Source: Maribacter dokdonensis DSW-8
Lineage (GTDB): Bacteria > Bacteroidota > Bacteroidia > Flavobacteriales > Flavobacteriaceae
NCBI RefSeq assembly: GCF_001447995.1
Contig: NZ_LDPE01000002.1
Span: 1-64,000, forward strand
Direction of reading: 5' to 3'
Length of the DNA stretch: 64,000 bases
Below are positions 1 to 64,000 of the stretch, in pieces; position 1 is the stretch's first letter; each line of letters opens with the position of its first letter. The position numbers and the translations under genes were made by a program. The notes beneath the pieces are model-generated. The model worked only from the letters and a program-made list of their open reading frames with translations, was not told the DNA's origin and searched no databases.

Positions 1-2546
1 TCCGCATTGGTGAATGTTTCACCTTCGCAAATGTTCAATGTTCCATCGCCTCCGGCATTTGGTTGAGCTTGCTCTACAACGGTTACGATGCTTTCATCAT
101 CTACTGTACATGGAGCTGTCGCCGCTACCGTGTACGTATGCGTGCTATCACCATTGTCGGTCCATGTTCCACCGGTATCGGGTGAACCTGTCAACTGTGC
201 GAACAAGTTCGCATTGGTGAATGTTTCGCCTTGGCAAATATTCAATGTTCCATCGATTCCTGCATTTGGTTGCGCTTGCTCTACAACGGTTACGATACTT
301 TCATCGTCTACTGCACATGGAGCAGTCGCCGCTACCGTGTACGTATGCGTGCTATCACCATTGTCGGTCCATGTTCCACCGGTATCGGGTGAACCAGTTA
401 ATTGTGCGAACAAGTCTGCATTGGTGAATGTTTCGCCTTCACAAATATTCAATGTACCATCGATTCCTGCATTTGGCTGTGCCTGCTCGGTTACGGTTAC
501 GATACTTTCATCATCTACTGTACAAGGTGATGTTGCTGATACTGTATACGTATGTGTTCCATTGCCATTATCAACCCAAGTTCCACCTGTATCTGGATTG
601 CCAGTCAGTTGCGCGAACAAATCATTATTATCAAAAGTATCGCCTACACAAATATTCAGTGTACCATCGATTCCTGCATTTGGTTGTGCCTGCTCGGTTA
701 CGGTTACAATACTTTCATCGTCTACAGTACATGGAACTGTCGCTACCACTGTGTACGTATGTGTTCCATTGCCATTGTCGGTCCACGTTCCACCAGTATC
801 GGGTGAACCAGTTAATTGTGCGAACAAGTCAGCATTGGTGAATGTTGCTCCTTCACAAATATTCAATGTTCCACCGCCTCCGGCATTTGGTTGCGCTTGC
901 TCTACAATGGTTACGATACTTTCATCATCTACTGTACAAGGTGATGTTGCTGATACTGTATACGTATGGGTACCATCTCCATTATCAACCCAAGTTCCAC
1001 CTGTATCTGGATTGCCAGTCAGTTGCGCGAACAAATCATTACTATCAAAAGTATCGCCTACACAAATATTCAGTGTACCATCGATTCCAGCATATGGTTG
1101 TGCTTGTTCTACAACGGTTACGATACTTTCATCATCTATTGTACAGGGTGATGTCGCTGCCACAGTATACGTATGCGTGCCATCGTTATTGTCCACCCAA
1201 GTTCCTCCAGTGTCTGGATTTCCCGTTAACTGTGCAAAAAGGTCTGCGTTGGTGAATGTCTCGCCTTCACAAATGTTCAATGTTCCGTCGATTCCCGCAT
1301 TTGGTTGCGCCTGCTCTACAACGGTTACGATACTTTCATCATCTACTGCACATGGAGCTGTCGCTGCTACTGTATACGTGTGAGTTCCGTCGCCATTGTC
1401 CGTCCACGTTCCACCGGTATCCGGGGAACCGGTCAACTGTGCGAACAAGTCTGCATTGGTGAATGTTTCGCCTTCACAAATGTTCAATGTTCCATCGATT
1501 CCTGCATTTGGTTGTGCCTGCTCGGTTACGGTTACGATACTTTCATCATCGGCTGTACATGGAGCTGTCGCTGATACTGTATACGTATGCGTGCCATCAC
1601 CATTGTCAATCCATGTTCCGCCGGTATCGGGTGAACCGGTCAGTTGTGCGAACAAGTCCGCATTGGTGAATGTTTCACCTTCGCAAATATTCAATGTGCC
1701 ATCACCCCCGGCATTTGGTTGTGCCTGCTCGGTTACGGTTACGATGCTTTCGTCATCTATTGTACAGGGTGATGTCGCTGCTACGGTATACGTATGAGTA
1801 CCATTGCCATTGTCGACCCATGTTCCGCCCGTATCCGGGGAACCGGTCAGTTGCGCGAACAAGTCTGCATTGGTGAATGTTTCGCCTTCGCAAATATTCA
1901 ATGTTCCATCGATTCCTGCATTTGGCTGTGCCTGCTCGGTTACGGTTACGATGCTTTCATCGTCTACAGTACATGGAGCAGTCGCTGCCACAGTGTACGT
2001 ATGCGTGCCATTACCGTTGTCGACCCATGTTCCGCCCGTATCTGGATTACCTGTAAGCTGACCAAATAGATCATCATTGTCAAAAGTTGCTCCTTGACAG
2101 ATATTCAATGTTCCATCACCTCCGGCATTTGGTTGAGCTTGCTCTACAACGTTTACGATACTTTCATCATCTACAGCACATGGAGCAGTCGCTGGCACTG
2201 TATACGTGTGGGTACCATCGCCATTATCGGTCCACGTTCCGCCGGTATCCGGGGAACCGGTCAATTGTGCGAACAGATCAGCATTCGAAAATGATTCACC
2301 CTGACAAATGTTTAATGTGCCATCACCTCCGGCATTTGGTGGCTCATGCTCAATTACTGTTACAATACTAGTAGCATTAACCGTACAAGGTGCAACAGCA
2401 GTTAAAGTATAGGTAAATGTATCATCAAAATTATTAGTCCAGGTTCCCCCGGTATCCGGAGCACCTGTTAAAGACGCAAAAAGATCTGCATTCTCAAAAG
2501 AATCCCCTAAACAAATGTTCAGGATCCCGTCGATACCAGCATTTGG
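1..2546 (-). repeat. 12 complete 207-bp coding repeats plus a partial unit
   Basis: The codons for Pro-Asn-Ala recur exactly every 207 bases (on the + strand gcatttgg at 55, 262, 469, 676, 883, 1090, 1297, 1504, 1711, 1918, 2125, 2332 and 2539), with no indel. Complete units span 63-2546 and a partial one runs off the window at 1-62. Each unit encodes PNAG-DGTLNIC-GE, DLFAQLTG, PDTGGTW, DNGDGTHTYTV, APCTVDDESIVTV and EQAQ. Two unit types exist, one with TNADLF and one with DNNDLF. Segments 428-841 and 842-1255 form a 414-bp higher-order duplication. The first unit (nearest the N-terminus) is the most divergent, the inner ones nearly identical, as expected from homogenisation. Confidence 0.97.
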
Positions 2547-3986
2547 ACAAGTATACACTGTAATATTAACTGTCGCGTATTGTGTATAACCCCTTGCATC
2601 TGTTATTCCGTAAATAAATGAGTCGGCACCTATAAAGTCCGTACTTGGTGTATAAGAGAAGTAATCATCTTGAGGATCGGTAGCTGAACCGTTTTCGTTT
2701 AAGGAAACACTACCATTGGTGGGGGTACTGACAATAAATATAGCTCCTGAATTAGGACCATTACCTCCAAAATCATCATTATTGGTTACTAAAATATCAA
2801 CTGAATTATTCTTTTCTACCGTAGCGGCATCATTTAAAGGAACAGGAAAAAAACTATCTGTAGTATCATTAAGTAAATTACCATCTGTATCATCACCATC
2901 ATCTGAAATGTCATCTGTATCATCTGGACCGTATGGACTATCGGCAAAAACACTTACCTGATTGATTACTCCTCCTTCATTAATTTCATTTGTAGTCAAT
3001 ACATGGCCAGCAGTATAAGTCGCCACTTCATTTGGCAAAAGAGTTCCTTCTAAAGAACCCATTGTAGAAGATAAGAAATTTGGCGGGGTACTTAATGCTA
3101 TACTATTTCCACTAGCATCTTTAAAAGTATCGGTTACATCAACATTCGTAACTTTTACGTTACCGGTATTTTCAATTTTTATAGTGTAATCCACTGAATC
3201 TCCAGCTTCTACAGGAGAACTAAAGTTATTTATTAAAGTTTTGGTAACTTCAATCTCAGGTTCTGCAATAATTAAGTTAGAAAGTACAAACTCCACTTCC
3301 TCGTTTAAACCTAAAAGACTACCAGCGAGGTTAACGTCCATATTAATGGATTGAACAGCTTCATCCATTTTCATTGTTCCTCCTCCTGTTCCTGTAGTGT
3401 TCCCATTACCACATTCACCACCATTACCACTAATTAGCGAACCTGTATCTACATTAAATTGGGTGTTAGTAAATTCAAAAATAGGACCATTACGACTAAC
3501 ATTTGACCATGTTCCATTAGTTGATGTAAAAACACCCGTACTAGAACCAGAAAGCAAAGGAAAAGGCAAAATACCATAGGTACCCACCCTATCCACATGA
3601 AGTAATGGACTTACAATATATACCGGATCACCGGTAGCCGCATCAAAAAAACGGAACTGCAAAGTACCAAAACGTAAAATAGAGTTTAACGAAACTTCTA
3701 TTGAACGACTTCCAAATACATCAGGAGTAGGGTCTCCATAAGTAGCATCTGACGTACAACCCATAGTATCTTCACCTAAGATAGATACTCCTAATGAAGG
3801 TACTGCCTCTACCCTTACCGCACCATCTGAACTTAAAGATTCCCAAGTGACGGATAAGGGTTGTTGGGTCCAAGTAGTTGTCTGCTGTGAGTATAATGGT
3901 TGTATTCCCTGTATCAAAAGAAAAAGAACGGCTAGTCTTTTCCAAAAAGAATTAAGGTTAGAATATGAAGTAATAAGTTTGGTCAT
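1..3986 (-). CDS. Secreted repeat-rich adhesin-like protein, C-terminus beyond the window
   Basis: The reading frame is open from an ATG at 3986 to the window edge (1328 codons seen, 3' part missing). Residues 1-34 form a signal peptide ending near LYSQ. About 35-235 is an unrecognised N-terminal domain. About 240-370 is a DUF11-type domain (EIEVTKTL, IENTGNVKVTNVDVTD) followed by an Asp-rich linker. About 380-475 resembles a cadherin/Ig-like module (NDAATVEKN ... DSFIYGITD). From residue 481 on, the protein is a tandem array of 69-residue repeats, each with two cysteines (LNIC and APC). In Flavobacteriaceae such proteins usually end in a type IX secretion sorting domain and are displayed on or released from the cell surface; that end is not visible here. 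The role as adhesin or matrix protein is inferred from architecture only. It is followed by no visible partner gene. Confidence 0.85.
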   Translation of the reverse strand, partial: MTKLITSYSNLNSFWKRLAVLFLLIQGIQPLYSQQTTTWTQQPLSVTWESLSSDGAVRVEAVPSLGVSILGEDTMGCTSDATYGDPTPDVFGSRSIEVSLNSILRFGTLQFRFFDAATGDPVYIVSPLLHVDRVGTYGILPFPLLSGSSTGVFTSTNGTWSNVSRNGPIFEFTNTQFNVDTGSLISGNGGECGNGNTTGTGGGTMKMDEAVQSINMDVNLAGSLLGLNEEVEFVLSNLIIAEPEIEVTKTLINNFSSPVEAGDSVDYTIKIENTGNVKVTNVDVTDTFKDASGNSIALSTPPNFLSSTMGSLEGTLLPNEVATYTAGHVLTTNEINEGGVINQVSVFADSPYGPDDTDDISDDGDDTDGNLLNDTTDSFFPVPLNDAATVEKNNSVDILVTNNDDFGGNGPNSGAIFIVSTPTNGSVSLNENGSATDPQDDYFSYTPSTDFIGADSFIYGITDARGYTQYATVNITVYTCPNAGIDGILNICLGDSFENADLFASLTGAPDTGGTWTNNFDDTFTYTLTAVAPCTVNATSIVTVIEHEPPNAGGDGTLNICQGESFSNADLFAQLTGSPDTGGTWTDNGDGTHTYTVPATAPCAVDDESIVNVVEQAQPNAGGDGTLNICQGATFDNDDLFGQLTGNPDTGGTWVDNGNGTHTYTVAATAPCTVDDESIVTVTEQAQPNAGIDGTLNICEGETFTNADLFAQLTGSPDTGGTWVDNGNGTHTYTVAATSPCTIDDESIVTVTEQAQPNAGGDGTLNICEGETFTNADLFAQLTGSPDTGGTWIDNGDGTHTYTVSATAPCTADDESIVTVTEQAQPNAGIDGTLNICEGETFTNADLFAQLTGSPDTGGTWTDNGDGTHTYTVAATAPCAVDDESIVTVVEQAQPNAGIDGTLNICEGETFTNADLFAQLTGNPDTGGTWVDNNDGTHTYTVAATSPCTIDDESIVTVVEQAQPYAGIDGTLNICVGDTFDSNDLFAQLTGNPDTGGTWVDNGDGTHTYTVSATSPCTVDDESIVTIVEQAQPNAGGGGTLNICEGATFTNADLFAQLTGSPDTGGTWTDNGNGTHTYTVVATVPCTVDDESIVTVTEQAQPNAGIDGTLNICVGDTFDNNDLFAQLTGNPDTGGTWVDNGNGTHTYTVSATSPCTVDDESIVTVTEQAQPNAGIDGTLNICEGETFTNADLFAQLTGSPDTGGTWTDNGDSTHTYTVAATAPCAVDDESIVTVVEQAQPNAGIDGTLNICQGETFTNANLFAQLTGSPDTGGTWTDNGDSTHTYTVAATAPCTVDDESIVTVVEQAQPNAGGDGTLNICEGETFTNA

Positions 3987-4324
3987 TGGCTAAAATAATC
4001 CATCCATATTTTTCAAGTTTGAATGGATATTAGTTCGTACGTAAACTAAAGGTAACAGTAGCCTAGTGCCCTATAAATAAATTGTTGTCAATACACCGAA
4101 AGTAAAGGTATACCAAGAGATAGCTGTGGCTTGCAAATGGCATTCTTCCCTATTTTTATACTTTACAGAACTTGTAGTAAAAAGATTACAGTTGTTTGAA
4201 TTTGCAATTTAGCATAAGAAAATTGACCGGGTTTATTAGAAAACCTATAACCCAATTCCGGTTAAACCTATATGCACATTAAAGTAATTCTTAGTTAAAG
4301 CAACCCCATTTAATAATCAATTTT
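3987..4324. other. Intergenic region without a gene
   Basis: This 338-base AT-rich stretch lies downstream of glycerate kinase and upstream of the repeat protein, both on the minus strand. It should hold the promoter of the repeat protein and the end of the upstream transcript. I found no clean TAnnTTTG element on the minus strand. A loose dyad (ACCGG at 4226-4230 with CCGGT at 4258-4262) is the only structure I noticed, and it lacks a T-run. Confidence 0.5.
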
Positions 4325-5449
4325 TCACTTTAATAGACTTGCAAAATTAAAGGCGGCATTTACAAGATTGTCCCTACTCTGCTCCATAGCTTGATTTAAA
4401 GTAGAAATGCCTCTTACAATCGATGCCACATAATTTAACCCGAATTTTTGTTGTTGTGCAACGCTAATACTTACCGAGCCACAGAGTGCGGCAACGGGTA
4501 TATTCTTGGATTTGGCAGATTTTACTACCCCATCTATGGTCTTGCCAGAAAGCGTTTGCTCATCTAACTGACCTTCGCCGGTAATGATCCAATCTGCTCC
4601 TTCAATAGCATTATCAAAATCTGCCAATTCCTTGACCAAATTATTCCCAGAAATTAATTCTCCGTTCAGAAAAATAAGGGCGCCACCACCAACACCACCT
4701 GCTGCACCGGAGCCACTTACTTTCTGTAAATCGATTTCATAACGATTCTTGATAATTTCTGCAAAGTTGCACAAACCCTGATTTAGAAATATAATCTCAT
4801 TTTCAGAAGCACCTTTTTGTGCCCCATAAATATAAGCGGCACCTTGTAGCCCATAAAAAGGATTGGTGACATCACATGCGACTTTTACTTTTACCCCATC
4901 TAACCTATGATGCTTGTTGGAATCGTCTATAGTTTTCACCTTTGAAAGATGTTTCCCTATCGGGGATAACTCCAGTCCTTTTTCATCCAAAAAGCGAAAA
5001 CCTAACGCATTTGCCATGCCCATACCACCGTCATTGGTAGCACTACCGCCAATACCTAAAATAATTTCTGTTGCTCCTTTTTCAAGCGCATCATAAATTA
5101 ATTCGCCTGTTCCAGATGTTGTCGTTTCCATGCAGTCAAACTCATCTACATTCAACAATTTCAATCCTGATGCTTCAGCCATCTCTATGTAGGCAATCTT
5201 TGTTTCATCAGAATATAAATAAGAAGCATTTATAGGTCTAAAAAGAGGATCGTTTACAGTAATGGTTACCGTTTCTCCTTTTATATAATGTTTAGCGACT
5301 TCCATGGTACCATCACCACCATCTGCTAAAGGCTTTTTCAAAATTTCGGCATCCTTGAACACCATTAGGAGTCCTTCCTCTACGGCATCACAAAATTCGA
5401 AACCGGTTAGTGAGCCTTTAAACTTATCTGGTGCTATTACAAATTTCAT
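4325..5449 (-). CDS. glxK: Glycerate kinase, GlxK/GarK family
   Basis: Phosphorylates D-glycerate with ATP to 2- or 3-phosphoglycerate in the cytoplasm, feeding lower glycolysis. The 374-residue length matches the family. Family motifs are visible: MKFVIAPDKFKGSL at the N-terminus, ADGGDGTME near residue 43, GIGGSATNDGGMGMA near 136, the Gly-rich GSGAAGGVGGG near 246, and GEGQLDEQTLSGK near 293. It is the last gene of the run hydrolase - micro-ORF - symporter - kinase, with only 10 bases separating it from the symporter. Its presence beside a GH63 glycerate-glycoside hydrolase explains where the glycerate would come from. Exact product regiochemistry cannot be told from sequence. Confidence 0.93.
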   Translation of the reverse strand: MKFVIAPDKFKGSLTGFEFCDAVEEGLLMVFKDAEILKKPLADGGDGTMEVAKHYIKGETVTITVNDPLFRPINASYLYSDETKIAYIEMAEASGLKLLNVDEFDCMETTTSGTGELIYDALEKGATEIILGIGGSATNDGGMGMANALGFRFLDEKGLELSPIGKHLSKVKTIDDSNKHHRLDGVKVKVACDVTNPFYGLQGAAYIYGAQKGASENEIIFLNQGLCNFAEIIKNRYEIDLQKVSGSGAAGGVGGGALIFLNGELISGNNLVKELADFDNAIEGADWIITGEGQLDEQTLSGKTIDGVVKSAKSKNIPVAALCGSVSISVAQQQKFGLNYVASIVRGISTLNQAMEQSRDNLVNAAFNFASLLK

Positions 5450-5459
5450 TGCTATAAGA

Positions 5460-7064
5460 TTAATTCAAAATATTTGGTAATGCAACACTAAAAGCAACTA
5501 TTGCTACAAAGTATGCCAACAATATTACCACTTCTTTTTTACCGGAATAATATTCAACCTTTAACCCTTCATTTACCCTTCTTTTAACCGTGTAGCTTAC
5601 CCCAATCGCAACCAATACAGTAACTATACACCCCAGTGCATTCCACCAGAACCAAAAGATCTGAGGCACATATAGCCATAGGTAAACATTGAACAATACC
5701 CCAACAACTATACCGATATTGGCACCAAGAGCATGAGTTTTCTTGGTAAGTATTGCCAAAATAAAAGCTGCCAAAATTGGACCATAGAAAACAGAACTTA
5801 TTTTATTGATGACTTCTATGACCGTGCCTTCTATATTGCCTGCAAAAAATGCAAAAAACAAACAGACCAGACCCCAAAAAATAGACAGTAACTTTGAATA
5901 GGTCATGTATTTTTTATCTGGCATATTAGGGTTGAATCTTTTTACGAAGTCTTCCATAGTTACGGCAGATAAGGAGTTTACCGTAGAACTCAAGGTAGAC
6001 ATAGCTGCTGACATGATAGCTACGATCAAAATACCGATTACCCCATTTGGCAAATACTTAATTATAAAGACCGGCACCATTAAATCTGCCTTTTTCCCTT
6101 GTAATGAAGTTATATTGGCTTGGTACACGGTTTCCATCTGTTCTTGAAAACTAACATCTTGCAACAGCAACGTACCCAACACAAGCCCCATAATGCAATA
6201 GGTCAATGTAAACGGAAAACGCAATAATCCGTTTGCCATCATCAGTTTTTTAAGGTTAGACATGCTACTTGAAGATAACAACCGTTGCGATTGGGTTTGA
6301 TCAGTACCGTAATAAGAAGCGTACAAAAAGAATCCACCAATGACCATGGGCCAAAATCCAAATTCATCATTACCATCTGCATTGTTAAAACCCCATTTGT
6401 TAAAATCTACCGCTGTAATTCTATCAGTATCCACATGGGTAAGAAAATTATCTATTCCACCAAGCTCACTAAAACCAAAGTACAAGCATATAATAATGCC
6501 AATAAAAAGGATACTCATTTGAATGACATCGCCCCATATAACTGCCTTCATACCACCTTGAAAAGAGTAGACCATGGTAATGAGTCCGATAATTAAAATG
6601 GAAATCCAAAAATCCAATCCAATAGTGGCCTGTAAAATTAAGGCCATAGTATATACCATAACCCCTGTAGCTACAGACCTGCTTATTTGAAAAACGAAAC
6701 TTATTAATAAACGCGATGAAGAATCAAATCTTTTCTCTAAATATTCATATACGCTAACAATACCTGATTTATACAGTGTTGGTAATACTGCAATAAGCAA
6801 AAATGCCATTGCCAATGGTACACCAAACTCATACGTTAGCCACTGCATACCCCCACCATCTTTTAAACCGACGAAAGCAGGAGCCGAGATAAAACTTATG
6901 GCAGACAATTGGGTTGCCATTGCCGATAAGCTTAATGGCAGCCATGATGTTTTACGACCACCCAAAAAGTAATCGCCACCAGAGTTGTTTTCCTTGAACA
7001 TAAAGCCCAAACCTAAAAACCCTGCTAAATAAACAACAATAATGATATAGTCAACGTAGTTCAT
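5460..7064 (-). CDS. Sodium:solute symporter (SSS/SSF family)
   Basis: A 534-residue inner-membrane protein with about 13-14 hydrophobic helices, starting with an N-terminal helix (DYIIIVVYLAGFLGLGF) and the typical GGRKTSWLPLSLSAMATQLSA segment that lines the substrate/Na+ path in SSS transporters. The family couples uptake of sugars, amino acids or organic acids to sodium. Its position between the GH63 hydrolase and glycerate kinase suggests the intact glycoside as substrate, since the hydrolase has no signal peptide. The start at 7064 follows TAAGG directly after the stop of the micro-ORF. Substrate is an inference; the family assignment is firm. Confidence 0.92.
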   Translation of the reverse strand: MNYVDYIIIVVYLAGFLGLGFMFKENNSGGDYFLGGRKTSWLPLSLSAMATQLSAISFISAPAFVGLKDGGGMQWLTYEFGVPLAMAFLLIAVLPTLYKSGIVSVYEYLEKRFDSSSRLLISFVFQISRSVATGVMVYTMALILQATIGLDFWISILIIGLITMVYSFQGGMKAVIWGDVIQMSILFIGIIICLYFGFSELGGIDNFLTHVDTDRITAVDFNKWGFNNADGNDEFGFWPMVIGGFFLYASYYGTDQTQSQRLLSSSSMSNLKKLMMANGLLRFPFTLTYCIMGLVLGTLLLQDVSFQEQMETVYQANITSLQGKKADLMVPVFIIKYLPNGVIGILIVAIMSAAMSTLSSTVNSLSAVTMEDFVKRFNPNMPDKKYMTYSKLLSIFWGLVCLFFAFFAGNIEGTVIEVINKISSVFYGPILAAFILAILTKKTHALGANIGIVVGVLFNVYLWLYVPQIFWFWWNALGCIVTVLVAIGVSYTVKRRVNEGLKVEYYSGKKEVVILLAYFVAIVAFSVALPNILN

Positions 7065-7067
7065 ACC

Positions 7068-7154
7068 TTAGTTTCTATTTTTTTTGATTAAAAAGCCAAC
7101 CATAACAATACCGAATATGTAGAATACAATTAAAAAGTAATCAATATAATTCAT
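7068..7154 (-). CDS. 28-aa single-helix micro-ORF resembling the symporter N-terminus
   Basis: An ATG at 7154 opens a 28-codon frame ending in TAA at 7068-7070, three bases before the symporter ATG. The peptide (MNYIDYFLIVFYIFGIVM, then VGFLIKKNRN) is one hydrophobic helix with a basic tail. It aligns without gaps to the first 28 residues of the symporter, with 13 identities including MNY-DY, IV, Y, G, GF, K and N. The DNA of the two stretches has diverged much more than the protein, which suggests selection at the protein level. It could be a small accessory subunit, a translational-coupling leader, or a duplication remnant. No functional assignment is possible from sequence. Confidence 0.6.
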   Translation of the reverse strand: MNYIDYFLIVFYIFGIVMVGFLIKKNRN

Positions 7155-7166
7155 AACACATCAGTT

Positions 7167-8480
7167 TTAATCGGTATTCACCATATCAATATATAAAGCG
7201 GCGCTCCAAGAGAAATTATTCCCGCCGTATCCCGTCTGATTTTTATCTCCGGTATCTCGTCTACAGTCAAAATATTCGTAAAAATCGTACTGCTGGATCA
7301 GTTCTAAACTGTCTATTTTAATCCGTTCTGCTAGATCTGTGTAACCGTTACTTCTTAGCCCACGAAAAAGCATCCAGTTCATATTGATCCACACAGGACC
7401 TCTCCAATATTTTCTAGGATTAAAACGATCATCAGTAGGATCAAACGATGCACATAGGTATTTATCTTCTCCACCGAACTTCTCCATCATTGTTTTCACT
7501 AAAACCTGAGCTCTTTCTTCAGATGGAATATGTGCGAACAAAGGTGAAAAAGACGATGAGGTAATGTGGCGAATAGGTTTCTCGTTTCTTAAATCATAAT
7601 GTACATATGCCCCTAATACCGCATCGAACAACTTATCATTGAAACTTTTAATACTTTTTAATTGCCATTGAGATAGAGTTGCAATTTTATCTTCATGACC
7701 CCCGATCAATTCATATAATTCAATTAACGCCTGATTAGATTTTATAAGCATTGCATTGAACAATGGATCTTGAACCAAAAAGGGGGAAAACTCGGCAATT
7801 TTAGCATCATTATAATTGTGCTGTTTGGCAATATTGATAAGGTGCAGATAATGATCATACTCCCTTTTGGTAGGGCGCTGGGAAGCATCTACATGCGTAG
7901 TATCTTTTCTAACAAATGTATATTCCGGCGGATCCATCATTTTCCAGATATCATCCCATACAGGGGAGTTGTCCGTACCAGATTCCCAGTTGTGATAAAT
8001 GTAGACCAACCCTTCATCTTTTGGGTCTCTATTTTCGTAGAAATACACGTGATTGTTAAAAACCTTATCGATCTCTTCTTTGATGAAGTGCAACATATCA
8101 TCCTTATCTTCTGCAATACGATACATTTCTTGTAACACAAAACCGGAAACCGGTGGTTGTGTCATACCAGTAGACCTATATTTTTTTGATGATAAAGGAT
8201 GCAATTCAGATTGGTGAAAATCTGCCCCAGGGAAATAGGAATCGTTCTCCGTATGAAAAACGATATGCGGTATAAATCCGTTTTCCCACTGTGCATCAAG
8301 CAAGGTTCTCATTTCGGTTTTGGCTTTTTCTACGTCATAATGAGCAAAACCGATAGCTATAAAACCTGAATCCCACTTCCATTGAAAAGGATACAGCCCT
8401 GCACTAGGTATTGTAAATCCACCTTCTTGAAAATTTGCATCCAAGATTGCAATAGCCTTCTTATATAATTCTTTCTTCAT
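7167..8480 (-). CDS. GH63-type mannosylglycerate/glucosylglycerate hydrolase
   Basis: Predicted to hydrolyse an alpha-glycoside of D-glycerate to hexose plus glycerate. The 437-residue length and layout match the compact bacterial GH63 enzymes (mannosylglycerate hydrolase of Thermus, glucosylglycerate hydrolase of mycobacteria), an (alpha/alpha)6 barrel without the extra domains of eukaryotic glucosidase I. Visible motifs: QWKWDSGF at 33-40, HNWESGTDNSPVWD at 163-176 (D170 a candidate general acid), RKYWRGPVWINMNW at 356-369, YEYF at 401-404 (E402 a candidate base) and GYGGNNFSWSAALY near the C-terminus. There is no signal peptide, so it acts in the cytoplasm. It is followed after 12 bases by the micro-ORF and the symporter. 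Trehalase-like or other alpha-glucosidase activity is the main alternative. Confidence 0.78.
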   Translation of the reverse strand: MKKELYKKAIAILDANFQEGGFTIPSAGLYPFQWKWDSGFIAIGFAHYDVEKAKTEMRTLLDAQWENGFIPHIVFHTENDSYFPGADFHQSELHPLSSKKYRSTGMTQPPVSGFVLQEMYRIAEDKDDMLHFIKEEIDKVFNNHVYFYENRDPKDEGLVYIYHNWESGTDNSPVWDDIWKMMDPPEYTFVRKDTTHVDASQRPTKREYDHYLHLINIAKQHNYNDAKIAEFSPFLVQDPLFNAMLIKSNQALIELYELIGGHEDKIATLSQWQLKSIKSFNDKLFDAVLGAYVHYDLRNEKPIRHITSSSFSPLFAHIPSEERAQVLVKTMMEKFGGEDKYLCASFDPTDDRFNPRKYWRGPVWINMNWMLFRGLRSNGYTDLAERIKIDSLELIQQYDFYEYFDCRRDTGDKNQTGYGGNNFSWSAALYIDMVNTD

Positions 8481-8545
8481 ATTATCTTGTAAATCACCTT
8501 GGGACTAGCCCACTAGGCTTTGAATTAAAAACACAATTATTATGT

Positions 8546-8559
8546 TGACGCAAGCGTCA
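8546..8559. promoter_or_regulatory. Perfect palindrome upstream of the hydrolase gene
   Basis: TGACGC-AA-GCGTCA is a perfect dyad lying 66-79 bases before the hydrolase ATG (8480), downstream of the receptor terminator. Its size fits a dimeric regulator site. It differs from the LacI-type palindrome at 11445, so it may bind a different regulator or be a diverged site for the same one. Confidence 0.4.
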
Positions 8560-8585
8560 GAGCATATAAATCTGGATTATCGAGT

Positions 8586-8622
8586 AAAAAACACATTGGC
8601 AACTCCTATTATCGCCAATGTG
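8586..8622 (-). terminator. Intrinsic terminator/attenuator between receptor and hydrolase genes
   Basis: On the minus strand CACATTGGC (8622-8614) pairs perfectly with GCCAATGTG (8600-8592) over a 13-base loop and is followed by a run of T (8591-8586). It lies 36 bases after the TonB receptor stop and before the co-directional hydrolase, so it can separate or attenuate the two transcripts. Confidence 0.75.
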
Positions 8623-8657
8623 CTCATCAATTAAACTTAAACTAACAACACAAATTT

Positions 8658-11333
8658 TTAGAAATTGAAAGTAGCCGTTACAAACAATCTTCTAGGTAAA
8701 ATTGGTCTACCTACAAAGAATTGTGATTCTGTTTGACCTGCTGAACCTGCTCTTGGATTCCCCTCCGTAATTCCGTCACTATCAAATAAATTAAAGACCG
8801 ATACCCCCAAACGAACCGAATTATTGTTATCCTCTTTTGAGAATGTGTAACCGGCACCTAACCTACCAATGGTTATGGCATCTAATTCTATATTATTGGT
8901 ATCATCGGTGAATTTTGACCCTGTGTAGTTGAAACCGAAATTGGCATCAAAAGCAGTATTGTCATAATACAGTCCCAATCCGCCCAACAAGTTTGGCTGT
9001 CTGGCCAATTCATTACCAACGTTAGCTTCTGTAGATGTACCGTTTACCAAATCAAAATCCGTATTTTTTGTAATCTCATGGTTTTGGTAAGTTGCATTAC
9101 CACGTAGATTTAGATATTGTGCAAGGCTATAATCCCAAGTTGCCTCTATACCTATAGTTCTTGTGTTTTGCTCAGCTCTTGTTTCATCTATTAATTGACC
9201 CCCAACAATTGCCTGCCTAATGGAAATACGATCTTTAAGACCTACGTAATACCCTGCCACCGAACCAGAGAATTTTTGGTTTCCGAATTTGGCACCAGCT
9301 TCAAACTGAATAATGTTCTCAGCATCGTACGGACTTTCAGAAATACCTGCTACCGGAGCAAAACCTCTTAGTTGAGGAAAAAAGTATCCTTTAGAAAAGT
9401 TTGCGTATAGATTGGTAGTTTCGGTTAACTCATAAAGACCTGCAAGTGATAGCGCCCAAGCATTTGCATTTACTTCTGTTCTTAAGAACGTACCATCTGC
9501 AGTTTGCACGTCACTTAACTCAGCTGTAAGTTCCGGATCGGCATATACCGTTTCGCTCATAATACCACCACGGCTATTGATACCATCTGTATGTTCCCAT
9601 CTAAAACCAACATCAAAACGCCATCTATCTAAAATCATCTCATCGGTAATATATAATGCTAATCTATTTTGAGAAAGATAGTTATTGGCAGTTTGACCAA
9701 TACGGTTATATAAACCGCCTTGAGAATACACTACATTATTTCCACTGGCATCGGTATAATTTAAGTTTACCAATTGAGGGTTATTATTGAACTCTGTCAA
9801 CACTCTATATTGATAATTTACATCTTCTGCTTCTGTACGGGCTAAATAAGAACCTACGGTTATGTTATGGTCACCACCATTTGCTGTTTCAATAGATTTA
9901 GTAAGGTTGATCTCACCAGAATAATCTGTCATTGGACGTAAACGATCCACATGCAAATTATCTATTACCAAGTCGTTACCGTTAATTTGAGCACCTGACC
10001 CACTTTGGTAAGCAGCAGTATATCCTAAATTACCAGGAGCGATACTTTCTACATAATTATCTAATGTTATCGGGTTTCCGTTTGTTCCATTTCCTCCTAC
10101 ATACAAGGCAAAGTTGTGCTTGTAATTTGCATATTTAATTTTGGAGGTCAATTTAAGGTCGTCTTCAAATCTGTAATTGAAATCACCCATAAGGTAACCA
10201 CCAGAAGTAGCAACACCATCTGAAATAGGACTATTATAGGTTCCACCTGGTGTGTTGAACGAGGTATTTGCCAAATCACCGGATAACAATTGCTCAACCG
10301 GGTCACCATCATTACCGTTTATACGTTCTCTACTACCACCACTTAATGGAATTGGAAGGTAAAATTGAGCTTTGTCGTCAATAAACTGTCCGCTTAAGGT
10401 AAAAGAACCATTATCGAATTTCTTTTTAATATTACCTCTAAACTGAACACCTTTTGTTGGTAGACCTACATCAATAGGACCTCTATCATGACGAACAAAA
10501 CCAGTAAAAGCGTAATACGTGTTAGAATCTTCACCACCTAGTTGACCACCGGAATAGAAGTCCGTTTTTATTCTACCTTGGTTGGCCACTTCAATATTAA
10601 TAATGTTACCAGGGTTTGTATCGCCCGTTTTACTTGTGTAGTTAATAATACCGGCAACAGAACCTGCACCATATAATACAGCTGCACCACCACGAACAAA
10701 TTCAACACCTTTAAAACCTATATCTGGTCTTGCATAGACATCATGCGCAGAAGAATTTAGTCCGAAAGAACTAATTAAAGGCATACCGTCATATTGTAGC
10801 GGGTTAAAAACATACTGACCACCGGAAGGCAAACCTCTAACGAATATATTACTCGCCGTTTCACCACCACCACCTTCAGCGGTAATACCTGGGACACTTC
10901 TAAGAATATCTGCCTGACTGTTGGCAGATAGCTTAGTTATTTCTTTCATTTTTACAGAACTGATAGATAAAGGAGCCTGTTTTTGAGAACGAAATGTACT
11001 TGATGCGGTTAAAACTACCTCATCTAATAACTGACCACCTTCTTGAAGCACGACATTTACCGTTTGTGTAGTACCATTTAAGGTCAAAGATTTATCTACC
11101 GAAGTAAAACCGATATATGATATACGTAATATTTGTTCACCTGTAAGGTCTGTTGAAAAAGAAAAATTACCATCAAAATCTGATGTTGTACCCGAAGTGC
11201 TACCTACTATTAAAATATTTGCACCGGGAATAGGGTCTCCTAAATTGTCCGTTACGGTTCCAGAAATATCAGTCTGTGCAAAGGAGCTTGCACTGATAAG
11301 AAGTCCGATTACCGCAAAAATAATTTTCTTCAT
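8658..11333 (-). CDS. TonB-dependent outer-membrane receptor without SusD partner
   Basis: An 891-residue receptor expected to import a substrate across the outer membrane using TonB energy. Residues 1-19 are a signal peptide ending SSFAQ. About 20-105 form a CarboxypepD-reg-like domain (DISGTVTDNLGDPIPGANI). About 110-230 are the plug (SNIFVRGLPSGGQY; RGGAAVLYGAGSVAGIINY). The rest is the beta-barrel, ending in aromatic ATFNF. There is no adjacent SusD gene and it lacks SusC length, so it resembles receptors for small solutes rather than polysaccharides. It is divergent from the LacI regulator across a tandem operator, and its downstream co-directional genes encode hydrolase, symporter and kinase. 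A weak 6-bp dyad (CGATTT at 11360-11365, AAATCG at 11374-11379) lies in its leader. Confidence 0.93.
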   Translation of the reverse strand: MKKIIFAVIGLLISASSFAQTDISGTVTDNLGDPIPGANILIVGSTSGTTSDFDGNFSFSTDLTGEQILRISYIGFTSVDKSLTLNGTTQTVNVVLQEGGQLLDEVVLTASSTFRSQKQAPLSISSVKMKEITKLSANSQADILRSVPGITAEGGGGETASNIFVRGLPSGGQYVFNPLQYDGMPLISSFGLNSSAHDVYARPDIGFKGVEFVRGGAAVLYGAGSVAGIINYTSKTGDTNPGNIINIEVANQGRIKTDFYSGGQLGGEDSNTYYAFTGFVRHDRGPIDVGLPTKGVQFRGNIKKKFDNGSFTLSGQFIDDKAQFYLPIPLSGGSRERINGNDGDPVEQLLSGDLANTSFNTPGGTYNSPISDGVATSGGYLMGDFNYRFEDDLKLTSKIKYANYKHNFALYVGGNGTNGNPITLDNYVESIAPGNLGYTAAYQSGSGAQINGNDLVIDNLHVDRLRPMTDYSGEINLTKSIETANGGDHNITVGSYLARTEAEDVNYQYRVLTEFNNNPQLVNLNYTDASGNNVVYSQGGLYNRIGQTANNYLSQNRLALYITDEMILDRWRFDVGFRWEHTDGINSRGGIMSETVYADPELTAELSDVQTADGTFLRTEVNANAWALSLAGLYELTETTNLYANFSKGYFFPQLRGFAPVAGISESPYDAENIIQFEAGAKFGNQKFSGSVAGYYVGLKDRISIRQAIVGGQLIDETRAEQNTRTIGIEATWDYSLAQYLNLRGNATYQNHEITKNTDFDLVNGTSTEANVGNELARQPNLLGGLGLYYDNTAFDANFGFNYTGSKFTDDTNNIELDAITIGRLGAGYTFSKEDNNNSVRLGVSVFNLFDSDGITEGNPRAGSAGQTESQFFVGRPILPRRLFVTATFNF

Positions 11334-11444
11334 AATGTTTGAGTTTTTTTAAGTTGAGTCGATTTAAATTATCAAATCGTTGATTATGAAGCCAAATTAT
11401 ATGAATACAGCATTCTATTAACTAAAAATTAACGAATTACCAAT

Positions 11445-11468
11445 GCAAACGTTTGCGCAAACGTTTGC
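11445..11468. promoter_or_regulatory. Two abutting LacI-type operators
   Basis: The perfect 12-bp palindrome GCAAACGTTTGC occurs twice with no spacer (11445-11456 and 11457-11468). Its central CG and the flanking AAAC/GTTT are typical for LacI-family regulators. It sits between the divergent receptor (ATG at 11333) and LacI gene (ATG at 11527), 58 bases before the latter. It is very likely the site of the LacI protein and controls both directions. Confidence 0.88.
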
Positions 11469-11526
11469 AATTTAATTTGTAATATTGTTATTCTTTGAAT
11501 TCCATATAATTTACTCATTTTCAATC

Positions 11527-12552
11527 ATGAGCAAAAAAAGAAATACCACATTAAAAGAACTTTCTAAAGAATTGAGTTTATCAATTTCAACAGTTTCAAG
11601 GGCACTGAACGACCACCCGGATATTAGTCTAGCAACCAAAGAGAGAGTCAAAAAACTAGCCAAACAAATGAATTATGTACCTAATTTATTTGCCAGAGGC
11701 TTCCGTTCAAGAGAAACACACATACTAGGTGTTATTGTACCCAACATCTCGCACCTATTTACTTCTACCATTATAAAAGGAATTATTGAGGAAGCTGAAT
11801 TAAGGGGGTACAGAGTAATTATCTCAGAATCTAATAATGACGACGCCAAACAAGTAGAAATGTTAAACACCATGACCCAGTTTGGAGTTGACGGAGTGCT
11901 AATGTCATTGGCCAGAAAGACAAAAGATGTAGAAGAAGTATTAAAGGTTTTAAATAGAATACCTATTGTATTATTTGACAAGGTATCAAGTAAAATACCT
12001 TGCACCCAAGTTGTTATCAATGAAGAAGAAGCTGCTTTTAACGCTGTTGAACATTTAATAGAACTTGGCAAGAAACGAATAGCCATTATTAAAGAAACCG
12101 AAAACTCATACAACTCAGAAAAGAGATTTGCCGGCTATTTGCGTGCTTTAAACCAATATAAAATACCCGTACGGGACAAGTTGATTTTAAGCACAGAAGA
12201 TATTTCATTAGGCAATGGAAGGCGGTTGGCCAATATTCTCATTAGTATGAAAAAACGTCCAGATGCCATTTTTGCCATTACCGATAATGCTGCAATTGGT
12301 GCTATAAAGGCATTACATAAATTTAAGATCAAAATACCTGATGAAATTGCAGTGGTAGGTTTTAGCAACTCTATCAACTCAACCATCATCAGTCCGGCTT
12401 TGACCACTGTTGACCAACCTGGCGACAAGATCGGTAGAACAGCAGTTCGGTTTCTAATTCAAGAAATAGAAAGTCAACCCAACGAAGTACATACCAAAAC
12501 TGTTGAGATAAAGACCAGTTTGATCGTTAGGGATTCCTCACTAAAAGCTTAA
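11527..12552 (+). CDS. LacI-family transcriptional regulator
   Basis: A DNA-binding repressor or activator with an N-terminal helix-turn-helix and hinge (TLKELSKELSLSISTVSRAL, then RVKKLAKQMNYVPN) and a periplasmic-binding-protein-like sensor domain from about residue 60 (LGVIVPNISHLFTSTIIKGI) to the end (VGFSNS, LTTVDQPGDKIGRTA). The ATG at 11527 gives MSKKRNTTLKEL, the normal LacI N-terminus; an upstream in-frame ATG at 11485 would add 14 hydrophobic residues that do not fit. It is divergent from the TonB receptor with the tandem GCAAACGTTTGC operator between them. The likely effector is the glycoside or its hexose/glycerate product. Its stop lies 14 bases from the stop of the convergent carboxylase gene. 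Confidence 0.93.
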   Translation: MSKKRNTTLKELSKELSLSISTVSRALNDHPDISLATKERVKKLAKQMNYVPNLFARGFRSRETHILGVIVPNISHLFTSTIIKGIIEEAELRGYRVIISESNNDDAKQVEMLNTMTQFGVDGVLMSLARKTKDVEEVLKVLNRIPIVLFDKVSSKIPCTQVVINEEEAAFNAVEHLIELGKKRIAIIKETENSYNSEKRFAGYLRALNQYKIPVRDKLILSTEDISLGNGRRLANILISMKKRPDAIFAITDNAAIGAIKALHKFKIKIPDEIAVVGFSNSINSTIISPALTTVDQPGDKIGRTAVRFLIQEIESQPNEVHTKTVEIKTSLIVRDSSLKA

Positions 12553-12566
12553 AGTACGACCACTTA

Positions 12567-14108
12567 TTATAACGGAATATTGCCATGCTTTTTCTTTGGC
12601 AAGACCGCCACTTTATTTTCAAGCAAGGTATAGGCTTTTATGAGTTTCCTCCTGGTGTCTTTAGGAAGAATAACCTCATCTATAAATCCTCTTTGTGCAG
12701 CACTATAGGGGTTGGCAAATAATTTTGCATATTCCGCCTCCTTTTCCGCCAATTTTGCTTCTGGGTCATCAGCAGCGTTTATTTCCTTCCTAAAAATGAT
12801 CTCACTTGCACCTTTGGCTCCCATAACGGCAATTTCCGCTCCAGGCCACGCATAATTTAGATCAGCACCAATATGTTTGGAGTTCATAACATCATACGCA
12901 CCGCCGTATGCTTTTCTAGTAATTACGGTTACTTTAGGTACCGTTGCTTCACTTAGGGCATACAGTAATTTTGCACCGTTTGTGATAATACCGTTCCATT
13001 CTTGATCAGTGCCCGGTAAAAACCCAGGGACATCTACCAATACTAAAAGCGGAATATTGAAACAATCGCAAAAACGAGTGAAACGCGCAGCCTTTTTAGA
13101 GCTATCAACGTCTAACACCCCTGCCAAACTAATAGGTTGATTGGCAACAATACCAATACTTTTGCCTGCCAACCTAGCGAACCCTACAACAATATTATCT
13201 GCATAGGTCTTATGTATTTCAAAGAAGGTATCCTCATCAACAATACCATTGATGACATGGCGCATATCATAGGGTTGATTTGCATTTATGGGCACAATAT
13301 CTTCCAACACATCACGTACCTCATTACCAAGTGTATAGTGAACATCTTCGGGTTTATCTTCACAGTTTTGAGGCATATACCCGATCATCTGCTTAATTTG
13401 TTCTATACATTGAATATCATTAGCAGCCGTTAAATGTGTTACACCAGATTTAGTGGCATGTGCCGATGCGCCACCAAGTTCTTCCGATGTCACTTCTTCA
13501 TTGGTTACCGTTTTTACCACATTAGGACCAGTGACGAACATGTAGCTAGAATTTTCTACCATTAAGGTAAAATCGGTCATTGCTGGCGAGTATACCGCAC
13601 CACCGGCACATGGCCCCATAATAGCCGAAATTTGGGGAATTACTCCCGATGCCATAACGTTTTTATGAAAAATATCGGCATAGCCACCTAAGGATCGCAC
13701 ACCTTCTTGAATACGGGCACCACCACTATCATTAAGACCGATCATTGGAACACCTATTTTCATGGCCATATCCATAATCTTACAGATTTTTTCGGCATGT
13801 GTTTCAGACAAAGCACCACCAAAAACGGTAAAGTCCTGTGCAAAGACGCAAACTTGTCTTCCGTTGATCGTACCATAACCAGTGACTACTCCGTCACCAT
13901 AAAAAATTTGTTTTTCCATACCAAAGTCTTTGGTACGGTGGGTAACCAAGGCACCCATCTCTTCAAATGAACCTTCATCCAATAAAAAATGTATTCTTTC
14001 ATGAGCAGTTAACTTTCCTTTGGCATGCTGTTTATCAATACGTGCTTGACCTCCACCCAATTTGGACAATGCCAGTTTTTCCGCTAAAATCTCTTTATTA
14101 TCTTTCAT
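12567..14108 (-). CDS. pccB: Acyl-CoA carboxylase, carboxyltransferase subunit (propionyl-CoA type)
   Basis: Transfers carboxylate from biotin to an acyl-CoA, probably propionyl-CoA. The 513 residues contain both halves of the carboxyltransferase fold: an N-terminal crotonase-like half with [32 protein letters not shown] and [13 protein letters not shown] (acyl-CoA site), and a C-terminal half with [27 protein letters not shown] and [17 protein letters not shown] (biotin site). Length and motifs match PccB-like subunits of 510-540 residues. It is the last gene of a three-gene set BCCP - biotin carboxylase - carboxyltransferase. Methylmalonyl-CoA decarboxylase alpha subunits are similar, but a biotin carboxylase partner next door argues for a carboxylase. 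Confidence 0.92.
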
Positions 14109-14136
14109 GCTACTCGTTCAAATCTTATTTGCAATT

Positions 14137-15609
14137 CTACACTCTACTCTTCTGCCAATTAGAAGAATTTTTGGACGGAACCTTTAAAACTTTTTCATTT
14201 TCCTTATACAATTTCAATGCTACCAAGGCCGCTATTCTTCTTTCTTCGGCATATTGCATTTCTAAATGCTCTGGCGAATAGTAGTTTTTAACAAAATGGG
14301 TGTCAAAATTCCCCGAAGTAAAGGCTTCATGTTCACAGACAAACTTTCCAAAAGACAAAGTTGTGGCAACACCCTCTACTTTATAATTTTCAATAGCCCT
14401 AATCATTAATTGGATAGCTTCTTCCCTGGTTTTACCATAGGTAATCAACTTGGAAAGCATGGGGTCATAATAAATAGGCACTTCCATACCTTCTTCAAAA
14501 CCGTCATCAACACGAATACCCTCACCTACCGGTACTTTATAGGTTGATAATGTTCCTATACTGGGCATAAAATCTGCCAAAGGATCCTCTGCATATACAC
14601 GAACTTCAAGTGCATGACCGTTTATTTTTAAATCTTCTTGGGTAAAAGCCAACGCTTCTCCACGAGCTACTTTGATTTGTTGCTCTACCAAGTCGACCCC
14701 AGATATCAACTCAGACACCGGATGCTCTACTTGCAACCTGGTGTTCATTTCCAAGAAATAAAAATTCCTGTTTTCATCAAGCAAGAACTCTACCGTACCA
14801 GCACCTACATAATCGCAAGCTCTAGCTACTTTTATGGCGGCTTCTCCCATTGCATCTCTTATTTCTGGAGTAAGTACAGCTGAAGGAGCTTCTTCCACTA
14901 CTTTTTGATGTCTTCTTTGAACACTACATTCCCGTTCAAATAGATGTACAATATTACCATGGGTATCGGCAAGAACCTGAATTTCTATATGTCTGGGCGA
15001 GCCTACATATTTTTCAATAAAAACCGATCCGTCACCAAATGCCGCTTGTGCCTCACTAATTGCCCTTTGCATCTGCTCTGGTAAATCCTTCAAGTTTTCA
15101 ACTACCCGCATTCCCTTACCACCACCACCAGCAGAAGCTTTAATTAAAATTGGAAATCCTATTTCTTTTGCCACCTTTTCGGCTAAGGCCACGTCTGTTA
15201 TAGCCTCTTCAATACCGGGAACCATAGGAATATCATAATCACGAACCGCCTCTTTTGCCGCCAGTTTATTCCCCATTACCTTAATGGCATGAGGTTTGGG
15301 TCCAATAAAAGTGATCCCGTTGTCCTCCACCATTTGTGCGAAAGTCGCATTTTCACTTAAAAATCCGTAACCAGGGTGAATACCATCTGCACCTGTTCCC
15401 TTAGCTGCGTTAATTACTTTTTCCATCACAAGATACGATTCTGATGAAGGGGCAGGACCAAGTAAAACTGCCTCATCTGCAAACTTCACATGTGGAGAAT
15501 GACGGTCAACTTCAGAATATACAGCTACGGTTTTAATGCCCATTTTTTGAGCGGTCTTCATTATCCGTAATGCTATTTCACCTCTGTTGGCTATTAGTAT
15601 TTTTTTCAT
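14137..15609 (-). CDS. accC: Biotin carboxylase subunit of acyl-CoA carboxylase
   Basis: Carboxylates the biotin of the carrier protein using ATP and bicarbonate. The 490 residues start with MKKILIANRGEIALRIMKTA and show the ATP-grasp features: KASAGGGGKGMRVV (glycine-rich lid, about 158-171), FIEKYV, ECSVQRRHQKVVEEAPS and FLEMNTRLQVEHPVSELI. The C-terminal tail of about 35 residues (KLYKENEKVLKVPSK) is a little longer than in stand-alone AccC. There is no carrier domain; that is supplied by the separate gene upstream at 15656-16135. 28 bases separate it from the carboxyltransferase gene, consistent with one operon. Confidence 0.94.
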   Translation of the reverse strand: MKKILIANRGEIALRIMKTAQKMGIKTVAVYSEVDRHSPHVKFADEAVLLGPAPSSESYLVMEKVINAAKGTGADGIHPGYGFLSENATFAQMVEDNGITFIGPKPHAIKVMGNKLAAKEAVRDYDIPMVPGIEEAITDVALAEKVAKEIGFPILIKASAGGGGKGMRVVENLKDLPEQMQRAISEAQAAFGDGSVFIEKYVGSPRHIEIQVLADTHGNIVHLFERECSVQRRHQKVVEEAPSAVLTPEIRDAMGEAAIKVARACDYVGAGTVEFLLDENRNFYFLEMNTRLQVEHPVSELISGVDLVEQQIKVARGEALAFTQEDLKINGHALEVRVYAEDPLADFMPSIGTLSTYKVPVGEGIRVDDGFEEGMEVPIYYDPMLSKLITYGKTREEAIQLMIRAIENYKVEGVATTLSFGKFVCEHEAFTSGNFDTHFVKNYYSPEHLEMQYAEERRIAALVALKLYKENEKVLKVPSKNSSNWQKSRV

Positions 15610-15655
15610 TAAAACTTAATTTTCCTTTTATACATTGGTGGCTATAAGATAGTTT

Positions 15656-16135
15656 CTATTCCATTTCAATAATTAACTGCCCTTTCTCAACAGCATCATC
15701 TTTTTTAATTTCAACTGATTTTATTACGCCTTCGCCCTGAGCCAGAATAACATTCTCCATCTTCATAGCAGATAGTACCAGTAAAGGAGTACCCTCTATG
15801 ACCTCTTGCCCTACTTCTACCAAAACATCCACAATTAACCCGGGCATGGGTGCTTTTACCTCGTTTAGTTTTTGAGTGGTTACCGCCAGCAATCCCATCT
15901 TTTTAATTTGCTGATTATACTCATCTTCAAGTTTAACATCATAAATATTTCCGTTGATGGAAAGAGTAACGGTCTTGTTCAAAAAATTGGAATGAATTAT
16001 TTCTACGTCAAAAGCGCTATTCTTATCTAAAACATGTAGCGTATTCTCATTGACCAATATACTATCTAAAGAATCTACGTCACTAGTGCTACATTGTAAT
16101 TCTTCTTTGTTTACGGTAATCAGGTAATTTGACAT
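15656..16135 (-). CDS. Biotin carboxyl carrier protein of the acyl-CoA carboxylase
   Basis: A 159-residue carrier whose C-terminal half (about 90-159) is a biotinyl domain with APMPGLIVDVLVEVGQ and the biotinylation site SAMKMENV (K125). The N-terminal half contains a beta-rich stretch (FLNKTVTLSINGNIYDVKL) like the linker region of propionyl-CoA carboxylase alpha chains. It is first in the operon, so the long alpha chain of other organisms is here split into carrier and biotin carboxylase. A TATCTTTG element on the minus strand at 16177-16170 is a plausible promoter, 35-42 bases before the ATG. Confidence 0.9.
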   Translation of the reverse strand: MSNYLITVNKEELQCSTSDVDSLDSILVNENTLHVLDKNSAFDVEIIHSNFLNKTVTLSINGNIYDVKLEDEYNQQIKKMGLLAVTTQKLNEVKAPMPGLIVDVLVEVGQEVIEGTPLLVLSAMKMENVILAQGEGVIKSVEIKKDDAVEKGQLIIEME

Positions 16136-16371
16136 ATTTGAATCTTATAAATACAATAGTTATGTAAACCAAAGATATCGAAAAAGATTGGGGATGAATT
16201 TTATCTTATATAAAAGCATTTTACGCATCTAAACAGATAGATTACCAAGCACTTAAAATTTAAAATGCAAATTTTGAGGACCTCTTAAAAATTAGATTTC
16301 AGATGAATACCCTATTCCAGAAATCTAAATTACAATATATGGCTAGTTGCTATATTTAGGATATAAATGTA
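16136..16371. other. Intergenic region with carboxylase promoter
   Basis: This AT-rich stretch carries no ORF I can support. On the minus strand TATCTTTG (16177-16170) fits the Bacteroidota -7 consensus TAnnTTTG and would drive the carboxylase operon; no matching -33 TTG is seen at the usual distance. Confidence 0.4.
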
Positions 16372-16399
16372 AAAACCATTCAAGAAATTGAATGGTTTT
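16372..16399 (-). terminator. Hairpin terminator after the efflux-gene relic
   Basis: AAAACCATTC (16372-16381) and GAATGGTTTT (16390-16399) form a perfect 10-bp stem with an 8-base loop, and its A/T-rich ends supply a T-run in either direction. It lies 32 bases beyond the stop codon of the decayed outer-membrane efflux gene copy, where the terminator of an intact efflux operon would be expected. Confidence 0.65.
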
Positions 16400-16430
16400 C
16401 ACATACCGTACCATGTAGTGGTTTTATAAA

Positions 16431-16730
16431 TTAATTCATCCAACCACCACCAAGGGCGCGGTACAATTCTTTGATAGCTTGCAACTCGTCTTTTTTATCT
16501 TCTACGCCGTCTAATTCTGCCGACAACAATCTGTTTTTAATAGTCAACACATCGGTACAATTGGTGCTAGATGAATACTCTAGTAAGCTTCCGTAAATTC
16601 TACAGATTTTTCAAGCGCATTTATTTGATGCACTCTAGACTCCTGCTTTTCCTTAATCTTGTTGTAGGAATACAGGGCGTTCGAAATTTCGGACCCTGTA
16701 TTTAACCATGTTGCTTTATAATTACAGAAC
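16431..16730 (-). pseudogene. Relic of the 3' end of a NodT-family efflux OMP gene
   Basis: About 300 bases align with the last ~100 codons of the intact gene whose stop is at 18054: both begin on the + strand with ttaattcatccaacc and keep blocks such as ccaccaccaagggcgcgg and atttttcaagcgcattta. Similarity fades at about 16720-16730 (aligned with about 18350). Many substitutions and a one-base deletion (gtaagcttccg at 16581-16591 versus gtaacgcttctg in the intact copy) break the frame, and there is no 5' part. The remnant sits on the far side of the DoxX/LolA-like gene pair, so these two genes lie between direct repeats of the OMP gene end. Confidence 0.88.
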
Positions 16731-16807
16731 ACTTGTAACTATAACCATTAGTTGATTTTTATTACCTTTAGAAGTATTGAAAGATTACCTATTAAAAGTT
16801 AAAATTC

Positions 16808-17203
16808 ATGATTTCTAAATTAGACAACAAAACACTAGCCGTTCATTTATTACGTATTTCTTTCGGTATCAATTTTTTATTTCATGGTATTGTAAGATTA
16901 CCTAACCTTGAAGGTTTTGTAACAGGAATGCAAAACACTTTTCAGAACACATTATTACCTTCTTTTTTAGTAACTCCTTTAGCATATAGTATTCCTTTTA
17001 TAGAATTAACTATTGGTATTCTATTATTAATAAATAAGTATACAAAACATACATTAATTGGTGCTTTTAGCTTAATGAATGTTTTAGTAATTGGTAGTTC
17101 TTTTGCTCAAAAATGGGATCTGGTAGGCTTACAAGCTACATATATTGGCTTTTTATTTTTACTATTTTATTTTACAGAAGAAAAAACAGTTAAAACCTAC
17201 TAA
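16808..17203 (+). CDS. DoxX-family membrane protein
   Basis: A 131-residue protein with four hydrophobic helices, starting with LDNKTLAVHLLRISFGINFLFHG, the typical first helix of DoxX-like proteins, and containing PFIELTIGILLLINK and GFLFLLFYFTEE. DoxX relatives are small inner-membrane proteins linked to quinone or thiol redox chemistry, often of unknown role. It is transcribed opposite to its neighbours, and its AT content is noticeably higher than theirs, in keeping with insertion into the efflux locus. It ends at a strong bidirectional terminator. Confidence 0.75.
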   Translation: MISKLDNKTLAVHLLRISFGINFLFHGIVRLPNLEGFVTGMQNTFQNTLLPSFLVTPLAYSIPFIELTIGILLLINKYTKHTLIGAFSLMNVLVIGSSFAQKWDLVGLQATYIGFLFLLFYFTEEKTVKTY

Positions 17204-17229
17204 ATACCATAAAGAATCATGCAAGAATT

Positions 17230-17264
17230 AAAAAAGGAAGTAATTTTAAATTACTTCCTTTTTT
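17230..17264. terminator. Bidirectional intrinsic terminator
   Basis: AAAAAAGGAAGTAATTT (17230-17246) pairs with AAATTACTTCCTTTTTT (17248-17264), a 17-bp perfect stem around one base with an A-run on one side and a T-run on the other. It lies between the converging DoxX gene (stop 17203) and the LolA-like gene (stop 17285) and serves both. Confidence 0.92.
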
Positions 17265-17284
17265 AACTGTATTAAGAATCCTAA

Positions 17285-17998
17285 TTATAGTTTTGTAAAA
17301 ATATCAGGTGCTATTTCGTCTTTAACAATAACGTTCTTTGGACCTCCGGCGTTTTCACTTCTATTAAATGATAATAAAACATTACCTGCTTTTTGATAAT
17401 TATCCCATGCTCTTATAAATCGAGGTTCCTCATCTTTATAATTTCCAAAGAAAGCCCACTGTTTTACCAGATGATCTTTTTGATCAATATAAATGTGATA
17501 TTTATTTTGAGGAGTAACACCTACATTTTCAAAAGTCATTTCTAATACATCTGCTAAATTTCCATTAGGAAGCGACTCTGTTTTTAAATAAGTAATTTTA
17601 ACACCATCATCTTTTAACTTCCATGGCATAGCCAACCAATAAGAATCGTTAATCCACCATTTTTTACCTGTTTTAAGTATCTTATCTAGTTCTTCAGCAT
17701 CTGTAACTAATGCACCATCTTTTGATGCTTTTCCTTTTCCTGAATTAATATTAACCACCAGCGTTAATTTTTCGGCAGGGTTTTCAATTCTAACATTTCC
17801 CGTCCATTTATCCCAGATAAGCATTCTTTTTCCAAAATTCCATTGTATATAATGGGTATTATTCCAATTCTCAATCCCACCCATGGATTCGAAAGATTGT
17901 TGTATTAGCAGGTCAATGTTCGTCTCGTTATCTTTTTGAGCCTGAATTGTTATTATTCCGAAAAGAATAAGAAGAACAGTAATTTTAAATTGTTTCAT
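17285..17998 (-). CDS. Secreted LolA-like protein of unknown function
   Basis: A 237-residue protein with a signal peptide (KITVLLILFGIITIQAQ). The mature part begins IDLLIQQSFESMGGIENWNN and contains repeated strand-forming segments (THYIQWNFGKRMLIWDKW; NKYHIYIDQKDHLVKQWAFF), the pattern of Bacteroidota proteins with a LolA/LolB-like lipid-binding fold (DUF6503-type). I cannot name a ligand. It is co-located with DoxX between two copies of the efflux OMP 3' end, and its stop borders the bidirectional terminator. The family call rests on overall pattern only. Confidence 0.6.
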   Translation of the reverse strand: MKQFKITVLLILFGIITIQAQKDNETNIDLLIQQSFESMGGIENWNNTHYIQWNFGKRMLIWDKWTGNVRIENPAEKLTLVVNINSGKGKASKDGALVTDAEELDKILKTGKKWWINDSYWLAMPWKLKDDGVKITYLKTESLPNGNLADVLEMTFENVGVTPQNKYHIYIDQKDHLVKQWAFFGNYKDEEPRFIRAWDNYQKAGNVLLSFNRSENAGGPKNVIVKDEIAPDIFTKL

Positions 17999-18053
17999 TA
18001 TAATTATTTAATTAAAATATATATTAGACTTTATACATGACTACTGCATCATA

Positions 18054-19466
18054 TTAATTCATCCAACCACCACCAAGGGCGCGGTACAATTCTATAATAG
18101 CTTGCAACTCGTCTTTTTTATCTTCTACACCATCTAACTGTGCGGATAATAAACTGTTTTTAGTAGTTAGTACATCGGTATAATTGGTGCTAGATGAATA
18201 TTCCAGTAACGCTTCTGTAAATTCTACGGATTTTTCAAGCGCATTTATTTGATGTGCTCTAGACTCTTGCTTTTCCTTAGTCTTATTGTAGGAATATAAG
18301 GCGTTCGATATTTCTGAACCGGCATTTAACCATGCTGCTTTATAATCATAAAACGACTGTTGTTGAACCGATTTATTAATTTTCAGTCTTGCCTTATTTT
18401 CTCCGTTCGCAAAAATAGGCTGTGTTAAGCCCCCAATTAGATTATAGAAAATGGAGTTGTCGAAAAAATTGGATAAATCTAAGGAAGACAAACCTCCACT
18501 TGCCGTAATGGTCAAGGATGGATAAAAATAGGTTTTAGCCATATTTACATCTTCAAAAGCACTTCTGAAAGCCATTTCCGCTTCTTGAATGTCCGGTCTA
18601 TTTCTTAACAATGAAGATGGTACTCCTATTTTTAAATCGGCGTATGCCTCCTGTTCTTTTAAAGATGTTCTTTCAATAGTACCAGGTAATCTGCCTAACA
18701 AAATAGCTAAAGCATTTTCCTGTTCTAAAATGGATATTTCTATATCTGGTATAGAGGTTTCTATTTCATATCTACTCGCCTCACTTTGAACCACTGCTGC
18801 ACCATCAACCACAGCCGATTCTTTTAAATACTTCATGGTTTCTTGATCGCCAATCCTGTTTTCCAAAGTTTTTTTGGTGATTTCTAGTTGCTCATCTAAA
18901 GACAGTAAATTATAATATGCGGTGGCAATATCAGAAATTAATTGTGTTTGTACCGCTTTGGTTGCTGCTTCGGTCTCTAAAAACGACGCCAAAACAGCTC
19001 GTTTATTACTGCGCAACTTACCCCAAACATCTAGCTCCCAACTACTACTTAGTTGCCCTATATAAGAGGTGGTGTTTAAATTAATTCCTGTTACACCTCC
19101 TAAATTTAGAGAGGACTCCGATGTTTTAGATCGCGTAACACTGGCGCTTCCTTCTAAACTTGGTAACACCGCTAATTTTGCTTCAACCAAACTGGCTTTT
19201 GCCTGATTTATGTTTTCTATTGCTACTTTTAAATCGAGGTTATTTTGCAAACCTTCTTCTATCAAATTTTGCAATACACTGTCGGAAATTATTTCTTTCC
19301 AAGGCATCGTTGCCATGGATGTTGTATCATTAACCAAGGTATCTCTGTATTGTTCTGCAAATTCACTATCTGGCGTGGTATATCTTTTAGTGATCACCCC
19401 ACAAGAATTCATTAGTAAAACAAGTACAGCGATAGGAATGATGTATGTTATAGTATTAGATTTCAT
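18054..19466 (-). CDS. RND efflux outer-membrane lipoprotein, NodT/OprM family
   Basis: The outer-membrane channel of a tripartite pump. The 470 residues begin with a lipoprotein signal (LVLLMNSC, lipidated Cys22) and contain two TolC-like halves with the periplasmic helices, for example LKVAIENINQAKASLVEAKLAVLPSLEG in parts and SLLRNRPDIQEAEMAFRSA in the second half; the C-terminus ends ALGGGWMN as in many NodT proteins. It is the last gene of the MATE - MFP - RND - OMP run, 13 bases after the RND gene. A decayed copy of its 3' end lies at 16431-16730. Confidence 0.94.
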   Translation of the reverse strand: MKSNTITYIIPIAVLVLLMNSCGVITKRYTTPDSEFAEQYRDTLVNDTTSMATMPWKEIISDSVLQNLIEEGLQNNLDLKVAIENINQAKASLVEAKLAVLPSLEGSASVTRSKTSESSLNLGGVTGINLNTTSYIGQLSSSWELDVWGKLRSNKRAVLASFLETEAATKAVQTQLISDIATAYYNLLSLDEQLEITKKTLENRIGDQETMKYLKESAVVDGAAVVQSEASRYEIETSIPDIEISILEQENALAILLGRLPGTIERTSLKEQEAYADLKIGVPSSLLRNRPDIQEAEMAFRSAFEDVNMAKTYFYPSLTITASGGLSSLDLSNFFDNSIFYNLIGGLTQPIFANGENKARLKINKSVQQQSFYDYKAAWLNAGSEISNALYSYNKTKEKQESRAHQINALEKSVEFTEALLEYSSSTNYTDVLTTKNSLLSAQLDGVEDKKDELQAIIELYRALGGGWMN

Positions 19467-19479
19467 ATCTGTATTCGCT

Positions 19480-22400
19480 TTAATTTAATTGTTCTTTTTT
19501 AGTATCAATATCATCTTCATCTCCCCAATCGTGATCGGTAACACCTACTATTCTTTCTTGAAGGGTCTGGAATATGATAAACAATACCGGTATCACCATT
19601 ACACCTAATATGGTACCAACTAGCATACCGCCAATGGCTCCTGTACCAATAGCTCTGTTTCCAACGGCACCAGCACCAGTTGATATCATTAACGGAAATA
19701 ATCCGAAAATAAAGGCGAACGATGTCATTAAAATTGGTCTAAAACGTGCTATGGCTCCGTCTAATGCCGACTGTAGTATTGTTTCTCCTTCTCGTCTTCG
19801 CTGTATGGCAAACTCCACGATTAAAATGGCATTTTTTGCCAGCAACCCAATCAGCATCACTAAGGTAATTTGTATATAAATGTTGTTACTAATACCAAAT
19901 AAGTTTGCAAAGATTAATACTCCGGAAAGTCCTGCCGGTACAGATAATAAAACGGCAATAGGAAGTATAAAGCTCTCGTACTGTGCACACAATAGGAAAT
20001 ACACGAAGATGAAACACAGCATAAAAATGTAAACGGTTTGACTACCTGCGGAAATCTCTTCTCTAGTAATTCCAGAATATTCATATCCGTACCCTGTTGG
20101 TAAGGTTTCTGCCGCTACTTCTTCAATAGCGTTGATTGCATCACCAGAACTATAACCTGAGTTGGGAGCACCACTTATTTTTGCCGCTGTAAATAGATTA
20201 AAACGCGTTAAACTTTGTGGTCCGTAAACCCTTTCTAAGGTTACAAATTCGGTAATAGGTGCCATAACACCATTACCGTTTTTAACTTTTATGGCATTTA
20301 AACTCTCAAGGTTGGCTCTAAAGTTTGGTTCCCCCTGATAATACACACGATATTGCTTTCCAAATTTATTGAAATTAGAAGCATACACACCACTTAAGTA
20401 GCCTTGCATAACACCTAAAACACCTTCTACATCTAAACCTGCTAGCTTGGTTTTAGCAACATCTACTACAACTTCGTATTGTGGAAAAGTTGGATCGAAC
20501 GTTGTACTGGCATATTGTATTTCTGGTCGTTGACTTAATGCTTCAATAAAATCTTGACTTACATCATAAAGGGCATCAACAGTACCACCGCTTTGGTCTT
20601 GTAATTGCACTTCAAAACCGTTACTTAAACCAAACCCTGTAACCGTTGGCGGAGCAAAAAATATCATATTAGCATCTTTTATAGATGCCGTTCTTGCGAA
20701 CAACTGACCAATGATTTCCTGTACACTTTGTCCCTCTCCACTACGCTCATCCCAAGGTTTCAGTTTTAAAATAAACATACCATAATTAGACCCTGTACCA
20801 CTTATAAATCCACGACCGGTAGATCTTAAATATGCGTTTACTTCTGGGATATCTTCAATAATTTTTTGTAGTTCATCTAAAACTTCATCGGTTCTTTCCA
20901 TAGAGGATGCAGCAGGTAAACTAACATCGGCAAAAACAATACCCTGATCTTCATCGGGTACAAAGCCTGTTGCTGTTGTATTCATTAGATAAACAAATAC
21001 ACCAATAAATATAAAGATGACCCCAATGGCAATAGCTTTTTTACGAATTAAAAAGTTTAACGCATTCTTATATTTTGAGGTTGTTTTCTCAAACCCTACG
21101 TTAAATGCTACATAGAAACGTTGCACAAAACTTTTTGATTTATGCTCTTCGTGTGGTTTTAACAATAAGGCACATAAGGCCGGACTCAACGTCAATGCAT
21201 TTACAGCCGATAATATAATGGCAATGGCTAGGGTAATACCAAATTGTTGGTAAAACACTCCAGATGATCCACTAATAAAGGTAACCGGAATAAATACGGC
21301 AGACATCACCAAGGTTATAGAAATAATAGCCCCAGAAATCTCGCTCATGGCATCTAAACTCGCCTTTCGGGCAGATTTATAACCCGAATCCAGTTTGGCG
21401 TGTACAGCCTCTACTACCACAATGGCATCATCTACCACAATACCAATAGCAAGCATTAAAGCAAATAGCGTTAACAGGTTAATGGTAAACCCAAATAAAC
21501 TTAGGAAAAAGAAGGTTCCTACAATAGCCACAGGTACAGATATGGCAGGTATTAATGTAGAACGCCAATCTTGCAAGAAGATAAATACTACAATGAAAAC
21601 CAATAAAAATGCTTCGATTAAAGTACTGATTACCTTTTCGATAGATGCATCTAAAAAGTCATTGGCATTTACCATTTCTGTGTAGGTTAACCCTTCAGGA
21701 AAGTTTTTAGAAGCTTCTTCTAAGGTTGCGATAGATTGCGCAACTACCTCTTGGGCATTTGAACCTGCAGATTGTGCAATGGCAACACCCGTACCAGGCT
21801 GACCTTTAATGGTGGTAATTGTGCTATAGGATTGTGAACCTAATTCTACTCTAGCTACATCTTTTAAACGTAGAATACGCCCGTCGTCCGTAGTTTTGAT
21901 GATGATATCTTCAAATTCTTCGGCGTTTTGTAATTTACCTTTGTATTTTAAGGTATATTGATATGCTTGCGCCCCTTGTAAACCTAATTCTCCTGGTGCA
22001 GCTTCTAAGTTTTGATCATCAAGCGCTGTGGTAATATCAGAAGGAATTAACCCGTAATTCGCCATGATATTCGCCTTAAGCCAAATACGCATACTATATT
22101 CTCTAGAACTAAATGCCGATGCACTACCAACACCATCTATCCTTTTTAAAACAGGTATTAAATTAATTTCAGCGTAATTCTGAATAAATTCCTCGTCATA
22201 TCTGCCATCTTCACTATACAACCCAAAAATAAATACATTACTACTTTGCTGTTTTTGTGTAGTAACACCCGATTGCGTAACTTCTGAAGGCAATAAGTTT
22301 GAAGCCGTAGAAACACTATTTTGAACATTTACCGCAGCGATATCAGGATCGGTACCTAATTCAAAATATACGGTTATACTTGCAGAACCACTAGTTGCAG

Positions 22401-22641
22401 TTGAGGTCATGTAGGTCATCCCTTCCACACCATTAATCGCTTCTTCCAATGGAACAATAACACTATTTAATACAGCTTCTGCATTTGCACCGTCATAAGT
22501 AGCAGAAACTTGTACCGTAGGTGGTGCAATATCTGGATATTGAGATATTGGTAATGTGGTAATTCCGATAATCCCTAAAATCAAAATGATAATAGAAATT
22601 ACAGCCGAAAGAACCGGTCGTTTTATAAATTTATTAAACAT
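19480..22641 (-). CDS. RND efflux permease, HAE1 (AcrB-like) family
   Basis: A 1053-residue inner-membrane proton-drug antiporter with 12 transmembrane helices in two halves. Visible hallmarks are the N-terminal FNKFIKRPVLSAVISIIILI, PPTVQVSATYDGANAE, GLYSEDGRYDEEF, the helix-4 motif ALMLAIGIVVDDAIVVVEAV with the two Asp residues of the proton relay, and the mirror motif in the second half (LVMLIGLLAKNAILIVEFA). Length matches AcrB-type pumps (1030-1060). It lies 15 bases after the adaptor gene and is followed by the OMP gene. Likely substrates are amphiphilic drugs, bile-like compounds or algal phenolics; not resolvable from sequence. Confidence 0.95.
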   Translation of the reverse strand: MFNKFIKRPVLSAVISIIILILGIIGITTLPISQYPDIAPPTVQVSATYDGANAEAVLNSVIVPLEEAINGVEGMTYMTSTATSGSASITVYFELGTDPDIAAVNVQNSVSTASNLLPSEVTQSGVTTQKQQSSNVFIFGLYSEDGRYDEEFIQNYAEINLIPVLKRIDGVGSASAFSSREYSMRIWLKANIMANYGLIPSDITTALDDQNLEAAPGELGLQGAQAYQYTLKYKGKLQNAEEFEDIIIKTTDDGRILRLKDVARVELGSQSYSTITTIKGQPGTGVAIAQSAGSNAQEVVAQSIATLEEASKNFPEGLTYTEMVNANDFLDASIEKVISTLIEAFLLVFIVVFIFLQDWRSTLIPAISVPVAIVGTFFFLSLFGFTINLLTLFALMLAIGIVVDDAIVVVEAVHAKLDSGYKSARKASLDAMSEISGAIISITLVMSAVFIPVTFISGSSGVFYQQFGITLAIAIILSAVNALTLSPALCALLLKPHEEHKSKSFVQRFYVAFNVGFEKTTSKYKNALNFLIRKKAIAIGVIFIFIGVFVYLMNTTATGFVPDEDQGIVFADVSLPAASSMERTDEVLDELQKIIEDIPEVNAYLRSTGRGFISGTGSNYGMFILKLKPWDERSGEGQSVQEIIGQLFARTASIKDANMIFFAPPTVTGFGLSNGFEVQLQDQSGGTVDALYDVSQDFIEALSQRPEIQYASTTFDPTFPQYEVVVDVAKTKLAGLDVEGVLGVMQGYLSGVYASNFNKFGKQYRVYYQGEPNFRANLESLNAIKVKNGNGVMAPITEFVTLERVYGPQSLTRFNLFTAAKISGAPNSGYSSGDAINAIEEVAAETLPTGYGYEYSGITREEISAGSQTVYIFMLCFIFVYFLLCAQYESFILPIAVLLSVPAGLSGVLIFANLFGISNNIYIQITLVMLIGLLAKNAILIVEFAIQRRREGETILQSALDGAIARFRPILMTSFAFIFGLFPLMISTGAGAVGNRAIGTGAIGGMLVGTILGVMVIPVLFIIFQTLQERIVGVTDHDWGDEDDIDTKKEQLN

Positions 22642-22656
22642 AATTTCTATTATTTA

Positions 22657-23826
22657 TTAGTTGGTAGTTGTTACTTTTTCTGTGATTTGCTGTAGCGCTT
22701 TTATCTCACTTTCGTTTACTTGAACTGGTTTTATTTCTTTACCACTAGATAAACCTGAAATGCCTTCAAGAACTACTTGATCACCAGCTTTAAGTCCGTC
22801 TGTAACAATATACGCCTGACCTGAATTTGTAGCGGTTACAGTAATTTTTTGGGATTGTACTTGCGACTGGTCGTTAACCAAATACACATATACACCACCT
22901 TGAATTTCGTAGGTAGCAGATTGCGGAACAAGAAAGGCATCTTCAATAGTTCTCGGAATTTGTATGGTTGCGCTGTTACCCGTTCTAAGTAGGTTGTCTG
23001 GATTGTCAAAAATAGCACGCACATTAAATGAACCTGTTTCTTCGTCTACTTGACCACTTACTGTTTGTATTTTTCCTTTTTGGTCAAAAGCGGTATAATC
23101 TGGAAGTAAAAGAGAAACTTCATCTAAACTCTTCAGCAAACCTGCCTTTGCAAATTCTAAATACGTTTTTTCATTGATTGAAAAATAAGCGTACACCTGT
23201 TTAATATTAGACACCGTGGTCAAAGGTTCAGAAATGCTACTACTTACCAAACTTCCTAATTTATAAGGTAACGAACCAATATAGCCCGAAACTGGAGCGG
23301 TAATTCTAGTGTAGTTATAATTAGTCTGTGCGTTGGAATAATTGGCTTGCGCCTGTTCTAAAGCTGCATTTGCTGCCGTAAGAGAGTTTTCGGCAGAGGT
23401 TAATTCAAACTTGCTAATAATTTCTCTTTCCACTAAAGGCTTTGCTTTTTCCACATCAACCTGAGCAGAACTAACATCTGCTTTTGCACTGCTAATCGCT
23501 GCCTTTGTACTTAAAAGATCTTGTTGATATTCGGGTGCATTCAATGAGAAAAGGAGTTGTCCTTTTTTTACATATTCGCCCTCATCCACATGTACTTTTT
23601 CTATAAAACCTTCAATTTTAGGGTAAATCTCTATGTTCTCTGTACCTTCAATAGTTACGGGAAATTCTCTGAAGATTTCTATGTCTTTTGAAGAAACGGT
23701 TAGTACTTCGTAATCGGTTACGGCATTTCCTTGTTCAGGCTTCTTTTCGCTGTTGCACGATGCAACTAATATGGCTAAGAACAAGCCATAGCAATAGGTC
23801 TGTATGTTGATATATTTAGTTTTCAT
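22657..23826 (-). CDS. RND efflux periplasmic adaptor (MFP) lipoprotein
   Basis: A 389-residue adaptor linking pump and outer-membrane channel. It has a lipoprotein signal (FLAILVASC, lipidated Cys24), a biotinyl/lipoyl-like half-motif (YPKIEGFIEKVHVDEGEYVKKG), a coiled-coil hairpin rich in Ala/Glu/Gln (about 95-165), the second lipoyl half (YTRITAPVSGYIGSLP) and beta-barrel/membrane-proximal domains. It belongs to the operon starting with the MATE gene and precedes the HAE1 permease by 15 bases. Confidence 0.94.
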   Translation of the reverse strand: MKTKYINIQTYCYGLFLAILVASCNSEKKPEQGNAVTDYEVLTVSSKDIEIFREFPVTIEGTENIEIYPKIEGFIEKVHVDEGEYVKKGQLLFSLNAPEYQQDLLSTKAAISSAKADVSSAQVDVEKAKPLVEREIISKFELTSAENSLTAANAALEQAQANYSNAQTNYNYTRITAPVSGYIGSLPYKLGSLVSSSISEPLTTVSNIKQVYAYFSINEKTYLEFAKAGLLKSLDEVSLLLPDYTAFDQKGKIQTVSGQVDEETGSFNVRAIFDNPDNLLRTGNSATIQIPRTIEDAFLVPQSATYEIQGGVYVYLVNDQSQVQSQKITVTATNSGQAYIVTDGLKAGDQVVLEGISGLSSGKEIKPVQVNESEIKALQQITEKVTTTN

Positions 23827-23879
23827 TTATGTATTTATTTACTGGTTATTTTGAAGTAATTATGATTTACGGTTAAAAT

Positions 23880-25325
23880 TTATTCTGTTAACAATGAGGT
23901 TGCAGTGGATACTTTTAATTTGTGAATCGAATATGTTCTAACGAATACAAATGAGATTAAAGCGGCTAAACAATCGCTTACTACAAAAGCGACCCATATA
24001 CCGATCAAACCATATAAAGCATTTAATGCATACGCTATAGGGACAAATAGTGCAGGGCGCAACAATGCCGATATTGTTGCTATTTTGTTTTGTTGCAGTG
24101 CTTGAAAATAACGTGTCATTACAATCTGCACCATGTAAAACGGAATGGACAATGCGAATATCCGTATGGCTATCTTTGTGATTTTCTTGATGTTATCCTC
24201 ATCACCAATAAAAATATCGATTAATTGTGAGGGAAACAATTCTAATATAACAACACCAATGAACGCAACCAAACTCACCCCGACAACAGCATATTTAAAC
24301 GTCTTTAACGCACGGTCATAACGTTTTGCCCCAAAATTATAACTAACTACAGGTTGCATACCATCACCTGTACCCAGGGCGGTCATCATAAAAAATACAT
24401 TGATGCCAAAAATGATTCCCATAGCGGCGACTCCGTCCGTTCCTCCAGAAGTAAGTAATAATTTGTTGGCGAATATATTTTGAAAGCTAATGGCAATGTC
24501 CATCACAAAAGGCGCAAAACCTACAGAAAATATAGGTAGCACAATGTGCTTTTTAAGTCTTACTTTTCTCCAAACAATAGGAACAACACTTTTCTTTTTT
24601 ACATAGTATCCTATTAGAAACAAAGCATTTACGGCTTGTGCAATTATGGTTGCAAGTGCTGCACCACTTATACCTAAATTGTATATTTTCATAAAAATAT
24701 AATCTAGGCTCACATTAATTAGACAAGATAATAGGATAAGTTTTGCAGGAAAACTTGGATTGCCTTCTGCTCTACACGTAAATTCCAAGGAAAGGAAAAA
24801 ACTTAGTGGAAAGCCTAAGATAATAATCTGTAAATATTCTGCAGAAAGGTCTAAAAGTGTACCTTCTGCACCAAAGGCTAGTAATAATGGCTTATAGAAT
24901 AACAAGCCCAAGGTGGTAAACACGATAATAGCAACTAACAGCCCAGCAACAACACTACCCAAGGCATCTTCGGCTTCTTCATGATTTTTCTCCCCTAAAT
25001 ATTGCGCAATTAATATTCCCGATCCGCTACCAAATAACAATATAAATCCGAACTGAAATAATGTTACCGGAAAAGCCATAGTAACCGCAGATAATCCATC
25101 CGCACCCACAAATTGCCCCACGAATATGCGGTCTACAAAGTTATAAAGCGCATTAATTAGCAGTCCTAATACCGCAGGACCTACAAAGGCAAAAAGTAGT
25201 TTCCGTATAGAGTCGTTCTTCAAGGAATGTTTTTCCTTAATAGTTTCTCCATTGTTAGAAACTACATTTTTCTTAGGTTTTAAGAATTGAAATGCGTTGT
25301 TAAATATGTCCTTCAAATTTTTCAT
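23880..25325 (-). CDS. MATE-family efflux transporter
   Basis: A 481-residue inner-membrane exporter with 12 helices. After a hydrophilic N-terminal stretch of about 35 residues it shows FVGPAVLGLLINALYNFVDRIFVGQ, the first helix of the MATE family, and the repeat-half counterpart AMGIIFGINVFFMMTALGTGDGMQPVV. Members export cationic drugs or flavonoids coupled to Na+ or H+. It is first in a four-gene run with the RND pump genes, 53 bases upstream of the adaptor, so a drug could be moved to the periplasm by MATE and onward by the tripartite pump. It is divergent from an AraC regulator. Confidence 0.93.
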   Translation of the reverse strand: MKNLKDIFNNAFQFLKPKKNVVSNNGETIKEKHSLKNDSIRKLLFAFVGPAVLGLLINALYNFVDRIFVGQFVGADGLSAVTMAFPVTLFQFGFILLFGSGSGILIAQYLGEKNHEEAEDALGSVVAGLLVAIIVFTTLGLLFYKPLLLAFGAEGTLLDLSAEYLQIIILGFPLSFFLSLEFTCRAEGNPSFPAKLILLSCLINVSLDYIFMKIYNLGISGAALATIIAQAVNALFLIGYYVKKKSVVPIVWRKVRLKKHIVLPIFSVGFAPFVMDIAISFQNIFANKLLLTSGGTDGVAAMGIIFGINVFFMMTALGTGDGMQPVVSYNFGAKRYDRALKTFKYAVVGVSLVAFIGVVILELFPSQLIDIFIGDEDNIKKITKIAIRIFALSIPFYMVQIVMTRYFQALQQNKIATISALLRPALFVPIAYALNALYGLIGIWVAFVVSDCLAALISFVFVRTYSIHKLKVSTATSLLTE

Positions 25326-25351
25326 TTACTGAATTACTCACGTATGCAATG

Positions 25352-25359
25352 CAAAAGTA
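25352..25359 (-). promoter_or_regulatory. -7 promoter element of the efflux operon
   Basis: On the minus strand TACTTTTG matches the Bacteroidota -7 consensus TAnnTTTG and lies 27-34 bases before the MATE ATG (25325). No TTG is found at the usual -33 distance, which is common for promoters that depend on an activator such as the divergent AraC protein. Confidence 0.45.
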
Positions 25360-25455
25360 TCAGGATTAAAAACAGAAATATGAATTACAATTTGTGAAAA
25401 AAGGATTATAATTTAGGTTTTTGTACTTTTAGACCTTTCATCCAAAGAATTACAC

Positions 25456-26349
25456 ATGAAAATATTTAGGGATATCAACTCTTATTTCTTAAACCGAACA
25501 CAACCTGCGAATGATTATGCCAACAGTTTTTTTATAAGAAGGATAGAGAAGGGACCAAAACATCAAGAACCCGATGAGGAATTCATGGTACCCCATAAAC
25601 GCGATTTTTTTGAGATCGCTATTTTACAAAAAAGCGACACCAATATTCAAATTGGCAATCAAACCCTTCATCAATTAGAAAATAGCTTGGCTATTGTTTC
25701 CCCTTTTCAGGTGATTAATTATGGTAAAACACCACCCAAGGACGATTATGGTTATATCATTTACTTCAACGCCTCGATCTTCACCAATTTAAATCAGTCT
25801 TATGGGTTACAAAATGAGTTCCCATTTTTCAAGATGCATACCATTCCCATTTATCAGACAACAAAGGAGGATTTTAAAGGCATTCTGCCTATTGCACAAG
25901 AATTATATGATGAATCTAGAAGTACGGCGTTGAACAATCGGGAAATTGTTAGGTCGCTTCTTTTGATTCTACTTTATAAAGTTAAACGTGCTACCCAAAA
26001 TAATAAAGGTATAGTCACTACCAATAGGTTTGATAGTATCATGTCTAAATTTGAGCAACAGATTCTTAAAAGCAACAATAGTTTTTTATCGGTTGTCGAA
26101 TATGCCTCACAGATGAACATAAGTCCTATTTACTTAACGGAATGCACTAAAAAAGCTACAGGCAAAAGTGCTCAGAAGATTATCATAGATTATAAAATAC
26201 TTTTCGCCAAAACACTATTACACCAAATGGATAAATCTGTGGCAGAAATAGCCTATGAATTAGACTTTAATGAAGTAGCCAATTTTAATCAGTTCTTTAA
26301 ACGTAATGTAGGTATTACGGCAAGTCAGTTTCGGAATAACGGGAAATAA
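25456..26349 (+). CDS. AraC-family transcriptional regulator
   Basis: A 297-residue regulator with a cupin-like N-terminal sensor (about 20-170; VPHKRDFFEIAILQ) and a C-terminal double helix-turn-helix (about 200-297): LSVVEYASQMNISPIYLTEC, then SVAEIAYELDFNEVANFNQF and FKRNVGITASQFR. It is divergent from the MATE-RND operon with 130 bases between the starts, and is likely to control it in response to a toxic compound. Confidence 0.93.
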   Translation: MKIFRDINSYFLNRTQPANDYANSFFIRRIEKGPKHQEPDEEFMVPHKRDFFEIAILQKSDTNIQIGNQTLHQLENSLAIVSPFQVINYGKTPPKDDYGYIIYFNASIFTNLNQSYGLQNEFPFFKMHTIPIYQTTKEDFKGILPIAQELYDESRSTALNNREIVRSLLLILLYKVKRATQNNKGIVTTNRFDSIMSKFEQQILKSNNSFLSVVEYASQMNISPIYLTECTKKATGKSAQKIIIDYKILFAKTLLHQMDKSVAEIAYELDFNEVANFNQFFKRNVGITASQFRNNGK

Positions 26350-26482
26350 CGGTGAAGACGATAATTAAAAGATAGGTTCCCGAATAGTGTGCCTTATATT
26401 GGATAAAATCTTGATATTATAAATATTTTCAAGACTAGAACGTTTTAGCCTAAAACAGCGCAAACCACCGTTATTATTTACC
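26350..26482. other. Intergenic region, nothing seen
   Basis: Between the AraC stop and the tRNA terminator I see no ORF, promoter consensus or strong dyad. Confidence 0.4.
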
Positions 26483-26521
26483 AAAAACAAAAAATCCAAC
26501 CTAAATAAATAGATTGGATTT
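26483..26521 (-). terminator. Terminator of the tRNA-Asn transcript
   Basis: On the minus strand AAATCCAA (26521-26514) pairs with TTGGATTT (26499-26492) over a 14-base loop, followed by TTTGTTTTT (26491-26483). It begins ten bases after the tRNA 3' end. Confidence 0.75.
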
Positions 26522-26530
26522 CGTTTTTTG

Positions 26531-26604
26531 CTCCCCCTCTTGGGCTCGAACCAAGGACCCTCTGATTAACAGTCAGATGCTCTAACCAACTGAGCTAAGG
26601 AGGA
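26531..26604 (-). tRNA. trnN: tRNA-Asn (anticodon GTT)
   Basis: A 74-nt cloverleaf: acceptor TCCTCCT pairs with AGGGGGA (one G-T pair), the D-arm is GCTCAGTTGGTTAGAGC, the anticodon arm CTGACTGTTAATCAG carries GTT, and the T-arm contains GGTTCGAGCC. The discriminator base is G, as in asparagine tRNAs. CCA is not encoded and must be added afterwards. Confidence 0.97.
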
Positions 26605-26683
26605 AAATAACCCGTTTTAGTTTCCTAAAGCGGGTGCAAATATAGTAGTTTTTTGAAAGTCTCCAAACAAATAAATTATTTTT

Positions 26684-28036
26684 TTATTTAAATATCGCTT
26701 TATAAACATCATTACCGTTTGCGAACAGTAAAAGTGCTATTAAAATAAAGAATCCGGTAATCTGTGCATACTCTAAAAACTTATCGCTTGGCTTTCTACC
26801 CGTAATCATTTCATAAAGCAAAAACATCACATGACCGCCATCTAATGCTGGTATTGGAAGTATGTTCATAAATGCTAGAATAATCGATATAAACGCAGTG
26901 GTACCCCAAAACGCTGGCCAGTTCCAAGTATCTGGGAACATACCACCAATAGCGGCAAAACCACCCACCTCTTTATAAGCACCGGTATCAGGATTAAAAA
27001 TTTTCTTCATCCCTTTAATGTAATCCGTAAGTGTCTTAACACCTTTGTTCCATCCGGCTGGGATAGATTCTATGAATGTGTAATCTAATTGTTTTACTTG
27101 AAAATAGCCTTCTTTTTCGTATTCCTCTAAACTATCAAATCCTAATGAAACACCTATCTTACCATCGTCAGATATTTTAGCTTCTAATGGCAACTCGGTA
27201 CCATTTCGCTTTACAATAACATTTACCGTTTTTCCTTTATTGACCTCTAAAATAGGACTTACTTGATCTAAATATTCTACCCTAGTTCCTTCAATTTCAA
27301 TTAAAGCATCTCCTTTCTCAAATCCAGTATTTGCATTTGGTGAGCCATCTGGTATTGCATTTATTATAAAAGGACTTCTTTGACTTATAAAACGTGCATT
27401 TTCTTTGTTATTAGAAATAGTTTCAATAAAATCAACTGGTATTTCCTTTTCAATTTTCTGACCATTACGTTCAATAGTAATGTTCTCTCCATACACCACT
27501 TCTGGCACTATGCTGTTTAAAGACTCTATTTTTTTTCCATCAACTGCTAAAATTTTATCACCCGTCTGAACACCAAGGGCATCACCCAAGGTAGTATCCG
27601 TAACCCAAATACCGTCTTTTAAACTATCATTGGCAACATATTGATCTCCATAAGCATATGCCAGACCAATGAATATAACAACGGCCAAAATGAAATTTAC
27701 CGTTACGCCGCCTAACATAATAATTAAACGTTGCCAAGCCGGTTTGCTTCTAAACTCCCACTCCTTAGGTTCTTCTGCCATGGCTTCTTTGTCCATGCTC
27801 TCATCTATCATACCAGATATTTTTACATATCCGCCAAGGGGCAACCAACCAATACCGTATTCGGTCTCACCTATCTTCTTTTTAAACAGTGAAAACTTTA
27901 CATCAAAGAACAAGTAGAATTTCTCAACTCTGGTCTTAAAATATTTTGCCGGTATAAAATGCCCTAACTCGTGTAGTACTATTAATATTGAAAGGCTTAA
28001 AAAAAATTGAATTGTCTTTATTACAATGGGGCTCAT
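26684..28036 (-). CDS. rseP: RIP site-2 metalloprotease RseP
   Basis: A 450-residue inner-membrane zinc protease that cleaves transmembrane substrates such as anti-sigma factors and leftover signal peptides. Visible: HELGH (residues 22-26, zinc site) in the first helix, GGYVKISGM, two PDZ-like stretches in the periplasmic part, and the C-terminal PIPALDGGHVMF that holds the third zinc ligand. An ATG at 28066 would add ten residues, but that codon lies inside the promoter element TACTTTTG (28071-28064, minus strand), so the ATG at 28036 giving MSPIVIKTIQ is the real start. Confidence 0.95.
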   Translation of the reverse strand: MSPIVIKTIQFFLSLSILIVLHELGHFIPAKYFKTRVEKFYLFFDVKFSLFKKKIGETEYGIGWLPLGGYVKISGMIDESMDKEAMAEEPKEWEFRSKPAWQRLIIMLGGVTVNFILAVVIFIGLAYAYGDQYVANDSLKDGIWVTDTTLGDALGVQTGDKILAVDGKKIESLNSIVPEVVYGENITIERNGQKIEKEIPVDFIETISNNKENARFISQRSPFIINAIPDGSPNANTGFEKGDALIEIEGTRVEYLDQVSPILEVNKGKTVNVIVKRNGTELPLEAKISDDGKIGVSLGFDSLEEYEKEGYFQVKQLDYTFIESIPAGWNKGVKTLTDYIKGMKKIFNPDTGAYKEVGGFAAIGGMFPDTWNWPAFWGTTAFISIILAFMNILPIPALDGGHVMFLLYEMITGRKPSDKFLEYAQITGFFILIALLLFANGNDVYKAIFK

Positions 28037-28063
28037 CCTTATTTCGTGAAAATTAAAATCGCA

Positions 28064-28071
28064 CAAAAGTA
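28064..28071 (-). promoter_or_regulatory. -7 promoter element of rseP
   Basis: TACTTTTG on the minus strand matches TAnnTTTG. Transcription would begin near 28058, leaving a leader of about 20 bases before ATG 28036 and ruling out the ATG at 28066. Confidence 0.6.
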
Positions 28072-28155
28072 CATTTTTACAACCGCTAAAAAAAAGAAAC
28101 CCACTGACCTTATGGTATTTTATGAATAATTTATCAGCAAGACAGCTATATTTAC

Positions 28156-28186
28156 TTGAAATCTTGACAACCCTAGCGTACCTTTG
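28156..28186 (+). promoter_or_regulatory. Bacteroidota-type promoter of the Sco gene
   Basis: TTG (28156-28158), 20 bases, then TACCTTTG (28179-28186): a complete -33/-7 pair of the Bacteroidota primary sigma factor, 12 bases before the ATG at 28199. Confidence 0.7.
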
Positions 28187-28198
28187 TAAAAAAATAGT

Positions 28199-28882
28199 AT
28201 GCGGTCTTTCTTCGCAAAATTCAAGATTTTTGGAATAGTACTTTTGGTACTCTCCGTCATAATCATATATTTATTCTATAATGCCCTACAGCCTGTAAAA
28301 CTGTTGCCCGTATATTCTCCTGCCATGGTAAACTCAGAACTGGTAGCAGAAGAAATTCAACATGTTAGAAAGTACCATACCATTGCAGATTTTTCATTGA
28401 CCAACCAAAATGGCGAGATCATTACCCAAGAAGATTACAAAGGTAAAATCTATATAGCCGATTTCTTTTTCACCACCTGCCCTACTATTTGCCCTATCAT
28501 GACCAAAAATATGGTAGACCTGCAAAGGGCACTTGGCAAAGATTCTGATGTTATGTTGTTATCACATTCCGTTACTCCAGAGATCGACTCGGTTACACAG
28601 CTTAAAAAATATGCTATTGAAAAAGGGGTGGATGACAGGAATTGGAATTTAGTTACGGGTGATAAAAAACAGATCTATGAATTGGCACGAAAATCTTATT
28701 TAGCCGTTAAAACCGATGGCGATGGAGGACCATTTGATATGATACATACCGAAAATTTTATTTTAGTGGATAAGGATAAACGCATAAGGGGCTTTTATGA
28801 TGGCACTAAAAAAGAGGATATGGATAAAATTATGGCCGATATTGAAATTCTAAAAAATTCTTACGACGAACTAGATAATTAA
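28199..28882 (+). CDS. SCO1/SenC-family protein
   Basis: A 227-residue membrane-anchored thioredoxin-fold protein involved in copper delivery to cytochrome oxidase or in thiol redox. One N-terminal helix (about 10-29) anchors it facing the periplasm. The copper/redox motif is complete: C94-PTI-C98 in FTTCPTICPI and the distal histidine H183 in DMIHTENFILVD. Length and residue spacing match the family. It stands alone on its own promoter; cytochrome oxidase genes are not in the window, and the following genes are for ferrous iron import. Confidence 0.94.
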   Translation: MRSFFAKFKIFGIVLLVLSVIIIYLFYNALQPVKLLPVYSPAMVNSELVAEEIQHVRKYHTIADFSLTNQNGEIITQEDYKGKIYIADFFFTTCPTICPIMTKNMVDLQRALGKDSDVMLLSHSVTPEIDSVTQLKKYAIEKGVDDRNWNLVTGDKKQIYELARKSYLAVKTDGDGGPFDMIHTENFILVDKDKRIRGFYDGTKKEDMDKIMADIEILKNSYDELDN

Positions 28883-28952
28883 CCGGGCTATTACCTGCCC
28901 AAGGCGAAACTAGTTTTAAGATGTAATAATTCCTTAATTGAATTATTTCATT

Positions 28953-28960
28953 TACTTTTG
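28953..28960 (+). promoter_or_regulatory. Possible -7 element of the feo operon
   Basis: TACTTTTG matches TAnnTTTG and lies 28 bases before the feoA TTG start. No TTG is seen at the standard -33 distance, so the promoter may need an activator or be weak. Confidence 0.4.
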
Positions 28961-28988
28961 CCTTACTTATAATGAATCTAAATAAAGA

Positions 28989-29234
28989 TTGGAGACTACA
29001 GTAGCACATTTAAAAAGAGGTCAAAGAGGAATCATAAAAGAATTCACTCAAGACCTATTGCCGATCAAGCTACTTGAAATGGGTTGTTTACCTGGTAATG
29101 AAGTAGAATTGGTTCAGGTAGCTCCATTAAAAGACCCAATATATATTAATGTCAACGGATCTCATATTGCCATTAGACGAGAAATGGCCTTACATATAGC
29201 ACTTGATATTATTGATGACAATGCGGTTATATGA
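28989..29234 (+). CDS. feoA: FeoA, ferrous iron transport accessory protein
   Basis: An 81-residue cytoplasmic SH3-like protein that interacts with FeoB in Fe(II) uptake. The sequence TVAHLKRGQRGIIKEF ... LLEMGCLPGNEVELVQVAPL ... IAIRREMALHI is typical for the full FeoA domain. The start must be the TTG at 28989: the same frame has a stop (taa, 28983-28985) two codons earlier and no ATG before the domain core. An out-of-frame ATG at 28972 opens a 10-codon peptide that overlaps this start. FeoA and FeoB overlap by four bases (ATGA), so they are translationally coupled. Confidence 0.93.
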   Translation: METTVAHLKRGQRGIIKEFTQDLLPIKLLEMGCLPGNEVELVQVAPLKDPIYINVNGSHIAIRREMALHIALDIIDDNAVI

Positions 29235-31423
29235 GCAAACAGATCAATGTAGCCCTTATAGGCAACCCTAATACCGGTAAAACATCGGTTTTCAATCAGC
29301 TTACCGGACTAAACCAAAAAGTTGGTAATTACCCAGGTATTACCGTAGAAAAGAAAGAGGGTATTTGCAAATTGCCCCGTGGTGTCAAAGCTCACATTTT
29401 AGATTTACCGGGCACCTATAGTTTAAACACTACATCATTAGATGAAAGTGTTGCCGTTGAACTTCTTTTAAATAAGAACGACAAAGATCACCCAGACGTT
29501 GCCATTGTGGTATCTGATGTAGAAAACCTAAAAAGAAACCTTCTTCTTTTTACACAGATCAAGGACCTAAAAATACCTACCATTTTAGTCATTAATATGG
29601 CCGATCGTATGGTTCGTAAAGGGATTACCATAGATATTGAGTTATTGGAACAAAAGTTAAACTCTAAAATTGCTCTGGTAAGTACTAGAAAAGAAACGGG
29701 TATAGATAGATTAAGAAATCTCATTGCAGACTATAAACTTCTACCAAAAAGCCAAAATGTAGATATTTCCGTCATAGCCCCAGATTATTTTGAACGACTT
29801 ACAGAAGCTTTTCCGAAAGAGGATATCTATAAGTTATGGTTGGTCATTACCCAAGACGTGAACTTTATGCCGTTGAAAAAAACGTTTACAAAAGACACAT
29901 CTTCCTTTACTACAAAATCAAAATCCGAGCTTAAACGTTTACAGCAGAAAGAAACCATATTACGTTATCAATTCATTAACGGCATTTTAAAGGAAACGTA
30001 TAAAGTAGATGCCAGTGCCGCCAAAGGGTTTAGAGCTACTTTGGACAAGGTCTTGACCCATAAGGTCTTTGGATATGCAATTTTCTTTTTAATACTGCTC
30101 ACCATTTTTCAATCCATTTATGGTTGGAGCGAGTATCCCATGGATTTAATTGATGGTTTTTTTGCTTCGGCTACAGAATGGGTGAAAGATACATTGCCAC
30201 CGGGAGTATTTACCAATCTTATTGCAGAGGGTATTTTAGCCGGCATTGGCGGTATCGTTATATTCATACCACAAATAGCATTCTTATTCTTATTTATAGC
30301 CCTACTGGAAGAAACAGGCTATATGAGCAGGGTAGTCTTCTTGATGGACAGGATAATGAGGCCCTTTGGATTGAGCGGTAAAAGTGTGGTTCCATTAATT
30401 TCAGGTACCGCATGTGCTATTCCAGCGGTAATGGCTACTAGAACTATTGAAAACTGGAAAGAAAGGTTAATTACTATTCTGGTAACCCCGTTCACTACCT
30501 GTTCGGCAAGGTTACCGGTCTACCTAATTATCATTGCCTTGGTCATACCCGAAGGCAGTTTTCTTGGATTAAGCTATAAGGCCCTAACCTTAATGTCGTT
30601 ATATTTAATGGGCTTTGGAGCTGCTATTCTGTCGGCGGTAATCCTGAACAAGATCTTAAAAATTAAAAGTAGGTCTTTCTTTGTGGTTGAAATGCCCAAC
30701 TATAAACTACCGTTGATAAAAAACGTTGCCTACACCGTTCTTGAAAAAACAAAAAGTTTTGTTTTTGGCGCAGGTAAAATAATATTGGCCATATCTATTG
30801 TGCTCTGGTTTTTGGGCTCTAACGGATTCTCGGATGAATTTAAAAATGCCGAAACCATAGTAGCGCAAAGAATTAAAGAAAAGGGATATAGCGCCAATAG
30901 CGAGGTTTACTTTGAAAATCAACAAGAACCACAAGCAAACACTCTTTCCATAAAAGAGAAAGCTGTTCAACAGCAAGAATTGCAAGAAAGAGCATTAAAC
31001 CAGGAAATTGCCAGCTATAAATTAGAGCATTCCTATATGGGTTATATGGGCAAAGCGATAGAACCTATAGTAAGACCTTTAGGATATGACTGGAAAATAG
31101 GAATAGCCGTTTTAACATCCTTTGCGGCAAGAGAGGTTTTTGTAGGTACGTTAGCTACTATTTACAGTGTAGGGAATGATGAAGAGGAAACCATTAAAAA
31201 TAGAATGGCTGCAGAAGTAGATCCCAAAACAAAAAAACCATTGTTTAATTTAGCTTCGGGCATTTCATTACTATTGTTCTATGCATTCGCTATGCAATGT
31301 ATGAGCACCTTGGCGGTAGTAAAAAGGGAGACGAATTCTTGGAAATGGCCAGCAGGACAACTAATATTCATGAGCCTTTTTGCTTATATTGTAGCTTTAA
31401 TAGCATATCAATTATTAAAATAA
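29231..31423 (+). CDS. feoB: FeoB, ferrous iron transporter
   Basis: A 730-residue GTPase-coupled Fe(II) importer of the inner membrane. The N-terminal G domain shows G1 GNPNTGKTSVFNQLTG (10-25), the switch region with NYPGITVEKKEG, G3 DLPGTYSL, and G4 NMAD. A helical GDI-like region follows, then the membrane part with two gate repeats (SRVVFLMDRIMRPFGLSGKS, SGTACAIPAVMATRTI, TTCSARLPVYLIII; the second half with FAAREVFVGTLATIYSV). It follows feoA with overlap and precedes a small Cys-rich membrane protein by one base. Confidence 0.97.
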   Translation: MSKQINVALIGNPNTGKTSVFNQLTGLNQKVGNYPGITVEKKEGICKLPRGVKAHILDLPGTYSLNTTSLDESVAVELLLNKNDKDHPDVAIVVSDVENLKRNLLLFTQIKDLKIPTILVINMADRMVRKGITIDIELLEQKLNSKIALVSTRKETGIDRLRNLIADYKLLPKSQNVDISVIAPDYFERLTEAFPKEDIYKLWLVITQDVNFMPLKKTFTKDTSSFTTKSKSELKRLQQKETILRYQFINGILKETYKVDASAAKGFRATLDKVLTHKVFGYAIFFLILLTIFQSIYGWSEYPMDLIDGFFASATEWVKDTLPPGVFTNLIAEGILAGIGGIVIFIPQIAFLFLFIALLEETGYMSRVVFLMDRIMRPFGLSGKSVVPLISGTACAIPAVMATRTIENWKERLITILVTPFTTCSARLPVYLIIIALVIPEGSFLGLSYKALTLMSLYLMGFGAAILSAVILNKILKIKSRSFFVVEMPNYKLPLIKNVAYTVLEKTKSFVFGAGKIILAISIVLWFLGSNGFSDEFKNAETIVAQRIKEKGYSANSEVYFENQQEPQANTLSIKEKAVQQQELQERALNQEIASYKLEHSYMGYMGKAIEPIVRPLGYDWKIGIAVLTSFAAREVFVGTLATIYSVGNDEEETIKNRMAAEVDPKTKKPLFNLASGISLLLFYAFAMQCMSTLAVVKRETNSWKWPAGQLIFMSLFAYIVALIAYQLLK

Positions 31424-31424
31424 T

Positions 31425-31574
31425 ATGGACATTATACAACACATATTGGTTTACATAACACTAGCTATTTCCGTAGGGTATTTGGTAAATAAATTTTTGA
31501 TTCCTAAATCTATTTGGTCCGGCAAAAAAAACAACGCTAAATCCTGTGGTCAAGATGATTGTGGCTGCCACTAA
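31425..31574 (+). CDS. FeoB-associated Cys-rich membrane protein
   Basis: A 49-residue protein starting one base after the feoB stop. One membrane helix (IQHILVYITLAISVGYLVNK) is followed by a short tail with Lys residues and a CGQDDCGCH terminus holding three cysteines and one histidine. Small Cys-rich membrane proteins of this form are regularly found directly after feoB in Bacteroidota and Firmicutes and may play the FeoC-like role of a metal- or redox-sensing partner. The role is inferred from position. Confidence 0.82.
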   Translation: MDIIQHILVYITLAISVGYLVNKFLIPKSIWSGKKNNAKSCGQDDCGCH

Positions 31575-31680
31575 TCTTTATTTATAAGTTAAAATAGCTA
31601 TAAAAGACTCATAACAGTTTCTAAAACTGTAACGTTTCTTGCTTTTGTTCGTTTAGATTGCGTAGGAATAATCTAACACT

Positions 31681-33219
31681 ATGAACAATAAACCAACCCA
31701 CTTATTACTTTTTACATTTTTTGTTTTCACCATTTTAAACACTAATGCACAGAACTTAAGCGCCAACGTTTTAGATAGCATTACCCAACAACCTATTCCT
31801 TACGCCACTGTTCAATTAAAAGAAAAAGGAGTCATTACCAATGAAGAGGGCAATTTCAATTTTATCTTGAACGAAACCATACAAGAATCTGATTCTCTCA
31901 TTATTTCCTCAATGGGTTATGAAACCCTTGCCAAACCTATTTCAGAGTTTACAAGCGCTAGAATATTACTTGTACCCAAAGCAATTGAACTAAGAGAGGT
32001 TATAGTATCCAATAAAAATTATACTGCTGACGAAATAATAGATTTTGTAGTTGACAATCTAGACAAAAACTATAAGACCGACCTCACTAAAAAACGATTG
32101 TTCCATAGGTCATCTAACTTTGATAGATGGACAAAAAGTGATTTTAAAGTCAAAAAATCATCCATAGATATACTAAACCAACAATTTCTAGATAGTGTTA
32201 TAACCACTGTACCCAAGGACAACAGTTATTATTCTGAAATTGTTGGCGATCTATACGGCAACCCATATGAAGAGTTATTAAAATTAAATCTTTTAAAAGC
32301 CTCCAAACTATTTGATAAAAGCAAGGAACTTGATGCTGAAAAATTAGAGGAAAAATTCAATGAAATACTTCGTGAAAATGTTAAAGAAGGATCTTATTTC
32401 AAGATAAAATCCGGTTTGTTCGGTACAAAAATAGATGCCGAGGAGGTTAGCGAATTTCTTGAAGAAGATATTGACTCTACAGATGTGGCCGCTGCCAACG
32501 AACAGCTAGAGAAAAAGAAGAAAGACAAAGAGCTGCAACAGAAAAACTACGCCAATTGGAAAAAAAGTCAATTGAACAATATCTTCAATAATTTACCCAC
32601 GCAAGAAGACAATGATCTAAACTTTATAGTAAAATCCAGAAAGTATGATTATACATTGCAAGAATTCACATATTTAGGTAATGATGCCGTTTACGTCATC
32701 TCTTTTAAACCAAGTGGATCAGCAGATTTTGAAGGAACACTATTTATAAATGCAGATGATTTTGCCGTACTGCAAATAGACTATAGCAATGTAAAGCCTG
32801 TTAAAAAATTCAGTCTTTTAGGGATTTCAACAAATACCTATTTATCTAAAGGAAAAGTCATTTATCAAAAAGATGCATTTGACCATTACGGCCTACGCTA
32901 TTATGAGTCTGAAGTAGGTGAACGTATTGGTGTTAGAAGACCATTAAAAATCATTGAAAAGAATAAAATCGTAAAAGGCAAAAACAAACAAAATGAGCTT
33001 TCTGGCGATATAGATTTTGTCTTTATAAATGTTGTAAAGAATGAATTGATCATTTTTGAATCTGATCAAATAGACCAAGCTACTTTTGATGGTTTTACAG
33101 AAAACAATGCCGTATCACCGACATATATGCCTAAATACGATCCTAATTTTTGGGAAGGCTACGCTATTATGGAACCCAATACAGCAATAAAAGAGTTTAA
33201 GTCAACCACCATTGATTAA
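31681..33219 (+). CDS. CarboxypepD-reg-like domain envelope protein
   Basis: A 512-residue secreted protein with a signal peptide (HLLLFTFFVFTILNTNAQ) followed by a CarboxypepD-reg-like beta domain (about 25-100; QQPIPYATVQLKEKGVITNE) like that of SusC-type receptors, but without plug or barrel. The central part (about 105-320) is charged and helical, with an Asp/Glu/Lys-rich stretch at about 245-295; the C-terminal part (about 320-500) is beta-rich (DAVYVISFKPSGSADFEGTL). Such proteins are common in Flavobacteriia, and their role is unknown. It may be outer-membrane associated. It converges with the DUF423 gene with a four-base overlap. Confidence 0.7.
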   Translation: MNNKPTHLLLFTFFVFTILNTNAQNLSANVLDSITQQPIPYATVQLKEKGVITNEEGNFNFILNETIQESDSLIISSMGYETLAKPISEFTSARILLVPKAIELREVIVSNKNYTADEIIDFVVDNLDKNYKTDLTKKRLFHRSSNFDRWTKSDFKVKKSSIDILNQQFLDSVITTVPKDNSYYSEIVGDLYGNPYEELLKLNLLKASKLFDKSKELDAEKLEEKFNEILRENVKEGSYFKIKSGLFGTKIDAEEVSEFLEEDIDSTDVAAANEQLEKKKKDKELQQKNYANWKKSQLNNIFNNLPTQEDNDLNFIVKSRKYDYTLQEFTYLGNDAVYVISFKPSGSADFEGTLFINADDFAVLQIDYSNVKPVKKFSLLGISTNTYLSKGKVIYQKDAFDHYGLRYYESEVGERIGVRRPLKIIEKNKIVKGKNKQNELSGDIDFVFINVVKNELIIFESDQIDQATFDGFTENNAVSPTYMPKYDPNFWEGYAIMEPNTAIKEFKSTTID

Positions 33220-33602
33220 ATATAGTTCTTAACTATATTATAGAACAAAAGCCCCCAACCCGTTACCAAAAGCAAACCTCCAATTGGAGTAATAGGACCC
33301 AGTATTTTTATTTTATTTCCTTTGGATGCAGATATACACAATCCATAAATACTAAAGGAAAAAAGAATGATTCCAATGATGATGCAATAGATAATTGCCT
33401 TTTCTAGACCAGTTTCTAGATTAAGGTTAAAACTTAACATCAATAGTAAAAGTGCGTGATACATTTGATATTTTACTCCTGTTTCAAAACTATTCAGTTG
33501 ATCTTCAGTAAACGTTTTCTTTAACAAATGTGCACCAAATGCCCCAAAAACTACTGCTAATAATCCTAATAAGGCTCCTACCAATTGCGCAACTAATACC
33601 AT
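33216..33602 (-). CDS. DUF423 family membrane protein
   Basis: A 128-residue protein with four hydrophobic helices. The N-terminus LLGLLAVVFGAFGAHLLKK, the central FETGVKYQMYHALLLLML and the C-terminal LGPITPIGGLLLVTGWGLLFY are the DUF423 signature. The function of the family is unknown. A TATCTTTG element on the minus strand (33623-33616) lies just before the start. Confidence 0.9.
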   Translation of the reverse strand: MVLVAQLVGALLGLLAVVFGAFGAHLLKKTFTEDQLNSFETGVKYQMYHALLLLMLSFNLNLETGLEKAIIYCIIIGIILFSFSIYGLCISASKGNKIKILGPITPIGGLLLVTGWGLLFYNIVKNYI

Positions 33603-33671
33603 GAAATTTTTCTTTCAAAGATAATGGCATCCATTTAATTGTATACCTTACATAAAACTAATTATCAAAAA

Positions 33672-34079
33672 ATGAAAAAGTTTATTACTGCCTATGGTTT
33701 TGTGCTTTTGATAATGACCGGCTGCGGATCATCAAAAAACACAAGTAATGACAACAACGGTACATCTTCATTAGATGTGGAATTGAAAGAAAAAAATAGG
33801 GCGAATGTTTCTCTACTACAACGTATACGCCAAAAGAGTGGCGTAGTCTTGCAAAACAATGTACCTATAATCAATAAGACCAGTAATTCCTTTGCCTCTG
33901 GTGGCAGTCAAGAACCTTTGTACGTTTTAAACAATCAGATAATTGGAAATTCTTTTCATTCGATCAACGAGTTAATAGATAGCTACAATGTGAAGAAAAT
34001 AGTTATACTATCGGGTGCAGATGCTGCTGGTTATGGTACTCAGGGAGCCAACGGAGTAATCAAAATTACAAGCTATTAG
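33672..34079 (+). CDS. Lipoprotein with an isolated TonB-receptor plug-like domain
   Basis: A 135-residue protein starting at the ATG at 33672 (MKKFITAYGFVLL), with a lipoprotein signal (LIMTGC, Cys18). After a Ser/Asn-rich linker the C-terminal half (LYVLNNQIIGNSFHSINELI, VKKIVILSGADAAGYG, GANGVIKI) resembles the core of a TonB-receptor plug domain, but there is no barrel. Similar short proteins occur in flavobacteria; a role as a lipid-anchored partner of receptors or a relic of one is possible. The upstream ATG at 33639 would place 11 polar residues before the signal and is not favoured. Confidence 0.68.
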   Translation: MKKFITAYGFVLLIMTGCGSSKNTSNDNNGTSSLDVELKEKNRANVSLLQRIRQKSGVVLQNNVPIINKTSNSFASGGSQEPLYVLNNQIIGNSFHSINELIDSYNVKKIVILSGADAAGYGTQGANGVIKITSY

Positions 34080-34082
34080 TAT

Positions 34083-34505
34083 TTACTGCAAACTAATATT
34101 CATTTGCATATTTGAATCTAGAATAAAGGCACATTCGGTATATTTTGGCGGACCAAACATTTTCATTTTCCCTTTGGAGAATGCTATTTGCTCTTTTGGA
34201 ATACCCAACATGTTGGTATCTAAATTATTATTTCCGTTAGCATCATGAAATATAGCAATGGCATACTCACCATCGGGCAAATTTTCAATATCAAAAACCG
34301 TCTTACCCTTCACAGCCTTTTCAGAACCGGATTTAAATACCTTATCAAACTTTAAAAAGGAACTTTCATCAGTATAAACGGCAAAACAGATATTACCTTC
34401 TTCAGAAGTAACCCCATCAATATTTAAACTAATATTATGCTGAGCAAATAGACCTGTAGACATCAATCCTAAAACAAATAGTACCAGTAGATTCCCTTTT
34501 ATCAT
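34083..34505 (-). CDS. DUF2141 family secreted protein
   Basis: A 140-residue protein with a signal peptide ending GLFAQ. The mature domain shows LNIDGVTSEEGNICFAVYTD, LPDGEYAIAIFHDANGNNNL and GIPKEQIAFS, the conserved blocks of DUF2141 (a beta-sandwich found in Bacteroidota envelopes, function unknown). It is convergent with the plug-like lipoprotein; three bases separate the stops. Confidence 0.9.
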   Translation of the reverse strand: MIKGNLLVLFVLGLMSTGLFAQHNISLNIDGVTSEEGNICFAVYTDESSFLKFDKVFKSGSEKAVKGKTVFDIENLPDGEYAIAIFHDANGNNNLDTNMLGIPKEQIAFSKGKMKMFGPPKYTECAFILDSNMQMNISLQ

Positions 34506-34530
34506 GCCATATTATTTTAAAACCTACAAT

Positions 34531-34971
34531 TTAATTAGGCGCGCTCAATGCCCCTATTTTTCCGCCGAGTTTCTGAAACAATTGTAAAGTTTGGACCGAG
34601 TCCTTTAGATTAAAATATACGTAAGTAGAATCTTTATAGACCAACTTAACTTTATGTTGTTCAATATTATCTACAAATACATGAACTTTCTTGTCTGTCA
34701 AAGAATCTTTAAACTCCCTAAAGACACCTTTCTCTTTTTCCAGCGCAGAAAAACCGTGCAAACGCTCCATTGGCGGTATTCTTTCAACCAACACCACACT
34801 ATCTAGTTCGTTAAATGGAATTTCAACATTATAAAACCCAGAACGAATTCCTAGGCTATTGTCACTATTACTTACCCAATTTTTTAAATGAAGTATTAAA
34901 ATGAACGCGCAACAGATTACTGTTAGAATCAACACCACTGTCCATACCCAATTTTTCTTGGTAAAATGCAT
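34531..34971 (-). CDS. Membrane-anchored protein of unknown function
   Basis: A 146-residue protein not recognised as a known family. One N-terminal helix (WVWTVVLILTVICCAFILIL) is followed by an extra-membrane domain of about 110 residues with alternating hydrophobic strands (FYNVEIPFNELDSVVLVE; KVKLVYKDSTYVYFNL), a pattern that could be a small PH-like beta domain. It lies 25 bases upstream of the DUF2141 gene on the same strand and probably shares its transcript. Confidence 0.65.
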   Translation of the reverse strand: MHFTKKNWVWTVVLILTVICCAFILILHLKNWVSNSDNSLGIRSGFYNVEIPFNELDSVVLVERIPPMERLHGFSALEKEKGVFREFKDSLTDKKVHVFVDNIEQHKVKLVYKDSTYVYFNLKDSVQTLQLFQKLGGKIGALSAPN

Positions 34972-35034
34972 AAAGGTTTAAAGTATCAAGTTAACCATAC
35001 TATTGCCTTAAACGGTAAAATTCAAATTAAATTA

Positions 35035-35856
35035 TTAACCTAAACCAACATCTAGGGTCATCATGATGATGAAGCCACCAATGAAGCCCATGGTAGCAAT
35101 ATCAGTGTACTTATCTTGCTGTGTTTCTGGTATAACTTCCTCTACGACCACAAAGATCATGGCGCCTGCCGCAAAAGAAAGCGCATATGGCAGTATAGGT
35201 TGAAAAGTAAGCACGGCCCACGCCCCTAGTACTGCTGCAACAGGCTCTACCAATGCGGAAGCCTGACCGAACATAAAACTTTTTGTCCTGCTCAGTCCAT
35301 GCCTACGTAACGGCATGGCAACGGCAAAACCTTCCGGAAAGTTTTGTAGACCAATACCTAAGGCCAAAGCAACGGCACCACCAATAGAGGCGCCATCAAA
35401 ACCAGCGGCCACTCCCCCAAAAAGTACACCAACCGCTAAACCTTCCGGTATGTTATGTAATGTAATGGCCAACGTAAGTAAGGTTGTTCTACGCCAAGGT
35501 GTTTTAACACCTTCTGCCTCGTCTTCCTTAAAATTAATATGTAAATGGGGCAATACTTTATCCAACCCAAAAATGAACAAAGCACCTAGCAAAAAACCTA
35601 CTCCTGCCGGTATAACTTTCACAAACCCTTCACCCGGGCTCATTTCTATACCCGGTGCCAGTAAGCTCCAAAAACTGGCCGCTACCATTACGCCCCCAGT
35701 AAACCCTAACATTCCGTCTAAAACAGCACGGTTCATTGTTTTAAAAAGAAAAACCAGTGCCGCGCCCGCTGCTGTGAGTCCCCAAGTAAACAATGTAGCA
35801 TAAAATGCTGCCAGTACGGGATCTATTGATTCAAAATACGCTATAATTTCATCCAT
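35035..35856 (-). CDS. ZIP-family divalent metal transporter
   Basis: A 273-residue inner-membrane importer for Zn, Mn or Fe with about eight helices. The ZIP metal-binding helices are clear: TLHNIPEGLAVGVLFGG and GLQNFPEGFAVAMPLRRHG. A short His-containing loop (DKVLPHLHINFKEDEAEG) separates the halves. It follows the MntR/DtxR-type regulator by 19 bases on the same strand, so it is probably repressed by that protein when metal is plentiful. Confidence 0.94.
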   Translation of the reverse strand: MDEIIAYFESIDPVLAAFYATLFTWGLTAAGAALVFLFKTMNRAVLDGMLGFTGGVMVAASFWSLLAPGIEMSPGEGFVKVIPAGVGFLLGALFIFGLDKVLPHLHINFKEDEAEGVKTPWRRTTLLTLAITLHNIPEGLAVGVLFGGVAAGFDGASIGGAVALALGIGLQNFPEGFAVAMPLRRHGLSRTKSFMFGQASALVEPVAAVLGAWAVLTFQPILPYALSFAAGAMIFVVVEEVIPETQQDKYTDIATMGFIGGFIIMMTLDVGLG

Positions 35857-35875
35857 AATTCATATAATTAATATG

Positions 35876-36538
35876 CTACTCTTCATCTACAATCTCCAAA
35901 AATAAATTTGTTGCAATCTGTTTTGATATCCTAATGGAGCCCGACCTGGTAGAGATGGTAACGGAACCATCAAACTCTTCAATTTCCAATATTTTAAAGG
36001 TATCGCCCAAGGCAATTTTATTCTTGTCCAAAAATTTTAAAAATGCCGCGGAAGAATCGTTGACGCCAACACAAACCCCTTGACTACCCACCGGCAAATC
36101 ACTGATCAACTTCTTTACGGATTTTGTGAACACACCATCTTTGTTAGGAATAGGATCGCCATGTGGATCTACTTTAGGGTATCCTAAATGGGCGTCTAAC
36201 TTATCAATTAAAGCATCACTTTTTATGTGTTCCAATTGCTCTGCAACCACATGAACCTCATCCCAAGAAAAATTAAGTTTATCTACCAAAAAAACCTCCC
36301 ACAAACGATGTTTTCTAATAATGGAAAGGGCAACCAACCTGCCTTTTTCCGATAGTGAGACGCCTTGGTATTTCTTATAGTTCACCAAAGATTTCTCAGA
36401 CAACTTTTTTACCATATCGGTTACAGAAGAAGGTTTTGTCTTCATCTGTTCTGCAATGGCATTTGTTGCAACAGATTTACTGTTGAAATCACTTAGGTGA
36501 TAAATGGCTTTTATGTAATCTTCTTCTGATAATGTCAT
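35876..36538 (-). CDS. mntR: Metal-dependent regulator, MntR/DtxR family
   Basis: A 220-residue repressor: N-terminal winged helix (MTLSEEDYIKAIYHL, AEQMKTKPSSVTDMVKKLSE, YKKYQGVSLSEKGRLVAL), a metal-binding/dimerisation domain (RKHRLWEVFLVDKL, AEQLEHIKSDALIDKLDAHL, YPKVDPHGDPIP), and a C-terminal FeoA/SH3-like domain. An ATG at 36586 would add 16 residues but lies upstream of the -7 element TATTTTTG (36565-36558, minus strand); the ATG at 36538 is therefore preferred and gives the usual DtxR N-terminus. It is followed by the ZIP gene and is divergent from a TonB receptor. Confidence 0.94.
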   Translation of the reverse strand: MTLSEEDYIKAIYHLSDFNSKSVATNAIAEQMKTKPSSVTDMVKKLSEKSLVNYKKYQGVSLSEKGRLVALSIIRKHRLWEVFLVDKLNFSWDEVHVVAEQLEHIKSDALIDKLDAHLGYPKVDPHGDPIPNKDGVFTKSVKKLISDLPVGSQGVCVGVNDSSAAFLKFLDKNKIALGDTFKILEIEEFDGSVTISTRSGSIRISKQIATNLFLEIVDEE

Positions 36539-36557
36539 TTGAAAAGCAATATTAACA

Positions 36558-36616
36558 CAAAAATACATTTTTATACCTAAAAACAATTTTTTAGATTTGC
36601 CTAAATTTAATTTTAG
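36558..36616. promoter_or_regulatory. Divergent promoters with overlapping metal-regulator operators
   Basis: On the minus strand TTG (36586-36584), 18 bases and TATTTTTG (36565-36558) form the mntR promoter. On the plus strand TAGATTTG (36592-36599) is the receptor -7 element. Three nested dyads overlap them: CTAAAAA/TTTTTAG (36577-36583, 36588-36594), covering the mntR -33; TTTAG/CTAAA (36590-36594, 36601-36605); and CTAAA/TTTAG (36601-36605, 36612-36616), next to the receptor ATG. AT-rich CTAA/TTAG dyads suit a DtxR-type repressor, so both genes are probably regulated by MntR. Confidence 0.65.
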
Positions 36617-38893
36617 ATGTTCAAAATATTATTTTTCGCTTGCTCTATTTTAGCTTTTACAACTGTAAATGCTCAAAAAACTACCATATCTGGAACCATA
36701 TCTTCAAAGGGATTTCCTGAAGCCTATGTAAATATTTATTTGAAAGGCACTCAAATTGGCGCTGCGTCAGACGAAAACGGTCAATACTTACTTAAAAATA
36801 TTCCTTCTGGCGATTACATTATCATTGCTTCCAATATAGGTTTTGAACAATTTCGTAAAGCGATCTCCGTTTCCGAAGATGAAGACCAAATTGTAAATAT
36901 TGACCTAAGACCATCAACCGAGTCTCTTGATGAAATGGTAGTTACAGGCACTCTAAAACCTGTTAGTAGGTTAGAAAGTCCAGTACCGGTAGAAGTATAT
37001 ACACCTACCTTTTTTAAAAAGAACCCAACACCAAGTATTTTTGAAGCATTACAGAATGTAAACGGAGTAAGACCACAAATAAACTGTAATGTTTGTAATA
37101 CAGGTGATATTCATATTAATGGACTAGAAGGTCCGTACACCCTAGTCTTAATAGATGGCATGCCCATAGTTAGTGGTTTGGGAACTGTATACGGACTCTC
37201 AGGAATTCCCAATTCACTTATAGAACAAGTTGAAGTGGTTAAAGGCCCAGCTTCTACATTATATGGAAGTGAAGCCGTTGGCGGACTCATTAATATTATT
37301 ACAAAGAACAACTTATCTGCCCCAGATTTTTTTGCGGATAGTTTTGTAACCGGTTGGGGAGAATTTAATTTAGACATAGGCACTAAGTTTAATGTTGGCA
37401 AAAAAGCCAATGTTCTCTTAGGTGCCAATTATTTTAAGTACGATAACCCTATTGATAATAATGGAGATAATTTTACCGATCTTACATTACAAGATCGCAT
37501 ATCTGTTTTTCAAAAATGGAATTTTGAAAGAAAAGACTCCAGAATCCTTTCTTTGGCAGGAAGGTTTTTTTATGAAGATAGATGGGGAGGTGAACTGCAA
37601 TGGACTCCAGAATTTAGAGGCGGTGATGAAATTTATGGGGAAAGTATTTACACCCGTAGATGGGAAGTTTTAGGCAAGTACCAGTTGCCGGTAGAAGAGC
37701 AAATGATGCTTTCCTTTTCCTATAATGACCACAAACAAAATTCCGTTTATGGCGATGTTCCTTATTTGGCAGATCAACGTATTGGTTTTACCCAGTTAAC
37801 ATGGGATAAAAACATAGGAAAACATAGCCTTTTAGCAGGTACTGCATTACGTTATAATTATTATGACGACAATACGCCAGCTACCGCGAACACGAATGGT
37901 AATGAACCCGATGAAGTAATTATACCGAGTGTTTTTTTACAGGATGAGATAGCGTTCAACAAAAAACATTCCCTTCTCCTAGGGGGCAGATATGATTATG
38001 ATAACCGCCACGGCAATATCTTTACGCCAAGAGCGGCCTATCGCTTTAAGTTTACCGAAAATGACATTATTCGCTTAAATGCGGGTACCGGTTTTAGAGT
38101 GGTAAATCTATTCACAGAAGATCATGCAGCACTTACAGGTTCTAGAGATGTCATTATTGCAGAAGAACTGGAACCGGAAGAATCATTTAATGTAAATCTT
38201 AACTTTCTGAAGAAAATTTACGGTGATAATGGTACGTTTGTAAGTTTAGATGCTTCAGTATTTTACACCTATTTCCAAAATGTTATAATCCCTGATTACG
38301 ACACCAACCCCAACCAAATTATATATGACAATTTAGATGGAAAATCAATTTCAAAGGGAATAAGTGCAAACATAGATATAACCATGTACAATGGTTTACA
38401 ATTTATGATCGGAGGAACATTACAGAACGTGAGCAATACTGAAAATGGGGTTACGCAACGTCAAATTTTAACAGAAAGCTATTCCGCCAATTGGAGTATT
38501 GGATACCAAATTAGGCCATGGAATTTAAAGATAGATTATACGGGTAATTTATATGGCCCTATGCGATTACCAACATTAGGGGAAAGTGATCCCAGGCGAG
38601 ATTTTTCACCCGCGTGGAGTATTCAAAATATACAACTATCTTATGATGGGATAAAGAATTTTGAAATTTACGGAGGAGTTAAAAATTTGCTGGACTGGAC
38701 ACCCAACCGAGGAAACCCCTTTATTATTGCCCGTGCCAACGATCCTTTTGACAAAGAAGTTACCTTTGATGCAAATGGCAATGCGGTTGCCACACCAAAT
38801 AACCCGAATGCATTAACATTTGACCCATCTTACGTCTATGGACCAAATCAAGGAATCCGTTCTTTTATTGGACTACGATATACATTGAATTAA
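36617..38893 (+). CDS. TonB-dependent receptor, probable metal or metallophore uptake
   Basis: A 758-residue outer-membrane receptor. Signal peptide to about residue 20 (FTTVNAQ), CarboxypepD-reg-like domain (21-98), plug (about 105-225: EMVVTGTL, LVLIDGMPIVSG, VEVVKGPASTLYGSEAVGG), then a 22-strand-type barrel ending IGLRYTLN. Two cysteines in the plug (C157 and C160 in NCNVCNTGD) could bind metal or form a disulfide. It is divergent from mntR with operators overlapping its promoter, and mntR is followed by a ZIP transporter; import of Mn, Zn or Fe species across the outer membrane is the best inference. A similar architecture occurs in vitamin or siderophore receptors. Confidence 0.9.
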   Translation: MFKILFFACSILAFTTVNAQKTTISGTISSKGFPEAYVNIYLKGTQIGAASDENGQYLLKNIPSGDYIIIASNIGFEQFRKAISVSEDEDQIVNIDLRPSTESLDEMVVTGTLKPVSRLESPVPVEVYTPTFFKKNPTPSIFEALQNVNGVRPQINCNVCNTGDIHINGLEGPYTLVLIDGMPIVSGLGTVYGLSGIPNSLIEQVEVVKGPASTLYGSEAVGGLINIITKNNLSAPDFFADSFVTGWGEFNLDIGTKFNVGKKANVLLGANYFKYDNPIDNNGDNFTDLTLQDRISVFQKWNFERKDSRILSLAGRFFYEDRWGGELQWTPEFRGGDEIYGESIYTRRWEVLGKYQLPVEEQMMLSFSYNDHKQNSVYGDVPYLADQRIGFTQLTWDKNIGKHSLLAGTALRYNYYDDNTPATANTNGNEPDEVIIPSVFLQDEIAFNKKHSLLLGGRYDYDNRHGNIFTPRAAYRFKFTENDIIRLNAGTGFRVVNLFTEDHAALTGSRDVIIAEELEPEESFNVNLNFLKKIYGDNGTFVSLDASVFYTYFQNVIIPDYDTNPNQIIYDNLDGKSISKGISANIDITMYNGLQFMIGGTLQNVSNTENGVTQRQILTESYSANWSIGYQIRPWNLKIDYTGNLYGPMRLPTLGESDPRRDFSPAWSIQNIQLSYDGIKNFEIYGGVKNLLDWTPNRGNPFIIARANDPFDKEVTFDANGNAVATPNNPNALTFDPSYVYGPNQGIRSFIGLRYTLN

Positions 38894-38917
38894 GTATTAA
38901 AGACACATGCTATTTTG

Positions 38918-38925
38918 TACTTTTG
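38918..38925 (+). promoter_or_regulatory. Possible -7 element of the lycopene cyclase gene
   Basis: TACTTTTG matches TAnnTTTG, 43 bases before the crtY ATG and after the receptor stop. It would allow crtY to be transcribed independently of the metal-regulated receptor. Confidence 0.4.
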
Positions 38926-38968
38926 AAGTGCTAGACCTTAAAGAAGCTGAGAACAATCTGAAAAATTC

Positions 38969-40111
38969 ATGAACGAATTCGATTACATTATCATTGGCGC
39001 AGGCGCATCTGGTCTATTGCTGGCAGATGCTATGGCCAACGATTCGTTTTTTGATCAAAAAAAGATTTTACTACTTGACAAAGCACCAAAAAATAGCAAC
39101 GACAGAACGTGGTGTTTTTGGGAAAAAGGTAACGGTCAATTTGAAGAGATTATCCATAAGAAGTGGAATTCCATTCATTTTCAAGGAGAAGATGTTGCCA
39201 AAAGAACCAAGATCGACCCATATTCTTATAAAATGATAAGAGGTATCGACTTCTATGATCATTACCTGAAAAAGGTAAAGGCAACTAGCAATATAACATT
39301 TGTGCAAGACACTGTGGTGGGTATCTCCGAAACTGAAGACCTTGTTGCGGTTAAAGCAGTAAACAAAACCTATACCGGCAAATATATATTCAATAGCCTT
39401 TTTGATTATAAAATGGCTACCCAGCAAACAAAATATCCCGTATTACAGCAGCATTTTATAGGCTGGGTAATAAAGGTCAACAAACCTATTTTCAATACCG
39501 AGGAAGTCACATATATGGATTTTTCCATACCTCAAAAAGGCAATACAAGATTTATGTATGTACTGCCCTATTCCAATGATACCGCATTAATAGAATACAC
39601 TTTGTTTTCAGAAAAGCTATTGCCAACACCTGAGTATGAAGAAGCTATAGAGGACTATATTTTACAACGGTTTCAATGCCAGGAATATGAGATTATAGAA
39701 AGAGAATTTGGCAGTATACCTATGACAGCGTATGACTTTAGGGAACACCATACCAACAGAATACGCTATATAGGTACCGCAGGGGGTTGGGCCAAACCCA
39801 GCACAGGTTATACTTTTATGAGTACGGCAAACAAAGTACCAAAATTGATAGCGTTCATTAAAGAGGGGAAACCTCTGAAAAAATTAAAATTGAAAGGCAA
39901 ATTTTGGTTTTATGACATGCTCTTTTTAGATGTACTTCACAATGACAATGCCAATGGCCATGTAATATTCGAATCTATCTTTAAAGCATTACCACCACAA
40001 AAAGTTTTTAAGTTTTTAGATGAAAAAACAAGTCTCATAGAAGATTTGGAATATATCAACTCTTGCCCTAAACAACCGTTTATCAAAGCATTAATAAAAC
40101 GAATTTTCTAA
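38969..40111 (+). CDS. crtY: Lycopene beta-cyclase, CrtY family
   Basis: Cyclises the ends of lycopene to beta-carotene, on the way to zeaxanthin-type yellow pigments. The 380 residues start with the FAD/NAD-binding DYIIIGAGASGLLLADAM and contain NDRTWCFWEK, YKMIRGIDFYDHYL, QHFIGWVIKVN, MDFSIPQKG, FMYVLPYSNDTALIEYTLF, REFGSIPMTAY and GTAGGWAKPSTGYTF, all typical for the bacterial CrtY family. It is isolated from other carotenoid genes, though a polyprenyl diphosphate synthase, which makes the precursor chain, is encoded convergently with a four-base overlap. Confidence 0.95.
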   Translation: MNEFDYIIIGAGASGLLLADAMANDSFFDQKKILLLDKAPKNSNDRTWCFWEKGNGQFEEIIHKKWNSIHFQGEDVAKRTKIDPYSYKMIRGIDFYDHYLKKVKATSNITFVQDTVVGISETEDLVAVKAVNKTYTGKYIFNSLFDYKMATQQTKYPVLQQHFIGWVIKVNKPIFNTEEVTYMDFSIPQKGNTRFMYVLPYSNDTALIEYTLFSEKLLPTPEYEEAIEDYILQRFQCQEYEIIEREFGSIPMTAYDFREHHTNRIRYIGTAGGWAKPSTGYTFMSTANKVPKLIAFIKEGKPLKKLKLKGKFWFYDMLFLDVLHNDNANGHVIFESIFKALPPQKVFKFLDEKTSLIEDLEYINSCPKQPFIKALIKRIF

Positions 40112-41082
40112 ACCGTTCTATTCATTAAGTTTTCCCCAAACTGTCTTAGCAGTTCTTTATTTTCAGGATCAATATCCATATCATCAAGAACTTCAAAAGC
40201 TTTAGCCGTGTAATCTGCAATGGCAGTTTTAGTAGCTTGATCCGCTTTTGTCTTTTCAAATATAGAACGCACAGCGTTAATTTTAGCTTCGGCCTCTTTT
40301 GGGTGAATAGAATATAAATGCTCTAATTCTTTAGCGATTACTTCTGATCCAGAGTTTAAAGCTTTAAGATATAGGTAGGTCTTTTTGTTTTCAATAATAT
40401 CACCACCAACCTGCTTACCAAAGGTTTTAGGATCACCAAAAACATCTAAATAATCATCTTGTAATTGAAAAGCTATACCAAGGTTTAGTCCAAAATTGTA
40501 CATCTGTTGCTGTGCTTCATCTGGTGCACCTGCAACTATAGCGCCCATTTTTAAGGCAGCTGCAACTAAGACGGCAGTTTTGTATTCTATCATTTTAAGA
40601 TACTCGGGCAACATCACATCATCCCTAGTTTCAAAATCTACATCGTATTGTTGACCTTCGCAAACTTCAAGTGCCGTTTTACTGAACAGCTTGGCCAAAT
40701 CTCTAAAAACATTAGGCTCATAATTTTCAAAAAGTTGATAGGCCATTATCAACATGGCATCACCAGACAGAATACCCGTATTAATATCCCATTTTTCATG
40801 TACCGTAGTTTTACCCCTACGTACCGGGGCATCGTCCATAATATCATCATGAACCAAAGAGAAGTTATGAAAGACCTCAACAGCAACGGCAGCATCTAAA
40901 GCTTTTCTAAAATCGGTATTAAAAATTTCAGCAGTCATTAAAACCAATACCGGTCTTAACCTTTTGCCGCCTAAACCCAGAATATATGTGATAGGCTCAT
41001 ACAGGTTTCTAGGCTCTTTTGTAATCTTCATAGAGTCTAAATACGCAATAAACTCATCTCGATATTCACTAATAGTATGCAT
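40108..41082 (-). CDS. Polyprenyl diphosphate synthase (GGPP/farnesyl type)
   Basis: Condenses isopentenyl diphosphate units to C15-C20 or longer prenyl chains for carotenoids and quinones. The two aspartate-rich motifs are present: LVHDDIMDDAPVRRG and FQLQDDYLDVFGD; GGKRLRPVLVLMTAE and KTAVLVAAALKMGA are further family blocks. From the ATG at 41082 the protein has 324 residues. An ATG at 41112 would add ten residues, but it lies upstream of the -7 element TATTTTTG (41106-41099, minus strand), so it would not be transcribed from that promoter. Chain length cannot be set with certainty from sequence. Confidence 0.93.
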   Translation of the reverse strand: MHTISEYRDEFIAYLDSMKITKEPRNLYEPITYILGLGGKRLRPVLVLMTAEIFNTDFRKALDAAVAVEVFHNFSLVHDDIMDDAPVRRGKTTVHEKWDINTGILSGDAMLIMAYQLFENYEPNVFRDLAKLFSKTALEVCEGQQYDVDFETRDDVMLPEYLKMIEYKTAVLVAAALKMGAIVAGAPDEAQQQMYNFGLNLGIAFQLQDDYLDVFGDPKTFGKQVGGDIIENKKTYLYLKALNSGSEVIAKELEHLYSIHPKEAEAKINAVRSIFEKTKADQATKTAIADYTAKAFEVLDDMDIDPENKELLRQFGENLMNRTV

Positions 41083-41098
41083 TCTTTGCAATTTTGCA

Positions 41099-41106
41099 CA
41101 AAAATA
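41099..41106 (-). promoter_or_regulatory. -7 promoter element of the prenyl synthase gene
   Basis: TATTTTTG on the minus strand matches TAnnTTTG; transcription would begin near 41092, about ten bases before the ATG at 41082. Confidence 0.5.
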
Positions 41107-41218
41107 GAACAAAAATGGCTGAATAAGCCCCCTTTTTAAGTGAGAAGAAATAAAACTTTACAGATGAATCCCTAATTTAAAAAAGCTGTCAAAGATGAAC
41201 TTTTACGCTACTTACTAA

Positions 41219-42235
41219 TTATAAAGAAGACCTCTTGATCAGTCTAGAGGGCATAATTAATTTTGTAACTGTATCACCTTTTAAATGCAATGCCGCTCTT
41301 TTTGCCATTTCGTTAAAATCGGTGGAAATAGTAGTAATTCCACCAAACACAATTTCTTTTGAAACATTATCGTTTTGGGACAGAATACCGATATCCTCCC
41401 CAATTTTATATTTATTTCTAACCGAATCTCTTAGAATTTGCCAAAGTATGGTATCTCCTAACGCAAAATATAAATTGCCTTTTTTAGCAGACCCAATAGT
41501 ATAATTATTCTTGACAGAACCATTGACCTCAAACTCATCTATGAATTTTTGAAACGCGTTTTTTATAGCTATAGGAGAAAAATCGCTCTCTTCGTTGAAG
41601 TACAAAATAATCTTATTATACTTTTTTATTTCTGGCAGCAACCTAACCAAAGACGTATAAATGACCTCTTCAAATTCTTGGGAGATATAAGAATACCCTG
41701 GTCCCAAATTTAAATACCTATCTACCAACAATAATTTTTTGGGCTCAATATTCTTTAATAATGTTGCAACCTTTTCATTTTGTATTGGAGCAATAACATA
41801 CATGCCATATTTACCATTGATATTAGAAATTATGGTCTTAAAAACAGTGAGGTTATTATGATGGAAAAAAACATCTATTTGAAACCTTCTTCCCATTTCT
41901 TTACGAAAGGTTTTATAAAATTCTTCTTGATAACTCTGAAAAGCAAATAGTAGCAAAGCCATTCTTTTGGTAATATTGGTAGCTTGGCTAATCACAAAAT
42001 AACCCTTTAATTGCCTAGACTCTATTAAGCCTCTATTCTTAAGCTCCTCATATGCCTTAAAAATAGTTTTTCTTGCATAGCCTATTTCCTCAACCATAGT
42101 GTTTATAGAGGGTAACTGATCACCAATAGTCAATTGCCCATCTTCAATAGATTCAATTACGCCTTGAACCAATTGTTCATGTTTTGTAAGGTTATTATTG
42201 TGGGTGAGGTTTAGAATTTTACTAATAACCGGCAT
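41219..42235 (-). CDS. GntR-family regulator with LacI-like sensor domain
   Basis: A 338-residue regulator. The N-terminal winged helix is of the GntR type (HEQLVQGVIESIEDGQLTIG, DQLPSINTMVEEIGYARKTI, AYEELKNRGLIESRQLKGYF, residues about 15-85). The rest resembles a periplasmic-binding-protein sensor as in LacI regulators (MYVIAPIQNEKVATLLKNIE; IGILSQNDNVSKEIVFGGIT; TTISTDFNEMAKRAA). This chimeric type is common in Bacteroidota sugar loci. It is divergent from the SusC-SusD operon and very likely controls it in response to a small sugar-like ligand. Confidence 0.9.
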   Translation of the reverse strand: MPVISKILNLTHNNNLTKHEQLVQGVIESIEDGQLTIGDQLPSINTMVEEIGYARKTIFKAYEELKNRGLIESRQLKGYFVISQATNITKRMALLLFAFQSYQEEFYKTFRKEMGRRFQIDVFFHHNNLTVFKTIISNINGKYGMYVIAPIQNEKVATLLKNIEPKKLLLVDRYLNLGPGYSYISQEFEEVIYTSLVRLLPEIKKYNKIILYFNEESDFSPIAIKNAFQKFIDEFEVNGSVKNNYTIGSAKKGNLYFALGDTILWQILRDSVRNKYKIGEDIGILSQNDNVSKEIVFGGITTISTDFNEMAKRAALHLKGDTVTKLIMPSRLIKRSSL

Positions 42236-42460
42236 AAATTATAAATGAAATTTGCAGGCGTCAATATACAATTTAAAAAAAGATATCAAAAAATAGCTCC
42301 TGAATTATAGTGTACCTAACACAACAAATTAGCATGTAAAAAAAAGGTTTATATGCCGAAAAAGGCTACAAACACGCAAATACAGATTTTTTAGATAAAA
42401 TGACAAATAATATGTATTTGATAATATTTTAAGATCTAAATGGAAATTCTAAAAAATAAC
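42236..42460. other. Intergenic region between the GntR gene and susC
   Basis: No gene is seen in this AT-rich stretch. It must contain the promoter of the GntR gene on the minus strand, but I see no clean TAnnTTTG there. Regulatory elements of the SusC operon begin at 42457 with the palindrome TAACATGTTA (42457-42466). Confidence 0.4.
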
Positions 42461-42485
42461 ATGTTAATATTTATTAAATTAACAT
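42461..42485. promoter_or_regulatory. Candidate GntR operator upstream of susC
   Basis: ATGTTAAT (42461-42468) and ATTAACAT (42478-42485) form a perfect 8-bp inverted repeat with a nine-base spacer. It overlaps the -33 region of the putative susC promoter, whose -7 TATATTTG starts eight bases downstream. The position suits control by the divergent GntR protein. Confidence 0.5.
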
Positions 42486-42492
42486 TTTATTT

Positions 42493-42500
42493 TATATTTG
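42493..42500 (+). promoter_or_regulatory. -7 promoter element of the susC operon
   Basis: TATATTTG matches TAnnTTTG. Transcription would begin near 42507 and give a leader of about 100 bases before the susC ATG. Confidence 0.55.
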
Positions 42501-42521
42501 TTCACAGTAGCATAGTGTATC

Positions 42522-42561
42522 ATAGTCTCTTCATCTCAAAAACGCTCCCTAAAGAGACTAT
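42522..42561 (+). promoter_or_regulatory. Stem-loop in the susC leader RNA
   Basis: ATAGTCTCTT (42522-42531) pairs perfectly with AAGAGACTAT (42552-42561) over a 20-base loop. It lies inside the predicted 5' leader, not followed by a T-run, so it is more likely a regulatory or stabilising structure than a terminator. Confidence 0.5.
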
Positions 42562-42608
42562 AACGCCTACGTCAACATAATTAACTAACAACTGTAAGAA
42601 CTAACTTT

Positions 42609-45600
42609 ATGAATTATCAAACAGACTTTTCTAAGTTTTCCATGATTCGGAATCATGTAAGCTTAACGATGATTTTATTTTTTAGTGGATTTCTCTTTAT
42701 GGGTCTCCACGCACAGACAACCGTTTCTGGAACTGTTACTTCAGCTTCAGACAACATGCCGTTGCCAGGTGTTTCGGTCATTGATGCCAACAACCCTACA
42801 ACAGGAGTACAAGCGGATTTTGACGGTAACTTTACAATTACCGTAGATGATGGTAGTACCAGTTTACGATTCAGCTACATTGGTTTTAAGGCTGTAGTGG
42901 TACCGGTAAACAATCAAAGTACCATCAATGTATCTTTAGAAGAGGACGTTGCCAACCTAGACGAAGTTGTTGTCGTTGGTTACGGTACTCAGAAAAAAGC
43001 GACCGTAACAGGTGCGGTAACCGCAGTACAGGGTCCGGTACTAGAAAGTTCACCGGCCATAAGTGTATCGAATTCCTTGGCAGGTAGATTGCCCGGGGTA
43101 GTAATCGTACAGACCAGTGGGGAGCCTGGTAATGACGAATCGAACATAAGTATTCGTGGAACCAATACATTAGGAAACAACCAACCTTTGATCGTTATTG
43201 ATGGTATTCCAGATAGAGATGGTGGTATAGGTCGTATTAACCCAGATGATATTGCCAATATCTCTGTACTTAAAGATGCATCAGCTGCAATTTATGGAGC
43301 TAGAGCGGCCAACGGAGCAATAATCGTTACTACCAAAACCGGTAAAGCCGGCAAAATGCAAATAAATTATAAGGCTGATTTTGGTATAACCAGACCTACA
43401 AGAGTACCAGAAATGGCAAGTGCGGTAGAGTATCAAACTATAATGAATGAATTGGCGATTTATAACAGTAATATTCCTTCATCACAATGGGGAGCTGCAA
43501 ATACCGCTTTTCAAACCTCAGGTAGTTATACTATACCAGGTAGTGATCCTGCAGAAACCGTAAACGCTGCATTTAGTCCAGAAACAATCAATAATCATAG
43601 AACCAATGCTGATCCATGGTTATATCCTGATACGGATTGGTTTGGTGCCACTTTTCAAGATTGGGCGGAACAACAAAGACACAACCTATCCATAAGCGGT
43701 GGTAGTGAAGATCTAAAATATTACGCATCTGTAGGTTATGCAGATCAAGGCGCTATATATAAAAACTCGGCCAACAGATACCAACAGTATAATTTTAGAA
43801 TCAATACCGATGCTAGAATTAATGAATACCTGTCTACTAAACTAAGTATGGGATATAGAAAGGAAGATAGAACCTTCCCTACTGAAGGTGCAGGTGCTAT
43901 CTTTAGAATGTTGATGAGAGGTAGACCAAATGAACCTGCAATATGGCCAAATGGATTACCAGGACCTGATATTGAAAATGGTCAACAACCGGTGGTAGTT
44001 ACAACGAATGCTACAGGGTATGACAAACAACCAACAGATTACCTACAATTTACAGGTTCTTTGGATATTACCAACCCATGGGTAGAAGGTCTTAAACTGA
44101 CATTATTGGCAGGTGTTGACCAAAGCCAGTTACGTAGAAAACTATGGCAAACACCATGGACTCTTTATTCTCTTGACCGTGCAAACTATATTGCTACCGG
44201 TGTACCGGAACTAAGCGGATCTATACGTTCCAACTTTACAGATGCAAGATTATTACAATCATCTAATAATGTACTAAACACTAACCTAACCGGTTTATTA
44301 AGTTATGACAATACAATTGGTGATGACCACACCATTAACTTATTGGCCGGTGTTACCCGTGAGAATTTTCAAGGTGAATTTTTCTCAGCATTTAGAAGAA
44401 ACTACCTTTCTACCGCTGTTGACCAGTTAGGAGTAGGTGGTGAAATTGCACAAGAAACGGATGGTTTCGGTTACAACAGAACACGTTTAGGTTACTATGG
44501 CCGTGCCCAGTATAACTTTAAAGAAAAATACTTAGCCGAGTTCATCTGGAGATATGATGGTTCATATATTTTCCCAGGTAATGATCGTTTTGGGTTCTTC
44601 CCAGGATTGTTAGTTGGTTGGAACATTAATAATGAAGATTGGTTCAACGTTGACTCTATTAGCTACTTAAAGTTAAGGGGTTCTTACGGTGAAATGGGTA
44701 ATGATCAAGTTTCATTTGACACCAACGGTGACGGTGAAATAACCGATGATGAATTACAAGAATATGCTTACCAATCTATTTACGAATTTGGTCAATACCC
44801 AATAAATGGTCAAGTACAAACGACTTTATTTGAAAACCTCTTGGCTAATCCTAGCTTTACATGGGAACGAGCTAAGAATTATAATATTGGTTTAGACGGT
44901 ATTGTATTGGACGGAAAAATGAGTTTCACCCTTGAATATTTCTTGAACAAACGTGATCAAATTCTAATTCAAAAAACAGGTTCTACCCCAGGTTCTTCTG
45001 GTATTTCAGACCTTTTACCTCCTGTAAATGCAGGTAAAGTAAATAACGAAGGTTTTGAATTTGCGTTGAACTATTTTGGTGGTAGCTTTGATGGTTTTAA
45101 ATGGGATGTTGGTGTAAACGGAGGTTACGCACAAAATACAGTTGAGTTCCTAGATGAAATTCCTGGTGCTCCAAGTTACCAATTACAAGAAGGAAAGCCT
45201 ATTGGCTCATATTTAGTATACGAGTCTGATGGTGTATTTATTGACCAAGCTGCCATTGATTCCAATCCACTAGATTATAGTGCTGTTAAGCCAACATTAG
45301 AGCCAGGTGATATGAAATTTAAAGATATCAACGGAGATGGTGCCATTAACGACTTAGATCAAGTAAGGTTAAAAAATAGCATCAACCCTAACTTTAACTT
45401 TGGTGTTACGTTTAACGCTTCATACAAGAACTTTGATCTTTCTGTATTATTACAAGGAGCTACAGGGGCTAAATTATTTATCCAAACAGAATCTGGTGAC
45501 ATAGGTAACTTTTTAAAGTACAGCTTTGACAACAGATGGAGTCCAGACAACCCAAGTAGCGTTCATCCAAGACTTGCCAGTCGTGGAGACACCTACTATA

Positions 45601-45860
45601 CAGGTGGTGATTATGGCAATAATACCTACAACTTATTTAGTAAAGATTACCTAAGACTTAAAAATGTTCAATTGGCATACAACTTTCCTTCAGAATTGAT
45701 TGAGCAATTTGGTCTATCTAAATTTAAAATATATATGAGTGGTCTAAACTTGGCTACATGGGCGGCTCAAGATATATATGATCCTGAATCGACAAGTAAT
45801 GACGGTCAGTTTTATCCACAACAGACTATTATTAACACAGGTTTTAGTTTAACATTTTAA
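42609..45860 (+). CDS. SusC/RagA-family TonB-linked outer-membrane transporter
   Basis: A 1083-residue receptor importing a ligand delivered by SusD. A long signal region (to about residue 36, GLHAQ; an alternative start is Met12) is followed by CarboxypepD-reg (37-115), the SusC signature and plug (DEVVVVGYGTQKKATVTGAV; SIRGTNTLGNNQPLIVIDGI; LKDASAAIYGARAANGAIIV) and the barrel ending TGFSLTF. The ten-base gap to susD and the size match SusC. It is divergent from the GntR gene and is followed by SusD, FG-GAP proteins and a haloperoxidase-like enzyme rather than glycoside hydrolases, so the substrate may not be a classical polysaccharide. Confidence 0.96.
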   Translation: MNYQTDFSKFSMIRNHVSLTMILFFSGFLFMGLHAQTTVSGTVTSASDNMPLPGVSVIDANNPTTGVQADFDGNFTITVDDGSTSLRFSYIGFKAVVVPVNNQSTINVSLEEDVANLDEVVVVGYGTQKKATVTGAVTAVQGPVLESSPAISVSNSLAGRLPGVVIVQTSGEPGNDESNISIRGTNTLGNNQPLIVIDGIPDRDGGIGRINPDDIANISVLKDASAAIYGARAANGAIIVTTKTGKAGKMQINYKADFGITRPTRVPEMASAVEYQTIMNELAIYNSNIPSSQWGAANTAFQTSGSYTIPGSDPAETVNAAFSPETINNHRTNADPWLYPDTDWFGATFQDWAEQQRHNLSISGGSEDLKYYASVGYADQGAIYKNSANRYQQYNFRINTDARINEYLSTKLSMGYRKEDRTFPTEGAGAIFRMLMRGRPNEPAIWPNGLPGPDIENGQQPVVVTTNATGYDKQPTDYLQFTGSLDITNPWVEGLKLTLLAGVDQSQLRRKLWQTPWTLYSLDRANYIATGVPELSGSIRSNFTDARLLQSSNNVLNTNLTGLLSYDNTIGDDHTINLLAGVTRENFQGEFFSAFRRNYLSTAVDQLGVGGEIAQETDGFGYNRTRLGYYGRAQYNFKEKYLAEFIWRYDGSYIFPGNDRFGFFPGLLVGWNINNEDWFNVDSISYLKLRGSYGEMGNDQVSFDTNGDGEITDDELQEYAYQSIYEFGQYPINGQVQTTLFENLLANPSFTWERAKNYNIGLDGIVLDGKMSFTLEYFLNKRDQILIQKTGSTPGSSGISDLLPPVNAGKVNNEGFEFALNYFGGSFDGFKWDVGVNGGYAQNTVEFLDEIPGAPSYQLQEGKPIGSYLVYESDGVFIDQAAIDSNPLDYSAVKPTLEPGDMKFKDINGDGAINDLDQVRLKNSINPNFNFGVTFNASYKNFDLSVLLQGATGAKLFIQTESGDIGNFLKYSFDNRWSPDNPSSVHPRLASRGDTYYTGGDYGNNTYNLFSKDYLRLKNVQLAYNFPSELIEQFGLSKFKIYMSGLNLATWAAQDIYDPESTSNDGQFYPQQTIINTGFSLTF

Positions 45861-45869
45861 AAAAAAATC

Positions 45870-47747
45870 ATGAAAAAAGGAAAATTAGTACTCTTAGGCC
45901 TACTGACTTTAGCGTTAGTACCTATTTCGTGTAATGAAGATTTTTTAGAAACGCAGCCATTAGATTCAATCTCGGCAGATGCCACTTGGGCAGACGGTGC
46001 GTTGGCACAAGCATTCGTATTCAACGTCTATGCATCCCTTGGCTATGGAGGGTTTGAAGAAGAAGGTTTGGCTTCATTAACGGACGAAGCAATGTTTACA
46101 CACTCTGGTAGAGGAGTAAACGTTATTACAGAAGGTTCACTTTCCCCGTCGGGTACGGGTAACGTGAATATCATTCCACAATGGAACGAATTATATTTAG
46201 CAATACGAAAAGCGAATATAGCTTTACAAGAATTACCAAATTCAACTTTTGATGATCAAACATTGAAAGACAGGTTAACGGGTGAAGCACATTTTCTAAG
46301 AGCGTATTATTACCATCAATTAATGCGCTATTACGGTGGCGCACCATTAATTGATGCCCCTTACGGCTTAGATGATGACTACTCTATAGCTAGAGGTACT
46401 TATGCTGAAAATGTAGATTTTGTAACCAGTGACCTTGACAAAGCCATTTCATTACTGGAAGGCAAAGAGGTTACACCAGGTAGAGCATCTATGTTAAGTG
46501 CTATGGGGTTAAAATCTCGTGTATTGACATATGCCGCCAGTGATTTGCGCGACGGACCTACAGCGAGCGCTAAGTCGGCAACATTAGGTGGATATTCAAA
46601 TTTAGAACTGGTTGCATATACTTCTGGGGACAGAGATGCAAGATGGAACGCTGCAAAGACCGCTGCCAAGGCCGTTTTAGATGCGACCACTGGTTACAAG
46701 TTAGATTTAACCGAACCTGCAAGTGCAGAAGAAGCGACTGAAACATACATCTCTATTGCTATGGGAGGTGGAAGTGCCGTTGGTGATGCTGCTGCAAGAT
46801 CAGAACTATTATTTGAAAGAACACATTCGCCTCTATTTACACAAGAAAGTAATTGGCCTTTAGGTGGAATTCACCAAGGGATCAACAATGGACCTAACGG
46901 ATATCATAACTGGGCAGGTAACACACCTATTCAACAATTGGTAGACGACTATCAAATGATGGACGGTTCTGATTTCGACTGGAGCAATGAAGAACACGCG
47001 GCTGCACCATATGAGAATAGAGACCCAAGAATGGCCGCAACTATTCTTTATGATGGAGCAGCATGGAAACCAAGACCAGATGATGTTGCCTCAATAGATC
47101 CTTATGATGAAATACAGACAGGTACATATGCAGATGGTAGCGGAGGAATAATACCTGGTGTTGATATGAGAGATTCACCAATTGAAAACTGGAACGGAAG
47201 TAGAACCGGTTATTATGTACGAAAGTTCATTGATCCAGACCCATCTTTAGTGGACAATCAATCTAGTGCCCAAGTAGTACCATGGCCATTTATTAGATAT
47301 ACCGAAATAATATTGAACTATGTAGAAGCTTCTATTGCACTTGGTGATGAAGGCGAAGCGAGAAACTGGCTGAACAAGATTCGCTTTAGAGCAGGTATGC
47401 CGGCACTTACCTCATCTGGAACTGAGCTTTTAGAGGATTACATCAATGAAAGAAGAGTTGAATTGGCATATGAAGAACACAGATACCATGATGCACGAAG
47501 ATGGATGATCGCTGATCAAACTTTGGGCAGGGGCATTAAGGTTATGAAAGTAACAGCTACCCTTAAAGCTGGTGCAACACCAAGAACTCCTTATCAGTAT
47601 GACACATCTGTATATGATTACACCTATACCGTTGTAGACAATAATGATAATGAAACCAGAACTTGGGACGATAAAATGTATTTCATGCCTATAAGTAGAG
47701 ATGAAATCAATAGAAATAACCTTTTGATTCAGAATCCAGGTTATTAG
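45870..47747 (+). CDS. SusD/RagB-family surface lipoprotein
   Basis: A 625-residue lid protein that captures substrate and closes the SusC channel. It has a lipoprotein signal (LALVPISC, Cys21), the N-terminal block EDFLETQPLDSISADATWAD, TPR-like helices (WNELYLAIRKANIALQELPN; EAHFLRAYYYHQLMRYYGGA) and the C-terminal WPFIRYTEIILNYVEASIAL and RVELAYEEHRYHDARRWMIA, all standard for SusD. It follows susC by nine bases and is followed by an intrinsic terminator. Confidence 0.96.
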   Translation: MKKGKLVLLGLLTLALVPISCNEDFLETQPLDSISADATWADGALAQAFVFNVYASLGYGGFEEEGLASLTDEAMFTHSGRGVNVITEGSLSPSGTGNVNIIPQWNELYLAIRKANIALQELPNSTFDDQTLKDRLTGEAHFLRAYYYHQLMRYYGGAPLIDAPYGLDDDYSIARGTYAENVDFVTSDLDKAISLLEGKEVTPGRASMLSAMGLKSRVLTYAASDLRDGPTASAKSATLGGYSNLELVAYTSGDRDARWNAAKTAAKAVLDATTGYKLDLTEPASAEEATETYISIAMGGGSAVGDAAARSELLFERTHSPLFTQESNWPLGGIHQGINNGPNGYHNWAGNTPIQQLVDDYQMMDGSDFDWSNEEHAAAPYENRDPRMAATILYDGAAWKPRPDDVASIDPYDEIQTGTYADGSGGIIPGVDMRDSPIENWNGSRTGYYVRKFIDPDPSLVDNQSSAQVVPWPFIRYTEIILNYVEASIALGDEGEARNWLNKIRFRAGMPALTSSGTELLEDYINERRVELAYEEHRYHDARRWMIADQTLGRGIKVMKVTATLKAGATPRTPYQYDTSVYDYTYTVVDNNDNETRTWDDKMYFMPISRDEINRNNLLIQNPGY

Positions 47748-47770
47748 TTTAGTTTAAATTGAGTTAAATT

Positions 47771-47804
47771 AAAGATCTATTCCTTTTTGGAATAGATCTT
47801 TTAC
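47771..47804 (+). terminator. Intrinsic terminator/attenuator after susD
   Basis: AAAGATCTATTCC (47771-47783) and GGAATAGATCTTT (47789-47801) form a perfect 13-bp stem with a TTTTT loop, then a short T-run. The next gene starts only 10 bases later on the same strand with no room for its own promoter, so it probably depends on read-through. Confidence 0.85.
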
Positions 47805-47814
47805 TTTTAAACAA

Positions 47815-50800
47815 ATGACAAAAAATCTAATCTTCTATATTCTTATAATTTTCTTATTACATCAAAGCTGTACAGAGAAAGTTAAAAAAGATGAAACCTC
47901 TTCAATAATTAACAAGATTGAAGAACCAACCCTATTCACTCTTTTATCCGAACATGAAACGAAAGTAACTTTTCAAAACACCTTAAAGGAAGGGTTAAAT
48001 GCCAACGTATTGGTTTACGAATACCTCTATAACGGCGGTGGTGTAGCTACAGGGGATTTTAATAACGATGGTCTTCAAGACTTATATTTCACTTCTAACA
48101 TGGGTGAAAATAAATTCTATTTAAATGAAGGCAATTTCACATTTAAAGATGTTACTACAATTTCTAAAGTCGCCGGTAGACCTGGACCTTGGAAAACAGG
48201 CATAACCTCTGCAGATGTAAACGGAGATGGTAAATTAGATCTGTATCTATGTTATTCAGGGGCCTTACCAGATGCAAAGCGTAAAAATCAACTTTTCATC
48301 AATCAAGGGAATGATGCCAACAACGTACCAATTTTCAAAGAACAAGCGGAAGAATATGGTTTGGCCAGCGCTGCTTTTAGCAATCAAGGATATTTCTTTG
48401 ACTATGATAAAGACGGTGATCTAGATATGCTTTTACTAAACCACAATCCAAAATCTTTACCTGTTTTAAATGAAGTAAGCACTAAACAGTTTTTAAAAAA
48501 AGATGACCCTTATCAAGGTATTAGGTTGTTTGAGCAAAAAAATGAGAAATTTTATGATATAACCCAAAAAGCAGGTATTAGTGGTTCTGCATTAACCTAT
48601 GGATTAGGTATAGGTATTAGTGACATTAACAATGACGGTTGGCAAGACTTCTATGTTTCTAATGATTATACTGTACCAGATTATCTCTATATTAATAATA
48701 AAAATGGCACATTTACAGACCAACTAGGTGATCAAATGGGACATACAAGTCATTTTTCTATGGGCAATAATGTAGCCGATATCAATAATGATGGCTTGCA
48801 GGATATTTTCACTTTAGACATGTTGCCTAAAGATAATAAGCGCCAAAAATTACTTTTATCGCCAGATAATTATGAAAAGTTTGATCTAAATATTAGAAGT
48901 GGTTTTCATCATCAATATATGCGCAATATGCTTCAGTTGAACAATGGCGACAATTCATTTAGTGAAGTAGGTCAACTAGCCGGTATCTCAAATACAGATT
49001 GGAGCTGGGCTCCACTTTTTGCTGATTTTGACAATGATGGTTTTAAAGATCTATTCATTACCAACGGATATTTTAGGGATTACACCAATTTGGATTTCAT
49101 CAATTACATGGACAGTTTCGTACAATCTAAAGGCAGACTACAACGGCAAGATGTTTTAGAACTTATAAAAGAAATGCCAGCATCTAACCTGACCAATTTC
49201 TATTATACCAATAAAGATGGCGTCCACTTCAATGATCAATCTCAAGAAGCAGGTATAGCCCAACCTGCCAACAGCAATGGTGCCATATATACTGATTTAG
49301 ATAATGATGGTGATCTAGACCTCGTTATTAATAACATTAACAAACCGGCATTTATTTATAGGAATGACACCCAAAAAGGCAATGGCAATTTCTTAAACAT
49401 TCAGTTAAAAGGAAACCAAAAAAACACACATGGTATTGGATCAAAAATCAGTATCTACGCCAAAGGAAAAACCCAAGTACTTGAGCAAATGCCAACCAGG
49501 GGATATCTTTCGACCGTATCATCGATTTTACATTTTGGATTAGGCGACATAACTACCGTAGATTCTTTAAAAGTAACTTGGAACTCTGGAAAAACGGAGA
49601 CTATTGAAGCACTTTCAGCGAATAGAACAATTGAGCTGAATGAATCCAATGCCCAAACCTTGGAATTGGCTCAAAAGAAAAGTAAAACGTTGTTTTCAAC
49701 TGTACGCAATTCCGTTAATTTTGAGCACAAACCATCTTCTGTAAATGATTTTAAACGACAGTCGCTCTTAATAAAACAATTATCTCATAGTAGTCCTCCT
49801 ATTGCTAAAGCAGATTTAAACAATGATGGGTTAGAAGATATTGTCATTGGTGGCGGCGTTGATCAACCTACCGCCATATATCTTCAAACTAACAATAAAA
49901 ATTTCAATCAAAAACCAAACGCAGATTTTGACCTAGACAAGGCTCATTTTGATACTGATATTGCAGTACTTGATGTTAATAATGATGGTCATCTAGATAT
50001 TTATATGGCGAGTGGCGGATATCATAACCTAACCGCTAATGATCCTCTATTACAGGACAGGCTCTATTTGGGCAATGGGAAAGGGAATTTTAAAAAGGCT
50101 CATAATTCATTACCACAAATGACCATAAGCACCGGATCGATTTCATTTTCAGATATAAACAATGATTCGCACTTAGATATATTTATCGGTGGTTATAATG
50201 TTCCTGGTCGCTTTCCTGAAATACCAAGAAGTTATATTCTTATCAATGACGGTAAAGGAAGTTATGTAGACAAGACCAATGAAATTCAACCCAACTTACA
50301 ATATCCTGGTATGGTTACCGATGCCACTTGGGCAGACATGGATGGTGACACTATAGAAGATTTAATTATAGTTGGTGAATGGATGCCCATAACTATTTTC
50401 TTGACTAAAAATGGCAAATTGATCAATGGAACAGACCAGTTTTTTGAAAGTGATTTAAATGGGTTCTGGAGCAGCGTTCTTGTTGAAGATTTAAATAAAG
50501 ACGGCAAACAAGATATTATTGCAGGAAATATTGGTACCAATACACAATTCACAATAGACAAAGACACTCCGGCTGAATTGTATTATTCCGATTTTGATAA
50601 TAACGGTTCTATTGATCCCATTCTAAATTTTTACATTGACGGTAATAGTTATCCATATGTTACCAGAGATGAACTGTTAGGACAACTATCGAGCAAAAGA
50701 CAGAAATTTAACAGTTATGAAAAATACGCTGATGCGCAGATAACAGACATTTTTAATGATACTGAATTGAAAAAGGTGAAAAAATTAACTGCAACACACC

Positions 50801-51156
50801 AAGAAACATCCCTATTTTTAAGCACAACAGATAAAAAGTATACAAAAGTTCAATTGCCATTACAAGCTCAATTTTCCCCGGTTTCAGAAATTATTGCGGA
50901 AGATTTTAATCAAGATGGTAATTTAGACCTGCTACTTCTTGGCAACAATGATTATTATAAGTTACGTATAGGTAAATTCGATGCCAACTATGGTACATTA
51001 CTTTTAGGTGATGAAAATGCCAATTATAAGTACATTTCCCAATCTAAATCTGGTCTATCCATAAAAGGAAGTAATACCAGAGGTATTATCATTGACGATA
51101 AACTAATACTTACCAACTACGGCAAGTCAATACAAACATATCAACTAACAAAATAG
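47815..51156 (+). CDS. FG-GAP/VCBS-repeat lipoprotein with ASPIC/UnbV domain
   Basis: A 1113-residue envelope protein with a lipoprotein signal (IIFLLHQSC, Cys19). Two beta-propeller-like arrays carry Ca-binding FG-GAP loops: DFNNDGLQDLYFT, DVNGDGKLDLYL, DYDKDGDLDMLLL, DINNDGWQDFYVS, DFDNDGFKDLFIT and DLDNDGDLDLVI in the first (about 75-510) and DLNNDGLEDIVIG, DVNNDGHLDIYM and DLNKDGKQDIIAG in the second (about 665-900). An ASPIC/UnbV-type stretch (HGIGSKISIYAKGKTQVLEQ, STVSSILHFGLG, VTWNSGKTE) lies between them at about 540-605. Proteins of this CRTAC1-like kind often accompany SusCD pairs in Bacteroidota; their role is unknown, possibly substrate binding at the cell surface. It is 14 bases upstream of the haloperoxidase-like gene. 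Confidence 0.9.
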   Translation: MTKNLIFYILIIFLLHQSCTEKVKKDETSSIINKIEEPTLFTLLSEHETKVTFQNTLKEGLNANVLVYEYLYNGGGVATGDFNNDGLQDLYFTSNMGENKFYLNEGNFTFKDVTTISKVAGRPGPWKTGITSADVNGDGKLDLYLCYSGALPDAKRKNQLFINQGNDANNVPIFKEQAEEYGLASAAFSNQGYFFDYDKDGDLDMLLLNHNPKSLPVLNEVSTKQFLKKDDPYQGIRLFEQKNEKFYDITQKAGISGSALTYGLGIGISDINNDGWQDFYVSNDYTVPDYLYINNKNGTFTDQLGDQMGHTSHFSMGNNVADINNDGLQDIFTLDMLPKDNKRQKLLLSPDNYEKFDLNIRSGFHHQYMRNMLQLNNGDNSFSEVGQLAGISNTDWSWAPLFADFDNDGFKDLFITNGYFRDYTNLDFINYMDSFVQSKGRLQRQDVLELIKEMPASNLTNFYYTNKDGVHFNDQSQEAGIAQPANSNGAIYTDLDNDGDLDLVINNINKPAFIYRNDTQKGNGNFLNIQLKGNQKNTHGIGSKISIYAKGKTQVLEQMPTRGYLSTVSSILHFGLGDITTVDSLKVTWNSGKTETIEALSANRTIELNESNAQTLELAQKKSKTLFSTVRNSVNFEHKPSSVNDFKRQSLLIKQLSHSSPPIAKADLNNDGLEDIVIGGGVDQPTAIYLQTNNKNFNQKPNADFDLDKAHFDTDIAVLDVNNDGHLDIYMASGGYHNLTANDPLLQDRLYLGNGKGNFKKAHNSLPQMTISTGSISFSDINNDSHLDIFIGGYNVPGRFPEIPRSYILINDGKGSYVDKTNEIQPNLQYPGMVTDATWADMDGDTIEDLIIVGEWMPITIFLTKNGKLINGTDQFFESDLNGFWSSVLVEDLNKDGKQDIIAGNIGTNTQFTIDKDTPAELYYSDFDNNGSIDPILNFYIDGNSYPYVTRDELLGQLSSKRQKFNSYEKYADAQITDIFNDTELKKVKKLTATHQETSLFLSTTDKKYTKVQLPLQAQFSPVSEIIAEDFNQDGNLDLLLLGNNDYYKLRIGKFDANYGTLLLGDENANYKYISQSKSGLSIKGSNTRGIIIDDKLILTNYGKSIQTYQLTK

Positions 51157-51170
51157 CTTTATAAATAACA

Positions 51171-52532
51171 ATGACCATTTATAATAAAAACATACTTGGC
51201 AGTACGCTCTTACTATCACTACTTTTAATGATTACAGCTTGTTCTACAGAAGAACAACCAAATATGAGTGAAAAAGATGTTGCTACGGAATGGGCCAACA
51301 TGACTTTGTACATTACACAATATACCCCATCTAACTCCCCTACATTTGCCTCAAGAGCATTTGGTTACACCGGTTTAACCATGTATGAATCTATAGTACC
51401 AGGTTATAAAGAATATAGTACAATGAACAATCAGGTTACTGGTCTAACCATGTTACCAACAATAGATACGGACAAAGAATATAATTGGATACTATCTCTT
51501 AATGCAGGTCAGTCAGAAATATTGAAGAATATTTATGTTCAAACATCAGATGAAAATATCCAAAAAATAGATTCCCTTGAACAGGTTGTTTACAATCAAT
51601 TTAAAACAAGTGTTGCTCCAGAAACGGTGAAGCGCTCTATAGAATATGGTAAATCTGTTGCAAAAGTAATTTTTGAATGGAGTAAAACAGATGGAGGTCA
51701 TAGAGGATACTTATACAATTTTGACAAATCTATGGTTCATCCAGACAGACCGGGAGCATGGAAACCACCATTGTTCGCACAGTCTTTTAGCCATCATCCA
51801 TTACACCCACATTGGGGCGAAAATAGAACCTTTGCTCCTATCAATAAAACAATTGAGGATCCACAAATGATACCTTATGACACACTTCCAGGGTCTGCCT
51901 ACTACCAACAATTTGAAAATGTTTATCTAAAAGATTTAGAATTGACCCAATTAGAAAAGGAAGCTGCCATTTGGTGGGGAGATGACCCTGATGTTAGCTT
52001 TACACCGCCTGGTCACTCGTACTATTTTGCTACGTTGGCAGTAGATGGGCATGACCTTTCACTTATAGAAAGCACCCAAGTGTATGCCCAAGTAGGCATG
52101 GCGGTGGCAGACGCTTTTATTAATTGTTGGAAATGGAAATATCTTTTCTTTACGGAAAGACCTAATACCTTTATCCCAAAGTACATTGATGAAGAATGGG
52201 AATCTTTTTGGCCAGACCCGCCATTTCCTTCATTTCCATCTGGACATGCAATACAAGCCGCCGCTGCCGCAACTATATTAGAACATAATTTTGGCAAGGA
52301 ATTCACTTTTACCGATAGGGCACACGAAGGAAGAGAACGAGATGAGTTAAAAGAAACCGATTTTGTCGTTCGTTCTTTTGACACCTTTTGGGAAGCTGCA
52401 CAAGAAACTGCTGATTCTAGATTTTACGGCGGTATACATACTCAACTTGACAACGAGGTAGGATTAGAAAAAGGAGTGGAAATCGCAAAAAATGTTTACA
52501 CCCTTCAATGGAAGAATACAAATGAAAAATAA
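51171..52532 (+). CDS. Vanadium-dependent haloperoxidase-like (PAP2 superfamily) lipoprotein
   Basis: A 453-residue exported enzyme with a lipoprotein signal (LLMITAC, Cys24). The C-terminal half contains all three parts of the vanadate/phosphate site shared by vanadium haloperoxidases and PAP2 acid phosphatases: K323-x6-R330-P331 (KYLFFTERP), PSGH at 356-359, and S416-R417-x5-H423 (SRFYGGIH). Length, the N-terminal helical domain and the spacing are closer to bacterial vanadium-haloperoxidase-related proteins than to short PAP2 phosphatases. It could oxidise halides with peroxide or remove phosphate. It lies between two FG-GAP/ASPIC genes downstream of SusCD and overlaps the next gene by 11 bases. 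Confidence 0.85.
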   Translation: MTIYNKNILGSTLLLSLLLMITACSTEEQPNMSEKDVATEWANMTLYITQYTPSNSPTFASRAFGYTGLTMYESIVPGYKEYSTMNNQVTGLTMLPTIDTDKEYNWILSLNAGQSEILKNIYVQTSDENIQKIDSLEQVVYNQFKTSVAPETVKRSIEYGKSVAKVIFEWSKTDGGHRGYLYNFDKSMVHPDRPGAWKPPLFAQSFSHHPLHPHWGENRTFAPINKTIEDPQMIPYDTLPGSAYYQQFENVYLKDLELTQLEKEAAIWWGDDPDVSFTPPGHSYYFATLAVDGHDLSLIESTQVYAQVGMAVADAFINCWKWKYLFFTERPNTFIPKYIDEEWESFWPDPPFPSFPSGHAIQAAAAATILEHNFGKEFTFTDRAHEGRERDELKETDFVVRSFDTFWEAAQETADSRFYGGIHTQLDNEVGLEKGVEIAKNVYTLQWKNTNEK

Positions 52533-54216
52533 CACCACTATAACGCACACATATTTTTTGGCAGTACTTTTTTTCTGCGGATGCCTAATTAACGCACAAG
52601 AAACTTTTGTTGATGTTACAGAGCATGCAGGTATTGAACACCAATACGAAGTATATGAAGGAACATTTGGTGGCGGTGTAACCGTTTTCGACTTTAATAA
52701 CGATGGCTTTGAAGATCTTTATATCACTAGCGGTATACAAGCGGACAGATTATATCTAAATAAAGGAAATGGTACGTTTGAAGACGTTTTTAAAGGCTCT
52801 GGTCTAGAGGTTACCAATGAGTATGTTACCCAAGGTGTGGTCAGTGCAGACATCAATAAAGATGGGTTTAGAGATTTGTTCATTACAACAATCACAACTA
52901 CCGATGGTAAAAATGTAATACCTAGGGCAAAAAATCTATTGTTTCTAAATAATGGAAATGCCACGTTTACCGACGTTACAAAAGCATATGGTTTAGAAGA
53001 ATTCAACTCTTTTAGTACAGGTCCAAGTTTTGGAGACATAGATGCCGACGGATACCCAGATCTTTTTGTTGGCAATTACTTCCAAGAATTTACCGGAAAA
53101 CTAGGTATTATAAAAGACGCAACTATAGTTAGTGCAAACCAAACCGCAAGAAGTTATTTACTAAAAAACAATGAAGGTAAAAGCTTTAAAAATGTGTATG
53201 ATGACTATGGCTTAGGTCATAAAGGTTTTGGGTTTGGTGGTGTTTTCACCGACTTCGACAATGATCAAGACCAAGACTTATTGGTGAACCAAGATTTTGG
53301 TTACAAAGCAGTGCCCAACTTCCTGTACCAAAATGAATATCCTAATGATCGCTTTGAGGACGTAAGCCAGCAAACCAAAATGGATTTAAAGATCAACGCT
53401 ATGGGAGCGGCTGTTGGTGATTACAATGGGGATGGATGGATGGACTATTATGTTACCAACATTAAATTCAATATGCTTATGGAAAACCAAGGCAATGGTA
53501 ATCCGTTTGTAGATAAGGCTAAAGAATTGGGCACCTACAATTTAGCCATAAGCTGGGGCGCCAATTTTGCCGATTTTGATCATGATGAAGATTTAGACCT
53601 TTTTGTTTCCAATGGCGATTTAAACCCCAACTGCACCCCAATGGGCAATTTCTATTTTGAGAACAATGCCAATACGTATACCGAAAAGGGACGTGAACTT
53701 GCTATTAACGATTATGGTATTGGTAGAGGTTCGGTAATTTTTGATATGGACAATGATGGAGACATGGATTTACTGGTCGTAAATCAAAAACCTATTCTAA
53801 ACTATCCTATTGCGTCAACCACCCGCTTATTTAGAAACGACATTGCAAGAGGAAATTGGTTAAAAATAGCTTTAAAGGGCGTACAAGCAGAAAGCAATGG
53901 TATTGGTTCTAGGGTAACGGTAATTGCGAACGGTAAAAAATTCATTAGGGAAATAGATGGTGGTGGGTCTAGTCATATTTCTCAAAACTCGGTCATTGCA
54001 CATGTTGGCCTGGGTACAACTACCAAAATAGATTCCGTCATAGTAAACTGGTCTGGTGGCAACAATCAAATTATTACCAATATTAAAGCCAATCAATTAT
54101 TAGAAATTGTAGAAACAGCCCAACCCAAAAAGCCCTTATTCAATTTTTGGTACTTCATTGGTGCTCTATTTTTAATAATTACAGTCCTATATCTATACCG
54201 CAACAAGAGAAGTTAA
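52522..54216 (+). CDS. CRTAC1-family protein (FG-GAP repeats, ASPIC/UnbV) with C-terminal helix
   Basis: A 564-residue protein counted from the ATG at 52522 (MKNNTTITHTYFLAVLFFCG), which provides a proper signal peptide ending INAQE. An ATG at 52492 would add ten residues and is less likely. FG-GAP calcium loops follow (DFNNDGFEDLYIT, DINKDGFRDLFIT, DIDADGYPDLFVG, DYNGDGWMDYYVT, DFDHDEDLDLFVS, DMDNDGDMDLLVV), then an ASPIC/UnbV domain near 440-535 (NGIGSRVTVIANGKKFIREI; SHISQNSVIAHVGLG; VIVNWSGG). Unusually, it ends in a hydrophobic helix (NFWYFIGALFLIITVLYLYR) with a basic tail, which would anchor it in the inner membrane facing the periplasm. It overlaps the haloperoxidase-like gene. Confidence 0.88.
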   Translation: MKNNTTITHTYFLAVLFFCGCLINAQETFVDVTEHAGIEHQYEVYEGTFGGGVTVFDFNNDGFEDLYITSGIQADRLYLNKGNGTFEDVFKGSGLEVTNEYVTQGVVSADINKDGFRDLFITTITTTDGKNVIPRAKNLLFLNNGNATFTDVTKAYGLEEFNSFSTGPSFGDIDADGYPDLFVGNYFQEFTGKLGIIKDATIVSANQTARSYLLKNNEGKSFKNVYDDYGLGHKGFGFGGVFTDFDNDQDQDLLVNQDFGYKAVPNFLYQNEYPNDRFEDVSQQTKMDLKINAMGAAVGDYNGDGWMDYYVTNIKFNMLMENQGNGNPFVDKAKELGTYNLAISWGANFADFDHDEDLDLFVSNGDLNPNCTPMGNFYFENNANTYTEKGRELAINDYGIGRGSVIFDMDNDGDMDLLVVNQKPILNYPIASTTRLFRNDIARGNWLKIALKGVQAESNGIGSRVTVIANGKKFIREIDGGGSSHISQNSVIAHVGLGTTTKIDSVIVNWSGGNNQIITNIKANQLLEIVETAQPKKPLFNFWYFIGALFLIITVLYLYRNKRS

Positions 54217-54338
54217 ACAGCTGATTATATTATCTTTACACATTTTACAAAATTAATTTTTAAAAAAATTCCTTAAAAATGCAATAGGTTTCAAATTCTG
54301 CGTCTTTATAAGTGAAGACCAATTGAAAAAGCTCTTGG

Positions 54339-54863
54339 ATGGCATCTGACCAAAAAGATAACACAAACCTGAATAGTTTTTTTGAAGAAGAATATAGCTC
54401 GATCAAGCGCTACATTCAATCTAAAATTAAACAAACATCAGAAAGTGATGCCGAAGATATTATACAAGATGTTGCTTTACGTATTTTCTCTAGACCTATA
54501 GACGCCTTACCAATACATAACATTGGTGGTTATGTGTATAATGCCGTCAAAAATAAGATTACAGATATATTACGTACCAAAAGAACACGGTTTGATGACC
54601 AAGAGCAACTAGAACAACTCTGGACAGATTTTACCTATTTGTTCTATGATCAATCTTCAAATGAATACCCTGCACTAATACAAGAAAAACTAAAGATTGC
54701 CATAGAGGAATTAAAGCCTGTCTATAGGGATATCATAGTTGCAGTTGATTTTGAAAATTACAGCTACAAAGAAATTTCAATGGAAACCGGTATACCTCAA
54801 GGCACACTAATGTCCAGAAGACATAGGGCACTTTCAATACTTCTTAAAAAAATAGAAAATTAA
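54339..54863 (+). CDS. ECF-type RNA polymerase sigma factor
   Basis: A 174-residue sigma-70 family protein of the extracytoplasmic-function type. Region 2 is seen at about 12-80 (FFEEEYSSIKRYIQSKI; DAEDIIQDVALRIF; NIGGYVYNAVKNKITDILRT) and region 4 at about 120-170 (AIEELKPVYRDIIVAVDFEN; YSYKEISMETGIPQGTLMSR). No classical zinc-binding anti-sigma factor follows; the next gene encodes a two-helix membrane protein, which may take that role. Confidence 0.93.
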   Translation: MASDQKDNTNLNSFFEEEYSSIKRYIQSKIKQTSESDAEDIIQDVALRIFSRPIDALPIHNIGGYVYNAVKNKITDILRTKRTRFDDQEQLEQLWTDFTYLFYDQSSNEYPALIQEKLKIAIEELKPVYRDIIVAVDFENYSYKEISMETGIPQGTLMSRRHRALSILLKKIEN

Positions 54864-54874
54864 AAAATAGCATT

Positions 54875-55294
54875 ATGAAATCTAATTTGGAAAAAACCAT
54901 GGAAAAATCAGCTCAATATTATGTTTATAAAGCGTTCAAAATTCTCATGTATATTTTACTAGGGATCATTATAGTCTTTTTAGTAGGCTACATTGTTATG
55001 CGTTTATGGAATTGGCTTATGCCAGATATTTTTGGATTACCTCAAATAGACTACTGGAAAGCTCTTGGCATACTACTATTATCTAAAATAATCTTTGGTT
55101 TTGGTGGTGGTGATGGTCCTAACAGCAAAAAAAAGAAAAAGGATAAACACAAGAGATTTTCAAAATTTGATCCATGCAAACCTATGAGAACAGATTTTTC
55201 CAAGTGGAAACACTATGATGAATTCTGGAAGAATGAAGGCGAACAAGCTTATAAAGAATACGTGGCACGTAATGAATCTATAAACAACGGATGA
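54875..55294 (+). CDS. Two-helix membrane protein paired with the ECF sigma gene
   Basis: A 139-residue protein not recognised as a known family. Two hydrophobic helices (about 23-43 and 61-77) are followed by GGGDGPNSKKKKKDKHKR, a very basic linker, and a conserved-looking tail (FDPCKPMRTDFSKWKHYDEF). It starts 11 bases after the sigma factor stop and is probably cotranscribed. It lacks the HxxxCxxC motif of zinc anti-sigma factors; a membrane-bound regulator of the sigma factor is a position-based guess. Confidence 0.7.
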   Translation: MKSNLEKTMEKSAQYYVYKAFKILMYILLGIIIVFLVGYIVMRLWNWLMPDIFGLPQIDYWKALGILLLSKIIFGFGGGDGPNSKKKKKDKHKRFSKFDPCKPMRTDFSKWKHYDEFWKNEGEQAYKEYVARNESINNG

Positions 55295-55329
55295 AGTTTC
55301 TAAACGACATTAACAAATTGTAAAACTTT

Positions 55330-55357
55330 GGAAACTTTTACAGTTTCTAAAGTTTCC
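55330..55357. promoter_or_regulatory. Candidate TetR operator
   Basis: GGAAACTTT (55330-55338) and AAAGTTTCC (55349-55357) form a perfect 9-bp inverted repeat with a ten-base spacer, ending five bases before the -7 element TATATTTG (55363-55370) of the tetR operon. Binding there would block the promoter. Further AGTTTC half-sites lie upstream. Confidence 0.65.
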
Positions 55358-55362
55358 TGATG

Positions 55363-55370
55363 TATATTTG
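55363..55370 (+). promoter_or_regulatory. -7 promoter element of the TetR-efflux operon
   Basis: TATATTTG matches TAnnTTTG, eight bases before the tetR ATG (55379), so the mRNA leader is almost absent. Confidence 0.6.
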
Positions 55371-55378
55371 CATTCGTT

Positions 55379-55984
55379 ATGAAAGAAAAAATACGGAATA
55401 CGGCATCACAGCTATTCTTGGAACGCGGTTTTAAAAGTATAACAATGGATGATATTGCCAATGAAATAGGCATGTCCAAAAAAACGATCTACAGCGAATA
55501 TGAAAATAAGACTTCGCTTGTTGAAGATTGCGTTATGGCTAAGTTTTGTGTTTTAAGTGAGGGTATAGATCTAATAATAGCTATGGAAAAGAATGCTATT
55601 GAAGAATTATATGAGATCAAAAGATTTGTAATGTCCCATTTGAACAACGAAAAAAGCTCTCCTCAATACCAATTAATGAAATACTACCCTAAAATCCATA
55701 AATCGCTAAAACTTATGCAATTTGAAAAAATGCATAAGTGTGTGCTTTTAAATGTAGAAAGAGGGTTAGCTCAAGGGCTTTTTAGAGATAATGTAAATCC
55801 TGAATTTGTAGCCCGAATATATTTTAGCGGAATGAACACCATTAAAGATCAGAATATTTTTCCTTTAGACCTTTTTCCTATATCTGAACTTATGGATTCA
55901 TTTTTGGAATATCATATACGAGGTATAGTTACTCCTAAAGGGAAAACCATATTAAATAACATCATCAATTCAAATCAAGAATAA
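55379..55984 (+). CDS. TetR/AcrR-family repressor
   Basis: A 201-residue regulator. The N-terminal helix-turn-helix is typical: IRNTASQLFLERGFKSITMD, DIANEIGMSKKTIYSEYENK, residues 3-47. The ligand-binding helices follow. It is the first gene of an operon with TolC, adaptor and RND pump genes; its stop touches the next ATG. Autoregulation through the GGAAACTTT dyad in front of it is likely. Confidence 0.94.
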   Translation: MKEKIRNTASQLFLERGFKSITMDDIANEIGMSKKTIYSEYENKTSLVEDCVMAKFCVLSEGIDLIIAMEKNAIEELYEIKRFVMSHLNNEKSSPQYQLMKYYPKIHKSLKLMQFEKMHKCVLLNVERGLAQGLFRDNVNPEFVARIYFSGMNTIKDQNIFPLDLFPISELMDSFLEYHIRGIVTPKGKTILNNIINSNQE

Positions 55985-57325
55985 ATGCGAAATCAATTAG
56001 TAATCTTAATCACTGTTCTAAGTCTAAACTTAGGTCTATCACAAGAACAGACGTATTCTTTTACCTTAGATGAGGCAATTCAATTTGCTTTAGAAAACAA
56101 CTACGCCGCTATAAACGCCAATAGGGACATCATAGATGCTCAAAAGCAAAAATGGGAAACTATTGCGGGTGGCTTACCTCAAATAAACGGATCAGTTGGG
56201 TATCAAAACCAGTTAAAACAACCCGTTACCCTTTTGCCAGCAGAGCTTGTTGGGGGTGCGGCAGGTGAGTTTATTCCGGTAGTATTTTCCCAACCCCAAT
56301 CTTTGACCGCTACGGCAACCTTAACCCAACAAATTTTTGATGGGTCATACATTGTTGGTGTTCAGGCAACAAAAGCCTTTTTGAGCTATAGTGCCAATAA
56401 TAAAGAAAAAACAGATCTAGATGTTAGAAAACAAGTAGTTGAAGCCTACGGCAACGTTTTATTGGCAGAAGAATCGGTAAAGATTTTAGAAAAGAATAAG
56501 GCGAACCTTGAAAAAAACCTTTATGAAACAACCAAATTGTACGAAAACGGGTTAGGAGATGAAGAAAGTGTAGACCAACTTCAAATAACACTTTCTTCTG
56601 TAGAAAACCAATTACAAAATGCACTTAGACTAAAAGAGATTACCTTACAAATGCTCAATGTTAGTTTAGGTTTAGACTTAAATGCACCAACGCAACTACA
56701 AGAAAAACTAGAAGACCTTACCGTTTCTAAAATGGATCTTAGCATACTAAGTACAGCTTTTAATATCAGCGACAATGTAGATTATAAACTTGCCGAAAAC
56801 TTAAACGAGCAACGTTATTACGAATGGAAATTGTCTAGAAGTAGAGCCCTACCCACTTTAAACGCTTTTGTAAACTACGGTAGTTCTTCCTATTCAGAAA
56901 GTTTTGATTTCTTTAGTGGAGACCCAGAGTGGTTTGATTCTTCCATATTGGGCTTTGATCTAAACATACCAATATTCAGTTCTTTAAAGCGTAGTGCCAG
57001 TACACAACGTGCAAAAATTGCGTTAGAAAAGGCAAAAACACAATTAACGGAAGCAGAACAACAGATTAGATTGCAGTTAGAGAACGCCAAGAACGACTAT
57101 ACGTTGGCCATTAACAATTATGAAACGGCAAAACAAAACCTGTTACTTTCTGAGCGTATAGAAAACAAAAATCAAATTAAATACAAAGAAGGATTGGCTA
57201 CCAGTTTTGAGTTGCGCCAAGCACAAACCCAACTATATACCACTCAACAAGAGTTTTTACAGTCAATGGTTGAGGTTATCAATAAAAAAACGGATCTAGA
57301 AATTATACTAAATACAAAATCCTAA
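55985..57325 (+). CDS. TolC-family outer-membrane efflux protein
   Basis: A 446-residue outer-membrane channel with a signal peptide ending LGLSQ. Two TolC repeats are visible: YSFTLDEAIQFALENNYAAI with RQVVEAYGNVLLAEESV-like helices in the first half and ALEKAKTQLTEAEQQIRLQL with ELRQAQTQLYTTQQEF in the second. No lipobox, in contrast to the NodT channel at 18054-19466. It starts directly after the tetR stop and is followed by the adaptor gene after 25 bases. Confidence 0.94.
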   Translation: MRNQLVILITVLSLNLGLSQEQTYSFTLDEAIQFALENNYAAINANRDIIDAQKQKWETIAGGLPQINGSVGYQNQLKQPVTLLPAELVGGAAGEFIPVVFSQPQSLTATATLTQQIFDGSYIVGVQATKAFLSYSANNKEKTDLDVRKQVVEAYGNVLLAEESVKILEKNKANLEKNLYETTKLYENGLGDEESVDQLQITLSSVENQLQNALRLKEITLQMLNVSLGLDLNAPTQLQEKLEDLTVSKMDLSILSTAFNISDNVDYKLAENLNEQRYYEWKLSRSRALPTLNAFVNYGSSSYSESFDFFSGDPEWFDSSILGFDLNIPIFSSLKRSASTQRAKIALEKAKTQLTEAEQQIRLQLENAKNDYTLAINNYETAKQNLLLSERIENKNQIKYKEGLATSFELRQAQTQLYTTQQEFLQSMVEVINKKTDLEIILNTKS

Positions 57326-57350
57326 ATAATCAATCATAAAAAAAACGATC

Positions 57351-58517
57351 ATGAAGAAATTACCTATTTTATTAATAGCCGTCATAGGCCTTTACTCATG
57401 TGGTGGTGAAGATCAATCGGTAGCTGAAATTATTTCGGGACAAAACCTTGAGGCCATAAGAGCCAAAAAAAATGAAATAACTACCCAGCAAAAACTGATA
57501 GATGCCCAACTAAAATCTTTGGACTCTGCAATTGCCATTTTGGGCAATGAAGAGAAGTTACCTTTAGTAAATACATTAACAGCCAAAAAGGAAATATTTA
57601 ATCACTATCTGGAATTGCAAGGAGATGTAAGTACCAAACAGAATGTACTGATCTACCCAGAAATGGCAGGTACCTTACAAAGGGTATACGTTAAAGAAGG
57701 GGACCGTGTAAGCAAGGGACAAGTTCTTGCAACCATAGATGATGGCGGAATGTCAAGTCAATTAAACCAATTAAAAACACAGGCATCTTTAGCCAAAACT
57801 ACTTTTGAACGTCAAGAACGTCTTTGGAATCAGAATATTGGATCGGAAATTCAGTACCTACAGGCAAAAACGAATTATGAAGCGGCCGAAAACATGGTAT
57901 CACAAGCGCAAAGCCAGTTAGGCAAGTCTACGATCAGAGCTCCATTTTCAGGAATCATAGACAATGTAATTAAAGACCAAGGTACTGTGGTTGCACCAGG
58001 ACAGGGATCTGAGGTATTTCGCATAGTTAACTTGTCTGATATGTATATTGAAGTAGAAGTACCAGAAGCTTATTTAGGCAATGTTACAAAAGGAAAGGAA
58101 GCTTTGGTCTATTTTCCTATACTAGGTGATAGCGTTGTTACTAAGATCAGGGAAACGGGTAATTTCATCAATCCGTCTAACCGTTCTTTTGAAGCTGAAA
58201 TACCGGTACCGAACAAAGAAGGTAAAATTAAACCTAATCTTTCCGCAAAAGTGAACATTAATGATTACACCAGCGAAGATGCAATTTTGATACCAACAAG
58301 TATAATCTCTGAAAATGCAGAAGGGGAACAGTATGTATTTGTTGCAGATGAACCAAATGCAGATGGAGAATCGGTCGTAAAAAGAACCATAATCACCACA
58401 GGTAAAACCCAAGGTGCAGCTATAGAGGTCTTAACAGGATTGAACGACGGAGACCATATTATCAAAGAAGGCGCAAGAAGCGTCAAGGATGGTCAAAAAG
58501 TTAAAATTAAAAAATAA
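57351..58517 (+). CDS. RND efflux periplasmic adaptor lipoprotein
   Basis: A 388-residue adaptor. It has a lipoprotein signal (IAVIGLYSC, Cys17), an N-terminal coiled coil (about 35-65; LEAIRAKKNEITTQQKLIDA), the lipoyl half-motifs (YPEMAGTLQRVYVKEGDRVS; STIRAPFSGIIDNVIKDQG) around a short hairpin, a beta-barrel domain and a membrane-proximal domain (TGLNDGDHIIKEGARSVKDG). It links the TolC-type channel with the pump encoded six bases downstream. Confidence 0.94.
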   Translation: MKKLPILLIAVIGLYSCGGEDQSVAEIISGQNLEAIRAKKNEITTQQKLIDAQLKSLDSAIAILGNEEKLPLVNTLTAKKEIFNHYLELQGDVSTKQNVLIYPEMAGTLQRVYVKEGDRVSKGQVLATIDDGGMSSQLNQLKTQASLAKTTFERQERLWNQNIGSEIQYLQAKTNYEAAENMVSQAQSQLGKSTIRAPFSGIIDNVIKDQGTVVAPGQGSEVFRIVNLSDMYIEVEVPEAYLGNVTKGKEALVYFPILGDSVVTKIRETGNFINPSNRSFEAEIPVPNKEGKIKPNLSAKVNINDYTSEDAILIPTSIISENAEGEQYVFVADEPNADGESVVKRTIITTGKTQGAAIEVLTGLNDGDHIIKEGARSVKDGQKVKIKK

Positions 58518-58523
58518 AGATCG

Positions 58524-61500
58524 ATGAGTAAAGTAAAAAAGAACGCCGATAAGGAATTCGGTCTTTCATCATGGTCCATAGATAACCCCTCGGTTATTTA
58601 TGTCATGATCGCCATTTTTCTTTGGTTAGGTTTCAGTGCTTACATGGCTATGCCCAGAGAAGACTTTCCTGAAATCATAGAAACCAAAATTTATATTAGT
58701 ACACCCTACCCTGGCAACACTGCCGAGGATATTGAAAAACTGATTACAGACCCTTTAGAAGATAGATTAAAGAACGTAAGTAATGTAGTAGAGATCACAT
58801 CAACCTCTCAAGAAGATTACGCTATTTTAACCGTAGAATTCGATGAGGATATAACCGTAGAACAAGCCAAACAAAAGGTTAAGGACGAAGTTGATAGTGA
58901 AAAGGCTAGTGAAGACTGGCCAACGTTCAACGGAGCTAAGGTAGAACCAAATGTTTTCGATTTAAATTTCTCTGAAGAAGTTCCTATCATGAACATCAAT
59001 TTTACGGGAGATTATCCTGTAGAAAAACTGAAGGAATTTGCAGAATACCTGCAAGATGAAGTTGAAGACCTACCAGAAATTAAACAGGCCGATATACGTG
59101 GTGCCCAAGATCTAGAAGTAGAAATTGGCGTGGACATATATAAGATGATGGCCGCTAAAATTAGTTTTCAAGATGTTATAAATGCCATTAGCAATGGTAA
59201 TATGACAATGTCCGCTGGTAACCTGAAAACAGTTGGTCAAAGACGTACCATTCGTATTTTAGGCGAAGTAGAAGATCCAAAAGAATTGAACAATTTTGTG
59301 GTCAAGTCTGAGAATGGCGCCGTGTACCTTAAGGATATTGCATCCGTTAATTTTCATGCTAAGGATAAAACCACCTACGCCCGTGAGTTTGGCAAGAATG
59401 TAGTCATGCTCGATGTAAAGAAGAGAGCTGGTAGAAATGCGATATCTGCCGCAGACAAAATCAAAGAATTGGTCAAGAAGGAAGAAGCTGATTATTTTCC
59501 GCCAGATCTTAATATTTCTATTGCCAATGATTCTTCTACTAGAACTTTGAACCAGGTAGACGATTTAGTGAACAACATCATATTCGGGATCATTTTAGTT
59601 GTAACCGTTTTAATGTTTTTCTTAGGATTTAGAAATGCCCTATTCGTTGGTTTTGCCATACCTATGTCAATGTTCATGTCTTTCGTAATATTGTCATGGC
59701 TTGGTTATACGCTAAATACCATGATCTTATTTGGAATGATCATGGGGCTTGGCATGTTGGTAGATAACGGTATTGTAGTGGTAGAAAACGTTTACCGATT
59801 AATGGACGAAGGTCTTTCTAGAACCGAAGCTGCTAAAAAGGGTATTGGTGAAATAGCCTACCCCATTATCATTTCTACCGCAACAACAGTAGCGGCATTT
59901 GTACCGTTAGGATTATGGCCAGGTATTTTTGGGCAGTTTATGATTTATTTCCCTATCACACTTTCTGTTGTATTGGGATCCTCCTTGTTCGTTGCCATTT
60001 TCATGAACTCTATGTTGGTTTCTAAATTTATGAGTACCGATGAAAAAGAACTGACCCTAAAGCAGCTTATTCGTATGAGTATTATTTTGGGGGTATTGGG
60101 AGCTTTGATCTTAATATTTGGTGGTGCTATGAGAGGCTTAGGATCTGTATTGATCTTAACCGGTATCATGTTCTGGGTATACAAATATGTAATTAAAGGT
60201 GCTGCTATACAATTTCAGCGTAAAACCATGGTTCGTTTTGAAAATTGGTATGAAAAACGTCTAAAGCACGCCCTTAGAGGTAGTAATGTATACTGGTATT
60301 TTGGTATTACCTTTTTCATGTTGATCGGTGTATTTATGTTATTTGGCATGTCGGTTGGTAGTGGACGTACTAAAATTGAGTTTTTTCCGGACAACAAACC
60401 GAATGAAATCTATGTGTATGTAGAGTATCCTGAAGGAACCTCTATTGAAAAAACCAATGAAATCACCAAAGAGGTAGAAGATCAAGTATACGCCATAATG
60501 GATGACCCTAAGTACAAAAAGAACGGGGAAAACTTTATGATGGCCTCAGCGGTATCGGTCGTTGGTGAAGGTGCCGGTAACCCATTAACAGATGGTGGTT
60601 CTTCGGCAGAAATGCCACATAAGGGTAAAGTAACCGTAAACTTTAGTGAGTATAAATATAGGGAAGGTCTGAACACAGAAGACATCAGGGCTCGTGTACA
60701 AGCTGCATTACAAGGTATTTACCCTGGTGTTGCCATTTCCGTAGAAAAAGATGCCAATGGTCCGCCAGCTGGTTTCCCTATTAACATTGAGCTTGAGGGT
60801 AGCGATTATGATGAGCTCATTAATACTGCCGAAGACATTAAAAACTTCATCAACACCAAAAATATTGCAGGTATAGAGGAGTTAAAAATTGATGTGAACA
60901 AGGGCAAACCTGCCATGCAAGTAATAGTTGATCGTGAAAAAGCCGGTGAACTTGGTGTAGCCGTTGGTCAGGTAGGTAATCAATTAAGACGTTCCATTTT
61001 TGGTGAAAAAGCAGGCGTATATAAAGAAGATGGCGAAGATTATGACATCAACGTTAGATTCAACGAAGATCTTAGATATAATAAAAGTGCCTTATTCAAT
61101 CAGAATATTATTTTTAGGGACCCATCTAACGGTCAAATCAAAGAAATACCAATTTCTGCCGTAGCCAAAGAGAAAAATACCTCGGGCTTTAGCGCCATTA
61201 AACATCGTGATGGTAAACGAGTAGTTACCATTTACTCCGGATTAAAACCTGGCTTTACAGATGCTGGTGCTATTGTAGCGGAAATACAAAGAGAAATGGA
61301 AAGTTTTGATGGTACTCCGTCAACCGTTAAAATAGATTACACCGGTCAACTGGAAGAACAAGCAAAACAACAAGCCTTCTTAGTAGGTGCCTTTTTCTCA
61401 GGATTAGGATTGATCATGCTTATTTTAATATTCCAATTTGGTGGCATTTCTAAACCATTGATCATTATGATCGCCATTTTCTTGAGTTTTATTGGTGTAT

Positions 61501-62024
61501 TTGGAGGGTTAATGATCACCGGATGGTCTTTTGTTATTATGATGACCATGATGGGTATTATTTCGCTGGCAGGTATTGTTGTGAACAATGGAGTGGTACT
61601 CCTAGATTACACACAGATACTGATAGACCGTAAAAAGATTAGATTAGATATGGACGACAGCGACCTATTGACTATTGAAGATGCTACAGATTCTATGATC
61701 GTTGGTGGTAAGGCAAGATTAAGACCAGTAATTCTTACGGCAATTACAACAGTGCTTGGTCTGATCCCTTTGGCAATAGGACTAAATATAGATTTCTTTT
61801 CACTGTTCTCAGAATTTAACCCTAAGATCTATATGGGTGGAGACAACGTAATATTCTGGGGGCCATTAGCGTGGACGGTTATCTTTGGTTTATTAGTTGC
61901 CACTTTCTTAACCTTAATTATAGTACCGGTGTTATTCAATATTGTATACCGTATAAAAATAAAATTTAGAAACTGGGGAAGTAACAGTACAGATAACAAT
62001 GAGCAATTGGAAAGTGCTGCTTAA
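58524..62024 (+). CDS. RND efflux permease with an additional membrane segment
   Basis: An 1166-residue inner-membrane pump, about 100 residues longer than AcrB-type proteins. The hallmarks are SSWSIDNPSVIYVMIAIFLW, YPGNTAEDIEKLITDPLEDR, the proton-relay helix FGMIMGLGMLVDNGIVVVEN, and MMGIISLAGIVVNNGVVLLD in the second half. Between the two halves, at about 517-560, lies an extra hydrophobic pair (MSIILGVLGALILIFGGAMR; GLGSVLILTGIMFWVYKYV) not found in classical RND pumps. A further insert precedes the last helix (FNPKIYMGGDNVIFWG). It belongs to the TetR-TolC-MFP operon and is followed by a strong terminator. Confidence 0.94.
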   Translation: MSKVKKNADKEFGLSSWSIDNPSVIYVMIAIFLWLGFSAYMAMPREDFPEIIETKIYISTPYPGNTAEDIEKLITDPLEDRLKNVSNVVEITSTSQEDYAILTVEFDEDITVEQAKQKVKDEVDSEKASEDWPTFNGAKVEPNVFDLNFSEEVPIMNINFTGDYPVEKLKEFAEYLQDEVEDLPEIKQADIRGAQDLEVEIGVDIYKMMAAKISFQDVINAISNGNMTMSAGNLKTVGQRRTIRILGEVEDPKELNNFVVKSENGAVYLKDIASVNFHAKDKTTYAREFGKNVVMLDVKKRAGRNAISAADKIKELVKKEEADYFPPDLNISIANDSSTRTLNQVDDLVNNIIFGIILVVTVLMFFLGFRNALFVGFAIPMSMFMSFVILSWLGYTLNTMILFGMIMGLGMLVDNGIVVVENVYRLMDEGLSRTEAAKKGIGEIAYPIIISTATTVAAFVPLGLWPGIFGQFMIYFPITLSVVLGSSLFVAIFMNSMLVSKFMSTDEKELTLKQLIRMSIILGVLGALILIFGGAMRGLGSVLILTGIMFWVYKYVIKGAAIQFQRKTMVRFENWYEKRLKHALRGSNVYWYFGITFFMLIGVFMLFGMSVGSGRTKIEFFPDNKPNEIYVYVEYPEGTSIEKTNEITKEVEDQVYAIMDDPKYKKNGENFMMASAVSVVGEGAGNPLTDGGSSAEMPHKGKVTVNFSEYKYREGLNTEDIRARVQAALQGIYPGVAISVEKDANGPPAGFPINIELEGSDYDELINTAEDIKNFINTKNIAGIEELKIDVNKGKPAMQVIVDREKAGELGVAVGQVGNQLRRSIFGEKAGVYKEDGEDYDINVRFNEDLRYNKSALFNQNIIFRDPSNGQIKEIPISAVAKEKNTSGFSAIKHRDGKRVVTIYSGLKPGFTDAGAIVAEIQREMESFDGTPSTVKIDYTGQLEEQAKQQAFLVGAFFSGLGLIMLILIFQFGGISKPLIIMIAIFLSFIGVFGGLMITGWSFVIMMTMMGIISLAGIVVNNGVVLLDYTQILIDRKKIRLDMDDSDLLTIEDATDSMIVGGKARLRPVILTAITTVLGLIPLAIGLNIDFFSLFSEFNPKIYMGGDNVIFWGPLAWTVIFGLLVATFLTLIIVPVLFNIVYRIKIKFRNWGSNSTDNNEQLESAA

Positions 62025-62047
62025 GCATCTCTAAAAATTGATATAAA

Positions 62048-62079
62048 AAAAGCCCGTATTCAAATGAATACGGGCTTTT
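62048..62079 (+). terminator. Intrinsic terminator of the TetR-RND operon
   Basis: AAAAGCCCGTATTC (62048-62061) and GAATACGGGCTTTT (62066-62079) form a 14-bp perfect stem with an AAAT tetraloop. The A-run and T-run on its two sides allow it to act in both directions, and the convergent MORN-like gene ends at 62098. Confidence 0.94.
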
Positions 62080-62097
62080 ATATATGAATTAGTTGAT

Positions 62098-62445
62098 TTA
62101 CTTATTGCTTACAACAGGATCTTTTTTGCTTGCTTTAGAAACACTTGCAATTCTATTGTTGTCAAAATTAACTTCACTTCTTACATCACCTTCCCAAAAC
62201 AACCACTTACCGGTTCTAACACCGCTATCATAGTTACCCATGGCTATCTTCTCTCCCTTTTCATTGAACATTTTCCATTGCCCATCTAGCTTTTCATTTA
62301 CAAAATAACCTTCTTGGGATTTCTCTCCATTAGCATGAAAGTATGTAGCTTTTACTTTATCTCCTTCTTTTTCAAAAACTGGATCAATTTGAGCGTATGC
62401 TCCAAACGACAATGCCATTACGGCAATAATTAGTATCTTTTTCAT
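62098..62445 (-). CDS. Secreted MORN/YwqK-like repeat protein
   Basis: A 115-residue protein starting at the ATG at 62445 (MKKILIIAVMALSFGAYAQ), which makes a clear signal peptide; the longer frame from 62502 would place 19 residues before it. The mature part has short repeats of the MORN/YwqK kind (GEKSQEGYFVNEKLDGQWKM; GEKIAMGNYDSGVRTGKWLF). YwqK relatives are often labelled antitoxins by similarity, but no toxin is next to it and it is exported, so I do not adopt that label. Function unknown. Confidence 0.85.
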   Translation of the reverse strand: MKKILIIAVMALSFGAYAQIDPVFEKEGDKVKATYFHANGEKSQEGYFVNEKLDGQWKMFNEKGEKIAMGNYDSGVRTGKWLFWEGDVRSEVNFDNNRIASVSKASKKDPVVSNK

Positions 62446-62502
62446 AATTATATATTTTTTTTGATTACTGATTTCTTGTATGATAACGGTATAAAGATAC
62501 AA

Positions 62503-62704
62503 TTATTTTGCAATTAATCAATGTTTAGGTAACTTTTACATAACATTAAATTAACATTGATTATGTAATCATCTATTTGTCAGTATATTAACCTTGTCCA
62601 AAAAGGTTGTTTCGTAAAACCGGTCATCGAGTAAAACCTGCATTTAATATAGACCTACTATGAAATAGACTTCTTAAATTTGCCCTTTCATTAAAGCAAG
62701 TATT
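62503..62704. other. Intergenic region upstream of aspS
   Basis: No gene is seen. TAAATTTG (62675-62682) matches the Bacteroidota -7 consensus and lies 22 bases before the aspS ATG; no -33 TTG at the usual distance. Confidence 0.45.
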
Positions 62705-64000
62705 ATGTATAGAAGCCATTCCTGCGGGGAATTAAGAGAATCACATATTGGTACCACAGTTACCCTTTCTGGGTGGGTTTCCAAAACAAGAGATAAAGGT
62801 TTTGTTGTTTGGGTAGATATTCGTGATCGCTATGGTATAACACAATTAGTGCTTGATGAAGATCGTACTTCTAAAGAATTATTGGAGCAAGCAAGAAACT
62901 TAGGTAGAGAGTTTGTTATTCAAATAAAAGGTGAGGTTATTGAAAGAGCATCAAAAAATGCAAACATTCCAACGGGGAATATAGAAGTTTTAGTTTCTGA
63001 ATTAACCATTTTAAACGAATCTAAGACTCCGCCATTCACTATTGAGAACGAAACTGATGGTGGCGAAGACCTGCGAATGAAGTACAGGTATTTGGACATC
63101 CGTAGAAAACCGGTACAAAACAACCTTATTTTTAGAAGTAAGGTAACTATGGAAGTTCGAAAGTTTTTATCTGGCGAAGGCTTTATAGAAGTGGAAACTC
63201 CTTATTTAATAAAATCTACACCAGAAGGTGCAAGGGATTTCGTAGTACCTAGCCGTATGAACGAAGGGCAGTTCTATGCATTGCCACAATCGCCACAAAC
63301 CTTTAAACAATTATTGATGGTTGGTGGTTTAGATAAATACTTTCAAATTGTAAAGTGTTTTAGGGATGAAGATTTACGTGCAGACAGGCAGCCAGAGTTT
63401 ACACAGATAGATTGCGAAATGGCTTTTGTAGAGCAAGAAGATATTCTTAATGTATTTGAGAACTTAACCAAATACCTTTTAAAAGAAGTTAATGGTGTTG
63501 AAATAGACTCTTTCCCAAGAATGACCTATGATGAAGCCATGTCTAAATATGGGAACGACAAGCCAGATATTCGTTTTGGAATGGAGTTCGGGGAATTAAA
63601 TGCTGTAGCACAACATAAAGAATTTGGTGTATTCAATTCCGCTGAATTGGTTGTGGGTATTGCGGTACCTGGTGCAGCATCTTACACTAGAAAAGAATTA
63701 GATGCCTTGGTAAATTGGGTAAAGCGCCCACAAGTTGGTGCTAATGGAATGGTGTACGTAAAATGTAATGAAGACGGAAGCTTTAAATCTACCGTAGATA
63801 AATTTTACGACCAAGACGATTTAGCAAAATGGGCAGAGGTAACTGGTGCTAAATCAGGAGACCTTATTTGCGTTCTTTCCGGCGACGCCAATAAAACAAG
63901 AACACAGTTAAGTGCGCTACGTATGGAAATGGCAACCAGATTAGGGTTGAGAAATCCAAACGAGTTTGCTCCATTATGGGTAGTTGATTTCCCATTATTG
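62705..64000 (+). CDS. aspS: Aspartate-tRNA ligase, 3' part beyond the window
   Basis: Charges tRNA-Asp with aspartate. 432 of the expected ~580 residues are visible. They show the N-terminal anticodon-binding OB domain ([36 protein letters not shown]), class II motif 1 ([20 protein letters not shown]), motif 2 ([30 protein letters not shown]) and the bacterial-type insertion (GAD) domain from about 285. Motif 3 lies outside the window. The start at 62705 ([16 protein letters not shown]) is the family norm. Confidence 0.97.

What the first reader, a model, noticed from the sequence alone, without database searches (positions are those of the whole stretch)
4325..12552. Candidate locus for uptake and catabolism of digeneaside (mannosylglycerate) or glucosylglycerate
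Seen: a GH63 hydrolase of the compact mannosylglycerate/glucosylglycerate type, an SSS symporter, a glycerate kinase, a TonB receptor and a LacI regulator, tightly ordered around one tandem operator. Known: this GH63 subgroup releases glycerate from its alpha-mannosides or alpha-glucosides, and glycerate kinase brings glycerate into glycolysis. Digeneaside is an abundant solute of red algae. Inferred: the five genes form a complete route from outer membrane to glycolysis for a compatible solute, a mode of nutrition for marine Bacteroidota distinct from SusCD polysaccharide loci.
Basis: partly seen in the sequence, partly recalled or inferred. Interest (0 to 1): 0.78.

Follow-up and report, generated by a model that had tools for sequence, protein, structure and literature searches.

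The report
Bacterial locus for eating algal mannosylglycerate
A marine bacterium carries a compact set of genes that looks built to import and break down mannosylglycerate, a salt-protecting compound of red algae; the idea that such bacteria do this is already in print, and this work adds comparative evidence that the sugar part is mannose.

Summary
In detail: glycerate kinase, SSS symporter, 437-aa GH63 (PF22422), non-SusC TonB receptor and LacI regulator, with a 26-bp tandem operator whose core has no other site in the genome within 3 mismatches. The order holds in 56 of 65 relatives with enough flank. All 19 active-site positions compared match Thermus mannosylglycerate hydrolase, in the window and in 80 of 80 relatives. 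The enzyme alone cannot separate mannosyl- from glucosylglycerate; neighbours favour mannose: a mannose-6-phosphate isomerase-family gene directly follows glycerate kinase in 10 of 73 loci (several lineages, not ten events) and was found nowhere else in those neighbourhoods, and in three genomes of one distant genus GH63 lies beside mannosyl-3-phosphoglycerate synthase. The host lacks that synthase, so the substrate is probably foreign. Best reading: uptake and cytoplasmic hydrolysis of mannosylglycerate (digeneaside). One relative points towards glucosylglycerate. Digeneaside degradation genes were already reported for Zobellia and Maribacter, so the idea is not new. Additions: conserved operator and internal terminator, an optional acetyltransferase gene, a Maribacter-only 28-codon ORF. 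No step has been assayed.

The parts
4325..5449 (-). glycerate kinase (PF02595, TIGR00045), last gene of the cassette; a second PF02595 gene lies elsewhere in the genome
5460..7064 (-). SSS (solute:sodium symporter family) inner-membrane transporter
7068..7154 (-). 28-codon ORF (MNYIDYFLIVFYIFGIVMVGFLIKKNRN) ending 3 bases before the symporter start, resembling the symporter's own N-terminus; among the loci examined seen in the window and 9 other Maribacter loci only
   Evidence: mean dN 0.157, mean dS 1.148, ratio 0.14 over 36 pairs of 9 sequences, L004 left out; the symporter's own first codons give 0.02
7167..8480 (-). GH63 glycoside hydrolase of the mannosylglycerate/glucosylglycerate hydrolase type (PF22422), predicted cytoplasmic
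8586..8622 (-). intrinsic-terminator-like hairpin and T-run after the TonB receptor gene; a hairpin is found at this place in most relatives
8546..8559 (.). short inverted repeat TGACGC-AA-GCGTCA upstream of GH63; similar sequence only in part of Maribacter, role unknown
8658..11333 (-). TonB-dependent receptor with N-terminal carboxypeptidase-D-like domain, signal peptide by eye, no SusD partner
11444..11469 (.). tandem LacI-type operator TGCAAACGTTTGCGCAAACGTTTGCA between receptor and regulator
11527..12552 (+). LacI-family regulator, divergently transcribed

Best explanation
A LacI-controlled cassette for growth on exogenous mannosylglycerate (digeneaside, 2-O-alpha-D-mannosyl-D-glycerate). 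Inferred steps: the TonB receptor takes the anionic solute across the outer membrane; the SSS symporter takes it across the inner membrane with sodium; the cytoplasmic GH63 enzyme hydrolyses it with inversion to mannose and D-glycerate (acid Asp170, base Glu402); glycerate kinase makes 2- or 3-phosphoglycerate for glycolysis; mannose is phosphorylated and isomerised by enzymes encoded elsewhere in this genome. LacI bound at the single tandem operator represses the receptor transcript and probably itself; the terminator after the receptor gene lowers downstream expression relative to the receptor. Shown here: gene families, active-site residues, conserved order, operator and terminator-like hairpin, linkage to mannose genes in relatives. 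Inferred: substrate, direction of transport, repression, attenuation. About 0.93 that the substrate is a glycerate alpha-glycoside and about 0.8, given that, that mannosylglycerate is the main natural one.
For: GH63: 41% identity to Thermus MgH and 34% to M. hassiacum GgH (chain 6g3n) over 407 aligned columns; E 1.4e-89 to 2z07/4wva. Of 19 catalytic or substrate-contacting positions taken from PMC6608630, all 19 match Thermus MgH in the window and in 80 of 80 related loci. Position 434 is Phe in all of these, whereas the paper describes Gln434 and chains such as 5ohc show Gln (6g3n shows Phe). MhGgH hydrolyses GG almost ten times more efficiently than MG, while Thermus and Selaginella MgH use both about equally. 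Synteny: five genes in order in 56 of 65 loci; an SSS match downstream in 77 of 77 (in L066 with a broken frame), glycerate kinase in 73 of 76. Mannose linkage: ManA (TIGR00218 above cut-off in 4 of 4) or PF01050-family genes within 170 bases after the glycerate kinase match in 10 of 73 loci, with no other hit at E 1e-8 in 1.54 Mb. MG linkage: GH63 next to MpgS (TIGR02460, 523-524 bits, cut-off 351.2) in 3 of 13 phylum-wide loci, all of one genus; the following gene in L126 is MpgP (TIGR02461 above cut-off). Foreign substrate: no MpgS match in the host, with Thermus composti found as positive control; no GpgS match over cut-off.
Against: No assay exists. The best NCBIfam hit is glucosylglycerate hydrolase, though far under its cut-off (331.7 against 550 bits). 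The isomerase-family genes are in 10 of 73 loci, not in this window, and are shared by related genomes, so they are perhaps three to five gains, not ten; in the two Lutibacter loci (L038, L047) nucleotide-sugar genes (RmlA- and RmlC-like by eye) follow about 0.6 kb further on, so there the isomerase might serve them. The 171-aa PF01050 proteins match only the isomerase C-terminal domain and may not be isomerases. The three MpgS-linked loci are one genus, and 10 of 13 phylum-wide loci show no MpgS beside GH63 in the listed genes (by eye). One Eudoraea locus (L068) carries a GH13 sucrose-phosphorylase-like gene and a glycosyltransferase resembling mannosylglucosylglycerate synthase (419.9 of 640 bits), which points to glucosylglycerate or a mixed glycoside there. 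Some relatives are Flavobacterium and Frigoriflavimonas species, for which red-algal digeneaside is not an obvious food. Nine of 65 loci lack the receptor; in a divergent subclade GH63-SSS-kinase stands without a similar receptor or LacI nearby. Single-step mannosyl- or glucosylglycerate synthases were not searched in the host.
Confidence: 0.75

Rival explanations
1. The same cassette serves glucosylglycerate, released by picocyanobacteria and other bacteria; mannosylglycerate is a side substrate.
For: Characterised relatives cleave both. Glucosylglycerate is one of two major solutes of Prochlorococcus NATL2A (PMC11631117, passages). L068 has a phosphorylase-like GH13 and an MggS-like glycosyltransferase. 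Hosts include Flavobacterium species as well as marine genera.
Against: Mannose-6-phosphate isomerase-family genes follow the kinase in 10 of 73 loci and were found only there; MpgS beside GH63 in three genomes of one distant genus; Phe rather than Gln at the position where M. hassiacum GgH is described with Gln. The L068 inserts were seen in 1 of 80 loci.
Confidence: 0.18
2. The locus recycles an internally made compatible solute, as proposed for MgH/GgH in Thermus and mycobacteria; the transporters recover leaked solute.
For: MhGgH is proposed to mobilise internal stores (PMC6608630, discussion read); the three MpgS-linked relatives fit this role.
Against: No MpgS match in the host and no GpgS match over cut-off (best 66.2 of 262 bits; single-step synthases not searched); LacI control and a TonB receptor fit an external nutrient.
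Confidence: 0.04
3. The GH63 enzyme acts on another small alpha-glycoside (trehalose, kojibiose, a glucosylated acid), and glycerate kinase is there for another reason.
For: Sources name some relatives trehalase or amylo-alpha-1,6-glucosidase; weak Pfam match to trehalase. A MurQ-like gene beside the divergent subclade and GH97 in one locus are unexplained.
Against: Glycerate-contacting residues (Tyr36, Trp40, Tyr88, Arg216, Tyr222, Tyr375 of MhGgH) are invariant in 111 of 111 related rows, a few of them duplicates of one species; MhGgH does not cleave glucosylglycerol or glucosylglycolate; kinase adjacency in 73 of 76 loci.
Confidence: 0.03

Closest known systems
Predicted digeneaside degradation genes of Zobellia galactanivorans and Maribacter dokdonensis 62-1 (PMC8072126, citing Barbeyron et al. 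2016)
   Same: Same bacterial group and same proposed substrate; homologs of the five-gene cassette occur in four Zobellia species.
   Different: I saw passages of PMC8072126 only; the 2016 paper is not held, so I cannot say which genes it named, and Z. galactanivorans itself was not among the loci.
GH63 mannosylglycerate hydrolase of Thermus thermophilus (2z07, 4wva-c)
   Same: 41% identity, all 19 active-site positions compared are identical.
   Different: That enzyme belongs to a mannosylglycerate-making organism (recalled); here it sits with uptake genes in a host without an MpgS match.
Mycolicibacterium hassiacum glucosylglycerate hydrolase (5ohc, 6q5t)
   Same: 34% identity (to chain 6g3n), same catalytic pair.
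   Different: Gln434 of the paper and of chains such as 5ohc is Phe here; NCBIfam equivalog cut-off not reached.
E. coli MngR-MngA-MngB mannosylglycerate system (recalled, not tested)
   Same: Import plus cytoplasmic hydrolysis of mannosylglycerate.
   Different: Uses a PTS and a GH38 enzyme acting on the phosphorylated substrate, under a GntR-type regulator; none of these is among the five proteins.
SusC/SusD polysaccharide utilization loci
   Same: TonB receptor with an N-terminal carboxypeptidase-D-like domain and sugar enzymes in one cluster.
   Different: Receptor is far below the SusC/RagA cut-off (103.9 of 368.25 bits) and no SusD-sized unassigned ORF lies in the cassette.

Membership tests
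GH63 mannosylglycerate/glucosylglycerate hydrolase subgroup | PF22422 MGH1-like domain over the whole length | tested here: met
   302.7 bits, profile 1-356 of 356
GH63 mannosylglycerate/glucosylglycerate hydrolase subgroup | Catalytic acid Asp182 and base Glu419 (MhGgH numbering) and glycerate-contacting residues | tested here: met
   Asp170, Glu402 and the other positions in the window; identical in 80 of 80 close relatives
GH63 mannosylglycerate/glucosylglycerate hydrolase subgroup | Hydrolysis of mannosyl- or glucosylglycerate | not testable with these tools
   needs an enzyme assay
NCBIfam glucosylglycerate hydrolase equivalog (NF047898) | Score above 550 bits | tested here: not met
   331.7 bits
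Glycerate kinase family PF02595 / TIGR00045 | Score above cut-off over full length | tested here: met
   450.3 (cut-off 23.3) and 426.2 (cut-off 168.45) bits
SSS symporters (TIGR00813) | Score above cut-off | tested here: met
   259.3 bits, cut-off 184
SusCD locus | SusC-type receptor above family cut-off | tested here: not met
   103.9 of 368.25 bits, N-terminal and plug region only
SusCD locus | SusD-like lipoprotein next to the receptor | tested here: not met
   by inspection of the ORF list: apart from the five genes only ORFs of 103-146 aa, antisense to them, between 4325 and 12552
MngAB-type system | PTS permease and GH38 mannosidase (features recalled) | tested here: not met
   none among the cassette's five proteins

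The most novel reading that the evidence does not exclude
This is a dedicated, widespread mannosylglycerate scavenging system of Flavobacteriaceae (GH63 in 43 of 299 genomes sampled) with its own non-Sus TonB receptor for a small charged solute. Its optional acetyltransferase gene, between GH63 and symporter in 21 Flavobacteriaceae loci and in a distant Bacteroidota family (L120), marks an unrecognised extra step such as acetylation of the solute or a product; and in Maribacter a 28-residue peptide derived from the symporter's first helix tunes that transporter.
Probability: 0.2. Interest if true: 0.55.

Novelty: new member of a known kind. Interest (0 to 1): 0.36.

Why it matters
If true, one conserved gene cassette marks which marine flavobacteria can live on a red-algal osmolyte rather than on cell-wall polysaccharides. 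It gives a genomic marker for that carbon flow and a test case for how a TonB receptor without SusD handles a small anionic sugar derivative. The comparative linkage to mannose genes also says which of two solutes to test first.

Tried and rejected
Enzyme sequence alone was tried as the way to separate mannosyl- from glucosylglycerate: it fails, because characterised relatives use both; only position 434 gives a hint, and one PDB chain of the mycobacterial enzyme (6g3n) shows Phe there too. A wider regulon was sought: no second tandem operator within 3 mismatches; half-sites were not searched. A second operator upstream of GH63 was considered (TGACGC-AA-GCGTCA): not seen outside part of Maribacter, so not claimed. 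The 28-codon ORF was first thought a conserved symporter subunit: among the loci examined it is Maribacter-only, and other Maribacter loci (L009-L011, L027, L028, L081) lack it; its dN/dS near 0.14 suggests coding but rests on 26 codons, related genomes and saturated dS, with one divergent copy (L004) left out, and the symporter's own N-terminus is far more constrained (0.02). A tree of 57 GH63 rows put the window inside one Flavobacteriaceae group; Thermus MgH joined three phylum rows, but treekit flagged long branches meeting, so no weight is put on it. Structure prediction and fold search were not run, since solved relatives at 34-41% identity cover the enzyme. L068 was dropped from the first residue count by a coordinate slip (80 of 81 rows with letters, the window among them) and included in the second.
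Full report
What is there. The window lies on contig C2 of a 4.43-Mb, 16-contig genome. The closest named relative for the GH63 protein is Maribacter huludaoensis (97%). Between 4325 and 12552 there are five genes: glycerate kinase, SSS symporter, GH63 hydrolase, TonB receptor (all minus strand) and a divergent LacI regulator.

Enzyme. The 437-aa protein fills the PF22422 profile and aligns over its length with Thermus mannosylglycerate hydrolase and M. hassiacum glucosylglycerate hydrolase. From PMC6608630 (outline and abstract, sections 3.1 and 4, and passages seen) I took 19 catalytic or substrate-contacting positions. All 19 match Thermus MgH in the window and in 80 of 80 related loci. Among 18 more divergent Flavobacteriaceae rows and 13 rows from across the phylum (some rows are the same species as a named locus, for example L100 and L079), the two catalytic residues and six main glycerate contacts never vary; three other positions (78, 89, 115) vary in some rows. 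The telling position is 434: Gln in the paper and in chains like 5ohc, Phe in Thermus, in chain 6g3n and in all 111 rows. By eye there is no signal peptide, so I infer that the substrate is imported whole.

Cassette. Of 80 loci fetched by protein similarity (the 80 best of 111), 65 have at least 5 kb before and 4.5 kb after GH63; 56 of these 65 hold all five genes in the same order and orientation. A symporter match follows in 77 of 77 loci with room for it (in L066 the frame is broken) and the kinase in 73 of 76. Nine of 65 lack the receptor and six of 65 lack LacI. In a sample of 299 genomes of the family, the own genome included, 43 carry the GH63 gene at E 1e-50; in 395 genomes of the phylum 19 do at E 1e-30.

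Control regions. The tandem operator is within 5 mismatches of the window's sequence in 61 of 67 loci; shuffled regions never came closer than 9 in 1340 trials. Its distance to the receptor start is 79-119 bases in the 59 such loci with a receptor. In this genome there is no second tandem site within 3 mismatches, so LacI looks local. A hairpin with a T-run follows the receptor gene in 58 of 66 loci by a folding rule of my own without a shuffled control. I infer that receptor transcripts outnumber those of the downstream genes.

Which sugar. Nothing in the window's own locus handles the sugar; a ManA-family gene lies on another contig (181.5 bits, cut-off 116.2). Relatives are more telling. 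Directly after glycerate kinase there is a class I mannose-6-phosphate isomerase gene in 4 loci (L038, L044, L047, L053; TIGR00218 above cut-off in 4 of 4) and a PF01050 mannose-6-phosphate isomerase-family gene in 6 (L032, L035, L036, L037, L059, L064; 4 of the 6 were scanned). A tblastn search of all 81 loci then held (1.54 Mb) with these proteins found no other place at E 1e-8. These ten loci are not ten events: they fall in a few related groups, and in the two Lutibacter loci RmlA- and RmlC-like genes lie about 0.6 kb beyond (by eye). A ROK sugar kinase follows in one locus, L014. In 3 of 13 phylum-wide loci (L126, L129, L131, one genus) GH63 lies beside mannosyl-3-phosphoglycerate synthase; the phosphatase follows, scanned in L126 only. 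These point to mannose, hence mannosylglycerate. Against it: L068, a Eudoraea MAG, has a GH13 phosphorylase-like gene and a glycosyltransferase of the mannosylglucosylglycerate-synthase family (below cut-off) inside the cassette, and the PF01050 proteins match a C-terminal domain only.

Origin of the substrate. The host has no match to mannosyl-3-phosphoglycerate synthase (the control genome Thermus composti was found) and only sub-cut-off glycosyltransferase matches for the glucosyl enzyme, a model that also rings below cut-off in most control genomes. Single-step synthases were not searched. With a TonB receptor and a LacI switch, an external nutrient is the better reading. Digeneaside of red algae is the obvious marine source (the finding's own statement and recalled).

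Prior work. In PMC8072126 a passage (further passages) says homologs of Zobellia genes for digeneaside degradation were found in Maribacter dokdonensis 62-1, citing Barbeyron et al. 2016, which is not held. PMC6298971 names digeneaside among further possible substrates (one passage). The listings of searches showed no title about an assay of this cassette; I saw titles and abstract beginnings only, searches listed 30 of 53,323 and 20 of 148 papers, and most subscription journals are not held, so this is no proof of absence. The finding is therefore filed as a new member of a predicted kind.

Open points. An acetyltransferase-like gene sits between GH63 and symporter in 21 loci (the L080 copy is PF13302) and in a distant relative, L120 (41% identity), but not in this window. 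A divergent subclade of 11 loci pairs GH63-symporter-kinase; the four of them whose genes were listed have a MurQ-like gene next to GH63 (confirmed for L090). Neither is explained.

Noticed in passing
window 7068-7154 (-); same place in L002-L008, L026, L080: 28-codon ORF resembling the N-terminus of the symporter that starts 3 bases later; Maribacter only among the loci examined, looks constrained (dN/dS about 0.14).
   Followed up: partly
L014, L016, L020, L021, L024, L028, L044, L046 and 13 more loci, between GH63 and SSS; L120 5380-5982: GNAT-like acetyltransferase gene as an optional but old part of the cassette; role unknown.
   Followed up: partly
L068 8652-13040: Eudoraea MAG with an MggS-like glycosyltransferase and a GH13 phosphorylase-like gene flanking GH63 inside the cassette.
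   Followed up: partly
L087, L090, L093, L096, divergent from GH63: MurQ-like (N-acetylmuramic acid 6-phosphate etherase) gene next to GH63-SSS-kinase in a divergent subclade without a similar receptor or LacI nearby; only L090 was scanned.
   Followed up: partly
L061 11269-13272: GH97 alpha-galactosidase-like gene inserted between GH63 and symporter in Wenyingzhuangia heitensis.
   Followed up: no
L058, L062, L073, L076, L077 between SSS and glycerate kinase: Peptidase S66 (LD-carboxypeptidase-like) gene inserted in five Allomuricauda/Flagellimonas-type loci; only L062 was scanned.
   Followed up: no
window 3-3986 (-): Start of a long protein with many near-identical repeats, running off the window; it makes spurious plus-strand ORFs.
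   Followed up: no
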